NCBI GenBank assembly: GCA_021292105.1
Contig: CM037857.1
Location: forward strand, 31,300,365 to 31,364,364
Direction of reading: 5' to 3'
Length of the DNA: 64,000 bases
Source of the DNA: Anadara kagoshimensis
Lineage: Eukaryota; Mollusca; Bivalvia; Arcoida; Arcidae
In this document: in pieces, positions 1 through 64,000 of the stretch
Layout of the letters: each line of letters starts with the position of its first letter
Position numbering within the stretch: position 1 is the stretch's first letter
Notes under the pieces: model-generated
Seen by the model: the letters and a program-made list of their open reading frames with translations, nothing else
The model's database searches: none
What the model was told of the DNA's origin: nothing
Translations under genes and position numbers: made by a program

Positions 1-880
1 CTCTTATGGCTCCTAAAAATAATATGATTATAATTACTATATTTAAAAAAAAAAATAAATACAAACGTGTACCTCCCCCAACCCCGAACTAGTCTATACT
101 AATTGAGCAGATAAGGTGGGTTTTTGTGCATTATAAATTCATCATCAAAAAACGAATATATACTCTAGTATATATATGAACTGCGGTTAGTCAAATAGCA
201 ACTCTCAAATTAAGTGCACATGTGGTTGTTGTGCATATAGCCTTCATCGACAGCAATCAATACACGGGAACCCATCTGTTAGTAGCAGAAATCGATGGAG
301 TGAGCATTTCTATTTTGAACTGAACAAACCTCCTTTTTCTGCGTTTATTGCGGATGCTACTGAATCTATGCATACTTCCATAGTTATTGTGAATGAAGGT
401 GAAAACGAAAGTAAATTCACACGTGTTGTTTTCAACGGAAGAATACGAAAGTAGTCTAAATCTAAAACCGGATAATGAAAGTAGACCGAAAACGGAATTT
501 GCTTTATAGTGTAATCAAGCCCGATACATCTATAATCATCATTACATCATTATGTTAAATAAACTGGGAAAGCTATATATGTTTGATTTTAGAAATCGGT
601 GGGTATAGAATAATGGCGTCATGATTTAGGCCGAAATATCTGCCTAGATAAACCATGGTAATTCAGTTACCTTATGATAATACGTACATGTATACGATTG
701 CAGTTCTAGCATCTTTAAGGTAGATACTTCGGCCTAGTTCCAGGATGCATACTAAACTAAAGAACAGGCTCCAGTTTCTCAACCATTCCTTAAAGTTCCC
801 TTTAATTTGCAACATTATTTTTATGTTACTACAAATAAAAAATCCGACAAAATTTAATGACGGAAACAAGCTTTGACCGA
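1..880. other. Intergenic, no gene seen
   Basis: AT-rich sequence with no splice-consistent coding exon and no recognisable domain in any frame. A 71-codon minus-strand frame near 672-887 looks random. Confidence 0.6.
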
Positions 881-894
881 TCTTCAAAATGACA

Positions 895-1012
895 CATTCT
901 TAAATTTTTGAAAATCTTAAAATTCGCAAAAATACCACAGTGCAAAATTTGCAAGATTTAAATTAAGGAAACCCTAAGTTAAGAAATGATTGTGAACCCG
1001 GGGGCTTGAAAC
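895..1012. repeat. MITE-B fragment (right end)
   Basis: It ends with GTTAAGAAATGATTGTGAA, the reverse complement of the TTCACAATCATTTCTTAAC terminus shared by about ten short elements in this window (called MITE-B here). Only the right part is recognisable. Confidence 0.55.
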
Positions 1013-1744
1013 CTTGTTTTCTTTTCTGTTGCTTCCGCATTCCAATTTTTCGCCTTTTCATGTTTCAGTTTTTCGGTAAAATGTTATTCTGATATCATCC
1101 ACGATTTCATAGCTAAAATGTTAAGTTTTCTTATATAAATGTCATGCTATTTGATCTGCCAGTCGATGAGTTGTCGAGGTACCGATTTTTTTTTCATGGA
1201 AAAATCAAAATTAGGACATAAATATGTACGTATCAAAATCTATTAATTTCACTTTGTATAAGCAACATTGAAAGGTGATGAACAAGTAACGTTCTTAAAT
1301 AGTGAAATAATGTAAGAAAAGTTTATAAAAATATATTTAATTATATATTTACACTAGTGACCAAAAAGCTTACCGTTTTTAGTTTTATTGGAGATGTTCA
1401 TCTAGACAGTCAATGTATACGTATATGAATAATAGTTTTGTGCAATGAATTTTAAGTTCAGTATAGTTTTAGTTTTAGATGCAATTTCAATTTCTTTCTA
1501 TATATCTTTCTCCCCTTTTTTTGAAAGACTTCCATTTTTCTCTCCCATTAAAGACTGAAAAAGTCTAAAAAGAACGCAATTAAACGGTTTTGAAAAATAC
1601 ATAGAATTTAATGAGTGAGGGTACAAACGGAAGTGTTAGCCTCTTTTCAGGTGGGAACATAAAATCATAAAACTAATTAGAAATCAAATTTTATTTGCGG
1701 CAAGGTCATGGTCATGAATAAAATCTTGTCCGACTTAAACATCA
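1013..1744. other. Intergenic, nothing recognised
   Basis: Plain AT-rich DNA without an exon-like frame, tRNA or structured repeat that I can see. Confidence 0.55.
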
Positions 1745-1747
1745 TAA

Positions 1748-1749
<2 letters not shown>

Positions 1750-1795
<46 letters not shown>

Positions 1796-1836
1796 TATAT
1801 ATATATTGGTTTAGAATTAGTATAATAATAATAATA

Positions 1837-1887
<51 letters not shown>
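1750..1887. repeat. Compound (TA)n / (ATT)n microsatellite
   Basis: A TA run from about 1750 to 1806 is followed, after a short unique spacer, by an ATT run to about 1887. It is open in several frames on both strands, so it yields spurious Ile/Tyr-rich reading frames. Confidence 0.95.
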
Positions 1888-1889
1888 GA

Positions 1890-2489
1890 TGGCATACGTT
1901 TATATTTAAGCATTTGAAATTATTGATCTAATGAAGGCTGGTTGTTTTCACTGGTAAAACGCGGATATTGATGTTTTTTCTTTATTTTCTTTCTTTCTTA
2001 AAACATGTGTAGTTGGAGAATAAACAAGTAACTGAAATAAATAGTTTTTACAATATTTGTAACATGTCACAAGCCGTGTGACATCTTAACATGATGGTGT
2101 TATTTTTTTAACATCTGTCGAGTTCTGTTCTTACATAGGTATATATGCATTTTACATGCCCGAGAAACTCGTTATTATATAAACAAGTTTTACATTCAAT
2201 TTTGACAGGTGAGCGTGGAATTTTGTGGAAATTCTCTGACAATTATCAGATTATCATTTCTTGTGAACACAGAAGTGTACTTTTAATCAGGTGGAAATGT
2301 TTGAATTGTTTGTTAAATATTGTTATGTGTGTTATTTCAAGTTTTTATGTCCAACAAAACAATTGTAGGTGTTAAATAAAAACAAATAAAGCATTAAAAA
2401 GTCTATTGAGAATTTACACATATTGATAAAGAACTTCTTAATGTTATTTATGCAACGTTACAAATAATGATAAAGACCTCATTATGTCA
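1890..2489. other. Intergenic, nothing recognised
   Basis: A 76-codon plus-strand frame at 2145-2375 has no domain resemblance and no flanking splice or promoter signals. I see no supported gene. Confidence 0.5.
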
Positions 2490-2930
2490 CCCTGTCTCAA
2501 CCTGAACCGGCGCCCATAAATTAATAAACAAACGGGTCCGAGAACTACTCGTCTGACAAGAACAGGGGCGGGTTAATTGTATTAGTAATATCTTTAATAG
2601 GATCACACTGTTCTTATATGTGAAATTAAATATCTCTTGATTGCACCTGATAAAATCTGGTTGAAGCCAATAGTTCTACAAGCCGTTAATAATGAGATTA
2701 AATGGGGATTAATGAAAGGGATAATTAGATCCTTTTTACAGCTTTAAATATAATGAAAACAGTTGTATTATAATAACTGCCTTGTCTAAGAAATCTAGGA
2801 CCAGAAAAGTGATTGAAGTTTAGAAATCAAGATCTAAGGGAATTAACTGACTTTTGGGGCTTATAATTGAAACCCGAAATGCAATTAACAATGAAATAAA
2901 ATGCTTAATCCCCACAAGTTAATTAAAATA
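2490..2930. promoter_or_regulatory. Candidate distal enhancer with homeodomain-type motifs
   Basis: The stretch is repeat-free and less monotonously AT-rich than its surroundings. It holds GGGATTAAT (about 2705), ATAATTAGA (about 2721), TTAATCC (about 2905) and several AATTAA cores. It shares the 10-mer ACTTTTGGGG (2850-2859) with the motif cluster just upstream of the homeobox gene (7588-7597). Regulatory function is inferred from motif density only. Confidence 0.3.
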
Positions 2931-3167
2931 TAACACCATTTTTTTCTTTGAAATCAAAGATTTTTTAAAAAGATTTTGAAATTAGATTACGAGTTTAGGA
3001 CAGTAATCCCGTTGACCTGGTTACTTATTTCTAAAATGGGTATAGATTTAGACAATTTTAAGACATAAACAGGTTCAAACATATTGATAGATATGGCTGA
3101 CCTATCATAATTAATTGCCATTATCACTTTCTTTCTTTCCTTCTTCTTCTTCTTATTGATTTTTATT

Positions 3168-3256
3168 TCTTAAATAAATAAATAAATAAATAAAAAATAA
3201 ATAAATAAATAAATAAATAAATAAAATAAATAAATAAATAAAATAAATAAATAAGC
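3168..3256. repeat. (AAAT)n microsatellite
   Basis: Interrupted tetranucleotide run of AAAT units. Confidence 0.9.
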
Positions 3257-3603
3257 TGCTGAGGAAGTCTACATTAGAACTAAACAGTTATACTATATAA
3301 AATGTCGTTGTTTTTTTTTCAAGGCAAAATGGTAAAAAGTAAAAGAAAACCAACGAAAAAATAAACTTCATGCGCAAAGACACAAAAAAAAAAAAAATAA
3401 ATAAAGCCAACGAAAAAAACGTTCTACGAAAGACGGGATTTCGAAGTAACACAGATTATTCCTAGCCATTCATCATTATTTTTATCATTTACATTTTTGG
3501 CAGAAAAACAATTATGTGATCGGACCGGTCCTTCATGACCTTTTTAGGCCATTTGTCTCATCTATTTCTTTTTTTTTTTCAAGATTTTCTTTCATTCAGT
3601 CCA

Positions 3604-3651
3604 GGTCCCAGTTTCACAATAATTTCTTAACTAAGATTTTCTTTAACTTAA
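3604..3651. repeat. MITE-B left end, split by the TTAA element
   Basis: It begins GGTCCCAGTTTCACAAT and runs to the TTAA at 3648-3651, where the 2.3 kb element is inserted. The MITE continues at 5984 with ATATGGCGAAATTTC, matching the internal order of other MITE-B copies (TTAAATCTGGCAAAATTTC). Confidence 0.7.
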
Positions 3652-4243
3652 AGGTCACCGGTCACCAAAAACCGATTTTTTTTTAGTACTATTTTCCGAA
3701 AGATTACATCATAAAAAGTCGATTTAGCCACAAATAACATTTTTTAATCATTTCTTTCCTTTTCTACAGCGTAAATTGAAGTCCTGAAACTGTTGAAAAA
3801 CTGTGTTATCTCCCTTTGGTTGTAAAAGGGCACAAAACCGGAAGTGACGCAGAAGGTGTTATCCCAACTATTTAGTAAATGAAGCTTGCATTTATTTCCC
3901 AGATTTATCGGACATAACTTCTATTGTTTTTATATATTTATTTATTTTTTAGCATTGGGTATTTTAGTTTCCTTCAGTAGAAAAAAACAAATAAAAAATA
4001 AACATAATAATAAGAAATAAATAAAGAAAAAACTATATTTGTGTTTGCTCTAAGTATGATATACTATTTACTAATACTTTTACGAAACATAATTTCACAT
4101 TTCTTTAGAAATTTATTTATTTATTTATTTATTTATCACAACAAATAATAAAAGAACCCAAACTTCCGTTTTTTATTGAAAATATTGCTCATATTAATTT
4201 TCATTAATATTTAATATCATTTTAATCTTTACATATCTCTGAG

Positions 4244-4290
<47 letters not shown>

Positions 4291-5979
4291 TCACAACAAA
4301 TAATTAAAGAACTCAAATTTCCGTTTTTTATTTAACGTATTTATCACATTAATTTTCATTAATATTAATTATCATTTTAATCATCCTTACATATCTCTGA
4401 GTTATTTATTTATTTATTTATTTATTTATTTGTTTATTTATTTATTTCTATTTATCACAACAAATATTAAAAGAACTCAAATTTCCGTTTTTTATTTAAA
4501 ATATTGTTCACATTAATTGTTATTAATATTTCATATCATTTTATTTATCTTTACATATCTCTAATAATTGATTAATTAGTACAGCTATATGATGATCCCA
4601 AATTGATTTTAATTCGTATTTGTTTTAGAAAATTGTACCATTTTTAATTCCTTTTTAAATTAAAATCAAAGATTTATTATTATAATTATTATTTATATAC
4701 CCATGTAATGAATAAAAAACACGTTTTCGGATAGAATCTGGGTCCAAGACCTGTAGTTTTTAGTACAACGAAAATATCAAAATAAAGGTTTAAAGAATAA
4801 TTTCTTATTTTCTCTCAAATAAAATGTTTCACCCCAGTATTACTTAAATATGAAAACAATTTCAATTCAATAGCTTCCTATTCCTTATTTGCAGTAAGTT
4901 TAATAATAATAATAATCATCATCATCATCATCATCGTCATTAATGTTTCCATGATAAAATAAAAAAATAAATTCATATAATAACTTTATTACGCTTAATT
5001 TTAATGGGATGAAAAGAACGTCATAAAAATGTGATACCAGTGGGATTACGCTCGACTAACTAAGAACTCAAAACTCGAGTGAAACTGTCTTTCATTTATT
5101 CACAATAAATTAATATCGTTCAAAGTGTGATTTACACCCCCTCACATACCAGTAATTAAGAGATTATCAATATGCTACATTGGGAAACATCCTGTATAGA
5201 AGTAGACACCTACCACCTGTAATTAACAGAGTTTACCTTACAATATGCAACATTAATTGACACGTGTGTATATCTTTATGATATACCCGGTAAATGTTAT
5301 TTGTCATTTTTATGGATTCTGAAAATCGAATAAATCAAAGTTAAATTAGATTAGTTAATCTGAACAAGGCATACGTCTCTGTTTGAACGTGTGAATTGGT
5401 GAACTGATTGAATAACGGAATTAAATTAATTTTGAAAATTAAAATTGTATTTGACTGAATTCGTTCATAATAATTTGAATTGTCTTAAATGATTATACCA
5501 CTCATATTTCCCTGACTTATCTCGTAGTGTTTAATCTGAATACATTCAAAACAATTAAAAAGCTGCATGTACAGCTGTGTAAATCTGGCTTTAATTTGTT
5601 CTGAATTTTGTGAAAAAAACATGTTCATCCGTCATTGTGATTTTATTATATTCAAACTTCACAAAATATATCATTTTGACTTGAAATCAAACTTTAAAAG
5701 CCTTCAAAACACCACACAAACCCACATGTTATATATGGATACATATAGAGGTTATATGTCTTTCCTCAGCAGCTTAACACCATGTACGTCATCAATTAGG
5801 TCGCCGGAAAGTTACGAGCGGTGTCGGAAACTACCGAGTATTAGCAGTTCGTTCAGGTAAGGTTTTAGTGTATTACAGGTAAATGTAAGGCGTGGGAAAC
5901 CGTCAGACACATCAATATTGACTATTCTACCCATTAGAATGCAAAATACAAAATTGATAAATTTGGTGACCGGTGACCT
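3652..5979. mobile_element. 2.3 kb TIR element with TTAA target site, copy 1
   Basis: The element begins AGGTCACCGGTCACCAAA and ends with the inverted TTTGGTGACCGGTGACCT. TTAA flanks both sides (3648-3651 and 5980-5983). The interior matches the second copy at 53389-55644 in order along its length. It holds a (TTTA)n-rich block of three units of about 155-162 bp. The only long frame (97 codons at 5567) is not preserved in copy 2, so no transposase is evident and the element is presumably non-autonomous. A TTAA target site is known for piggyBac and Kolobok superfamilies; the AGG terminus fits Kolobok better than the CCC-type piggyBac end. The superfamily call is inference. Confidence 0.85.
4110..4562. 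repeat. Tandem units of about 155-162 bp inside TTAA element copy 1
   Basis: The string TCACAACAAATA recurs at about 4136, 4291 and 4453. Each is followed by AAAGAAC, a short AT-rich block, ACATATCTCTGAG and a (TTTA)n run, so the unit is a composite of unique sequence plus microsatellite. Confidence 0.85.
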
Positions 5980-5983
5980 TTAA

Positions 5984-6105
5984 ATATGGCGAAATTTCAA
6001 ATCTTTTCAATATTGTCATTTGGATGGACCAATTAGTTTTGTATTTTATGTCCATCTTTGCCCAAAATTTGTTCAAAAATAGCAGCTTTGAAACTTCATA
6101 AAGTT
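5984..6105. repeat. MITE-B remainder to the right of the TTAA insertion
   Basis: It continues the interrupted MITE-B (GAAATTTCAAATCTT, then degenerate sequence). The right terminus is no longer recognisable. Confidence 0.5.
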
Positions 6106-6309
6106 TTTTTATTTATTTATTCGTTTATCAAAAATGTTGTTTGATTTTTCTATCTACATTTCCGAAATGTGCTTCTGCTTGTGTTATCGAAATAAAACAC
6201 TTGTTCTTATCACAGCATCTTATAGTCGATTATGCTGAAGATAAAAAAAAGCAAAAGAAGTAAAACAAGGCAAATACAATGATAAAAATTAATTGGGACA
6301 ACCAAAACA

Positions 6310-6438
6310 TTCGTTCGTTCGTTCGTTCGTTCGTTCGTTCATTCATTCATTCATTCATTCATTCATTCATTCATTCATTCATTCATTCATTCATTCATTC
6401 ATTCATTCATTCATTCATTCATTCATTCATTCATTCAT
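6310..6438. repeat. (TTCG)n-(TTCA)n microsatellite
   Basis: About six TTCG units pass directly into some 26 TTCA units. The Phe/Ile/His/Ser frame over it is a repeat artefact. Confidence 0.95.
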
Positions 6439-6439
6439 C

Positions 6440-7249
6440 AGCTTCCTATATTTATGAATTAATTTGAAAGGTGTCACCAGCAACATTTAATACAGTATAA
6501 TGTATTATTTTAATTATTTAAAAAAATTATGTATTTATTTCTCATTTGTATTCACTGTTTTTGAAGTGCACGGGACCACGCCAGTTTTACCTTTCCAAAA
6601 ATCAAGACTTAATGGCACGAAGACCGCTTTTTGTACCCTTCACTAAAATTTTACTGATTTTAGTTACATGTGTCTCGTAAGTCTTTTAATACTGGATGTT
6701 AACGTTAAATTGATGATTTTTTTTATTGCTTAAAATTTGTTTAATATTACATATATGACACGAAAATAAACTACTTAATTTTAAATGTTAATGAAAAAGC
6801 ATATTTTTAAACAGAGAGAACGGAATCAAGCCAATTTTAAACATTTATGTGAAAAATAATTTTCAAAAAATGTGTATAGAATTTTCTAAAGATGGGGTTT
6901 ACAAAAGGAAGTTACACTAAATGACGTTTACGGAGAAATCACCAATAGTATTTAATCATAATGTGTAAAATTGTTGATTTAACAAAAAAAAAAAAAAATA
7001 ATAATAATAATAATAAAAAAATATATATATAAAAAATTAGATTTACATATTATTTTAACATGAATATTGCATTTTTCAGTAAGCGTGTGCAAAGAAAGCA
7101 CATTAAATTAAATTAATAATTAATAAACTAGTTTTCGAAATCAAAACAACCTAAAAGTGTCAAAGTCATTAATATAATGGCGAGTCAAATGAATCCTAAA
7201 TTTACTACTGTCGATTACAATTTAATTTTATTCCAAATTCCATCTACCT
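6440..7249. other. Intergenic, nothing recognised
   Basis: AT-rich DNA with a short A-rich/AAT run near 6985-7035. No exon-like frame. Confidence 0.5.
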
Positions 7250-7640
7250 AATTATAAATTGATTTCTTTTGATCTGGACAGGTAGATAATTAAAAGTGTG
7301 AAGCCTTCCACTGGCGAGATGAAAAGAACTGATTAACTCCTAATTAAGCGATAATAGAAATCCCCTAATTTTCTCCAATTACCCTAAACACTCTATAGAT
7401 TATCCGTGGATACCTGTAGGAAGAGATAATCCGGGCTTCGGGTGGGATTAAGGAGAATGTGATTACGGTAGGGCGTGCGTGGACTAATTGTCCTCGTAAT
7501 TGACTTACAGCCAAGCTGAATGGGGATTACCGCCCTGTCTAAACAAAGAACAATAGGTCCTCCTAGGTTAAGCTGATGAGTCTTTTCACTTTTGGGGTTC
7601 TTATCACAACACCCCTCCTGTTATACCCTGAACAGATTTA
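7250..7640 (+). promoter_or_regulatory. Motif-dense upstream region of the homeobox gene
   Basis: Repeat-free DNA 150-550 bp upstream of the putative TSS. TAATTA cores lie at 7287-7292 and 7341-7346. OTX/bicoid-type GGATTA lies at 7445-7450 and 7524-7529, with TAATCC at about 7426. TAATTG lies at about 7485. Adjoining SOX-type AACAAAG (7542-7548) and AACAATAGG (7549-7557) are also present. Motif families are established knowledge; enhancer activity is inference. Confidence 0.45.
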
Positions 7641-7760
7641 CACAAACAATAGATCACTTACAGAGCTCATTAGAAGGTGCTTGAGTGATATCGAAACAAA
7701 GGTGTCAATTTTAGCTAATCAGCTGTAACAACCGGTCTATCAGAAGTCATGAGCTGGGGG

Positions 7761-7800
7761 TTTATAAACCGGTGTTCAGGGTAGAGGTGGGTAGTCAGTA
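7761..7800 (+). promoter_or_regulatory. TATA box and initiator of the homeobox gene
   Basis: TTTATAAA occupies 7761-7768, and an Inr-like TCAGTA lies at 7795-7800 (A+1 at about 7797). The spacing is close to the usual 30 bp. The ATG follows about 142 bp downstream. The arrangement fits a focused promoter, though no transcript evidence is available. Confidence 0.55.
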
Positions 7801-7938
7801 GGACACAGGACATTCGTTCAGACATACCTAGTTGGAAATCAGAAAAAGTGAGGACTTACTTTAGAAAGATTTAAGTGAAATTATCCATTGAAAGGATTTT
7901 ATTATAACTATTATTACCATTATTATTATATTATAAAA

Positions 7939-8320
7939 ATGTTGCTTGATTGTGATCAGCCAAAGAAAAAGAAGATGGCGTTTTCGGTGGAGAATTTAGC
8001 AAAGAGTAGCAGGATTGATTCCGAGAACGGACCACAAACTCCGGATATTCATAAGCAATTGTATCACAATGTGAACATTCCTTATCCCAGCATTCAGGAT
8101 AATTTTAGCCCATGCGGTCGACTTATGCATTCACCAGTCACAGCATCTAGTCCCGGGGGAAGCTCTACACAGGGCGGAGACGATAGCTTCTCTAATCTAA
8201 TGATTACCCCTTCATCAGAGGAAAGAAAACTTAAGAGAAAGAGATGTGATTCAGAAGAGACTATACCAAGTGGTCGAATGAGTGCCGACAGCCTCGAATC
8301 TGTCAGTCCATACGCATCGG
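7939..8320 (+). CDS. Homeobox gene exon 1
   Basis: 127 codons plus one base, ending TCGG before the donor GTAAGA. It encodes the KKKK basic run, the eh1-like FSVENLAK and a Ser/Pro-rich linker. Confidence 0.85.
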
Positions 8321-9048
8321 GTAAGAATTTTATTTTATTATTTCTAGCATATATCATGTAGAATGTTTTGTGCAATGCAATACTACAGTTTACTAAACTG
8401 GCGTGATTTCTTTTCTTTTAATATAAAAACCGGGCATTTTAAATTCCAGAAACCGGACTGTGAATTTATACATTTATTTTAAAATTTCAAAATGTCACTG
8501 ATGCTATAAGTGGGCAAAAAGTTATTATATAGACTTATAAAATTTAAAATGCCAATATTTAACATTAAAACATTAAATATTGAAACGTTTATTCAACAAT
8601 ACATAGGCCGAACAACGTGCCTTAATGATGGTAAGTTACTTTTTGATAATGCTTCCATCACGAAAGTTGTGGCTTATTAAAACGCACTGAAAAACTTTCT
8701 ACTTCACTTACAGCTGGTGAAATCTCGATATAAGTGATATATAAACCCCAGTCAATCAATCCATCAATTCTGCTTATCAAAAAAGCAGTTTTTCAGTGGT
8801 ATGCATGTGTATACTATAGTAGTTTAATGTAACTTATTATAATACCTCGCGTTTGTTTTATTTTCAGACTCTGAAGGTAACAGCAGTGGCGACACGGCAA
8901 GGAGAAAGAAAGCAAGAACAGCCTTCTCGACAGAACAAGTGAACGAACTTGAGTCTAGATATCAAACACAGAAATATTTACCTGCCTCTGAACGAAGCAA
9001 ATTGGCTGAACAACTCCAACTTTCTGATCAACAGGTGGGTGTTTATTT

Positions 9049-9106
<58 letters not shown>

Positions 9107-10309
9107 TAAAAAATTAATAATAGTAATAGAAATAAAATCGGGTTGAGAGATTTTATTGCGATATATAGAGACAAAGCATTGATTTATTATTTTTTAATGT
9201 CGCTGGTTATGAGAGTTGAGTATTGGTGTAAAACGCCTCAGCCAAGATTCTCTCACATATCGAGGCGGTTACGGCTCAGACAAGGATAGTGCCGGAGAAT
9301 GTAATGGGGGAGGGGGTTCCAAAGGAAAGTCTTGCCATTACGGTATTTTCACACAAAAAATACTTCGCAGAGATTTTCAGCATCTCTGCATTTTGCTTAC
9401 CCACCAAATTTACTTTTATTTCTCGAGGAAAGGTGTATGTTCTTGCTGAATCATGGTATTTATAGCACTCATCAGAAGTGTTAATTAACATAAAACCCAT
9501 CCTCCGGATACATAGCATAATTATTTAAAGTGCTACTCGTGACCAAGTTGTTGTCATGGGATTCAAGGGTCACGTGTTCCGAGTCCCAGAACGACTGAGT
9601 GGTATGTTAAATTTCTCCAGTCTAGTCCAGCTGCTTAATGGACTGTTTTGCAACTGTATTATGATAGGGGTTGCCATTGCCGTGGATGGATTCCTTCATC
9701 AAATGCGACGTACTTCACGCTCCGTCGCCTTACGTCACCGAAACAAGGGATAAGCAACAGTATGACGCGCCTATATGCTTGCGATAAACTTTAACTTAAC
9801 TAAATAAAGGACATTTTATGACCATTGGTCAATTATTTATAATCTTCTATCTTTCAAATGAGCGTGTCACTATCTATGCTATGCAGTGTTGTAACAATTT
9901 GTTGTCGCTTTGCGAAAAAAATCAACGTTTAATTTAATTGACCTTTTTATTTTTTTAGGTGAAAACATGGTTTCAGAATAGACGCATGAAGGAAAAACGT
10001 CAACAGAGAGATGAGGAACAGGCTAGATCATTCTCTCTTCCTACAGGGGGCGTTGATATTTCACAACTCGCAGCATTAGGAATTCCGTGTCCACCGCAAC
10101 CAATGAGACCGGCAGGTCAGATTCAAAAAGGAAATCATGCGGCAGTACCACAAGGATCTTTTTCTGGTTACTACGACCCTCGCTTACAACTTCCAACGTC
10201 ATTTCCGATGGGATTTCCTCCTATGTTTCCAGGCTATCACATGTATCCACCAGTGCCATCAATGATGCCTCACATGACGCTTTCACCGATGGGTAGACAA
10301 GCAAAGTGA
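7939..10309 (+). CDS. VENT-like homeobox transcription factor
   Basis: Three exons (7939-8320, 8868-9034, 9959-10309) join in phase to give 299 residues. The homeodomain spans about residues 140-199, with the invariant W48, F49, N51 and R53 (TWFQNRR) and with T47, Q50 and M54. Intron 2 falls exactly between homeodomain residues 44 and 45. The run ASERSKLAEQLQLS followed by QVKTWFQNRRMK and KRQ resembles chordate Vent/VENTX. BarH, Tlx and Hex also carry T47 but differ elsewhere. Near the N terminus FSVENLAKSS matches an eh1-like Groucho-binding motif and the FxSVxWLxxSS start of Vent proteins. The tail is Pro/Met-rich. It is expected to be a nuclear DNA-binding repressor. ATG 7939 was chosen for its A at -3; ATG 7975 has a stronger context and would give MAFSVENL. 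Homeobox identity is certain; the family is inferred. Confidence 0.9.
8868..9034 (+). CDS. Homeobox gene exon 2
   Basis: It follows the acceptor TTTTCAG and ends CAACAG before GTGGGT. It encodes an acidic, Gly/Ser stretch and homeodomain residues 1-44 (helices 1 and 2). Confidence 0.9.
9048..9104. repeat. (AAT)n microsatellite in homeobox intron 2
   Basis: Run of AAT units starting about 14 bp after the exon 2 donor. Confidence 0.95.
9535..9795 (+). mobile_element. Degenerate tRNA-derived SINE in homeobox intron 2
   Basis: The tail CGCCTTACGTCACCGAAACA..GGGATAAGC parallels the better-preserved SINE at 11625-11915 (CGCTTAACGCCACCGAAACC, GGGATAAGC), and both end before ACTTTAACT. The head is strongly mutated. 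Confidence 0.6.
9959..10309 (+). CDS. Homeobox gene exon 3
   Basis: It follows the acceptor TTTTTTTAG, encodes homeodomain residues 45-60 (recognition helix) and the Pro/Met-rich C terminus, and stops at TGA 10307-10309. Confidence 0.9.
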   Translation: MKTWFQNRRMKEKRQQRDEEQARSFSLPTGGVDISQLAALGIPCPPQPMRPAGQIQKGNHAAVPQGSFSGYYDPRLQLPTSFPMGFPPMFPGYHMYPPVPSMMPHMTLSPMGRQAK

Positions 10310-10459
10310 TTGGTTGATTGTGTGAACATTGAAATAGACTTTAATATTGCTATTTTTATATACATATGTTATCATTTCTTATTATATATTGTTATCTGTT
10401 ATCAATCATTGTATATTTTCGTATGGTGCAAATTGATTTTTATAAAATACTCGTTTATA

Positions 10460-10465
10460 AATAAA
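10460..10465 (+). terminator. Polyadenylation signal AATAAA of the homeobox gene
   Basis: First canonical AATAAA after the stop codon, about 150 bp downstream. Use is inferred. Confidence 0.4.
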
Positions 10466-10772
10466 TTGTCGATTCAGATTTGTTTTAGTCTAGTTCATAG
10501 TATGGAAATTCAGACTGACCAATCAAATTTATTAATTTGTCCAGATCGTTACATTATTGGTGCACAAGGTTACTATTTGGGTACTTTTTTATCGTTAGTG
10601 TTACAATTCAATACAAAAAGTCCGAATTTTCAGTACATTTAAAACACATCAAAATGAAAAAAATCAGTCTAATTTGACCATTCGTTCGTTTGTCCGGATA
10701 AATTCGTCGAATTGGTCAGCCTCGTAATTGGATGTATTCTTTCAAGTGTTTAAAAAAGCTAGCTAAAATAAT

Positions 10773-11043
10773 GCCCCGGTTTCACAATCATTCCTTAACT
10801 AAGATTTTTCTTAACTTAATTGTAGCAAATTTAAATTTTGACAATCTTTTTTGGAACTACGAATAATATTTTATGTCAAAACAGAATGCAGATGCATAAG
10901 CTGGATGTAATTTTTTAAATGAGACCTTAAATTCTCCAATATCTTAACAGTTAACAGAATTATAAAGGTTTTTTGGCTACAGTTAAGTTCTGAAGATCTC
11001 TGAAGAAAATCTGAGTTAAGAAACGATTGTGAAACTGGGACCA
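10773..11043. mobile_element. MITE-B, complete copy
   Basis: It starts CCCCGGTTTCACAATCATTC and ends with the inverted GAAACGATTGTGAAACTGGG, about 270 bp in all. No coding capacity. Confidence 0.75.
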
Positions 11044-11620
11044 AGTGATCTACAATTAAGTGAAATAATGTTGTTTTGAACGAATCCCGTTCATCAAACG
11101 ATTTCAGTTACCATCACATCAAAGGGTTGTTGATTGCACAGGATGCTGATGACTATACGTTTCTGACGGGCTTGTATCGAATTACCACTTAGGATATTGA
11201 GCACCAGCTTCGATAATATGGCGTCTCTAGCCACCTAATTTCGAATGACACCGAGAAAAAATCCAAGTTTAAGAAAATTTATCAGTTCGCTTTTGGAAGT
11301 TCTGTGATTTTTTTTAGGATTATTCGGTATTTCCCACAACCATAAAATTGCATGTCTTTATTCCTGAGAAATACGGGTACATTAAAGTCATCACAACAGA
11401 TCACTTGCAATATGTAAGGGTTACGTCACATGCACCTGCAGAAAGTTCTTTTCTCGCATGCAATCGCGTAAGGGATTGACCACGCCCTGGTTACCGGTAT
11501 ATAGAGGGAAGAGGGGAAATAAATATTAACCGAAGGATCAAATAGTCTGGCGGATAAGTGCCAAACATGATAAAACACCATTGGCAACCGTGTGTAAAAT
11601 GTTAATAAATACATCAGTTC
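11044..11620. other. Intergenic, nothing recognised
   Basis: No exon-like frame or repeat family identified. Confidence 0.45.
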
Positions 11621-11624
11621 TGTT

Positions 11625-11915
11625 GTGGAAGCGCGTGGCCTAGTGGTTAAGGCGTTGGACTCATGATTCGAAGGTCGTGGGTTCGATCCCTGGACCGGGC
11701 GATGTGTTGTGTCCTTGAGCAAGACACTTAATTTCACGTTGTTCCAGTTCACTCAGCTGAAAAATAAATGAGTACCAGCAAAATGCTGGGGGTTAGCCCT
11801 GCAATGGACCGGCGTCCCATTCAGGGAAGAGTCTTGTACTCTCTGTCGCTTAACGCCACCGAAACCGGGATAAGCTCCGGCCTGATGGGCCTAATGTCTC
11901 GGGACAGACTTTAAC
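11625..11915 (+). mobile_element. tRNA-derived SINE with Meta-like central domain
   Basis: The head has an A-box-like TGGCCTAGTGG and a B-box GGTTCGATCCC with tRNA spacing. The centre (TCCTTGAGCAAGACACTTAA) resembles the Meta/Core-type conserved domain of invertebrate SINEs. The tail is CCACCGAAACCGGGATAAGC. It is the best-preserved of three relatives (others at 9535 and 14225). A functional tRNA is excluded because no cloverleaf closes at the 3' side. Confidence 0.75.
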
Positions 11916-12454
11916 TCTGTAGTGGTATAGAAAATCAGAGTGTATATGAAAAAATACCAATCTACGGTGCTCGAAACATTGAATTCCCTTTAAGTCACGG
12001 GAATTGGAACCATAGATGGGAGAGGCTTTAGATCACGTGACACCAAATTGTTGATTCATTTTCGTATAAACAGTAGCGGAATGAAGTGCATGAGAAATAA
12101 GTCATTTGTCACTGACAGATTGATGACAAGAACACGGAACATGCAGTTCTTGACAACAGCGAATTAATCACGGTGATAGATAATGTCACCAAGGAGCACA
12201 CGTGGACAACAATACATTGTGACAAACACGGAAACCAGGACAAGAAATTATGAACAAATTATACAAGTAATTTCCGCCTACACGGCCGCTGAAAATGCCA
12301 AGGGGATCTGAATATTTTTATCACAGGTCCGTATGAATTTAGATCAAAATAATAATCAGCATCATGGCAACATGCTCAAAAATCCGCAATTCTATCATAG
12401 TACGAAAAGAAAAGAAAGCGACAATGCGAAAATGAGAAGCCCTGTCGAACCCCT

Positions 12455-12580
12455 ATATGTAGTAACTATGCTATACATAATAAGAAATGTACGTCAAATG
12501 TAGTAAGAACACGCCATATGTTGTATAAACTACCGCCATATGCATATATGTAGTAAGGGTACGCTATATGTAGTAAAAAA
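12455..12580. repeat. Imperfect short tandem motif
   Basis: TATGTAGTAA followed by ACGCYATA-like sequence recurs about four times with irregular spacing. Confidence 0.6.
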
Positions 12581-13105
12581 CACTAACTGCTAGGTCACGT
12601 TATATACACGTAGCAACAAATGTTTTAAACGTGTAAATGTGCAATCCGCATTTTAAATTCAACATGACTCCCTTTACCATGGAAACAGGTAAACGATATC
12701 AACAAAATCCAATATAGCTGCCGTTGCCATAGAAACAAAGATTATTTTTATCGAAAGACTGAAACTTTACAAGATTGCATTGTCCCTCACCTTCAATAGA
12801 TTATCTATTGGTGTTTCAAATTTTCAAAATGCTTTCTGTTGCCATGGAAATGGACGTTTTATGTATACAAGTATTAGCGTTTATAAACCTTGTACACAAG
12901 TTATTGCTTTTCTAAAACTGTGCATATAATTGACCCCCTTTTTTAAATTCTAACAAAAATATTCGTGGAGGTGGGAGATTTTCGTCATTGTGCTTGCCAC
13001 AATAACAGCTCTAGTTGTTGACGTTTTTCTTCATGCCTGACCAATGAGTTGACTTCGTTGATGCGCCACAATTTTTGCACCGTCAGCGGCGTAAGGTGTC
13101 ATAAT
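12581..13105. other. Intergenic with three X-box-like motifs
   Basis: There is no gene. CATGGAAAC/GTTGCCATAGAAAC/GTTGCCATGGAAA lie near 12679, 12721 and 12838 and resemble RFX-family X-boxes. Their meaning is unknown. Confidence 0.35.
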
Positions 13106-13109
13106 AATA

Positions 13110-13915
13110 ATTAAACACAAACATACTAATCCATGTCCGAATCACAATCCAGAAGCAAAGTAAAAACTTTGAAACTGTCAGGTTAGGTTAAACACATGAA
13201 CGTCCACCCGAGAAGCGAGGTCCGGGGCTCAGAAAGGGTAAGCACTTTAGCTACATGTATCTACACCCACCACGCGTGTAACTAAAATTGAGTGAAAGAA
13301 ATATGGAACTATGAGACGTCAAATATATCCAGGGTAATCCTGGACACAGACACATCAAACTTATCAACAATATTGTGATGACAGTCATAAAACTTTTTGA
13401 AGGCCCTGATTAGCCTAGGCTTGCAATATCCCTAGGCCAACAATTTATTTGTAAGCAGGTTGCTTCGCTGTATAAAGTTCCCATAGTGGTGACAAGCTCT
13501 ACCATAGAGTATTAATTGGGAAGCAAATACGCCATAAACAAGAGAAGCAGGCATATTGCTGCATAGAAAAGAAAAGTTGACAATAGAAAAATTGAAGTAA
13601 TCACGTTTAATTTGGTGTACAGTTTAAAATGTAGTTTTTCAATAGCGTCATAATTGAGGTATAATAAGTTAAAATACGAAGCAGAACTAGATGACATGCA
13701 TACATTAACATAGTCCCCAAAGAGACAGAACGTCATATATCTGCATGTGGAGTTGAATAATTTGGCAACAGTCTTCTCTCCTGAATTAACAAGGTTCTAC
13801 ATAAATTCTACATCATAAGAATAAAGAAACAAATCAGCAAGCAATGGTGCACAGTTTATACCCATTGGTATACCATTTGTTTCTATTATTTGTTTTGCAA
13901 AAAATAATAATAATT
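13110..13915 (-). mobile_element. Penelope-like retroelement, 5'-truncated, longest copy
   Basis: Read on the minus strand, 13885-13810 encodes GIPMGINCAPLLADLFLYSY, a reverse transcriptase block, followed by a stop and other breaks. It continues into the C-terminal region that includes the equivalent of AYGVFVSQLIRY, and then the 3' tail shared with copies at 24052, 45220, 48175, 50735, 51525, 52885 and 63255. The RT block is seen; assignment to the Penelope-like group is from memory of related sequences and is uncertain. Confidence 0.6.
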
Positions 13916-14224
13916 AACATACACTTGAAGAATCTGACCTCTTAGATCACCGACAGTCAGTGGGACGGGCGACGTCAAAGTGGTCTCTGAATGATAACTT
14001 TAACTGTTATAGACATTTTTTAAGAAAATGGCTGCCTGGATTATATATGACCATTTACATGTTCAATATGTCTACACAAAAAACGATTACATTGAATACA
14101 TGTATTCTAGGGAACTGTATGTTCTTACAAATTGTTCTGTCACCGGCAATATGCATATGACATCAAATTTAGGTTTCACCACTAAAGTTTATTTAACCAA
14201 AAATACCACATAGCACACTATACG

Positions 14225-14515
14225 TCATGTTCGTGGAGGCACTTGGCTAAATGGTTCAATGGCCGTGGGTTCGAGTCTCATTATAGCTGCGTGTTATGCC
14301 TGTTAAATGTCACATTACTCAAGTCTATCCAGCTGCATATGAATGTGATAGACTGATTTACACCCAATCCAAGTGGGTCATTGGCACACATTGTACTCAC
14401 ATAAGCATTCACGTCATTGAAACCAAAGAAACTGGGGAGCCTATAGACTTTGAATACCGTACCTTTAGTAAACCGTGCCTGGCACAAAGCATTACAGTAA
14501 CTTAACCTTCGATTC
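14225..14515 (+). mobile_element. Diverged tRNA-derived SINE, same family as 11625
   Basis: It carries B-box-like GGGTTCGAGTC near 14267, then diverged Meta-like sequence and CATTGAAACCAAAGAAACTGG near the tail. Confidence 0.5.
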
Positions 14516-15040
14516 CAATGCAAAACAAACATACTTATTCAATCATTTAACTCAAGCCTGTAGAGTCGTTTGTAGACAAAGATGGTTTTATACTAAAATG
14601 TTATTGAACTGGTTCCAAATTAACAACTTTTGGTTTGATTTGCACGACTGAACTAGCACCGACCAACTGAACTAGGACCGACGTGCCAATATGTAACAAT
14701 TGCTTATCCACATGTAGTGCTGCAACAATCTGCATCATAATATCTTTAAACTATAGACCCCACAGAAGACAAATATAACATCAGAATTTGTTTTCATGCA
14801 TTGGCCAGTATATGACATTGTTACTTGACCGTTGACCCACTGACCTTAAAAGTAATCCCAATCAAGATCTCGTAACAATGTATCCACATGCAAAGTTATT
14901 TTGAGAAATGTTTGTAACTGTTAAAGGTATCATCCGGAAACCATTTTGACGTCGCCCCTCCCAAATTCTTCAGGTGTATAATGTTATTTTCTATAGAAAT
15001 TTCAAAATTGACAACTGGTAAATTAAGCTAAATAAGCGAA
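14516..15040. other. Intergenic, nothing recognised
   Basis: No exon-like frame. The last 40 bases lead into a short Penelope-like tail fragment in reverse orientation (15040-15085). Confidence 0.4.
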
Positions 15041-15093
15041 CCTCCACCAGGGAAGTGAGACGGGTGTTCCGGAAGGGTAAGCAAGGAAAACGA

Positions 15094-15217
15094 TACAAAT
15101 GACAAACATTATACAACTAGAGCCTACAAATGACAAACATTATACAACTAGAGCCTACAAATGACAAACATTATACAACTAGAGCCTACAAATGACAAAC
15201 ATTATACAACTAGAGCC
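15094..15217. repeat. 31-bp tandem repeat, four copies
   Basis: Exactly four 31-bp units starting TACAAATGACAAACATTATA, with no difference that I can see between units. This suggests recent expansion. Confidence 0.95.
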
Positions 15218-15439
15218 TACGTAGTCACTGCAAGTTTGCAATTTTGTATCATCTTCTTCCAACATTGTTACATGTAACGGACGTGTTGGTTTGTGGTTTG
15301 GGTGAAATTAACAATGATTACATAGAGTAACCTTCCTTTACACATAAAGTAAGTTTACCCGAGTCCGTGGCTTGGGTGAAATTGACAAATGTTACCTAGA
15401 GTAACCTCCCTTTACAAGTACAGTAAGACCCGAAACGGC

Positions 15440-15790
15440 CATGATTGATTGATTATTGATTGAATATGGTTTTACGTCCCAGTAAAGAATATTAATTTTT
15501 CATTTATTTTGAGACGTCGTCAGCTATAGGTTAAGAGGCAGAAATTTTGACCTTTGCTGTTCGCTTATGGGAGCGTTCTTTTACGTCTCGCACCTGCCGT
15601 GGCACGTGTCATCGGTTTATAAGGTATCTTCCGAAGGATGACGTGATTTACATTTTTAAATGCCAAGGGCTTGGCCGATGAACAATCATTAGTTGTTTTT
15701 AAGTCTTCTTCAGACTCCGTCAGGGTTCGAAATCACGCCTTTCCACATACGAAGAAAGCACTCTACCAATTGAGCTACCACAGAAGTTAA
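15440..15790 (-). mobile_element. tRNA-derived SINE (family 2)
   Basis: On the minus strand the head has TAGCTCAATTGGTAGAGTGC (A box) and GATTTCGAACCC (B box). The body has the CACGGCAGGTGCGAGACG-type segment, and the tail runs into TTTTACGTCCC. The TTGATTGATTATTGAT run near 15450 is the reverse of the (CAAT)n tail. Confidence 0.7.
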
Positions 15791-15869
15791 AACGACCATG
15801 AGAACAAAGTTGCATTGAGAAAAAGGAGTATGTTATCATTATACATGACTGTATATGTAACAGGGTTTT

Positions 15870-17000
15870 ACCCGCTGTTATAAAGAGTAATTACACATCA
15901 GACTGGGTTTTATTATCTGGTTCTTTATTATATTATTCCATCAAAAACATCCTGCATATAAAACAAATAAACAATATGAGTGACAATACAAAAATACATT
16001 TACCCGTTCTACCTGTACAATAACATAATAGAATCGTCATACATTTCACATACCAGACTAATCACGTGATAATCATGTGACTTGAAACAATTAACAAAAA
16101 GGTAATATGCTTACGTTTCGTAGTACATTAAACAAAGATATAATTTATCAAAAGGATAAATTATATTTCTACGGAACATGATAAACGTTTATTTACAAAA
16201 AGCTGATAAAAACATAAGCTATGAGCTAAGGGCAACGTTTAATAAGGCACTATAAAATGAGACCTACATGAACTTCACGTGCCTCGATCGGAATAATGTA
16301 CTATATAACAACAGTACAGATTTAATGAGCAATTAATATTATAAATATATATAAATAGATAGATAGACTACCGTACCCGTGATATGGTCACAGAACTCTC
16401 CGGACCCTCACCAAACACATAGTCGTCTCGGGTACCACTCCTAGGAAACAAATGATACAAACACTGAGTACAAAGATTTTACTTAGTACGTGCCACGGCA
16501 CATACAATAAATACATATTTTATTATTCATAAAATATGAAGAATGAACACTTCCGGCACAGAATAAATTCAATAAATACACACGATGTACAGCCCTCGCG
16601 AATAGTAAATATAAAGAGTAAAATACGCGATATATGTAATGAACTGAATGAAAACCACGAGCACTGACACCTATCTCACATTCATGTTAAAATAATTAGT
16701 AGTGCAATAAAAAGTATGAAAGACAAAGGACAAGACAAGACTGAAGTTATTAAGAGCTGGATTATAGAGAAATTGGGCATAAATGGACTATAAGGACATG
16801 TATATGGAATATTTACCTGCTTGTGTGAAATATTATTAACCTTGACTGGTAAACATGCAACTGTCTTGGTGTCTTTCACAAATTCAAAGTTAGCTCTATA
16901 CAAGATGTCTTCCAGGTATATAATAGAATAAACAAGTAAGTATAAACTGACCAATCAGAAGCGAGTGGTCAACAGAACAAAGAAAATGACCATGTTAGGT
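15870..17000. other. Intergenic, nothing firm
   Basis: AT-rich DNA. A minus-strand frame at 16682-16954 is hydrophobic but shows no family resemblance and no splice context. Confidence 0.4.
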
Positions 17001-17029
17001 AACTCTACATAACTTTATTATAACCTCAA

Positions 17030-17100
17030 TCCAATATTACAATTATCAATATTACAATGACACAATTACAATAAACAATTACAATGACCAATAGACAACA
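17030..17100 (-). repeat. (ATTGTAAT)-type low-complexity tail of the LINE
   Basis: On the minus strand, ATTGTAATTG-like units recur about 230-300 bp past the LINE stop codon. Short microsatellite tails are common at LINE 3' ends; the link to this LINE is inferred. Confidence 0.45.
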
Positions 17101-17330
17101 AAATGAAGAAGACAATAGAAATACAATGACTTACAATACAACACAAGACTAAAACATTATTTAATACCTAAAAGAAAAACAATAGATTATAATATATAAT
17201 CTTTATTGCAAAAAGCTATATGTAGCTTGTAGCACAAAACGAAATATTTTACAATGATAGCGGTAGAATACAATAACATAATACTAATAATATAAATATA
17301 AAGATAATAATACATGGTATTTATATAATA

Positions 17331-20279
17331 TTAATAAACAATTAATTGAGATCTTAATTTCCAGGCATTGACTAGATATTTTGATAGTCTTATTAATAAT
17401 GTTTTGTTTCCGGACGATAATAAATTATACAGTTTTTGTAAAGTAGGCCAATGGTTGTAATACACTGGAAGATATTTAATTCTTAAGTGTCTATAGGCTG
17501 GACAAATCAAAATGAAATGGTATTCGTCTTCCGTGGCATTTAAGTTGCAGTGTGAACAAGTTCTTGATTGTCTTGGAATGTTTGAGTATCGTCCAGTCTC
17601 TACATTCAGCTTTAGATTTCCACATCTTATTTTAGATAGTATAAATAAATGTTCATTACATAAACACTGCAAATAGAATTCAAAGTTATAATTAGATTTA
17701 ATATTAACATAAACATTTAACTTATTTTTAGCTTTTATAGATTCAAACCACTGTTGTACATATTGGTCACGTAGTCTCTGTAATACCAATTCAATATTAA
17801 TACAATATGGGTTCTGATTATACCAATATTCAGAGAAACCTAAACCACAAATAAGATTTTTAACATTAAGTACCCAGTTTGCTTTCCCAACATTTGCGTC
17901 ATGTAATAACAAATTATATACAATATAAATTAAACTATTTGGATTTTGCAGTATTTTATACCAATATTTTATAATATTTTCTTTGCGTTTTATATGTAGT
18001 GGTATGCGTCCAAGTTCTCCCATCATAGCATCGATTGGTGAACTTTTACTCAAACCAAGTACATATCTGCAAAACTTATTTTGTATTAAATCAATATCAG
18101 GGGCTCTATGGAAGCCCCAAACCTGGGAACCATAAGATAATACTGGAAGACACATTGAATCGAAAAGATCACATTTCTGTTTTACCGTTAGTGGAATATC
18201 TCTGAAAATTTTAAATAATCCGTATAAGGAGACGGAGCTTTGGCTAGCTAGTCGCTTCTGTGTTAAGTTAAATTTTCCGTTAGAGTGTAAGAGAACACCT
18301 AGATATACGTAGGAGTTAACGACTTCAAGACACTCGTTTCCATATTTCCATAAATGTTTTGATTTGCTTCTTCCGTTTTGGAAGACAACTACTTTAGTTT
18401 TGTTAACGTTAACTTCAATGTTCCATTTTTTACAATATGTACGCAATGCATTTAATAAAAATTGCAAAGAGTCAGGAGATTTGGCAAAAATTACCGTGTC
18501 GTCTGCAAATAATAGAAGATTTATTAAATAACCACCTATATTTATCGTGTCTTTGTTACACTTTAGATCCGTTGCAATGTCATTTAGAAAGAATAAGAAC
18601 ATTAAAGGCGAAAGGGGTTCGCCCTGTTTCACACCAACGTAATTCTCGAAGAAATTGGAATACTGTCTATTTGAACGAATGCAGATATTGACTTTCTGAT
18701 ATATTGATTTGACTATTTTAATCATTCGGCTGCTACAACCACTCACTAATAATTTAAACCATAAAAAGCGTCTGTCAACACGGTCAAACGCCTTTTTAAA
18801 GTCGACGAATGCGCTAAATAGTTTTTCTTTGTTTGTGAGGGTGTGCGTAACCAATCCATGTAACACGTAAATAGCATCCACCGTTGATTTCCCTGTTCTA
18901 AATCCAAACTGAAGTTCCGTAAGAATATTGGAAGATTCCGCCCACGTTAAAAGTCTTTGATTCAGCAATGACGTGAAAATTTTCGAAAAAACACTTACTA
19001 AAGTTATTGGTCTGTAGTTGTTGGGGTCTGATAAATTATCTTTTTTGGGAATTGGTACTACTATTCCATACGTCCAATCCTCTGGAAACTCGCAAGTGTG
19101 GAAGATGTAGTTAAATAATTTGCATAAAATTGGTGCTAATGTTTCCGCAACAACTAAAAACATTTCTGGTATTAATTTGTCATAACCCGGGCTTTTGCCA
19201 CGTTTAAGTCCTTTAATAATTCTGATGATTTCCTCCTCAGTAAACTGGCAATCCAGATCATCAACGTAATTATCTGGTAATGGCTGGTCAATTAATGATC
19301 TTATATCACTATTAAGTTCGTTAGGAACTTCTCCGAACAACCCTTTGTAAAAGTCATAAAAATCATCTAAATCAACAGGACAGTGGTTTTTAACACTTTT
19401 CGGTTTCACAGATTTCCAAAATTTCTTTGGATCAGTTTTAGACATCGTCTGAAGTTCGACACTTTTCTGCTTTAAAAATTTAAATTTGGAGTTTCGCTTT
19501 ATTTTATTATAGATATTACGTTCCCGCGTGAATTTCTGTCTATTCTCGTCACTTGGATTTCTTCGGAATTGATTTCTCATCATTATGAAACGTTGCCTTT
19601 GTTGATAACATTTAGAATCGAACCACTCATTCTGTTTGTGTTTGGGTCTCTTTGGTGAATTGCATACTTTTCCGTTCACTGCAAAACTTGTTGAGTAAAT
19701 CATATCAGTAATGCTAGATACACAAGTATTAACGTTAACATCGCCACCTAAGTTATCAACGAGTGACATCATATTTGGAATCTGTTCTTTGATAGAGTTT
19801 ATATAAATATAGTCGTTATCCGTATTCCATTGTATCTTTTCGTGTGATCTTAACGATTCAATATTATCTGTTACCTTAGCTGAAAATGAAAAACATAGTG
19901 GTGCATGATCAGAAAATTCATTAAAGTGTGTGATATCAAAATAAGACAATGTCTTAAAATTCGTATCAAATGTTAATAAGTAGTCAATTAAACTACTACC
20001 ATTTGGACCACAGTATGTAAATTTACCTACTTTGTCATCAAATAAACGACCATTGACTATTTTCAAGCCACTTGATATACACATATTGATAATGTTTTTA
20101 CCAAAGTCATTGACTACCTTATCTGGAGATTGTCTTATAGGTACAACTTCATCTTCAACTTCTGGTACAGTGTCTATAAACCTGTTTAAATTATCATTAG
20201 CTACAAAATCATCTAATTGTCCAACTCTACCATTTAAATCACCTGTTATGAAAAAAACAACCCTTTTCTTCATATTCAC
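17331..20279 (-). CDS. LINE ORF2: endonuclease C-terminal part, reverse transcriptase, zinc knuckle
   Basis: A 982-codon frame. The first 130 residues are the C-terminal half of an APE-type endonuclease (GDLNGRVG, LIDYLLT, SDHAPL). A full RT follows, with GKSPGYDKLIPEMF, NYRPITLVSVFSKI, FVDFKKAFDRVD, GVKQGEPLSPLMF and the catalytic FADDTVIF at about residue 580. Near the C terminus CSHCNLNATEDEYHFILICP is a CCHC-like knuckle. The codon at 20279 is a GTG, not a true start: the real ORF begins upstream in another frame, separated by one frameshift near 20250-20265. Such proteins nick DNA and copy their own RNA by target-primed reverse transcription. The clade was not determined. Confidence 0.95.
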   Translation of the reverse strand: MNMKKRVVFFITGDLNGRVGQLDDFVANDNLNRFIDTVPEVEDEVVPIRQSPDKVVNDFGKNIINMCISSGLKIVNGRLFDDKVGKFTYCGPNGSSLIDYLLTFDTNFKTLSYFDITHFNEFSDHAPLCFSFSAKVTDNIESLRSHEKIQWNTDNDYIYINSIKEQIPNMMSLVDNLGGDVNVNTCVSSITDMIYSTSFAVNGKVCNSPKRPKHKQNEWFDSKCYQQRQRFIMMRNQFRRNPSDENRQKFTRERNIYNKIKRNSKFKFLKQKSVELQTMSKTDPKKFWKSVKPKSVKNHCPVDLDDFYDFYKGLFGEVPNELNSDIRSLIDQPLPDNYVDDLDCQFTEEEIIRIIKGLKRGKSPGYDKLIPEMFLVVAETLAPILCKLFNYIFHTCEFPEDWTYGIVVPIPKKDNLSDPNNYRPITLVSVFSKIFTSLLNQRLLTWAESSNILTELQFGFRTGKSTVDAIYVLHGLVTHTLTNKEKLFSAFVDFKKAFDRVDRRFLWFKLLVSGCSSRMIKIVKSIYQKVNICIRSNRQYSNFFENYVGVKQGEPLSPLMFLFFLNDIATDLKCNKDTINIGGYLINLLLFADDTVIFAKSPDSLQFLLNALRTYCKKWNIEVNVNKTKVVVFQNGRSKSKHLWKYGNECLEVVNSYVYLGVLLHSNGKFNLTQKRLASQSSVSLYGLFKIFRDIPLTVKQKCDLFDSMCLPVLSYGSQVWGFHRAPDIDLIQNKFCRYVLGLSKSSPIDAMMGELGRIPLHIKRKENIIKYWYKILQNPNSLIYIVYNLLLHDANVGKANWVLNVKNLICGLGFSEYWYNQNPYCINIELVLQRLRDQYVQQWFESIKAKNKLNVYVNIKSNYNFEFYLQCLCNEHLFILSKIRCGNLKLNVETGRYSNIPRQSRTCSHCNLNATEDEYHFILICPAYRHLRIKYLPVYYNHWPTLQKLYNLLSSGNKTLLIRLSKYLVNAWKLRSQLIVY

Positions 20280-20700
20280 TAGTAATGTCTGTTAATGTAT
20301 CAAAAAAGTTAAAATCAACACGCTTATAGTATTCAGATTTTGCGTGTGGAATGTAAACTAAACATATATACATATCATTATCAAAACCAAAAAATATCTT
20401 ATTAAGTTTTAACACAATAATACCACTTTCTATTTCTTTCTCAACCTTGATACCTTCAAATATATTATGTTTGCAAAAAACAGCAAGACCACCTTCATTT
20501 CTGCGACCAATGTTAATTTTTCGATTTAAAAAGGATACATTTTTGAAACCATCTATTTCTATCTTTTCATCTCTTTTCAACAAGGTTTCCTTGTATAATA
20601 GAATATAATAAAAGTTACACCTGCCACAGTATATTAATACATAATAGATAATTCGACATGATTTCTGTACCTTTGTTCTGCATAATAACCAGTAAAACCA
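20239..20700 (-). pseudogene. LINE ORF2 N-terminal endonuclease part (frameshifted, 5'-incomplete)
   Basis: The frame reads ETLLKRDEKIEIDGF (usually ETWLK in these endonucleases), then GGLAVFCKH and VYIPHAKSEYY, before running out of frame at about 20250 where the downstream frame takes over at VFFITGDLN. A slip in the plus-strand run AAAAAAACAACCC accounts for it. The frame stays open upstream to about 20700, but the first endonuclease motifs are not recognisable, so the copy is 5'-truncated or decayed. Confidence 0.8.
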
Positions 20701-20985
20701 GATTAAATGAATTTAATATACAAAATCTGTGTTTGACAAAATCTTAGAAGCCCAATACAATATACATGAAAGTGAAAATGCTTTTGAAAGTGCATGTAGT
20801 AGTTTTTAGTCTTTTTTTGTCATTCCTTCATTTTCATGGGAGCATTAGGTCCGACTCTTAAAATTTGCGATCACTAAACAATATATAAAGCATAATTAAG
20901 TGCGCTAAAACACAAAGAAACTAACTAAAAGTGTAGCAAGTAATTTAAGTCATTAGTAAGTGTAACAAGGACCATTGTAGCACTA

Positions 20986-20991
20986 TTTATT
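20986..20991 (-). terminator. Polyadenylation signal of the GPCR gene
   Basis: Minus-strand AATAAA about 65 bp after the stop codon, which fits a short 3' UTR. Confidence 0.5.
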
Positions 20992-21053
20992 TTCTTTTCT
21001 CTTGATGAAATCCGTCTGAACATATTATATACTCTTTCCACGGAGTTAACGTA

Positions 21054-22127
21054 TTACAATCTGGTATTCAGCGTATGGACAGGGGTAATTCTCACACCGC
21101 ATCTTTGTTTTAAGCATGGCGTTTTGTCCTTTATTGCGCGTCTAATGCCGCTGTTGTTCCGGTATATGACGGAATAAAAAGCACTGTTCGCAAACACGCC
21201 TAAAAGTCCAATTCTGTATACCGTATCTGTCACATCAGAATGGACCCGACACAACACGGAGGACACAGCAAACAGAACAACCGATGTGATAGTAGTGAGA
21301 AAAAACCGAAAACAAAATTTTACGTACTCCATTTTGTTTTGGTGTCTAGATGCCGCCAATTTCGCTAGACTGTCATGGAATCGTGCACTTTGAACCACAA
21401 TACGAGGTTGTATATCCGAAAAGGTATAAATTTTTATATAAAGTGCAAGACTAATAAATAGAGGAACAAAAAGAATAGAAAAGCAATAAAAAGCACAATA
21501 TGAACCAAAGGTCAAGATATCAAATGTACATATTTGAAGCGTCTGATCATAAATAAATAAGTTCTCCTCTAGAATAACACTGAATGAAATCACACTGAAA
21601 GGCATTAACCATGAAAATACGCACAAAATCAAAATAGTTTTTCCTTTAAAACTCCCATTGTTCGAGTTACTTCGGCAGACGACAATATACCGTTCTAAGG
21701 CTATAAAGAGAACGGAAAAGCTTATGGCCGAGATAGTGACACAGGCTGTGGCGCCATTGAATATACACCATATCTTGGATACAAATCTTCCATCTTTAGC
21801 TATATTTAGAATATGAAATGGCAGTACGTATCCAGTAAGTAGCAGATTAGTTAATCCAAGATTGACCAGAAGATAAGTGTGCGGAATATGTAAACGTTTT
21901 GAAATAGTAAGAATCCAGATCAGACAGATGCTTCCTATGTTTCCAAATGACAACAGAGCGCTTAAAATGAGATACACCAAAGACTCAATATCCGTGTAAT
22001 GTCTAAATAAAAAGTCATTGGTCGTATTTGATTTGATTTCAGTCACATTTGGTAAATCATTGGTAGTATTTGATATAACGTTTTCATCAAGTTCGGATAA
22101 GACGATAGCATTCGTTCCATTGTTCAT
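21054..22127 (-). CDS. Rhodopsin-class G protein-coupled receptor, single exon
   Basis: 357 residues from ATG 22127 to the stop at 21054, a usual length for the class. The N terminus carries four N-glycosylation sequons (N3, N20, N27, N34). Seven hydrophobic segments follow. TM1 has GNIGS (N1.50). TM2 reads NLGLTNLLL with Asn where Asp2.50 is usual. The C of KIWCIF and the C of LQICTFD probably form the TM3-ECL2 disulfide. ERY replaces DRY. TM6 lacks CWxP. TM7 reads NSAFYSVIY in place of NPxxY. The cytoplasmic tail is short with Cys residues. The overall look is of a melatonin/peptide-receptor-like invertebrate orphan; the ligand cannot be assigned. An intronless receptor gene next to a LINE may be a retrocopy, but the promoter looks organised. 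Confidence 0.88.
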   Translation of the reverse strand: MNNGTNAIVLSELDENVISNTTNDLPNVTEIKSNTTNDFLFRHYTDIESLVYLILSALLSFGNIGSICLIWILTISKRLHIPHTYLLVNLGLTNLLLTGYVLPFHILNIAKDGRFVSKIWCIFNGATACVTISAISFSVLFIALERYIVVCRSNSNNGSFKGKTILILCVFSWLMPFSVISFSVILEENLFIYDQTLQICTFDILTFGSYCAFYCFSILFVPLFISLALYIKIYTFSDIQPRIVVQSARFHDSLAKLAASRHQNKMEYVKFCFRFFLTTITSVVLFAVSSVLCRVHSDVTDTVYRIGLLGVFANSAFYSVIYRNNSGIRRAIKDKTPCLKQRCGVRITPVHTLNTRL

Positions 22128-22277
22128 ATTGAAATAAAAGTTCGAATAAAATTCTATGTTTAAAAATCATCGATCGGAAATGATCCTACCTTTTTTTCTT
22201 GCTAGAAACCGTTGACTGTAGCTGAAATTATTCGGTCAGTGTAAATACTTTCGATGTGTTTTCGTGTATTCGATACT

Positions 22278-22286
22278 CCTTTTATA
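22278..22286 (-). promoter_or_regulatory. TATA box of the GPCR gene
   Basis: Minus-strand TATAAAAGG, a near-ideal TATA box, about 150 bp upstream of the ATG. Confidence 0.5.
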
Positions 22287-22390
22287 TGTGAAACGTATGA
22301 CAAAGTCCCGCCTCCCGGTTTCTATAACAACCAGTATTTATGATATGTGTGAATGACTGAGGTAGATGTGTTACATTTATGTTGAGTGAT

Positions 22391-22398
22391 TGACGTCA
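22391..22398. promoter_or_regulatory. Palindromic CRE TGACGTCA
   Basis: Full cAMP-response-element palindrome about 105 bp upstream of the TATA box. Occupancy is inference. Confidence 0.4.
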
Positions 22399-22431
22399 AA
22401 ACATTTATATAATTAACTACTGGCCTAAAGT

Positions 22432-22672
22432 TCACAATATTAATCATTCCTTAAGTAACTAAACTTTTCCCTTAAAACGTAAATCTGGCAATTTTGTTAA
22501 TTATTTTGATATTTTGAAATTTAAGTTATCATTTATGAATATCACTTCAGGCACATATCTGTATCCAGTTTTGTCAAGATTGATATATGTTAATTTCTAT
22601 AGTTCCAAACAAGATTGCCAAAATTCCAAGTTAAGGGATATCTTAGAATGATTGTGAAACCAGGACCCGACT
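22432..22672. mobile_element. MITE-B copy
   Basis: It opens with TTCACAATATTAATCATTCC and ends GAATGATTGTGAAACCAGGA. Confidence 0.65.
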
Positions 22673-22679
22673 CCTAACA

Positions 22680-22893
22680 TTTTCCTTTGAAATTTGAAAA
22701 TCTTAATTATTTTGTTAATTTCTCAGATATTCGGGGATTTAAGGTGCCATTTTGAGGATTAATTAAAGATTATAATTAGCTGTTGTAAAAAAAATCTCAT
22801 TTGTAGCTCTGAAATAAATGCCAACATTTGCTAAATTTAAGTTAAAGAAAGTCTTGTTTAGAATTGATTGTGAAACTTGGACCAGACCCCTTA
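22680..22893. mobile_element. MITE-B copy, diverged
   Basis: The right end GAATTGATTGTGAAACTTGG is clear; the left end is eroded. Confidence 0.5.
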
Positions 22894-22899
22894 CTGATG

Positions 22900-23700
22900 G
22901 CTCTTTCTGAAATTTGCTGTGACGGACCTGAAATGACACTTATGAAAATTCAAAATTTCAAGGATTTCCCAAAAATGATAGCACCCTTATGTTTCACTGC
23001 CTTGAAAGCATTGTAACTCAAAGCATTTCATTTTTGATAACTGTGGTAAGGATACGTTAGAATGATAAAGATTGGATGTTTTACGCTCAAGTCGAGGTTC
23101 TCAGTTTGTTTATATCGATGCGGTCAGATCTGGGATGGTGTTCAAAAGAAAATCGAAGTACTCGGAGAAAACAATCAACTTACGGCAACCGAAATTACAT
23201 TTATCACATTATGATCTGTCGGAAGTTATACCACCTTGTCGGTGAGATGCACTGTGGTCAGTAAGCATGCTTAATGAAGGCAGTCATCGAAGCTCTCCTT
23301 AAACTATAAAAATGCTTGTCCAACTAAAAAGATCAAATTTTGATTGAAAGAAATAAATGATTGGTTGCCACCTGTCTATTTGAAAAATTAAAAAAATTAA
23401 GTTTACTGACGTTACAATTTTCAAATTTATCTTAATCATGACACAGACATATATACAAATATGGAACTATGGGATTTCTGACGTCAATTTACGCAAACAA
23501 TCTAAAATACAAACAAGACACAACAAGTTATTTCAAAATATCAAAATATTACATATACATAACACATTGGCGTCATCACAAGTGTTTGTACTGATGTACA
23601 AATGCCATCGAATGTGATAACAAAACAATCCTATTATAAATGTGATGATCAACAACTTGTAAAACGTATGGATTACAACGTGCCACATGCAAATGAAAAA
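22900..23700. other. Intergenic, nothing recognised
   Basis: A 62-codon frame at 23076 shows no family resemblance. Confidence 0.4.
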
Positions 23701-23702
23701 TA

Positions 23703-23857
23703 AATATACGAAAGCTTGTTCGTGCTACTTTGTAATCTAATTTTTTTTCTCAAATCGTAGGTACGATTTTTAAAATCATACGTACGAATTAAAAATCGTA
23801 CCTACGAATTGAGAAAAAATCAGACTACAAGGTGGCACGAACAAGCTTTCGTATAAA
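23703..23857. mobile_element. Foldback element, arms of about 70 bp
   Basis: The left arm begins ATACGAAAGCTTGTTCGTGC and the right arm ends GCACGAACAAGCTTTCGTAT. The centre ATCGTAGGTACGAT..ATCGTACCTACGA is also self-complementary, so nearly the whole element can form one hairpin. Confidence 0.85.
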
Positions 23858-24051
23858 TATGTCAGACAAATTATCAGCAACAAAATAAATCTAGACATCT
23901 TAACGTTTGGTTGGATATGGTGAAAAACAGATCAACAGATAAACAAGGACAGGGAATAGTGTAGGCCGTAAGATGTTACTGCTTTAGATTCGTTTTTTCC
24001 TTTCCCCCCACAAAATTGTTGTTAAAACATTAAAATACTATTTCGACGACA

Positions 24052-24215
24052 TGATATATCCTTCCGGAACACCCGGTCTCACTTCCCTGTTGGAGTTTAT
24101 GTGTTTAACCTCTTTACCGGCTTCAAAGTTATTTTTTTACTTTGCTTTGGGAATTTGATTTGGATATGGGATTGGTATGTTTGTTGTATTGTTTTTGATT
24201 GATTCGCAATGTACG
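24052..24215 (+). repeat. Penelope-like 3' tail fragment
   Basis: CCTTCCGGAACACCCGGTCTC and the following TTTACTTTGCTTTGG match the 3' tail seen at 45690-45830. Confidence 0.6.
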
Positions 24216-24534
24216 CGTCTTTTTTCATATACGAGAGGGCAAGGTAAACCAAGTGTGATGCAATTCATTTGAAAACCAATCATATTATATTTGTTAAAGA
24301 TGTTCAAAATATTACAGAGATTATGGTGATGTGCAAAAATAGTTTCGAGGGAACTAAATGGTATTTCGAGATAACGGCATAACAATAATATTTCGAGTTA
24401 TTTAAATGAAGAAAAAATTGAGTATGTTTTATTTATTCTAAATAAAGTAAAATTTCTTTAAAAAAATTGAAAAAAAATGAATATTGGAACCGGGTTTGAT
24501 CAGAATATAGCTTATGAAAATCAGGAGTATTACC

Positions 24535-24727
24535 ATAGCTTCGGTTTCTTAACTAAGATTGTCCTTAACTTAAATATGGAAAAAATGAAATTTGAGTAAC
24601 TTTGCTTTCGAAATACATGTATTCCTGAAATGAAGGTGTGACTTTTATATACATGCATATCTCTATTTGTATTTTTGTTGAGTTAAAGAAAATCTTAGAT
24701 AATGAATGATTGTGACAGTGACACCTG
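24535..24727. mobile_element. MITE-B copy
   Basis: It runs from TTTCTTAACTAAGATTGTCC to GAATGATTGTGACAG. It abuts a second copy at 24728. Confidence 0.6.
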
Positions 24728-25058
24728 GTCACGGTTTCACAATCATTCCTTAAGCAAGATTTTCCTTCAAATTTGAAATCTTAACAATTTTGCGAATTGT
24801 TAAGATATTTAGGTTTTTAAGGCTAAGATTTTCCTTAACTTAAATCTGGCAAAAAAATTTAATAATTTTGTTAATTTGTAGGATGTTCTGGAATTCATGG
24901 TGTAATTTTGCAGATCACTTCAAGCATATTACATTAATATTTAGTTTTGTCAAAAAATAAAGTTTGTTATTACTACTAAAACCGATTGCTAAAATTTTCT
25001 AAAGTTAAGTTAAAAAAATATAAGTCAAGGAACGCTTTTGAAACTGTCCCAGAGCCTG
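24728..25058. mobile_element. MITE-B copy, with internal duplication
   Basis: It begins TCACGGTTTCACAATCATTC and ends CTTTTGAAACTGTCCCAG. The AAGATTTTCCTT subterminal block occurs twice, at about 24767 and 24825. Confidence 0.6.
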
Positions 25059-26230
25059 CAGTGCATTTTGTTTCGTCATAAATATTCATTTGCAGTTCAA
25101 ACAGAGCTTGTAAAAATGTTTGTAGGTGGGGTCTTTTCCGATCTTCCCATTTGTTTACAACCTTAAAACACCTGTTATTAATTTAGAATCCAGAGATGGG
25201 TAATCCCGGAAATTGGCAGAAAATATATACGGTAGAAAACAGTGATATTTGAAAATAACAACGTGTTTTGTAAGAAAACAACCAATGAAATGGCTCTAAA
25301 TTGTGTAACAACGTGGAGAATGAAGAGAATCGGGGTGGTCTGTATTTTTTCCTTAAAATTTTCACACAAAATATTATTTTGTAGATAGATTATATATAAT
25401 GCTTCATTTTGACTTTTATTCGTAATTTAATTTGACCACCATATTTTAACCCATTTCTATTGTGTAATGTGTATAATTATTTAATTACTTTTTAAATAAC
25501 ATTTTCATTGTAAGTTTTACAGTGCTCGTCCACAGAACTTCACATTGTAAGCAGTACTGACCAATTCATATTAATGTTCAAGTATACACTAGTATTGTTT
25601 TTTGTATTGTTATTTAATGGCGCATCAGAAATATTGCAACTATTCTGGATGGGAGCAAGATTATTCGCCTAATATAAGAGCGAATTCGGATATGTTTGGG
25701 GTGTGGGAGTGTGTCTTTTGGTCCGAGTTGTAATAGTGTGAACTCAGGGCGACTTTAGGTGCTAGCTCAACCAGTCATTATGCCACAGCCAAGCAAACTA
25801 TTTCCCCAGTCGCATGATACTGACACCGAGTGTACCAGTGTCCTCTTAAAAAATTGCGTCAGACGTGGAAGCAGTATCTCAAATTTTAAAGTCTTATGTT
25901 CAACCTGGTCAGAGTTCAGGTAAGCAAAATATTTTGAATAGGACGGAGTCTGGAACTCTGAACTGCACATGTCCGTTTGTCTTAACTTGAATTGTGTAAC
26001 TGGGCCTATTTCACGCACATGTACGCATGTGTCAGATGGTTATTTTTATAAGAGCTCAGTACCTGCACCATCGAAAATTTAACCACATATCTTTGACTTT
26101 TAAAACTAATGACATACCAGTAGATAATTTCATTAATATACAAAATAGTGCTGGAAACAATAAAAATATCAAAATAAACTTGCAAATACATATAAAACGA
26201 GTATTAATGTAATGATGGATGCATCATTAC
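25059..26230. other. Intergenic, nothing recognised
   Basis: Several frames of 60-83 codons overlap on both strands without domain resemblance or splice context. Confidence 0.4.
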
Positions 26231-26234
26231 AAAT

Positions 26235-27777
26235 AAGGCGCCCAAACGAATAAAAATCAAACCCTCTACTTAGAACTCATATTAGGAGGACTTGTACTTT
26301 TGCCGCTTTTTTCCATGTCCATGGCAACGGCTGCCATTTTGAAAATTTTAAACCTTTAATTACGATCTACATCACTAAAAAAACTGCAGGGAAACCAAAT
26401 TACTTTTTGCCATTTTTAAAAGGACAACAAAAATATGATCACTTTGCATAATTACAAAATATATCATTTTTTCATTTACATGGTATTACATTATTGTAAA
26501 CATGTACTTAGTGAACTTTTTTTTATCAAATACCAGGTTTCCAAACTTAAAAATCCCTAATCAAATAGTAACACTTATTTTAATCCCAACATGGATTATT
26601 AGAAATTTTAAACTTGTATTATTCTTTTCATTTTAAGATTGTATATATAGAAGTAGTACATGAATCCAATTGGTTGAAATTCAAACAATAGGCAAAGTTG
26701 ATTGACATCGCCTATACCCAATATCACAAACCATTGTTTTGATGAGCTAATGATGTGTTGATTTTAAATTAATCCAAGCATTTACCCATATAATGTCATA
26801 TTGATAACTAAATGCAGCTACTCTATCAAATTGAATCATAAATCATGCCCCAGGGATAACTGACCATTGGTGCTGCTTATAAAAACAGATTTAGCTTGAG
26901 AGCTTTTAGACATGGATCAGTGATTACTTAAGTATCCTTGACAATGAAAATTCATGCTTATGGTTTTAATTCTTAAACAAAATGATAGCAACCATCCCAC
27001 GAAGAAAACTATAGTTTGAGGGTGGGGATCTCAAAGTTAGTACCTAGACCTACCTGTCCCCACCCTCCTATTGAATGACCATATGGGCTTACTTAAGTAT
27101 CAATCTATTCAACTTTTCATAAAGAATAAGAGAATATATATGTTAGGGGTGGGGATCTCCACTGATCAAAAGTTAGTACCCAGCCCCGCCTGTCCCCGTC
27201 CTCCTCTGGAAAACGCCATGGGCATTTCTTCAGTATCACTCTATTCAACTTTTAAAACAGAACTGGAAAATATATAGTTTCAGGATGGGGATATCAACCA
27301 TTTAAAAGTTAGTACCAAGCCCCGCCCATCCCCACCCTCCATCAGGAATGACCCCATAGGACTTTCTTTAGTATCACTCAATTCAACTTTTCATGCAGAA
27401 CCAGAAAATATATAGTTTATGGGTGGGGATCTTAACCGTTTAAAAGTTAGCACACTGCCCCGCCCATCCCCACCCTCTCTGATACCCCCGGGAAAATCTT
27501 GTGATACAGACTTGTACATCTTGAGACACTGATCATGAATATATATGGTTTTATAGTACAAAATATAGTATAAATAGCAAAATTGAGCATTATTGTTTTT
27601 AAGACCCCGCCCTCCTGCCCCTCCCCTAATAACCCCATGGGCATTTTACCTCGGCCTCTGGGGAAGGAGATGGGGATCAACCTTCCTGTGAAGTTTGGTT
27701 AAGATTGGACCAACGGTCTTCGAGAAATTGGTTGGACAAGTTCATGGCCGGAAGAAGAAGAAGAGGAAGAATAATAA

Positions 27778-27809
<32 letters not shown>

Positions 27810-27856
27810 GAAACGGTGCAAAAACAATAAGTCGCCAAACTTCGTTTGGGCGCCTT
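26235..27856. mobile_element. 1.6 kb element with 16-bp perfect TIRs around a tandem array
   Basis: The left end AAGGCGCCCAAACGAA (26235-26250) is the exact reverse complement of the right end TTCGTTTGGGCGCCTT (27841-27856). Within it are the 135-bp array and, near the right end, GAAGAAGAAGAAGAGGAAG passing into an (AAT)n run. The last bases also form a small hairpin (CGCCAAAC-TTC-GTTTGGGCG). No transposase frame is present. The superfamily is unknown. Confidence 0.7.
26990..27480. repeat. Tandem array of 127-139 bp units
   Basis: GGTGGGGAT-type starts recur at about 27021, 27148, 27283 and 27422. Each is followed by GTTAGTACC, a CCCCACCCTCC block and ATTCAACTTTT. A degenerate further unit extends to about 27680. 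Confidence 0.85.
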
Positions 27857-28062
27857 AATAAAGATTTTTATTTCCAATATTAAATGAAAAGAAAATTTCT
27901 TATCACGTCCGGTCAAAGTCGACCGTTTTTTATATTTTTTTTTTTTTTTTGTGAGCGATTTGATAATCGCCATGATATGTGTATGATTTATTCTTCTGTT
28001 CATCAATGGAAACACGCAAATTTTATTAAAGGAAAATCTAAATCTAACAATGACAAGTAATA

Positions 28063-28195
28063 TAATAATTACTCTCTAGGTATGTGGACATCCAGAATTG
28101 TCACCCTTGAGAAGGTTCAAGTTTCACCCTCGGGTAACAACCCTTCTGACTGGTGACAATTCTGGATATCCACATACGTAGAGGGCAATTATTGT
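28063..28195. mobile_element. Foldback MITE
   Basis: The arms ATAATTACTCTCTAGGTATG and CATACGTAGAGGGCAATTAT, and the inner CCAGAATTGTCACC/GGTGACAATTCTGG, pair across a loop of about 50 bp. Confidence 0.75.
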
Positions 28196-28239
28196 GCATT
28201 GTTTTTATATTGTAAATAAAATCTATCGACAATAACCAC

Positions 28240-28600
28240 AGCGATGTTACAACTCCTAATGGAGTCCAGTCGCGAGATTAAGAGGTTACAAATCCAATGC
28301 GAAATGAAGTCAAGGCTTAAGCGTTGACGACGCCTAATGAAGTATGTGGACTTTAAAAGCGTTGACAATTTCGACGCCTAATAAAGTATGGATGTTAGTG
28401 TTGACCATTTTGAGGCCTGGAGAAGTCTGGACTTAAATGTTGATAATTTAGACGCCTAATAAATTCTGAACACGAGTGTTTGAAATGGACAATGGCAATT
28501 TTTGACAATTTCGACGCCCAATGAATTCTAGACTTAAGCGTTGACAGTATTTCAACGACTGATGAAGTCTGTACTTCATTAGGCGTTGAACTTCTCATTT
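28240..28600. repeat. Repeats of a CGCCTAATGAAGT motif
   Basis: ACGCCTAATGAAGT-like strings recur at about 28330, 28373, 28450 and 28515, with inverted TTCATTAGGCGTTG at about 28576. Related to the element at 35791-36018. Confidence 0.65.
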
Positions 28601-28775
28601 GTACTCACAACAGAGACGTGCAACGAATCTGGTATAATAATTGAAGAAATAAAGAAATGCACAACTGTAATTGTTTATATAAAAAGATATTCGATGGCGC
28701 AAAGACAACTAGGATAATTCCATGAAAGCAAACCGCTCCAAACATGTTCCCACGGAAGCCAATATTTGTTTTCAT

Positions 28776-28781
28776 TTTATT
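28776..28781 (-). terminator. Candidate polyadenylation signal of the SUMF2-like gene
   Basis: Minus-strand AATAAA about 150 bp after the stop codon. Confidence 0.35.
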
Positions 28782-28927
28782 GATGTTCCTTTGATATGTT
28801 TTTGATGTTTTAGTTATTCTACTGAAAAAAAACACGTTTACACTAAAATAAACATTTTGACATTAAACGCTAAAGAGTTCTAACAAGAGCAGATAATCAT
28901 GATTGATATGAATATAAAATGTTGATA

Positions 28928-29138
28928 TCAAAGTTCATACTTCAGGCGGTAACCCTGGACAGTTGCCCGACTTGTTTTAGCCGTTTCAGAAAGTTTATGT
29001 AATCTTGGTTTTCTAATGTTTTTTCTCTGTTTTGTTACTTTTGGTATGGGTTCAATCTGTTTCTTAAAATAATGCGGCGCATCTTTGATACATCGGAACC
29101 CAACATTGTGTGCCGTATACTCCGGATCTAGTCCCATC
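28928..29138 (-). CDS. SUMF2-like exon 8 (terminal)
   Basis: After the acceptor ATTTTCAG it completes the split Arg codon, then reads MGLDPEYTAHNVGFRC, a Lys/Arg-rich extension and the terminal KYEL. Confidence 0.85.
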
Positions 29139-32100
29139 CTGAAAATATGAAACAAAATAGGTTGGTTAAAAGTAGGTCAAAGTTCAATGTCATTCATATA
29201 CTCTAAAAGGGTCATAGTCATCCATATACTGTGGATATAGTTCCATTCTGAAAATATCAAACAAAAATAAAATAGGTTGGTTAAAAGTAGGTCAAAGGTC
29301 AATGTCATCCAACATACTCTGACCGAGTATAGCCCCATCCTGAAAACATCAAACAAGATAGGTTTTTTAAAAGTTGGTCAAAGGTCATTCTCATCCACAC
29401 ACTCTGGATCTACTACCATTTTGAAAATACCAAACAATATAGATTTTTTAAAAGTAGGTCAAAGGTCAATATCATTTGATCATGCCAACGAATAAACTAT
29501 TTTGGGTCATTTATTGCGATATAATAATGTCTAAATGGGCATGTCATAGGATCAAGATCGAACCTCAAAAACCTTTAAACACCCATTGAAATGAGTTGAA
29601 CCCAATTTGTGACCCTTTCCTAGGATCAAGAGCGAGCCTCAAAACCCTTTAAACATCCATTGAAATGAGTTGAAATCAATTTGTGGCCCTTTCCTAGGAT
29701 CAAGAGCGAGCCTCAAAAACCTTTAAACACCCATTGAAATGAGTTGAACCCAATTTGTGACCCTTTCGTAGGATCAAGAGCGAGCCTCAAAAACCTTTAA
29801 ACATTCATTGAAATGAGTTGAAACCAATTTGCGTCCCTTTCCAATGTTTCAGGAACATCGGCATTCTGAAGATACTTAAGGTGACTTATGTATCAAGAAG
29901 TCAGACCCATATTTGAAATGTTTCAGTTTATTTAAACAGCATTTTCGGATACCTCCGACATCGTGTATAGTGACACGTATTCAAAACACTTCAAACAAAA
30001 TAGACCAATAGACCAATGTCTTAAAAACAACTTGTTTATTTCAAGATTAGTCATGATTTTGTCTTCGTCATCCTGTAAACTGTGCTTAAACCTTGCAAAT
30101 TACCTTCGTTGAATGGAATTTTCTTACTCCGACATAATAAGTCAAGGGGAATGATATGAGTTGAATTGAGTAATGGTGTTTAAGGTCCCATTGAAAAATA
30201 TTTCACTTATATCGAGACGTCGCAAGCTATAGACGAAGGTGAAGAAAGTTTGCCTATGCGTTGTGCTGATGACATTGTTCAGCAGGGGTTGTTTTACCGT
30301 GCCACGCTACCGTGACACAAATTCCTCGTTTATTCTAAGCTCCCAACAGTGACTTTCATTTCGTGATGCCGAGTGATTGGCGAAAAAACAATCACTACCC
30401 ACTTTCAAGTCTTGGGTCAGACTCGGTCGGGGTCGGACCCACGACCTCCAACTAACGGAGCGAGCAGCCTAACAACTGAACTCAGTGACCGCAGTGGTGT
30501 GTTGTGATTTGAAACCTAACATTGTTTAGATTTTAGGACCACTGAGTTTTTTATCCCATCTTGTGCATTACATTCCAAGACAAAAAACAATTCATAGGTA
30601 GAATTAAACAGAAAAATAATGACCCCCAGTCAGCGTCACAGGTACTTGGGGAATGACTCCCAATTTCACAATCATTCTTTAAATAAGTTTTTTCCTTAAC
30701 TAATTATGACAATTCTTAAATCTAAATAATTTGTTAAATTATCTACCTTCTAATTTTGTCGAAACTTTAAACTTTGAAATGCCATAAAATATTGCCAAAA
30801 GTTGCCAAATTTGAGTTGAGAAAAAGTATTAGTTAAGAAATGATTTTGAAACGGGGGCCAGGAGTGAATTTTTCTTAATGTTCCAACCTTTACATTATGA
30901 TAATATAAATAATCTGCTAGAATTAAAAACCGTGATTAGAGTAACATAGGGTGCAGTTTCTTTTTCCAGGCCTCGGTTTCACAATTATTCTTAGCTAAGA
31001 TTTTTCTTTACTTAAATCTGGCAAAATTTCAAATCTTTATTTTTAATTTGTTAATGTTTTATATATTCAGGAAGTTAAGTTGTCATTTTCAAGCTCACTT
31101 CAAGCTTAAAAAATTGTGTTTTGTTTTGTAAAAAGTTCGACGCCGGTAACTTAAAGATATACAGTCGGGAGATGATGATGTTATTTATACCATTTTTGAC
31201 TTTAATCATGCATAAAATACATTCAAACATGGTATATGACATTTAACATAAAAAAAATCTTGGTAATCTTGATAAAGATGGATTCATTTACACAGCAGAA
31301 CAAACGCCACCATCGGATATACCCCCGTGGTTGCAGTATATGACATGCGTCAATTAGACATTGTTTATCTGTTTTTGTTTTTACACATTTTCTGTGTTTG
31401 TTGCCGCTATCGAAGCGCTGATGACGTCATCGCAGTGTTGTGATGTTGTTTTTGATTTTTATTCTCCAAAATAGAAAAATATATTTTGTTAAAGGCAAAC
31501 GACATTGACCTGTCCGCTAGACAATTCATTAAGAATATACGTATTACAGGGTCCATCCAGTTCAGTTAGGATTCGAAGTTGATACATCAACACTGCAGGT
31601 GACCCATATACATACAACATTGACTGTCTGATTGACCTTTTATTAGGAATATTCACGGTTATGGGTTTGTAGTTAATATAAAATCTACGCACGTTTTCAT
31701 GTTGTGGTCAATATAAACACCTGTGTCACCTATACATATAGGTAAACAACATTGACCTGTCCGTTTGACCTTTAATTAGGAATATTCATATAGAAGAGTC
31801 CACCTTATACATAAGTAGTAGTAGAAGTCGCAGTTAATAATGTATACACAAGATAAGTGATTAGTGTTCTCATTATGTATCCAAAATACAGCCGTGTGAT
31901 TCCTATATATAAATGCAATCTTCCTAGATAAATATTTAAATTGAAGGTCAAACGAACAGGTCAATGTTGTTTATCTATAAATATGCTGGCCCGAGATAAA
32001 TATTTAAATTAAAGGTCAATCGGACAGGTCAATATTGTTTGCCTACACTAGTTTATAATAAACATTTAAATTCGTTGTTTGTCTCAGTAAGTAACCTCCG

Positions 32101-35100
32101 CAGCTTGTCATAAACATATTTACATTTCATGTGATGTTTTCTAATTAATGTTTTCACACCCAGCAAGCTTTGAAAATAATAATAAAAAACCAGCAAGGTG
32201 TGTTTAGGACAAAAACAAAAGTAGTTTTACCACACACCTGGACTGTATTGAGTTGTCTTAAATGTCGGTGCCGTCAGAAATAAGAGCTTTATTGTTTACA
32301 TTGTATATATCCTTTACGTTCATTTTGTTCTGTCTTTTTCTGTAATGGGCGTTGTCTCGATATAAGTAAGAGAATGTGAGTCAACTTTTCCCAGTATCGA
32401 GTAATAATATTTTTGTTGTGTTTTGTTTTTTTAGTGTTGTCTCGATATAACAAGTTCTAGCAATTTACAATATCTTTGTTGTGTTTTGTTTTAGCGACCG
32501 TTGTCTCGATATAGATCATTGACTACTATGACTCAATGAACAGTTCTAGCAATTTACAATATTTTTATTCGGTCTTTTTTTTTGGGGGGGGGGGGTTGTC
32601 TCAATATAAATGATCGGCTGAGTTTCAATTCTGTTCAGTTCTAGAAATTTACACTATTGTTGTTGTTTCCTGTTCTTTAGCAGATGTTGTCTTGATATAC
32701 GTGACTGACTATATGGCTCGATGCCTAGTTCTAGCAATTAATAATGTTTTTGTTGTCTTTAGCGGTCGTTATCTTGATATATCAATATGGGTGATCGACT
32801 GAGACTCAACTCAGTTTAGTTCTAGAAAGTTGTAATGTTGTTGATGTTTCTTGTTCTTTAGCAGGCGTTGTCTCAATATGACTGACTCGACTGAGACTCA
32901 ACTCTGTTCAGTTCTAGAAATTTACAATATTGTTGTTCTTTAGCAGGTGTTGTCTCGATATAACTGACTCGACTCTGACAAGTTCTAGCAATTATTTAAT
33001 TGTTTCTTATTCTTTAGCGCGTTTTGTCTCGATATAAGCAGTTGACTATGACTCACCTCTGTCCAGTTCTAGCAATTCGATTGGCACTCCCGTCACGCGT
33101 GTCTAGGTAAGAACCCCCTTTCACTACATACAATTTGTCTTGAAGTTCACGTGGAATCAATCGTTCGTAATAAAGGCTCCTTGTCCACTCCCAAACATTT
33201 CCAACCAAATCGTACAAATCTGAAAAAAAAATAAAATACGGTTTTGTTGATTTTTTTATAAGAAACTGAAACAGCTCCAATAACGCGTGAGATAATTTAA
33301 AGTAGTGAATGCTGGTCAAAGTTTGCAGGTCCCCTTAGATAAAACGTACTTAGCTTATAACTGGACACCAATTTCACAAACTATAAAACAGGAATGATTT
33401 GTCAATGAAATTTTATTATTTACTGATCAAGCACACAGAATGCTTGGCTCTTAACATTATTTCCCCTTATATATTTCTGACGCAAAAAGAGCCATTCTCG
33501 TGTAGGATATTTTTTCAGAGATTAAAAACATATTGAACGCCAAGAAATAGATAAATTTTTGTCTTCATGCGACATGTTATACTACCAGACTACTTGAAGT
33601 AGAATTTCGACTTTACTGAAAAAACCTCCTTTTAGACATTGTTTCCAAATATCAATTTTTGCACAATCTTGAATTAATTCATAATAAAATGCATTTTATT
33701 TTATGACAGAGTACATATCATGATGTGAAAGCAAGATTAGCAAAAGCATACACACTGCATTTTGGCATCCTTCGAAAAGTCTGGAAATCAAGACAGATAA
33801 CAACTAAGACTAAGCTCAGGATATTCAATAGCAACGTCAAATCAATCTTGCTATATGGCTCAGAAACATAGAGTCTCACAGTCAACAACAGCAATAAGCT
33901 TCAAATATTCATAAACAAATGTCTGAGATCCATCCTTCAGATATGGTGGCCCAACAAAATCACAAATGAAGATCTTTGGCAAAGAACTAAACAAACACCT
34001 ATTGTTCAGGAAATAAAGAAGAGAAAATGGAAGTGGCAGGGTCACACGCTGCGCAAAGGCAAGACAAACATCACATGCCAAGCCCTTCAATGGACACCTC
34101 AAGGAAAAAGAAAAAGGGGAAGCCCGAAACTTACATGGAGAAGAACACTGGAGAAAGAGATGCTAGAACAAGAATATACATGGAACAATATCCACCAACT
34201 AGCAAAAGACAGAGGAAGATGGAGAGGAATTGTCAGTGGCCTATACTCCACTGGGGAGTGAAAAAGGCTTAAGTCAAGTAAGTCACATATCTTTGTAATT
34301 TATATTTAAAACCCTTTCTATACAAGACCAACGAATAGTTTAAAGGGAGATAACTGAATATGTCTTGTTCGCCAACTACATAAAACTTAGTGATTACAAC
34401 TGGGTGGCTTTGGAAGTGGGGTGGAACAATGACGTTTAACGTCTCAGTCAAGATTCTTTCACTTATTATCGGGTAATTAGTTCTGAGATGGCGGAGGATG
34501 CCGGATTGCCCACAGAAAGCCACCGACCTGAGACAAAAAAGAGACAAGCTTTCTCACATTAGAATCTGTTCTTATCTTTGCGGAGATGTGGCACCGAGCC
34601 CCCTGTAGTGTTAAGTTATTTGGAGTTCTGGTCGGTCAGTTCTGCGATGCTGGAGAAAACCGGCGTGTCCTTCTGCAAGCGAACAGACACGCTTTTACAT
34701 GCCTATCTGGATTGAATTCTAACTTAGTCAGAGAAACCTCACCGAAGTCATTGTAAAGTGATGTTGAGTATAGTAAAAGTGAATAGCGTTTTACGCTCCA
34801 GTCAAATGTTTTTCGTTTATATCTTGCCGGTCAGGTATGAAATAGTGGAGGATGCCGAACTGCCCACAGAAAGCCAGCGGCTACACCTAGGCCCTGTAGA
34901 AATATTCCTAAATCTCACCGTAATCATTTTGAGCATTGTATGCGTCACTGGAGAAATCCCATGCCATCCGTCTGCTAAGTTATTACTATCTGGGAATTTC
35001 CCCTGAAACGATTCAAATAGTGGAGACAATTAAAATATTACTGTTAACGTATTTGATTTCGTGTGTATTTATTTTCGCGGTATAGGAAATTTAGGTGTAT

Positions 35101-38100
35101 CCACGTAGTTGAATTTTCGCTTTTTTTAATATGCACTATAACACAATAAGCATAATATAATTTTCGCTTGGTGTTAATTTTCGCACAAAACAAACAACCG
35201 CGAAATAAAAAAAAATTAATACACCGCGAAAATAAACACGTTTGCATTATTCAAATGCAATAAGCAATCTAAACTATACATTCAACTCATCAACATTGCA
35301 GAAACACTGAGCTATTAGTGAATTGGCAGAAATTTTTACCTTTGAAAAGCACTCTGGGCAATATATTTACAGGGAGGGTTCCTTAACGCGATACGCTTGT
35401 CGTAACATGGGGCACCGGGTTTTAAGGTCTTTTCCGGTGACTTTCATTTCTAAATGCCGAGTGCTTAGCGAAAGAGCTGTCAAGGCCTAATTTAAGTCTT
35501 GGTCAGACCCGGTCGGGGTTTGAAAGTGAGCACTCTACCAACTGAGGCCATCGTAGTTGTACTCAAAGGTTGAGACACAGAGTTTACGTGAAGTACTTAC
35601 CTGCCACAGGTTAGATCGATTTCTCTGATACTTTTCACCCCAAGGGTAAGCTGTGCCTAAATGAAAAAAAAGTTTTTGATCGATTGATTAATGTTTAATG
35701 TGACAGGCATGTATCGGATATTGTCGTCGTCGCCATCATCCTCATCTCATCGTCGTCGTCGACGTCTTCATCATCATCATCAGCAGCAGCAGTGTAACAA
35801 CTCCTAATGAAGTCCAACGCCTAATGAAGTTCTAAGATTGAGGCTGTTTGGTATTACAAAATAAAATTATTCTACTTCTTGTCTGGAGTCTCGATCTTTT
35901 GACTTCGTTAGGCGTTGTAATGTCGACATCTTATGAAGCATGGACTTCATTAGGCGTTATAATGTCTTATGAAACCTGGACTACATTAGGTGTTGGGCTT
36001 CATTAGGAGTTGCTACACAGCAGCAGCAGCGCCGCTGCCACCACTACACCTCCATCGCCAACAATAAAAACGGCAACAAGAGGAAAAAAATAGTAAGCTC
36101 ACACTTCCACTCGTCCCCAGCACAATATACCATATCACACTACTAAACAATACTAAGTATGTGAGAGATCATCGTTTTTCCCCAGTGTTTGTAAAATGGT
36201 CAAACCTATGTAGATTAGAAACCATACAGTACCAAGCCTTGACAAAGTATCAGATGTCAAATGACAAAATAAATTATAACATTAGGACCAAGCAATTCCG
36301 TTTAGCGGTTTTAGAAGAGAAGATTTTAAAAAACAAGTTTACAGACGACGAACGCAAAGTCATATGGCAAAAGCCCACATGACCTATGGCCAGGTGAGAC
36401 GAAATTCAGATTCCAGAAATATGGATATCATATCCAAGCGAAAAAGACAAACTTTCTCATACTGACTTCTTCCGCAGTATAATTCGAACCTAAACTATGA
36501 GATGCGCTTTTACTGGATGCCCTAGAGTTACCTATAAACTTACTTGATAAGCTACCACGAGCTGCAGCTTCCCATTGTACCTCACTAGGTAACACTTTAC
36601 CATGGTATCTACAGAACGCAACCGCGTCTTCGTGGCTGATGTGAACAACTGGATGATCTAGTCTGTCTCTGATATGAGAACCTGGTCCTTCTGGCTGCAA
36701 ATAAAAATTTTCCAAAGTTTGTTATTCTAAAACGAAATAAGGAGTTGAGAGTAATGGGTTTTAACGTCTTAGTCAAGAATATTTCACTTATATCGAGACG
36801 TAAACGCAATAAGGAAATACATAAGGAAGTGCATAGACGAACAGATTGTCTTAAGTGCTGACTTATGCATCACAGCACATAACAGAACTATGCTGTCTGA
36901 AGGCTGATGGCTAATCGGCTTGTCCCGTTGACTCCAACATCACCAATATGACTTTTTTCAATACAATTAACTTAAATAAAGTTGAATTGGGCATAAAACT
37001 GTCACTCTTTTCCACTAAATTCAATTGTAAACACGTACAGTAATCTTGAATGGGTCACAAAGCATCATAACAAGTGTATAAAGCTTTAATACCATTCACA
37101 CCCAGGACGTTTAACCTTTGTTATCTTTTGTACCAAAACTCGTGTGTTTAGATTAATTATTGAGATTAATAGAATAACTGCAAAAATTCATGATGCAATG
37201 TAAAACAACATTCAATCCACCAACCAACCTTGCCCCTAAAACTATCACATTAGCTCCTTCAAGCGGAAATCTGAGGCTGTACTCGAAAAAAGTCTGTAGA
37301 ACTAAAGATGATTTAAGATTACATGATGAAACAGTCTAGTATTTAAGGAGATGAATGTTGGCTTACCCTTTTCCACGTAGCCCCTTTAACTGGAAGCCAC
37401 CACGAGTTCACGGTACCTGCAGCTGCTTTTAAACTCTTGTTTCTTATGTTATCACTTAGGAATGAAGCAAAAACCCAGCTCCATCCTTTTTGGTCGGCTG
37501 TAGTCATGTAAGTAGGTTTTTTCTTTATAAATTGCCTGCATTGAAGAAAACAAAATAAACACCATACACTATATTTAGTTTAGATGAAGGAAGTGGTTTC
37601 TTCTTTTATTGGGGATATATTTACAATTGCAATATCTTTGCTTCAATAAAGTATTTGGCATCGACTATACTTTGCAACTTAATAGAGACATTGATCTGCG
37701 CGCTGACGTGATGACGTCAAATGTCAAATGGTGGCACTGACTGAAACTTATGAAAAGTTGCAACAACAGCGCATTTGAAAATTGTTTCCAAATAAACATG
37801 GAACATTTGAGACGGCAATAAAATTAATTTTTAGAAATATTGTAAATATATGCAATTTGAGACATCCCATTATACTTTACAAGTTCATAAAGACATTGGA
37901 AAATTACCTTATTTCTTAAGGAGAATTTTTTTCAGAATTTAACGATCAGAAATTATAATAACAGTTTTCCAGAATTCAATGACATTCATTTCAAAATGTG
38001 TTGACATTTTTTGAACGTGTTTATTCGTGTATGGCGTAAGGACATTTTCAATCGGTTTTCCGAAAATCAGGGATTCAAACACGGATCGACAATATTTAAT

Positions 38101-40145
38101 TGCATGCATTGCGGGTTAACTTCCATATGGATACATCAAAACTGTAAAAAGCTCATTTGTTTCACAAGTATACTGAGGGGCAGTACTAGTAGTGATTTTT
38201 TTTTTATTAATTTTTAACAACAGATTTAATAAGCAAATTTCTTTATCGGTAGTTATTTTTAAACCTTTTGTCCCTTTTTAAAAATTCTGGCAGATTATTT
38301 GCATTCTCTTGTGTGGAAATAGTTCAAAATTAATGACAAAATCACTTCTTTACGTCACGAAGTACATGTGCATGTGGCTTGCTTCGATTTCTGTTGCGTG
38401 TAAAAAGATACTTTGTAATACGTGATGCATGCACATAAATGCGGTTATTTTATTTATTTATTTTTAATTTTCATCTATTTATTTATTTGCTTGTTTTGGA
38501 AAATGCATATAATTTGTTTTAAATCATAGTCCCTGAAAAATGTAGAGCGAGCTAGTAGTGACTGTCTCGAAGGAAGCACCGTTTCTATATTTATCCACTA
38601 TTTTTACATATGCACAATTCATTTATGAATATCCATAAATCGAATTTAACATATGTAAAATTATTTTAACATATCAAAAAATAAGTATGCATATGAAAAA
38701 AAATAAATTTTGCTCATGCAAAAATCGATTTATGCATATGTTAAAATAGCGAATAAATATAGAAACTTGGGTGGCTCCTCATAAAGAACGGCACGCTATC
38801 TTGAAGGTATCTACATGAACAAAATTCGTATGGCCTTTATCAGCCACCGTAGAAATGATATATGGTGTGTATATAGATAAGGGATCTTACATTCTTGTTT
38901 GTATTGAATTTATTAAACACAAGGTTCGTTTCATAAAAAAATATTCAACGAGTTTAATCAATTCAATATTACTATTGACCGACTCGACATAATTGTATAA
39001 TATATAATATATTGACTTTTTAATGGTTGTATATGGTGTGATATTGACCAGTAAAATAAATACTGACCGAGGCGACGGCTAAAAAAAAAAAAAAAAAAAC
39101 AGTCAACAAAATTCGATGACGTACGCCGATTTTGACATACAACGGATAATTTCAGAACTCCTTGGTATATCATGTCATTTTAATGACATTAAATGGTCAC
39201 GTGTAACCATTTTGTCCAATCATACAAATAGAATTGATTAATTATATAACAATATATTAATATATACCTACCAGTACTGAGCATTTGTTACGGGGTACTT
39301 GTCTACATAAAATGAATTAACTTCTACCAACTGTACTGGGTATTCCCCACTGTCTGAAGTAGGATCGTTCACTCCCTTTAAAAACTTCTTATGTTTTATC
39401 AGTTTCATTATATTCAAGTGTTCATAATTTTTGATTACTGAAATAAAAAAAAAAAATAATAATAATAATAACAAGGCCCAAAAGGGCCTGTAATGCTTAA
39501 CTGGCAAAGATTGACTTCATTTGCATAATTTGCTAAAATTGGGTAAATGAAAAATTTCTCGGAAAACACATTATAGATGTTAAATTTCTTTCTTTCAAAT
39601 TTGAACACAATGTTAGAAAATTGAATCCATGATGGCTATTTTTGGTGATTTTGATATTTATAGTAACGTCGACCATCTTGTGTGTGCAAAATTTGATCTA
39701 CTTCACCTAGGGACCTGTACCTGTCACACCAAAATTGCCTGTGCCGTGCGTTGATGGCATTATACAGCAGGATTCTTTAGCGTGCCAAGCCCACCGTGAC
39801 ACGGGACCTCGTTTATTTTAAGTTCCCATCCGAAAGAACCGTGACTTTCATTTCCAAATGCCGAGTGCTTGGCGAAAGAACACTCACTACCCACTTTCAA
39901 GTCTTGGGTCAGACCCGGGCGGGGATCACAGAATTGACTGTCTCGGTATAAGTATAAGAATCTTGACTGATTATAAGGCGTAAAACACTATTCATCTCCC
40001 TATCTGCAATGAATAACATTAGGGGTTTTGTTTATATATTTCAAAAATATTAAAACTTACCGTCGACCAAATCTTGTGAGAAAATGAATAAAATTTCGAA
40101 TAAAATAATGAATGATACACGGAAGAAATACTTATGAACATCCAT
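28928..40145 (-). CDS. SUMF2-like (pseudo formylglycine-generating enzyme) ER protein, with one-base phase break
   Basis: Eight exons: 40145-40061, 39437-39272, 37535-37367, 36694-36544, 35656-35601, 35002-34919, 33219-33057 and 29138-28928, about 361 residues. Residues 1-24 form a signal peptide. The FGE-sulfatase domain follows, with YVDKYPVTNAQYW, WWLPVKGA, RPEGPGSHIRDRLDHPVVHI, VLPSEVQWEAAARG, YPWGEK, LYDLVGNVWEWT, KGGSYLDTRDGSAN and NVGFRC. The two catalytic cysteines of FGE (SUMF1) are absent, as in vertebrate SUMF2, so sulfatase-activating activity is not expected. A basic extension ends in KYEL, a KDEL-type ER-retrieval signal. All exon phases agree except exon 6, which is 84 nt where 85 are needed. 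The gene is therefore either broken in this haplotype or carries an assembly error. Repeats fill the introns. Confidence 0.88.
29115..29480. repeat. Tandem copies of the exon 8 acceptor region
   Basis: ACTCCGGATCTAGTCCCATCC followed by TGAAAATATGAAACAAA (exon 8 start plus its acceptor on the minus strand) recurs, diverged, starting at about 29227, 29315 and 29400. Each copy is followed by the TTAAAAGTAGGTCAAA stretch. The array extends into intron 7. Confidence 0.8.
29547..29842. repeat. 74-bp tandem repeat, four copies
   Basis: Units begin TAGGATCAAGAGCGAGCCTC at 29547, 29621, 29695 and 29769, an exact 74-bp period with few differences. Confidence 0.95.
30140..30500 (-). mobile_element. tRNA-derived SINE (family 2)
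   Basis: The minus-strand head reads CACTGCGGTCACTGAGTTCAG, then GGTCGTGGGTCCGACCCCGA (B-box region). The body has the CGGTAGCGTGGCACGGTAA-like segment and the TCTATAGCTTGCGACGTCTC tail. Confidence 0.7.
30655..30865. mobile_element. MITE-B copy
   Basis: Ends CCCAATTTCACAATCATTCT and GAAATGATTTTGAAACGGGG. Confidence 0.65.
30968..31150. mobile_element. MITE-B copy, left part only
   Basis: CCTCGGTTTCACAATTATTC followed by the TTAAATCTGGCAAAATTTC interior. The right terminus is missing. Confidence 0.55.
31492..32050. mobile_element. MITE-C cluster (foldback, GGTCAAACG.ACAGGTCAA ends)
   Basis: AAACAACATTGACCTGTCCG (about 31743) and its inverse CGAACAGGTCAATGTTGTTT (about 31953) bracket a foldback unit. 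Further partial units lie at 31495-31520 and 31995-32045. The string ATAAATATTTAAATTAAAGG at 31998-32017 is the empty-site form of the target used by TTAA element copy 2. Confidence 0.7.
32330..33075. repeat. Tandem array derived from the exon 7 donor region
   Basis: Eight or nine units of about 60-110 bp share GTTGTCTCGATATA, a GACTCAAC-type segment, CTGTTCAGTTCTAG and AATTTACAATATT. The last unit contains the real exon 7 end and donor (ACTCACCTCTGTCCAGTTCTAGCAATT, read in two pieces across 33051-33077). A G run of 12 sits near 32585. Confidence 0.8.
33057..33219 (-). CDS. SUMF2-like exon 7
   Basis: Encodes LYDLVGNVWEWT and KGGSYLDTRDGSANRIARTG, ending with a phase-2 donor GTGAGT. The window in which FGE has its catalytic Cys pair carries none here. 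Confidence 0.9.
33705..34280 (+). mobile_element. RTE-type LINE 3' fragment in SUMF2-like intron 6
   Basis: The translation reads DVKARLAKAYTLHFGILRKV, SILLYGSET followed by a stop where Trp is usual, CLRSILQIWWPNKITNEDLW, KKRKWKWQGHTLRK, SPKLTWRRTLEKEM and DRGRWRGIVSGLYSTG. This is the C-terminal end typical of RTE/craniofacial-development-2-like LINE ORFs. It is 5'-truncated and antisense to the host gene. Confidence 0.85.
34430..34900. repeat. Two related SINE-like fragments
   Basis: GGAGGATGCCGGATTGCCCA (about 34493) and GGAGGATGCCGAACTGCCCA (about 34847) are both followed by CAGAAAGCCA and preceded by TTTAACGTCTCAGTCAAG or TTTTACGCTCCAGTCAA. They are two copies of one dispersed repeat; the second ends just short of exon 6. 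Confidence 0.6.
34919..35002 (-). CDS. SUMF2-like exon 6 with one-base deletion
   Basis: After the acceptor TTTCAG it reads GKFPDSNNLADGWHGISPV. Past that point the homologous sequence continues only in the next frame (DAYNAQNDY), reaching the donor GTGAGA in the phase that exon 7 needs. The length of 84 nt fails the required 85. The break lies around CCAGTGACGCATAC (about 34940-34955). Confidence 0.8.
35055..35242. mobile_element. MITE with CGCGAAAATAAA inverted ends
   Basis: The left end GTGTATTTATTTTCGCGGTA and right end ATACACCGCGAAAATAAACA are inverted copies. A TTTTCGC/GCGAAAA theme recurs inside. Confidence 0.65.
35330..35565 (-). mobile_element. tRNA-derived SINE (family 2), partial
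   Basis: The minus-strand head reads CCTCAGTTGGTAGAGTGCTC, followed by a degenerate B box and CTTGACAGCTCTTTCGCTAA. Confidence 0.6.
35601..35656 (-). CDS. SUMF2-like exon 5
   Basis: Short 56-nt exon with a good acceptor (TTTCATTTAG) and donor (GTAAGT). It encodes TAYPWGEKYQRNRSNLWQ, matching the YPWGN..NLWQG region of the family. Confidence 0.85.
35791..36018. mobile_element. Foldback element, AACTCCTAATGAAG ends
   Basis: GTGTAACAACTCCTAATGAA at the left and TTCATTAGGAGTTGCTACAC at the right are inverted. Inner GGCGTTATAATG/CGCCTAATGAAG copies repeat the theme. Confidence 0.75.
36544..36694 (-). CDS. SUMF2-like exon 4
   Basis: 151 nt in phase, encoding PEGPGSHIRDRLDHPVVHIS and FCRYHGKVLPSEVQWEAAAR. 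Flanked by TTTGCAG and GTAAGT. Confidence 0.9.
36735..36930 (-). repeat. SINE family 2 fragment
   Basis: GGTTTTAACGTCTTAGTCAA and TTCACTTATATCGAGACGT match the tail of the family in reverse. The head is absent. Confidence 0.5.
37367..37535 (-). CDS. SUMF2-like exon 3
   Basis: 169 nt, completing the split Trp codon and encoding GWSWVFASFLSDNIRNK and NSWWLPVKGATWKR. Acceptor AATGCAG, donor GTAAGC. Confidence 0.9.
37540..38950. other. SUMF2-like intron 2, no further feature
   Basis: AT-rich intronic DNA. Near 38590-38770 repeated TATGCATATG/ATTTATGAATATCC strings form short inverted repeats. Confidence 0.45.
38975..39260. mobile_element. Relative of the 40.8 kb foldback element
   Basis: It shares GACTTTTTAATGGTTGTATATGG (in two blocks), GACCGAGGCGACGGC, TCGATGACGTACGCCGA and the right-end TGATTAATTATATAAC with the element at 40776-41385. 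A poly-A run of 19 lies inside. Confidence 0.7.
39272..39437 (-). CDS. SUMF2-like exon 2
   Basis: 166 nt, phase 1 to phase 2, reading from VIKNYEHLN to YVDKYPVTNAQYW. Acceptor TTTATTTCAG, donor GTAGGT. Confidence 0.88.
39715..39930 (-). mobile_element. tRNA-derived SINE (family 2), head-truncated
   Basis: AAGTCTTGGGTCAGACCCGG and TGCCGAGTGCTTGGCGAAAG match the body of the family. The tRNA head is cut at the right. A plus-oriented tail fragment follows to about 40000. Confidence 0.6.
40061..40145 (-). CDS. SUMF2-like exon 1 (signal peptide)
   Basis: ATG at 40145, 28 codons plus one base. MDVHKYFFRVSF and the following hydrophobic stretch to FIFSQD are a typical signal peptide. Donor GTAAGT. 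Confidence 0.85.
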
Positions 40146-40166
40146 GTTTAAGAAAGTTAAGTAGTA

Positions 40167-40206
40167 ATGCGCATGCGTAAATCCGATTAAGGATGCAACA
40201 CGTGTT
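40167..40206 (-). promoter_or_regulatory. NRF1-like and E-box motifs upstream of the SUMF2-like gene
   Basis: The near-palindrome TGCGCATGCG (about 40168-40177) matches the NRF1 core, and AACACGTGTT (40197-40206) contains CACGTG. Both lie within 65 bp of the ATG, typical of a TATA-less housekeeping promoter. Confidence 0.4.
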
Positions 40207-40372
40207 ACCTTAAAGGAGTTAAAATCAACAGAAGAGATCCAACGTGGCTACAGATACACGGCAAATTGATTTTACTTACACAAAGAATATGAAACGTGTG
40301 CCAATTGATTATTTATTGATTAAATTTGATACCATCTGAGTTGATGATACATTCAGTATACATGTAAAAGAA

Positions 40373-40411
40373 ATCTCTCTCTCTCTCTCTCTCTCAGTAT
40401 ACATGTAAAAG

Positions 40412-40468
<57 letters not shown>

Positions 40469-40472
40469 TGTT
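40373..40472. repeat. (CT)n and (GT)n run with duplicated 5' flank
   Basis: AGTATACATGTAAAAGAAAT occurs twice, each followed by a CT run; the second run changes into (TG)n. Confidence 0.95.
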
Positions 40473-40775
40473 AAAAACTTGAAGTCTTAAATGAGTTAAA
40501 TTGTCTCTTTATACTACTGTTAATAGGATTACTCGGTCTATCAGGGGCCATTTGTTACAAGCTAGATTATTTAAAACATTTGATTTGTCAAAATTTGATT
40601 TTTGCATTATATAAAATATTTTGTGAATTTTTTGTTTAAAACACGAAAAGTGAGGGGAATTTCATCAAAGTGAAAAAAATGTTTTAAAACTTGATTCAAT
40701 AATGGTAAGTTTTATTGGTGTTTTAAATTCGCGCTAATCTCTGATTAAATTAATCAAGCTTCGCTAACTTGACCC

Positions 40776-41385
40776 AGATATTATACAATTATGGACTTTT
40801 TAGTGGTTGTATATGGTGTGATATTCACCGGAAAAATAAATATTGATCGAGGCGACAGCCGAGGTCAATATTTATTTTTCCGGTGAATATCACACCATAT
40901 ACAACCACTAAAAAGTCCATAACTGTTTTATTATATAATTCAGCCACTGTGGCACTTCGGTTGACAATGTTTTCTCAAACCTGTGACCAGGCAATTCAAC
41001 AATTTTACCGATGTTAGATTTCCCTGCCCACCCTGGTTGATCACACTAAAATTATCCCGCATTAGCTGGATCAATCTGGCTTTTTAAGTCTGACTCTATG
41101 AAAAAATAAATGGCATTCCGGACACAATCAATTTACACACTACATTGTAAATTGATAATGCCATAACGTCAACGTTCTATGAAAAAAACAGGACACAATC
41201 ATTTGCGTACACTTAATTGACGACGTTCTAATCATTTTACGGAGAACGTCAACAAAAATCGATGACGTACACCGAATTTGATATTCACCGGAAAATCCGT
41301 GGTATATGGTGTGAGATCTAATGGTCACGTGTTACCGTTTTAGCCAATCATAAAGATGAAATTTATTAATTATATAATAAGACTA
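40776..41385. mobile_element. Foldback element with a perfect 56-bp hairpin
   Basis: The arms 40791-40846 and 40865-40920 are perfect reverse complements around an 18-bp loop. The element continues with GATGACGTACACCGAATTTG, GGTCACGTGTTACCG and ends TTAATTATATAATAAG. It is a relative of the element at 38975. Confidence 0.8.
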
Positions 41386-41629
41386 GATATGGGTAAATGT
41401 CGCGATTCCTATTCAGCATCTGATGGTTAATCAATAAGTTGAGTTTTCTAATTATAAACACTGATTTTTATTATGATTATTATTTGTTTTAAATTTCGAT
41501 TTATTTATTTATTTATTTATTTATTATTTGTAATTTACAGTTATTACTTTTGTTCTATAATATATATATATATATAAATGGTACAAATGATATCTTATGC
41601 GTTTGTGTTAAGCAGCGCCAAATTAATGC

Positions 41630-41631
41630 TG

Positions 41632-41675
<44 letters not shown>

Positions 41676-41696
41676 GTGTGTGTGTGTGTGTGTGAC
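41630..41696. repeat. (GT)n microsatellite
   Basis: About 33 GT units with one C interruption. Confidence 0.95.
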
Positions 41697-42194
41697 CGTA
41701 TGGATGTGTTAACCACCACAAAACAATAATAGCTATACATTGGAGGCAGTATTTATCAAATATTATAGGTGGTGATAAAGCAATATGCCCTTCCGATAAT
41801 TACCTTTGTTGCTTAAGCATCTAGAGTTAATGATCAACAAGTCGGGGTCATACTCTTTAGTTAAGGAAATAGAACTCCTAGTATGGTGGTCAGTACATCA
41901 ACATGAGGCCAAATAATGCTTGACCAATACACAATTCTCAAAATTGTGCCATCGCCTATTCTTGGAATGAGCTCATCTCAGCTCGTTAAGGACATTCAGA
42001 TCCACATTCCTAGGCTGCCTACACACATTCACTCGGACATTCACTCGCGCGCAACACACACTACATCTCACACAGACAGACAGCTCCGAATGGTGACGAT
42101 TTAAAATAAATAAGCTAAATCAAACATCTTTGGCATATTTCGGTATTTACAAACCAAAGAAGAATGTTAAATTATTATGTATCGAGTTTCTTTT

Positions 42195-42509
42195 ATCTAA
42201 TTCACCACTGCGATAGCTCCGTATGTGGTAGGTCGTGGTTTCGAGCCCCGATCGGAAGATCTGTGTATGAACAATACTTAATATATGTATTAACTGTTCT
42301 TAAAAAAACCACTCAGCATTTAGAAAGTCGCCGGGTCCATCAGAAGAGACATAGAAGACCCTTGTCCCGTGTCACGGCAGGCGTGGCACGTTAAAGACTC
42401 TCCATGCATATTGCCTTGAGCGCACCACAAAGGTACACATTTCTGCCACTTTACCTATAGCTGGTGCCGTCTCGATATAAGTGAAACATTCTTGACTGGG
42501 ACGTAAAAC

Positions 42510-42545
<36 letters not shown>
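42195..42545 (+). mobile_element. tRNA-derived SINE (family 2) with (CAAT)n tail
   Basis: The head reads GGTAGGTCGTGGTTTCGAGCC, the body GTGTCACGGCAGGCGTGGCA and GCATATTGCCTTGAGCGC, then GTCTCGATATAAGTGAAACA. The tail TCAATCAATCAATC closes it at about 42545. Confidence 0.8.
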
Positions 42546-42546
<1 letters not shown>

Positions 42547-43490
42547 TGGACTAATTGGATAGATACGTAAAGGTGCAATGTATATCGGTCATTATTAAGC
42601 TTTTGCTTTTTATCATAACTATTTATTGTATGTCATAAAAAGTTGATTTGCGCAAACTATAATCTGCTCCACCTTGACACTTTCAACATTTCACATTAAA
42701 TTTAGTTCAAATAATTTATCTATCTTTCTAATTCGATTAACAAAGTTGTACATGTGTTTGGTATTCATAGTAACAGCGGCCATCTTTGATGCCACAGGAA
42801 GTTGTTTTGAAAAGGAACCTTCTACATCAAATTTAAAACACGGGAGTACGCAATGCTCACCATGCAATAAGCTTGGCTTAATATAGTCAGATGAGCTAAA
42901 ACACAAAAAATTATTTAAGTATAACACGATTTTATATCACAAAATAATAATGATAATAATAATAATAACAACAACAACAATAATGTATTAAATCAATACA
43001 AGTTATATTTACCGAATACATAACAATTTATTAATAGTCCAGTACAATGATACTTTGACAATTTGAAGCACTTTGTCACTAAAATATTTAATAAACCACA
43101 AATGTATAAATTCACATAAAAAATTTGTGTTGATATATAAGCAATTTCTTTTAAAATTCACAAACATCAGAAGAGGCGATATGATAGCTCCAATGCTGTA
43201 GTTGGGTGAATAAAACGTTATCCAATGTGTCTGGGTTTTCGCCAATGAGCGGTTTTGTGTTAAACTTGCATAGACACTGTACATCTGATTTACTGAAAAT
43301 GGATTTTAGAAAGGGCAATGTGTACGATTACATGAGAAATAGAAGACTATGACTGTTGATAATTATAATATGGCACAGTGTTCCATATATATCCGATGAT
43401 TTATTTGGTGGTTGAGCTTAAATGTGTGCGCAATGCTATGATGCTATACATTACAGATGTACATCGCCAAAACCTTGTCACCAAAATATT
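42546..43490. other. Intergenic, nothing firm
   Basis: A minus-strand frame at 43009-43284 (91 codons) is partly hydrophobic but matches nothing I recognise. A short AAT/AAC run lies near 42943-42982. Confidence 0.4.
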
Positions 43491-43493
43491 GAG

Positions 43494-44307
43494 CACTAGG
43501 AAAACGTGAATATTCACGAAAACTGTCTAAAAATTGTAAATATTCGCAAAGACTGTCTAAAAATTGTAAATATTCGCTAAAACTGTCTAAATATTGTAAA
43601 TATTCGCTAAAACTGTCTAAATATTGTAAATATTCGCTGAAACTGTCTAAAAATTGTAAATATTCGCTAAAGCTGTCTAAATATTGTAAATATTCGCTAA
43701 AGCTGTCTAAATATTGTAAATATTCGCTAAAACTGTCTTAAAATTGTAAATATTCGCTAAAGTTGTCTAAAAATTTAAATATTCGCTAAAACTGTCTAAA
43801 AATTGTAAATATTCGCTAAAGCTGTCTAAAAATTGTAAATATTCGCAAAAACTGTCTAAAAATCGTAAATATTCGCAAAAACTGTATACACATTGTAAAT
43901 ATTCGCTAAAGCTGTCTAAAAATTGTAAATATTTGCGGAAACCGTCTAAAAATTGTAAATATTCGCGGAAACCTTCTAAAAATTGTAAATATTTGCGGAA
44001 ACCGTCTAAAATTGTAAATATTCGCTAAAACTGTCTAAAAAATGTAAATATTCGCTAAAGCTGTATAAATATTGTAAATATTCGCTAAAGCTGTCTAAAA
44101 TTAAAAATATTCGTTAAAACTGTCTAAAAATTGTAAATATTTGCTGTCTAAAAATCGTAAATATTCGCAAAAACCGTCTAAACATTGTAAATATTCGCTA
44201 AAGCTGTCTAAAAATTGTAAATATTTGCGGAAACCGTCTAAAAATGGTAAATATTTGCGGAAACCGTCTAAAATGGTAAATATTCGCAGAAACTGTTTAA
44301 AAATTAA
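43494..44307. repeat. 30-bp minisatellite, about 27 units
   Basis: The consensus unit is CTGTCTAAAAATTGTAAATATTCGCTAAAA. Variants differ at the TCTAAAA/TCTAAAT and CGCTAAA/TGCGGAA positions, and a few units are shortened. The 30-bp period keeps frames open on both strands. Confidence 0.97.
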
Positions 44308-44379
44308 TGAAGACATTCGTATTGACAGAAATAAATGTCATGTCTTCGTCCGATTTGCATGATAATACTATATAATGCT

Positions 44380-44460
44380 TATATTTCGCTGCGGTTTTAT
44401 TTTCGCTATATTTGCGGTCCATTGTATCCCCGCGAAAATAAAATCGCAGCGAAAGTACAT
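44380..44460. mobile_element. Short foldback, related to the 35055 MITE
   Basis: TTTCGCTGCGGTTTTATTTTCGC and GCGAAAATAAAATCGCAGCGAAA (each read in part) are inverted around a loop of about 30 bp. Confidence 0.7.
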
Positions 44461-44624
44461 GCGTATTACCAGCCCATTAACGCTGCTAGAGTCGTTTTCC
44501 TTGAATCAGATAATTATTATAAGACCGCGAAAATATGACACCGCGAATACACTAGTCATTGTCAAACCACGAAAATTAGACACCATGAAGATAAAGCTAT
44601 ATACAGTAACTGAATTTCTTTTCA

Positions 44625-44630
44625 TTTATT
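44625..44630 (-). terminator. AATAAA overlapping the SLC23 stop codon
   Basis: The codons AAA TAA A contain AATAAA on the minus strand, so the polyadenylation hexamer overlaps the stop. Whether it is used is unknown. Confidence 0.3.
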
Positions 44631-44810
44631 TAAAATCTTCGGTTTCCTTTGGATTTGGCATAAATGGCAGGTATTTCATGATCTTCATTTGTTTTATTCT
44701 TGTTGGTAGTATGGGTTCATAGACCTCGAAACCTTCCGCAAATTTAGATTCATCTTCCGGTGTTATTTCTGACATCTGCCATGCGGAAATACCTCGTTCT
44801 TTTAACGTAC
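44626..44810 (-). CDS. SLC23-like terminal exon
   Basis: Completes the Gly codon of VPG, then LKERGISAWQM, FEVYEPILPTRIKQMK and a TAA stop. This is the cytoplasmic C-terminal tail. Confidence 0.88.
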
Positions 44811-46600
44811 CTTAAAAGAAAATAACAATATTTATTTAGATGTATGACAGAAAATTACCAAAAGAGCAGTGTCCTTCAAAAATACTTTAAAATTCTGAAA
44901 AAAGCTTTTTTTATTTCCCCTATCAAAATCATTACCAAACATTTATCAATAAATGATAGCAATGACTTTTATCAACAGCAATTTATGAAGTGAAATTATA
45001 AAATAGAAGTAGCACTGGCGTTTTATGCCCAAATTAAGAGTCTTTCATTAATATTAAGACGGTCCCATCTGGGTTGATGGAGAGAGAGTTCTCAGAAAAA
45101 TCACCGAACTGCGGTAAGCGAACTAACAAACTCTCTTTAGGTCATGCCCGATGGTTATCTAACATAGGCAGTGAGAGTTGAGTTGAGTTGAGTAATGGTG
45201 TTTAACGTCACAGTCAATAATATTTTAAAGACACGACTGATTCCTCAAGTTCTGCTTCATATTTAGACTTATACCTGAATTATGACGCACAGGAAAGGCT
45301 ACATTTGAAACTTTATGACAAACGTGATGACTTCAATTTTTCTATTGTCAACTTTCCTTTTTTCATGCAGCAATATACCTGCTTCTCCTGCTTATGGTGT
45401 ATTTGTTTCCCAATTAATACGCTATGGTAGAGCTTGTTCCCACTACGGGGACTTTGTACAACGAAGTAGGCTGCTTGCAAATAAATTGTTGACTCAGGGA
45501 TATTGCAAGCCTAGGCTTATCAAGGCCCTCAAAAAGTTTTATGGCCGTCATCACAGTGTTGTTGATAAGTTTGATATCTCTGTGTCCAGGATTGCCTTGG
45601 ATATATTTGACGTCTCTTAGTTCCATGTTCCTTTCACACAATTTTGATTACACACGTGGCGGGTGTAGCTAGCTAAACAGGAGGTGCTTACCCTTCCGGA
45701 GCACCCGGCCTCACTTCCCTGGTGGAAGTTCACGTGTCTATCCTTACTTGTCAGTTCCAAAGTTTTTACTTTGCTTCTGGATTGTGATTCGGAAATGGAT
45801 TAGTATGTTTGTTTTTGATTACCTATATCCAGACGTTGCCAGCTATAGACGAAAGTGCAGAAATTTTGCCTGTGTGTTGTGCTGATGGTATTACACAACA
45901 GGGTTCTTAAATATCGTGCCACGCCTATAATGACACGGGACCTCGTTTATTTTAAGTTCGCATCCGAATAAACCGTGACTTTCATTTCATAATGCCGAGT
46001 GCTTGGCGAAAGAACAACCACTACCCACTTTCAAGTCTTGGGTCAGACCCGGTCGGAGTTCGAACCCACGATCTCCCACTTACGGAGCGAGCACTCTACC
46101 AACTGAGGTACCGCAGTGGTCATATAGGCAGTGAGAAGTGGACGTTTCAGACAACTGGGTAATTAAACAAACTCTCGGCATTAAGAAATGAAAGTTACGG
46201 GGTTCCTCATAAGCGACATCCCGTGTCACGACAGGCGTGGCACGTTAAAGAACCCCCACTCCCTGCATATTGCCCCGAGAACACTGAAAGGGTAAAAATT
46301 TCTGCAATATCACCTGGTGATTTCTCGATAAAAGTGAAATATTCTTGGCCAAGGTGAACTTTTTTCAATCAATCAAATCAAATTAATAAACATTAATATT
46401 AGACGTCATACATAGTAGTACTGCAGCATATTATAGGTACACAAATCGCAAAGTCTACCGAGGGTACATGTTTCTCTTTAAAAGTAATGTAATTAGATAT
46501 CATTTTGTGAGAAAATCTTTGTTTTCTATTGAAAATTCCCTTTAAGACATTTCCCATGATTGTGGTCACAAGCTGTAAATTTAATTTGTAAAACACACAC

Positions 46601-46649
<49 letters not shown>

Positions 46650-49600
46650 TTTGTAAAGAATGTTACGCGTTAAACTACCAGTTTCAAATTTTAATTTGCT
46701 TTGGACCACTAGTATTAATTTGAAATGGATTGGCATTTTTGTTTTATATTATTAAAATGTATATTTGTTATTTTTGCGAATTTTAACAAATAAAATAATT
46801 TACCAGGTACAGTATTGTCAAGGAAACAAGCTATAAGTCCACCACAAAGATTAGGGTTGCCAAGCAACAGAGTAATAACGTGATCTGCCTCTGCGTTACC
46901 TGAAACAAAAAGAAAATTCAAATTACATTGTTGCCATAGGAATATATATATAAATAATGGCGTTGCCAATTTCATCAAAACGTGATAAGAACGAATAACA
47001 GACAAAAAAGAAAGGGATATAAACATTAATTCGTGTATAACACAAAATGTAGGGATTTCCACTGCACATACATTTTCAATAGTCATCAGCATTTCTGCAG
47101 CATATGAAAAACAAAAGTCTAGTTTCCAGTATATTAAGTATTTTGAATTTTTTGTCTAATATTATACATGATTACATACCAGTTTGAATAGGTCAGATTT
47201 CTATTACCAGAAATGTGAACCGCCAGACTGTAATCAATTTACAGTGAGTAGTAAAAGTGTAAGCAGGTAAGCTATAATGCATCAAGTTTGACCTGGTCAT
47301 TGACCTTTAATTTGAATATTCAAACAGACATATCCAATGTGTTGTGTAGTGTATGCATAAAGTTTATATATAAGGATAAATAATAGTAACACTTGGTATG
47401 CAGTGAGTATGGTAATGAAATGTGTTGTGTTCCCTAAACCACACTGCCTATGTTTAAATTAAAGGTCAAACGACCAGGTCAACCATGTCGCACTTTACAA
47501 CTCTATAACTTTACGCACGTCTTCTAAATCTGCCTATAGGTAGTTTATATATGCCACCTCAAAGAACCAGTATTACTAACCTTTCTGGAAAGGTGTCTCA
47601 CAAACACATGTTAAAAGAACAAAAATGAAGAGTAAATGGGATAAAATTAGCCTTTAAAAGCAGGTGCCTTATAAAAAGTGGTTTTGCAGCGGATTTGACT
47701 GCATTTTATAAATGAACCATAACTCACCGGTATTAATAACATTTGGATAGTCAGCGACCCAGTTAGGAACCATCAAACCTAAAAGTAAACTGATTCCTAT
47801 AATTGTGAGATTCCTGGTAGATGACATATCGACAGCCTTCAGGTTTGATAACACAACTCCATTGAAAGCGCCAAGCAAGACGATAAGCACACCGCCGAGC
47901 ACAGGGTATGGTATTGTGATAAATATGGCTGAAAACTTCCCAATAACACCAAATATTATATAAATCACCGCGACACCTACAAACACCCATCTACTGGCTA
48001 CCTGAATTGCAAAAAAAATCTACTTAAAATTGTATGATGATCATGAAATAAAATTCCACAACTTTGGAAAGCGAAATGAATTATGTCTATTGTAATATAT
48101 AATAATGATGTTTATTTCAAAACAGTTTAAAATGGATTTAATATAAATCAACATGGACCAAAGTATACAACATGTATTATCAAAACAAACATACTGTTCT
48201 ATGTCAAAATTACAATCCCAAAGCAAAGTAAAAAAGAAACTGACAGCTGACAAATAATATTAAATTAGTGTAACAAGGTGAGACCGGGTGCTCTTGTAAA
48301 ACTAGCTACATCTGCTTCGTGTAAAATCAAAATTGAAAAGGAAAGGGAATTAAACTTTGGGACGTCAATACACCCAGGATTTTTTATACAGAGGCATCAT
48401 ATTAATATTGGCAATATTGTTGTGATGACGACCTTAAACGATTCTGAGGACCTTTGTAAGATAGACCTGCAATATCCCCGAGTCAACAATTTATTTGTAA
48501 GCAGTTTGCTTCGTTGTATGAAGTATTTGTAACAGCAACATGCTCGTCTATATAGCGTGTTATTATAGTTACAAATAGTTGTTATTGTAACTTTTAGGAG
48601 ACGCTTTAATATCATTAATAAGAGTTAACGTTATGAAACAAATTTAATGTTGATTCTCGAGTATAAAAAAGGAACTTACAAAAACAAAAACGTTTAAAAA
48701 TATACAGGCAACCAGTTCACCAATAAGGGAAAAGGTTTTTGATTTCCATTTTAAACATTATTAAAATCAATATACTGTTAAAGTACCCTTGTGAGTCCTA
48801 CAGCTCCCACATTGCCGCCATAAGTTGTAGTGGCATGACCACAACCCACTGCTCCTGACAAAACAGTACAGAAACCTTCTATAGCAATGCCTCTGTTGAC
48901 ACCATGTGAAGGAGGTGGTGGAACTTTGCATGTAGTTGCGCATGCGTAATAATCTCCTATAGAATCCAATATAGAGACAATGGTTGCTACAAGAAATCCG
49001 ACAAACGCACTGATGCTGAAACCAATTTCTCCAAACTGACCTACAAATTGAAATATTTTATGGTTTGAAAAGACCGAAATTCTGTTTTCATACTAGCATG
49101 TGCAATTTTAAAACTTACATAAATGTACATTAGGGCAACAACCACTTAGCAAAAAATAATAACGTTACGATTGGTTTTGAGTGTCTAAATTTTCAAAATT
49201 CAGTATATTTAAAATATTTAAACTTTTTGAAAATTAATAAAAAAATCCAATTTGTCTTCTTTTATATCAAATTGAGTGTAGTGTTACACTAAATGCGTCA
49301 GTTTATTATTCGAATATAAAAAAATCGCAGTCACAACATGGTTATATCGTGTTTGTATTCGGAAAAAGAGAGGAATGAAAAGACTATTATTCTTACCCTT
49401 GTAAGGAACAATAAAAATAATAGAATACAGCTATTTCAGTGAGGTAAAAATAAGAAAATGAATATATACGTATTAGTTTATCACCAGTTAAACAGATTTG
49501 AACAGTTTTCTTGTTAAAATGAATAGTTTAGAAACTGTCAAGGAAACAACGAACGGTACGTAGTTGATTATTTATTCTAAGAACATATATAGATATAAAA

Positions 49601-52600
49601 CTCATTTACCGGGGTAAGGAAAATAAAACCAAGTAGCTTTTGATATAACTTCTAATCTAGAGTCGGTCCTAGCCTTGAACTCATTACTCTGAGGATCATT
49701 CGAGAGTACGCCAGAAACTGTAAGGACCAGGCAGAACAGCCAGCCAATAACCAGTGCTACTAGTATCTGCAATTAAAGGGAGACTACTGCATAAAAAGTG
49801 CAATCGTAAAGCCAAAAACATTTTACGTAAAGATCGGCTTCAAATTGAAAACGCCCTTTTCTTGTTAATCCATTAAAATAAAATGGTGTAACATAAAAAA
49901 ATATGTTTATAATGATACGAGTTCCTTGCAAGCGTACATGTTATTTATATCAAGTGCTTGACTTTACTTCGAGTAACCACTACTTCTTGAAGAAGCTAAG
50001 AGTTATTTCTTGTTGAAATGGAAACGACTTTCTATTGGAAAATAAAAAAAGGTTAACGTTTCATCAATTTTCTAGAGAGCATGAGCACACAAACTGAGAT
50101 AAAAAATTCTACTACAACCAGTAAACAAATTTAAGGTTTGTGTGATAAGTGACATTGCTGTCAGCAAGTACTAAAGTAACAATGCGGATCAGAAATGTTG
50201 TTATTCAAATTATCAAAAACTGAATGCGTGGTCGTATAATACAATCACCTATTGCATAACGTTTTCGGGATATAGAACAGGACATAAACCGCCCGATTCT
50301 GGGAAGCCGATGATACTTTCGCCCAGTCGAGATTTTTCCCTTATACTTAGGCGACCAGACCCTGGTTTCACAACCATTCATAAACTAAAATTTTCTTTGA
50401 CTTAAATATGGCAACTTTTGGCAATAATTTATGGTATTACAAATGTAAAAAATATATTGAAGTATCATATGTTATAAGCTTGACATATGACATCTTAAAT
50501 TCATGAATATCTTGAAATTAACAAAATCATTCAGATTTCAAATATGCCAGATTTAAGTTAAGGGAAATCTTACTCAAGAAACGATTGTGAAACAGGGGCC
50601 AGTTCGGGAGAAAACTATCACCTTCAGCAAGTGAACAGACAAACTATCTGGCACTTAAAGCTGCCTGAAGGGGTATTTGGATCTAGTTCTAGTTCGTGAT
50701 AGGCGCTTTGCTCTGTAACCGCAGTTGTTGACCGCTTTGACACCTAGATCCATTAGATGACAATAATGACGCCAACGAAAAGCTACATTTGAAACTTGAT
50801 GACAAACGTGACGACTTTCCTTTATTATGCAGCAATACACGTGCTTATCTTGCTTATGGTGTATTCGTTTCCCAATTAAAACGCTATGGTAAAGCTTGTT
50901 CCCACTACGGGGACTTCGTTTAAGGAAGCAGACTGCTTGCAAATAAATTGTTGACCCAGGGATCAACATAATTACCTTGGATATATCTGACGCCCCATAG
51001 TTCCATGTTCCTCTCACACAATTTTGATTACACACGTGGCGGATGTAGCTAGCTAAAGAGGAGGTGCTTACACTTCTGGAGCACCCGGCCTCACTTCCCT
51101 GGTGGAGGTACACGAGTCTAATTCAACTTGTCATTCCGAAGTTTTTACTTCTGAATTGTGATTCGAATATGGATTTGTTGTTTGTATTTGATTTTCGTTC
51201 CTATTGTTGTCCAGAGTGGCTCGCGTATATTTGTAGGTTGTTTGGTATTATCACATGGCAAGTTTCCAATCGTATTTTGGAACTTACACAAGAACAGTTA
51301 AATATTAAACGAAGTTGATATATACCGCAAAAACTTGATGTAATGGATACCGAATTATGTGAAAGCTTTTCTTTCTGGTCCAAACTGGAATTGGCATTTT
51401 AACATTGGCTAAATACAGAGAAAGGATAATAGCTATACCAGCAGTCCTAAAGAAAAAAAAGAATAAAATGCATTCAATCCTTTAATATATACAAAAATGT
51501 TCATTAATACAATATATTATTACATACGTGGTGGGTATAGCAAGATAAACAGGAGATGCTTACCCTTCCGGAGCACCCGGCTTAACTTCCCTGATTGAAT
51601 TTTACGTGTCTAACCTGACTTGTCACTTCCAAAGTTTTTACTTTGCTTTTGGATTGTGATTCGGCCATAGATTAGTATGATTGTTTGTTTTTGATTATGT
51701 TTCTTTAAACAGATTCCTCCTAAACACACTATTAGATACCATTATGCGCTTCCATACCTCAAACTATTGGATGTAATTTTCCTAGTTTAAACTATTTTAT
51801 GCCATTCTATCCTTCTTACAACCACACTTTGTCAATTTGTTCTTCTAGAAACCACTTTTGTCCTTGTAGTGTGTAGTTTGATTAAGCATGGGTCATGATG
51901 TTTGTTTTTCGTAATCCTTTCGTTTGTTTTATCGTATTTTGGTTATTGTTATGTATGCTTTTTCAGCTTTAAATCTAAATAAGTCTTAGTTGTGAGATTT
52001 GGTGATAAACTCAATTGGGATGAAACGTTTGTTTGAAACGTGAAATAATTTGAATGACATTAGAAAAAGAAAAATTTAAAAGATTTTCTTATTTAGCTGT
52101 TGCCCCGAGGATATCACAATGATATTATTATCAGAAATATACTGTCTAAATTTGCTGCCAGTTATATACGATTTGAATGTTCTCAAAACTAAGGTATACC
52201 CCCTCATGCAAAGTATTTTCTTAGCTAAATTTGGTAAAATATATTTTGGTCCTTTGAGTATCTTTTCAGCATCTTGAAAACAATTATTTTGGTTTCATAA
52301 TTTTGGTCCAAGCACTACGTAATAAGTGTATTCCGAAACGGTCGTCTAGTGCTGTAAAATTAAAAGAGGTATAATATGTAAATTACCACTTCTGTTTGGA
52401 GAGTCTGTAATGCCGCATGTACTCTCCTGAGACTGAGTGAGTAGCAGAACGGGATTTGGAACTTTGCCGAGTTAGACAAAGAGTGACATTAAAGTAAAGA
52501 TTTTAAACCCGTTTCTGGATGTCATGATAAAGAACCGCAACTGGTGTTAATTGTTCCATGAATTTCTAGAATACCCTTATTATTTAAGGTGACGGTGACA

Positions 52601-53861
52601 TCTCTATACAATGTATTAACAATTTCTCCTGAGCAGAAACACTTCCAACATCCTTTTAAACCATGTACCAGCGTTATACTTACATGAGAGATATTCCCCA
52701 ATGGTACTGTGCAAAACCAGTTACAGACTTCACCAAGAATATTCCAACCAGTAGTATAGTAGGTACTATTGTGATTGGACCAATGAATCGCAGTAACACT
52801 CCGACTAGTCCCGTGGCACCAATAATAAAATGTATAGCCCCAGCTGCCATTAAACTGCCTTGTAACTGTAAATAAAACCAAAAACAAACATACTTATCCT
52901 TATTCGAATTATAATCAAGAAGAAAAATAAAAACTTTGAAAAGTACAACTTAACAAAGGTTAAACACGTAGACTTCCATCAGGCCGGGTGCTTCAGAATG
53001 GTAAGCACCTGCTGTTTAGCTAGCTACACCCGTAAGTGAATTTCACAGACTCAATTTATTTAATAATAGTACATGTACAGTCTGTAGTAGGACACTTTTA
53101 GGCAGGTTTTTCGTTATAGGTATGGGAAAGGATAAAGAGAAATAATTTCCTGAAAATGATTGTCAGACACAATGTAAGTAAAGGAAAATAATGATTCTTC
53201 AAAACAAGTTTAACGAGTATTAGTTTGTCTTAAAGTCTTATATAAATTTAAATAGACCCATATAATATTATTGTAGCTGTATACAAAAACGTTTTATGAC
53301 TGTCATCACAGTAGTGTTTAAAAGTTTCATATCTCTGTGTCCAGGGTTGCCCTGGGTATATTTGAACTATGATAAATATTTAACTTAAAGGTCACCGGTC
53401 ACCAAAAACCGAATTTTTTTAGTACTATTTTCCGAAAGATTACATCATAAAAAGTCGATTTAGCCACAAATAACATTTTTTAATCATTTCTGTCCTTTTC
53501 TACAGCGTAAATTAAAGTCCTGAAACTGTGGAAAAACTGTGTTATCTCCCTTTGGCAGTAAAAGGGCACAAAACCGGAAGTGACGCAGAAGGTGTTATCC
53601 CATCTATTTAGTAAATGAAGCTTGTATAGTGAACTGCGTGTTTTACTCAGATTTATCGGAAATAACTTCTAGTGTTTTTATATATTTATCTATTTTTAAG
53701 CATCTGGCATTTCAGTTTCCTTCAGCAGAAAAAAATAAATAAAAATAATCATAATAATAAGAAATAAATAAAGAAAAAAAACTATATTTGTGTTTGCTCT
53801 AAGTATGATATACTATTTACTAATACTTTTACAAAACATAATTTTACATTTCTTTTGAAAT

Positions 53862-53912
<51 letters not shown>

Positions 53913-54042
53913 TTTTATTTATTTATATCTATTTATCACAACAAATAATAAAAGAACCCAAATTTCCGTTTTTATTTAAAATATTGTTCATATTAATTTT
54001 CATTAATATTTAATATCATTTCAATCTTTACATATCTCTGAG

Positions 54043-54081
<39 letters not shown>

Positions 54082-54410
54082 TCACAACAAATAATAAAAG
54101 AACCCAAATTTCCGTTTTTATTTAAAATATTGTTCACATTAACTTTTATTAATATTTGATATCATTTTAATTATCTTTACATATCTTTGATTAATTAATT
54201 AATTAATTAATTAATTAAGTTATTTCTTTATTTATTTATTTACTTTTTCTATTTATCATAAGGAATAATAAAAAGAACCCAATTTTTTTTTTTTTTTTTT
54301 AAATCTTTTCATTCTCTAGTACAGCTATATTATGACCTCAAATTGATTTTAATTTATATTTGTTCTAGAAATTGTCCCATTTTTAATTCCTTTTTAGATT
54401 AAAATCAAAG

Positions 54411-54453
<43 letters not shown>

Positions 54454-56133
54454 TACCAATGTAATGAATAAAAAAACACGTTTTTGGGTAGAATCTGGGT
54501 CCAAGACCTATCAAAATAAAAGTTTAAAAAATAATTTCTTATTGTCTCTCAAATAAAATATTTCACACCAGTATTACTTAGATATGAAAACAATTTCAAT
54601 TCAATAGCTTCCTAGTTCTTATTTGCAGTAAGTTTAATAATAATAATAATTTTAATGGGATGAAAAGAACGTCATCAAAATGTGATACCCGACTAACTAA
54701 GAACTCTAAACTCGAGTGAAACTTTCTTTCATTTATTCACAATAAATTAATATCGTTCAAAGTGTGATTTACACTCCCTCACATACAAGTAATTAAGAGA
54801 TTATCAATATGCTACATTGGGAAACATCCTGTTTAGAAGTTTATGAAGTAGATATCTACCACCTGTAATTAACAGAGTTTACCTTACAATATGCAACGTT
54901 AATTGAGACGTGCGTATATCTTTATGATATACCCGGTAAATGTTATTTGTCATTTTTGATGGATTCTGAAAATCGAATAAATTAAAGTTAAATTAGATTA
55001 GTTAATTTGAACAAGGCATACGTTTCTGTTTGAACGTGTGAATTAGTGAACTTATGAATAACGGAATTAAATTAATTTTGAAAATTAAAATTGTTTAAAA
55101 TCTATATATTTGACTGAATTCATTCATAATAATTTGAATTGTCTTCAATGATTTTACCACTCTTATTTCCTTGACTTATCTCGTAATGTTTAATCTGAAT
55201 ACATTCAAAACAATTAAAAAGCTGCATGAAAGACTTGTGTAAATCTGGCTTTAATTTGTTCTGAATTTTGTGCAAAAAACATGTTCATCGGTCATTGTGA
55301 GTTTATTATATCCAAACTTTACAAAATATATCACTTTGACTTGAAATTTAAACTTTAAAAGTCTTCAAAACACCACATAAACCCACATGTAATATATGGA
55401 TACATATATAGGTAATGTGTCTTTCCTCAGCAGCTTAACACCATGTACGTACGTCATCGATTAGGTCGCCGGAAAGTTACGAGCGGTGTCGGAAACTACC
55501 GAGTATTAGCAGTTCGTTTAGGTAAGGTTTTAGTGTATTACAGGTAAATGTAAGGCGTGGGAAATCGTCAGGCTCATCAATATTGACTATTCTACCCATA
55601 GCAATGCAAAATACAAAATTGATAAATTTGGTGACCGGTGACCTTTAAAGGTCAAACGAAAAGGTTATTGTTGTTTGCATATACAAGCTTTACAAACAAT
55701 AAAACCTTCAAGTGGTAAACTTTGCATGTCAGAACTTTACTTACCGATGCAATGTATCTGAATATTATTTCTTCGTGGTTAACTTCAGTAATGTTACTAC
55801 TAATACCTGTGTCATTAACGTCCGTGATGTTCCCAACTAAAACACATAACATTTTTTATTTCACGACACGTTCCTATCATGTAATACACGTTCAAATATT
55901 TTCAGACATATACTATTTCATGGACAACATCACTGGATAAAACATTAAGTTTCTTGATTATAAAATTCTCAACTTAGACGACCACAGGGGCAAACGCCCT
56001 GTGAAATGATTAAATTACTAGTGAAGTACTTCAACCACCAACCGAGCTATTTTATAGTATGATATGAAATATCCTATTGTACAACAAAGAACAACATGTC
56101 ACAAAGTCATCTAATAGTGTGAATTAATTATAC

Positions 56134-56165
<32 letters not shown>

Positions 56166-58282
56166 AAAACAGCTAAATACTTGTATCTGTCTTCAGAAAA
56201 TTACACCTATCTTTTTCCAAATCTGCCATTGCTAATAGTGGCGCAACATAATCTGCAGAAGACCCTTGGTACAGTGGCAATCTGAAAGAAAACATGCGTA
56301 ACATTGTTAGGAGCAAAAAGAGAATGGTCTATCTTAACTTTATTTTCTACATAAACATAATAGTGGGAATCTGAAGACAAAATTTTCAAGACGAACATAC
56401 AATGAGCGAACTTAACCGCATTTGACCTGAAAAACCATCTTAATATAGCTGGGATCTGAATGGTGAGATGTGTCACAATTTCAAAAACAATATGGGTAAT
56501 GAGATTGACCCTTGATACAGTGGTTGTCTAAAAGATAAAATGTGTTGCATTAGGACCAAACGGAGAATGACCTATCTTAACTGTATTTTCTACAAAAGCA
56601 CAATAGTTGGAATCTGAAGACCAACTGACAATGAATAATCTTAGCCTTAGGCGACCTTGAAAACATCAAACTTAGTTGGGGGTTTTAATGATAAGCCATG
56701 TCACGATACAAAAATATTACATGGATTAACCTCATTTTATCTCATCAGTTACATATACATGTATTTATTACTTTCTCCTTTTTTAAGTTGAGTTGGGTAA
56801 AAGTGTTTTTACTGTTTTAAATCTGGATTATGATTCTTGAAATTACATCGTAGCTGTTCTAGAGTTTAGAAAACTAGTTCAAAACAGGTATTTTGGTAAA
56901 AATTATTTCAAAGTGAATATTAAAACCAAATACACCATTTATCATCAAATTTTTTGCCGCATCAATTCATGTAATTTCAGAATTTTTGGTAGAAAAACAA
57001 AAAAGTTGTTTAAGTAATCATTACTAATTTCAAATGCCTCTTTAGAAATTTGCGTAGAGCGTGGAAGTTTACACAATTGAATATTACCTGTCCCATTATG
57101 CAGATTAAAATTGGGTTCATGACCTGTGAATCCATATAAAAATTCATTTATTTATACAATGCACTACAACCCTACTTTAACACGCATTTTTACTATAAAT
57201 AGCATAGTGTTTAACATTGTATACAAACCTATCTATGACCGTTATACATCTATTGTACCCGAGAAAGAAAGCTAATTTGCATATGAAATGACAGAATGAC
57301 ATGTTGCCTATTTGCATATGACCTATAACCTGTCCTGTTGGCTGTTTGAAACCATGTCTACCTTCCCACCACAAAGCATTGTAAACAAGAGCAAAATGGT
57401 AATGATAGTTTCTTAAACAACTTTTTTCCTTTTATTTTCAAAATTTTTAAATGTATATAATTTGAAAAATACTGATATATGACATCAATTTACGACTTCA
57501 ATAAGAAAAAAGATATATTACCAAAATACCCTTTTTTGAACTTGTTTTCTACACTATAGAATGGTGAAGCAACAAGGGTACTTTGAGAAAACAACCTATC
57601 TTTGTCAATTGAAGCGATAAACTTTCTCTCATTAGCACCTATCAGATTGGGGTTCAAGACTTGCTGAAGTGAAGAAAAAAGTGAAGTGCCTAAAGGAAAA
57701 ATATCAACAATATTAAACTGAACGGACAATCTTTATCACACTAAGATTTGCCGAAGTTTTCGGACCTATGCGATTAGAGACGATATTAATCAGTTATAAT
57801 GCAATTAGGGGATTATCCAGTTTATGTTGATGGATAAATTCGCACTATAATTCAACCCTAAATAATTCAACATCAGCTAAAACTTTTTATATCTTAAATT
57901 TACGAAAGTCCGAGAAAAGGTCGTTATTTTGAAATGAAAATTGCAACGTCAACTAAGAAACAATAACATTTCCGTAATAGTAGCAACAGACAATTCTTTA
58001 TTTTCTGAAAAGTAGAAAAAGAATTCGAAAATAATTTAAGTACGCTACCAACCTTATTCCAACCGTCACCATCAATAAAGTCGTAATTCCGTTCATGAAT
58101 AAGGTAGAACTTAGTAACTTTGCTCTTATTTCGTCATTGTTTTCAGCACATACGACTTGTGATACAAAAATTGACGAGGCTATGGATGCCGACAATGCCA
58201 GAAGCGCTTGCTGAAAATATTGAATATTGAAACCTTTGTTATAAGATAAGCCAATTTAATATTTCACTCAAAAGTGCAAAAA

Positions 58283-58317
<35 letters not shown>

Positions 58318-59472
58318 ATATTTATAAACTAAACCTAACACATTAAACTATGTATCTGCAACCGAAGATTTTGTTTTTGAATTTTATGTTATCACTGAAA
58401 AGAACACCATTAAAGACAAAAAGTTATACATGTACACGAAATCAGACATTAGCAACAAAACTGAATGAAACAATGATTACTTTAACTTGAAAATTGTGCT
58501 GCTTGTAATGAAAGGCTGATGCCTTAACCACAAGGCAACCGTGGTCAAGGGACAAAGGTTTGCTTTAGTATGCAATAGGCGAAAACTGTACAAAACAAAA
58601 GACAAGAGTCTGGAAGCTAAAAGTCAGAAATCGAGAGAGTGGTCTGTAAGAGCGAAAGGCCAAATATCCATCACGGCAAACCATATTACCGTTTGATATC
58701 GGAGATTTCTGACATCTTCCACTATTCTTTAGTAAGGTTTTATAATTTCTGATCATTATCAGCGTCTTAATAGCATTACGTGTCATTATTTGAAATAGTA
58801 CAAGCTTGAATATTTTTAATCTCTCTCTCTCCTTATTATAAAAATATATCTTTGTTTACCCTACCCCTTACTAAATTCTATAAAAGTAACTGGGTAAAAT
58901 GAATCACAAGTACATTCCGTACATAGCCGCATAAGCTAAAATACTGAATCTGTAAGTCTTATACATGGTGGGTTAGATTTACGACCCCTATCGCTAACGT
59001 AAACGTCAACCAAAATGGCGAAAGTAATTAACGGTTTGTGGAAGATTCTGCTAAAGATACTGTTTTGAAATGCATGAAAAATGTCAGCATAAGACAGCAA
59101 AATCCAACGAAAATGCTTCTGACGCCTTATCCGATACGTTTCCTACAGACCTTGTATCAATCCGTCCCGAAAACTTACAAACCATGTAACTTTCCCTCCA
59201 CCTACATAAAAGAACCCCCCCTCTCTCTCTCCTTAAAGAATATTAACCTGCATAGCAAACAGCAATGTCAAATGTGGTGGTATCCAGTCGCTGACATTAT
59301 ATACAAGTGGTTGTTCTACAGTTTCTATCACGACCCCCTTTCCATAATCGTTTCCAGTAGCTTCATCCACTTTCTCTTCTAGTTTATCATTTCCTTTACG
59401 ATGAGTAATGTCGGATGAACACGTCACTTCTGTCGTAGTTATGCCAACTGTGACATCATCAATACATGTGTT
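44626..59472 (-). CDS. SLC23 family nucleobase/ascorbate transporter, N-terminal start not found
   Basis: Eleven exons (59472-59248, 58210-58053, 56281-56181, 55836-55745, 52865-52684, 51446-51326, 49766-49610, 49040-48787, 48001-47728, 46899-46804, 44810-44626) join without a stop to 614 codons, close to vertebrate SVCT lengths. Landmarks in order: SDWIPPHLTLLFAMQ (TM1), GITTLLMVTVGIRLPLYQGS, a loop with NIT sequons, IGPITIVPTILLVG, FKARTDSR, LDSIGDYYACA (substrate-site helix), PPPPSHGVNRGIAIEGF, NVGAVGLTR (family signature), GKFSAIF, LSNLKAVDMSSTRNL and CFLDNTVPG. Family members are membrane symporters or exchangers of ascorbate or nucleobases, with 14 TMs. The QH motif of TM1 is changed (QQ). 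The first exon has no in-frame ATG, so the start lies upstream. Substrate unknown. Confidence 0.9.
45220..45830 (+). mobile_element. Penelope-like retroelement 3' end
   Basis: Encodes KLYDKRDDFNFSIVNF (with a frame change), then the 101-codon frame at 45315-45620 containing PAYGVFVSQLIRYGRA and LIKALKKFYGRHHS. The shared non-coding tail follows (GTGGCGGGTGTAGCTAGCTA, GGAGCACCCGGCCTCACTTC). It is 5'-truncated and degraded. Confidence 0.7.
45840..46115 (-). mobile_element. tRNA-derived SINE (family 2), well preserved
   Basis: On the minus strand: ACTGCGGTACCTCAGTTGGT (A box), TCGTGGGTTCGAACTCCGAC (B box), then the body with TTTCGCCAAGCACTCGGCAT and the tail TCTATAGCTGGCAACGTC. Confidence 0.85.
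46120..46380 (+). mobile_element. SINE family 2, head-less copy in opposite orientation
   Basis: GTGTCACGACAGGCGTGGCA, CATATTGCCCCGAGAACACT and ATTTCTCGATAAAAGTGAAA. With the copy at 45840 it forms a head-to-head pair. Confidence 0.7.
46603..46646. repeat. (GA)n microsatellite
   Basis: About 20 GA units in the last SLC23 intron. Confidence 0.95.
46804..46899 (-). CDS. SLC23-like exon (TM13-14 region)
   Basis: 96 nt, phase 1 to phase 1. NAEADHVITLLLGNP and GGLIACFLDNTVPG. Confidence 0.88.
47278..47490. mobile_element. MITE-C copy in SLC23 intron
   Basis: TTGACCTGGTCATTGACCTT at the left and AAGGTCAAACGACCAGGTCAA (in part) at the right are inverted. Confidence 0.6.
47728..48001 (-). CDS. SLC23-like exon (TM9-12 region)
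   Basis: 274 nt from VASRWVFVGVAVIY to VADYPNVINTG. Includes GKFSAIFITIPYPVLGG and SNLKAVDMSSTRNL. Confidence 0.9.
48175..48545 (-). mobile_element. Penelope-like 3' end in SLC23 intron
   Basis: Reverse of the tail: AAAGCAAAGTAAAAAAGAAA, GAGACCGGGTGCTC, then CTTTGTAAGATAGACCTGCA and TTATTTGTAAGCAGTTTGCT, as in the 13110 copy. Confidence 0.65.
48787..49040 (-). CDS. SLC23-like exon (TM7-8 and signature motif)
   Basis: 254 nt encoding QFGEIGFSISAFVGF, SILDSIGDYYACATTC, PPPPSHGVNRGIAIEGF and GGNVGAVGLTR. It holds the two most conserved parts of the family. Confidence 0.92.
49610..49766 (-). CDS. SLC23-like exon (TM6 region)
   Basis: 157 nt: ILVALVIGWLFCLVLTVSG, then FKARTDSRLEVISKATWFYF. Matches the WLLCYVLTLT..FQARTDAR region of SVCT1. 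Confidence 0.88.
50361..50603. mobile_element. MITE-B copy in SLC23 intron
   Basis: CCCTGGTTTCACAACCATTC at the left, AACGATTGTGAAACAGGGGC at the right. Confidence 0.7.
50735..51185 (+). mobile_element. Penelope-like 3' end, internally deleted
   Basis: AAGCTACATTTGAAACTTGA, TTGCTTATGGTGTATTCGTT and the shared tail. Part of the LIKALKKFYGRH region is deleted. Confidence 0.65.
51326..51446 (-). CDS. SLC23-like exon (TM5 region)
   Basis: 121 nt: TAGIAIILSLYLANVKMPIP and VWTRKKSFHIIRYPLHQVFA. Acceptor TTTCTTTAG; the donor GTATAT is weak. Confidence 0.82.
51525..51705 (+). repeat. Penelope-like 3' tail fragment
   Basis: GGAGCACCCGGCTTAACTTC and TTTACTTTGCTTTTGGATTG. Confidence 0.6.
51706..52683. 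other. SLC23-like intron, no further feature
   Basis: No additional exon fits between the two adjoining exons, whose phases already match. Confidence 0.45.
52684..52865 (-). CDS. SLC23-like exon (TM3-4 region)
   Basis: 182 nt: LQGSLMAAGAIHFIIGATG, RFIGPITIVPTILLVG and FAQYHWGISL. The last codon is split AT/G. Confidence 0.9.
52885..53035 (-). repeat. Penelope-like 3' tail fragment
   Basis: Reverse orientation: ACTTCCATCAGGCCGGGTGC, AGCACCTGCTGTTTAGCTAG. Confidence 0.55.
53280..53366 (+). repeat. Penelope-like coding-tail fragment
   Basis: CGTTTTATGACTGTCATCAC and TCTCTGTGTCCAGGGTTGCC match the GRHHS..VSRIALDIF portion of the 45220 copy. Confidence 0.5.
53858..54300. repeat. Tandem units inside TTAA element copy 2
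   Basis: The TCACAACAAATA string recurs at about 53936 and 54082, with a diverged TCATAAGGAATA at about 54255. Each is joined by (TTTA)n runs. Confidence 0.85.
54415..54452. repeat. (ATT)n microsatellite in TTAA element copy 2
   Basis: About 12 ATT units. At the matching place copy 1 has only a few, so this run grew or shrank after the copies separated. Confidence 0.9.
55645..55683. repeat. MITE-C end flanking TTAA element copy 2
   Basis: TTAAAGGTCAAACGAAAAGG followed by TTATTGTTGTTTGCATAT matches MITE-C termini at 31940-32045. Confidence 0.65.
55745..55836 (-). CDS. SLC23-like exon (glycosylated loop)
   Basis: 92 nt: GNITDVNDTGISSNITEVNH and IIFRYIAS. Two NIT sequons fit the glycosylated loop of SVCTs. 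The 3' donor GTAAGT is strong. Confidence 0.85.
56134..56164. repeat. (TTA)n microsatellite
   Basis: About 10 TTA units, 17 bp beyond the donor of the neighbouring exon. Confidence 0.9.
56181..56281 (-). CDS. SLC23-like exon (after TM2)
   Basis: 101 nt: LPLYQGSSADYVAPLLAMAD and KDRCNFLKTD. Matches the LPLFQASAFAFLVPAKAIL region. Confidence 0.88.
56282..58052. other. SLC23-like intron, no further exon needed
   Basis: The flanking exons match in phase. Frames at 57177-57374 and 57490-57729 have no homologous place in the family and are not called. An exon-like segment near 56515-56640 is a diverged duplicate of 56270-56400. Confidence 0.5.
58053..58210 (-). CDS. SLC23-like exon (TM1 end to TM2)
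   Basis: 158 nt: QALLALSASIASSIFVSQVV and FMNGITTLLMVTVGI. The last Arg codon is split. Confidence 0.9.
58277..58323. repeat. (AAAT)n microsatellite
   Basis: About 11 AAAT units. Confidence 0.95.
59248..59472 (-). CDS. SLC23-like first recognised coding exon
   Basis: 225 nt after the acceptor TTAATTATAG, phase 0 to 0. A polar N-terminal stretch (VTCSSDITHRKGND, EEKVDEATGND) leads to YNVSDWIPPHLTLLFAMQ. No ATG is in frame before FAMQ, so translation must begin in an exon upstream. Confidence 0.85.
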
Positions 59473-59699
59473 CTATAATTAAAATAAAAACCCGATATTT
59501 ATAACATCTCACCATAGTTTTAAAATCATGGTGAAGAAGTATGCTTTATTTGTTATAAGTATCTGCCGCCAAACAATAAAACGTAGTACTGGCTTAAATC
59601 AAAAATTAAATAATTAAAAAAATAATAAAACAACATTTAAAAACAGTGACCTCAGATTTCCTTAAGACAGAGGAACGACTATAAAAATCTAACATGTTT

Positions 59700-60940
59700 A
59701 AATCACAATCTCATAGCAAACTAGTATATGTTGCTCTTCTCGATTTACATCAACGACATTGTTCAAGACATAAATTGTTATATACGTCTTTTTGCTGATG
59801 ATACCTCTTTATATCTTCAAGTTGAAAACCCTGTCGAAACAGCAAATACTTTGAATGAAGATTTAGAAAGAATTCTGAGTTGGTCTAAAAATGGCTTGTC
59901 TCTTTTAATCCTAATAAAACAAAATCAATGGTGTTTTCAAGGAAGTTTGTTAAACTTTCACATCCAACTTTATTTATGGATAATATAGCTATAACACAAG
60001 TTTCTTCTCATAAGCATCTTGTTATAATTTTTTCTGGTGACGGATTCTGGTAAGATCATCTTGACTATATTATCTCCAAAGCTCGATCTCGTTTATATCT
60101 TCTACGCAAATTCAAGTTTAAGATAGACAGAAACTCTTTGCAGAAGCTTTACTTCTCTCTGGTCAGAACCCATACTCGAATATACAGATGTTGTTTGGGA
60201 CAATGTTTCTATTCATTATAAAAATACATTAGAGCAAATCAATCTTGAAGCTGCTAGAATAGTTACAGGATCCACTCAATTAACTAGTACATCTCTTTTA
60301 CTTAAAGAAACAGGCTGGGGCACTCTAGAAGAAAGGCGCAAGAAACATAAGTTAACCCTCTTCTACAAAATGTTTTATCGGATGACACCAGACTACCTGA
60401 GTGATCTTGTTCCTCTTCTAAACGCTGATATGCACTCTTACAATACCCGTCATCAAGATGACTTGTTATCAATCTCTTGTAATAGTGAATCTTACTTTAA
60501 GTCCTTTCTTCCATCGGTTGTTCGAGAATGGAATAACATACCACTTATAATCAGACATTCCTCTCTCAGTAGTTTCCGAAATTACCTTAATCAAAATCTT
60601 GAAAAAGTCCCCGAGTATTTCTTAGTAGGAGACCGCCTTGGACAGATACACCATGCAAGATTGCGAATGAAATGTAGCTCTTTAAAACAACACTTATACA
60701 AAAAAAACGTTGTTGATAACCCTAACTGCCTTTGTGGTAAAGTAGAATCAACTCTACGCTATTTTTTTGAATGCCCACTTTACACAATTATCAGAAACAA
60801 TTATATTAATTCTATACCTTACCATGTTACATGTCAAATTTCACTTTATGGTAGTCAAGATTTCACTTTACAACAAAATATTGAATTGTTTAAGAGAGTA
60901 CAGTCTTACATTATACGTTCTAAACGATTTACCTAATATT
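59700..60940 (+). mobile_element. 5'-truncated LINE fragment (RT C-terminal half)
   Basis: It starts in the RT catalytic block (CYIRLFADDTSLYLQV), then FNPNKTKSMVFSRK in a shifted frame, a stop near 60050, a second shift, PILEYTDVVWDN, AARIVTGSTQL and an intact 188-codon frame (60370-60936) with SYNTRH and PNCLCGKVESTLRYFFECP, a zinc-knuckle-like end. At least two frameshifts and one stop make it dead. The type differs from the 17.3-20.6 kb LINE; a CR1/jockey-like clade is possible. Confidence 0.85.
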
Positions 60941-61313
60941 GCTTTTGAATTTGTAATGCTCTTCCAATTGTACATGTATATTACATATTTGACCTACATT
61001 ATGCCATCCTTTGCTTATGTTGCTTTTTCCTTTTTGTTTGTATATTATATATGTTCTCTTCTTTTTTCATCGTTTCTGTCATATAGTATTACTTTTGTTT
61101 CACAAGTTATTAATTGTATATGCAGTTGTGAAAGACTGATTAATATAAGAATTTAATTCTTGTTTCAGAATCCCAACTTATATTTTGTAATCTTCAATTT
61201 TTGTGAAATGATTTTCATTGAATGAATATTGTTTAAACTAAACTAGTAAATGCGCTAATATTTTATTGATTTTTATAAGGGCGTGTAAAAATAACAAAAA
61301 ATTATTCACTTAC

Positions 61314-61370
61314 ATGAGCTGAGGCTTTCCTAAAAAGAACTCGGATTCGGTTCCTTCTTTGCTTTATATA
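61314..61370 (-). promoter_or_regulatory. Possible first exon and TATA box of the SLC23-like gene
   Basis: Minus-strand TATATAAAG (61362-61370) lies about 50 bp upstream of a strong donor GTAAGTG (61313 downward). If it splices directly to 59472 there is no in-frame ATG, so it could only be a non-coding exon with another exon in between. Weak call. Confidence 0.2.
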
Positions 61371-61734
61371 TCAATCTATGCTATAAAATGCAATTTGGGT
61401 AGTTGTTTACAGAAAGGCGCTTCTATTTTGTCAAACGTTTTACCATTGTGAACAAACAACCAAAAATATTTTGTTGCATCAAAGGATATATAATGCACGG
61501 ATTTATACCAACGACTCGGCTCATGTAGGTTAATGAATTATTTATTTGTACATTGAAAATCTACAAAATAATTACGTATTTCTTTTCTCTGCAGTAGGGT
61601 TACCAAACTCTAATAACCATACAGAATTTACACATCAAATTACAATGGGCTAATTGGTTAATTATAAATCAAATAAAAAATAACATACCGACCCCGTCGT
61701 CTAAATAACTGATTAAGTCAGTTAAATATGCAAT

Positions 61735-61805
61735 ATCTACAAGGGAAGTGAGGCCGTGTGCTCAGAAGGATAACCATCTTCTGCTCAACTAGCTATACTA
61801 CCACA
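61735..61805 (-). repeat. Penelope-like 3' tail fragment
   Basis: AAGGGAAGTGAGGCCGTGTG and CTTCTGCTCAACTAGCTAT. Confidence 0.5.
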
Positions 61806-62400
61806 TGTGGAGTTAAAATGGTTGAATTTAACGAATTTTTTTTTAAACAATAACCACAGTTGTTCAAGTTCGAAAAAATCGTCTCGAAAAAAACCGAAAC
61901 ATCCGGTTACAGAATGCTAGTTAGATATCCAAAGGTTTTGTCGGAGCATTTTCACAGCAAAAACACTGATCAACTTTCGTCAAAACTTATCAATATGACA
62001 TGAGCTATCATCTGGAAACAACTGATCAAATTGTAATCTGATAGGTGAATTCTGCCACGCGTGAATTCTAACCAAAAAATTTCATACTGACATTCTGAGA
62101 ATTTTTTTCAAAAACGAATTAATATTTTGAAAATAACATAAATTAAATAAATTATAATACCAGGAAAAAATATGAATCGCTTCTCTGAAGAAAAGGATGC
62201 TAAGTTTTTTTTTACTTTTGACGATGCATAACTTTTGAAAGAAATGCACTTCCAACCAAGTTTTTAAAAAATTGAGTACTAATTATTATTCGACCTCTCT
62301 TAAAGAATTGCCACCGACATAGCTAATTGAAAAATTAAAATGACTATAAAATGTCGACCGAATTCGTGTTAAAAATGTGCGTCTTCTAGCACTGTAACAC
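61806..62400. other. No gene seen
   Basis: AT-rich DNA without exon-like frames or recognised repeats. Confidence 0.45.
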
Positions 62401-62404
62401 TACA

Positions 62405-62690
62405 GTAGCTAAGGTGTAGAGTATTCGATTGGTATGTGGGAGGTCGGGGTTCGAACCCCAATCGGGTCTGACTTCTTTCTCTAAATACTCGTCATTAGGA
62501 AATGAAAGTCACTGTTCCTTCGGAAATAACCTCAAAACTGCGTTGCTTCGTCTCACAGAAGGCATAGCATGCTAAATAACTTAAAAACCTTCAATGCACA
62601 TTTAACATGAAGGCTAAAATTTCTGCGACTTCAACCATAGCTAGTGACATTAAGCAACGTCTTTTCAACCAATTTATCAATTCTATCACT
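62405..62690 (+). mobile_element. tRNA-derived SINE (family 2)
   Basis: Head TAGCTAAGGTGTAGAGTATT and GGTCGGGGTTCGAACCCCAA (B box), then CATTAGGAAATGAAAGTCAC, the GGCATAGCATGCTAAATAAC segment and a degraded tail. Confidence 0.75.
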
Positions 62691-63250
62691 GCAGATATTG
62701 TGTCGCAAGTATTGTAGCTTGATACAATAGAGTAGAAAATTTACTCGAGATACGAATTGATCACTGAAAAATAATAAGGATTATAACTGGAAAATTGGTA
62801 AACCAACCCATATTAATAATATGCATATTTCAGATCACTGTTGATATTGAACACCAAGTTTTGTAAACTTCTAATTAATACTTTAGGATATTTACTTTGT
62901 AAAAAAATACCACAATTTGATTTTAAAGGAAAATTGGCATACAAACACGAGTTATTAAACGCATGTCCTATTACTATGCTGTCAACTAAGTTTGGTAAAT
63001 TTCTGATATATAGTTTGGAGAAATACTCCAATTGAAAAATTCAAAGGGTCGTAACTCAAAGGAAAATTTGCAAACCAACCGGGTTAATAACAGGTATATC
63101 TTCTATTACTGTTGATACTATCCTCCAAGTGATTTAAATGTCAAATACATTGATCTTGAGATTGACTTCGGAAATAAGACGGACAGATGATAGAAAATAC
63201 GGATTGGTCAACACACGGAGCAAACTTTGAATTATTCAGCTTCCCTCTCT
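62691..63250. other. No gene seen
   Basis: Overlapping frames of 64-72 codons on both strands between 62813 and 63035 look like chance. Confidence 0.4.
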
Positions 63251-63254
63251 TTGA

Positions 63255-63550
63255 ATTCGATGCTCAGATGTCTGTTATCAAAACATATTTGATATGTATG
63301 ATGTCTCTGTATCAGAAAAACTATCCTGGATGTATTTGACGTCCCGTAATTCCATGTTCCTTCATTGTAAATTTTGATTACACGCGTAGCAGATATAGCT
63401 AGCTAAATAAAACGTGCTAATACTATCGGAGCAACCAGTCTCATTGCCTTGGAAAAATGTCAAATTATTAATCTAATTTGCCAGTTTTCAAAGTATTCAC
63501 TTTGCTCTAAGATTGTGATTTGGACATGGATTAGTATGCTTGTTTTTAAA
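63255..63550 (+). repeat. Penelope-like 3' tail copy, diverged
   Basis: CTGGATGTATTTGACGTCCC, ATTCCATGTTCCTT, GCAGATATAGCTAGCTAAAT and TTTGCTCTAAGATTGTGATT follow the order of the 45220 copy. Confidence 0.6.
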
Positions 63551-64000
63551 TGAGAATCTTTTTAACAATTTCAAAATAAAGCACCTTTGACAAATTAAAA
63601 CCATGACCCCATTACGGGTAAAATAGGTTACAAACGTACTAGAAAACAAGAATGTTATAAACTAGAACAAGACATCAATGAATAAATTCTAAATCACCTC
63701 ATTAATTGAGTGCATGTTGACAAAGACGCCTTGTTTAAACATTCCAATAAAATTGGTATCAGTGTATACCTATATTTTTGTGTACATAGTAGTATACAAT
63801 TTCATGAATAACAAAATTAAATTTTACACAATATGTGAGATCACCTATTGATAACTAGCAAGTTATTTGATAAAAGATTACATAATATTAACATTTTCGT
63901 GGCTGTTTGGATTTAAATGACTGCCCGGGTACGGTACCAAATTATTTGGAAGTCGACCAAAGAACCACTTATTTCGTGAGGTCATCAAAACACCCGAAAA
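63551..64000. other. No gene seen at the window edge
   Basis: No exon or repeat recognised. The true start of the SLC23-like gene may lie here or beyond. Confidence 0.4.

Follow-up and report, generated by a model that had tools for sequence, protein, structure and literature searches.

TTAA-specific non-autonomous elements with Kolobok-type termini in the genome of the bivalve Anadara kagoshimensis

The stretch analysed here, called the window below, comprises 64,000 nucleotides of Anadara kagoshimensis contig CM037857.1 (positions 31,300,365 to 31,364,364 of the forward strand). An earlier note, made from the letters of this stretch, had described an element at 3652-5979 with terminal inverted repeats (TIRs) and TTAA on both sides, nested in a miniature repeat (MITE-B). 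We found the 18-bp sequence AGGTCACCGGTCACCAAA exactly at both ends of this element (copy 1), flanked by TTAA, and the inverted repeat extends over 22 of 22 bp when both TTAAs are counted. A second copy in the window carries AGGTCACCGGTCACCAAA exactly at 53389-53406 (+) and 55627-55644 (-). By chance, a mean of 0.03 matches per shuffled window is reached (100 dinucleotide shuffles, up to three mismatches). A repeat search within copy 1 revealed no direct repeat joining its two ends. The features of the two copies and of the repeat that hosts copy 1 are as follows.

3652..5979, + strand: non-autonomous TTAA-specific element, copy 1 (2,328 bp)
3652..3669, + strand: left TIR AGGTCACCGGTCACCAAA (18 bp), with two tandem GGTCACC heptamers inside
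5962..5979, - strand: right TIR, equal to the left repeat (18 bp, exact)
3648..3651, no strand: left TTAA target-site duplication of copy 1
5980..5983, no strand: right TTAA target-site duplication of copy 1
4111..4562, + strand: internal tandem array, ~155-bp unit with a TTTA microsatellite, 2.8 copies
5751..5825, + strand: right subterminal block of low divergence, a possible cis-acting sequence
53389..55644, + strand: copy 2 (2,256 bp), TTAA at 53385-53388 and 55645-55648
30965..31038, + strand: uninterrupted host-repeat (MITE-B) relative, an empty site for copy 1 (85%, single TTAA)
50533..50600, - strand: second uninterrupted host-repeat relative (83%, single TTAA)

Downstream of copy 1, at a distance of about 2 kb, the window also holds homeobox gene pieces (VKTWFQNRRMKEKRQQRDEEQ; 7879-8361 and about 9960-10110, +) that are Vent-like by eye, and long open frames that look to be of non-LTR retrotransposon type lie at 17331-20291 (-) and 60127-60936 (+). 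An ETS-like sequence, ACCGGAAGTGACG, occurs close to the left end of copy 1 (3837-3849) and a splice-donor-like sequence, CAGGTAAG, close to its right end (5854-5861). A candidate subterminal motif, CGGAAANTNAC, was rejected because 14 and 18 of 200 shuffles reached its observed count. Viral contigs contained no match to TTAAAGGTCACCGGTCACC. A literature search for GGTCACCGGTCACC returned no paper with the full sequence; an 11-base piece of it occurs in eight papers, none with a title concerning this element.

Searching the genome (1.115 Gb, 36 contigs) for the 18-bp end revealed 1,745 exact matches (880 + 865), of which 1,666 (839 + 827; 95.5%) are directly preceded by TTAA, a tetranucleotide that begins at 1.17% of window positions. 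The reversed control pattern had no exact match, and with two mismatches tolerated there were 2,173 ends versus 74 control matches. Left ends listed at 100 of 120 places include at least one on every contig from C1 to C17. Contig C1 carries 95 exact ends (three without TTAA), grouped into 43 pairs and 9 singles; 41 of the pairs are spaced between 1,946 and 3,179 bp and the other two 5,203 and 5,904 bp, with a median of 2,470 bp across all 43. We assembled a sample of 22 elements from 20 C1 regions picked for exact ends (both long pairs included) and the two window copies. All 22 have TTAA on either side and begin with AG and end with CT, and their interiors are AT-rich (GC 23-30%). The family of copy 1 is present in several hundred copies in this genome.

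For an empty-site test, we joined the flanks of the 22 copies with one TTAA and compared them with the window and the fetched loci. A relative spanning the junction was found for six of the 22. Two of these, L011 and L012, diverge by 0.2% and appear to derive from a single insertion by duplication, leaving five independent cases. The cleanest is L017, whose joined flanks match an uninterrupted repeat in L009 at 96% over 300 bp with a single TTAA. For copy 1, four uninterrupted relatives cross the junction, each with one TTAA: the two listed above, a third in the window at 10775-10848 (82%) and one in L014 (84%); laxer settings added a weaker relative at 30658-30723 (78%) that lacks a full TTAA. 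The earlier note had reported the uninterrupted MITE-B sequence TTAACTTAAATCTGGC elsewhere in the window, which is exact at 24835-24850 and 50546-50561 (-), whereas the place it gave near 31013 agrees with one mismatch (31007-31022). Weaker cases are L014, where one of the four relatives shown has ATGA; L009, whose sole relative lies within its own locus and has TAAA; and copy 2, with three relatives at laxer settings, one with TTGA. The joined flanks of L011 and L012 align to the right end of the element group itself, so both sit inside an older member. The pre-insertion evidence proposed for copy 1 therefore holds and extends to other independent copies; TTAA-specific insertion with TTAA duplication is confirmed by the genome-wide counts and the empty sites. 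As a further observation, the family copy in L009 (C1:33.002-33.007 Mb) harbours, within a TTA run, a nested element built from tandem ~145-bp units, and the L017 copy is inserted in the same ~145-bp-unit repeat.

Decay of the ends and target sites suggests that the family inserted and spread recently. Comparing the numbers of exact and near-exact ends gives a change of 1.0-1.2% per site for the terminal repeat; from the target sites that have lost TTAA, the figure is 1.2% per site. These values are divergences rather than ages, and the fetched copies, picked for exact ends, may favour young ones. In the 20 copies below 4 kb in length, the element bodies differ more, with a mean pairwise divergence of 7.1% (left) and 9.5% (right), reaching up to 19%; that between nearest neighbours averages 1.7% (left) and 2.9% (right). 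The simplest reading is several diverged source lineages with recent spread.

An older related element in L010-L012 (C1:38.94, 38.98 and 39.02 Mb) has right-type ends at both termini, forming a long inverted repeat; its three occurrences, ~34 and ~38 kb apart, apparently arose by local duplication. The terminal 25 bp of the family are 99% identical to those of this relative, whereas the remaining 26 bins of 25 bp show identities of 71-96% (22 bins) or 29-53% (four bins), gaps counted as differences; a need for the ends to be recognised would produce such a contrast. Within the family, the 75-bp block at 5751-5825 diverges by 1.3-1.7% over 19 copies, compared with 5-9% in most neighbouring bins and ~20% further in; in the older relative the same region is 85-93% identical and does not stand out. 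Judging from this pattern of divergence, the block may act in cis.

One subfamily carries an additional segment of ~590 bp, whole or partial in five of the 22 copies (L013, at 2403-2994, L015, L016, L022 and L025) and absent from copy 1. Its reverse strand encodes a ~41-residue piece weakly similar to RidA (PF01042; E 0.0018-0.0085 in four of the five fragments, below the cut-off), for which PDB sequences and NCBIfam gave no match. The segment occurs at no fewer than 150 genomic places. A PF01042 search of the genome matched one place, C4:2,500,963, covering profile positions 9-51, and the piece in the element covers positions 47/48-93, directly after it. The segment is possibly a captured host exon.

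Duplication of TTAA is common to piggyBac and Kolobok elements, and Sola3 probably also targets TTAA; among inserters at this site, those outside piggyBac have received less study. Kolobok termini are described as 5'-RR/YY-3' (PMC9587614), and Xenopus Kolobok elements as having AG ends, the T2-MITE motif AGGRR and a TTAA target (PMC6004289). The AG...CT termini of all 22 sampled elements follow the RR/YY rule, and the 4-bp TTAA duplication is that of Kolobok. It is equally that of piggyBac, whose terminal hallmark is given as CC[C/T]T (PMC2872659), whereas the ends here are AGGT/ACCT. The suggestion in the earlier note that the element is not piggyBac and perhaps Kolobok thus agrees with the terminus rules in these three sources. 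The full-length relative with a transposase that it proposed to seek did not turn up among the ends and loci examined, so the superfamily call draws on termini and target only; by these features, weak markers of a superfamily, the family fits Kolobok.

T2-MITE and Xmix, non-autonomous Kolobok elements of Xenopus (PMC6004289), share the TTAA target, an AGG-type terminus and the non-autonomous MITE type, and Xmix is described there as carrying an inner segment expanded into tandem repeats (Xstir), comparable to the array in copy 1; they differ in their terminus (AGGRR versus AGGTCACCGGTCACC), in size, the element here being ~2.5 kb, and presumably in host phylum. Non-autonomous KolobokP families, reported to be rich in bivalves, have RR/YY termini, TIRs of up to 18 bp and lengths of 1.7-3.3 kb as here, but they possess long terminal direct repeats, and their solo repeats are reported with 3-5 bp duplications rather than TTAA (PMC9587614). 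Membership in KolobokP was rejected, as copy 1 lacks such direct repeats of ~450 or ~660 bp. Within the same genome, an autonomous Kolobok-type locus, L071, is like the element in being bounded by TTAA and an RR terminal repeat, but this repeat, GGCCAAGTGGTACA, is unrelated in sequence to AGGTCACCGGTCACC, which is also missing from the KolobokE-like loci L031 and L043 and the KolobokD-like locus L045. The piggyBac-like coral CMITEs (PMC2872659) share the TTAA duplication, a TIR of 13-14 bp and alleles with and without insertion, and differ in their CC[C/T]T ends and length of about 100 bp.

No recognisable transposase is encoded in any of the 22 elements, as the earlier note had stated for copy 1. 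Their longest open frame has 129 codons, and frames of at least 100 codons occur in four. Open frames of at least 80 codons were gathered from all 22, and none of the eight scanned against Pfam reached the cut-off (weak RidA, PF01042, in two, E 0.0074-0.0075; weaker GP70 in one, E 0.098). We next consider transposases elsewhere in the genome. A search with the PF20700 profile gave 115 matches; among 10 of these proteins scanned, two contain YqaJ and one an RNase_T exonuclease. KolobokE and KolobokD are reported with accessory proteins of these two types (PMC9587614), and by this partnership we infer that PF20700 marks Kolobok transposases. The TIR was absent from 30 PF20700 loci (~1.5 kb on each side), apart from one chance-like match with five mismatches in L031, and four wider PF20700 loci had no TIR match within five mismatches. 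PF20478 (KolX-like) gave nine weak genomic matches, whose loci also lack the TIR. No transposase joined to AGGTCACCGGTCACC was present at the loci examined, and blastn gave no match between 43 loci (L029-L071) and copy 1, queried as its left, middle and right parts. PF20700 arrays were observed at C1:27.300-27.318 Mb and C5:48.827-48.915 Mb, with spacings of ~3.6 kb and ~6.3 kb and, on C5, several open frames of 640-641 codons; their arrangement recalls KolobokP multimers.

Neither long C1 pair contains a partner: L009 holds the nested ~145-bp-unit repeat and L010 a nest of older copies. The nested piece in L010-L012, which resembles a LINE tail by eye, has frames of 93 and 99 codons with no Pfam match; one tried at NCBIfam gave none, and the best PDB match had E 0.48. 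Distances to transposases were taken from 230 known ends, 95 of them on C1 and together a minority of all ends, initially against 66 and 104 transposase places and then against 115 PF20700 and 126 piggyBac matches. None of these 230 ends lies within 157 kb of a PF20700 match. For THAP, 137 matches were compared with 238 end entries (eight C1 ends doubled); two lie within 7 kb where 0.41 pairs are expected (3.2 kb on C6 and 6.3 kb on C12), both left of and outside the element. Searches for the 15-bp end with other bases after it returned nine places (control, one) and 30 places (control, two). By eye, most are mutated family copies (17 of the 30 in the second set were seen with letters); C5:37459045 does not fit the family, nor possibly do C9:37705133, C9:16677073 and C18:51592079. 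The 15-bp end thus occurs almost only alongside the family's own two subterminal sequences, and the partner is accordingly either concealed within the set of copies or bears other ends. Since the ends listed are a minority, a long autonomous copy may be among the rest.

We consider it probable that the family consists of non-autonomous cut-and-paste DNA transposons moved in trans, most likely by a Kolobok transposase. Such an enzyme would recognise the 18-bp ends, excise the element and insert it at a TTAA tetranucleotide, which would then be duplicated. Movement by another or undescribed TTAA-specific transposase, such as Sola3 or a new group, is an unlikely alternative that draws on the absence of the TIR from every Kolobok locus examined and on the confinement of the 15-bp end to its own subterminal sequences, as a hidden or differently ended partner would produce; the termini nevertheless follow the Kolobok RR/YY rule, and no feature is unusual for Kolobok. 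We regard a piggyBac derivative as somewhat less probable still. The duplication of TTAA, a TIR in the 12-19 bp length class (PMC2872659) and 126 transposase matches in the genome would suit it, but its CC[C/T]T hallmark, as given in that source, is replaced by AGGT, and all of the 230 known ends, a minority of the total, are 54 kb or more away from those matches.

A spread of the ends by segmental duplication, expansion as a satellite or an assembly artefact, instead of by transposition, is hardly credible: L010-L012, at their ~34 and ~38 kb spacing, do look locally duplicated, but the listed left ends (100 of 120 places) are distributed over every contig from C1 to C17, the empty sites show precise insertion and the reversed control had no exact match. 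A more elaborate joint reading, in which an undescribed TTAA transposase or a Kolobok lineage with an unlike TIR would move the family, the right block would be an additional recognition site and a captured RidA-like host exon would have been spread by one subfamily to at least 150 places, is about as improbable as the piggyBac derivative.

Under the preferred reading, mobilisation in trans by a Kolobok transposase, the element looks like a passenger of known Kolobok transposons, and its family is new but of a familiar type. Its value lies in being an apparently young TTAA-specific element, on the scale of several hundred copies and with precise empty sites, in a mollusc genome. If the partner transposase were identified, the family, with its clean ends and its young copies, would offer a system for testing DNA recognition of the Kolobok type.
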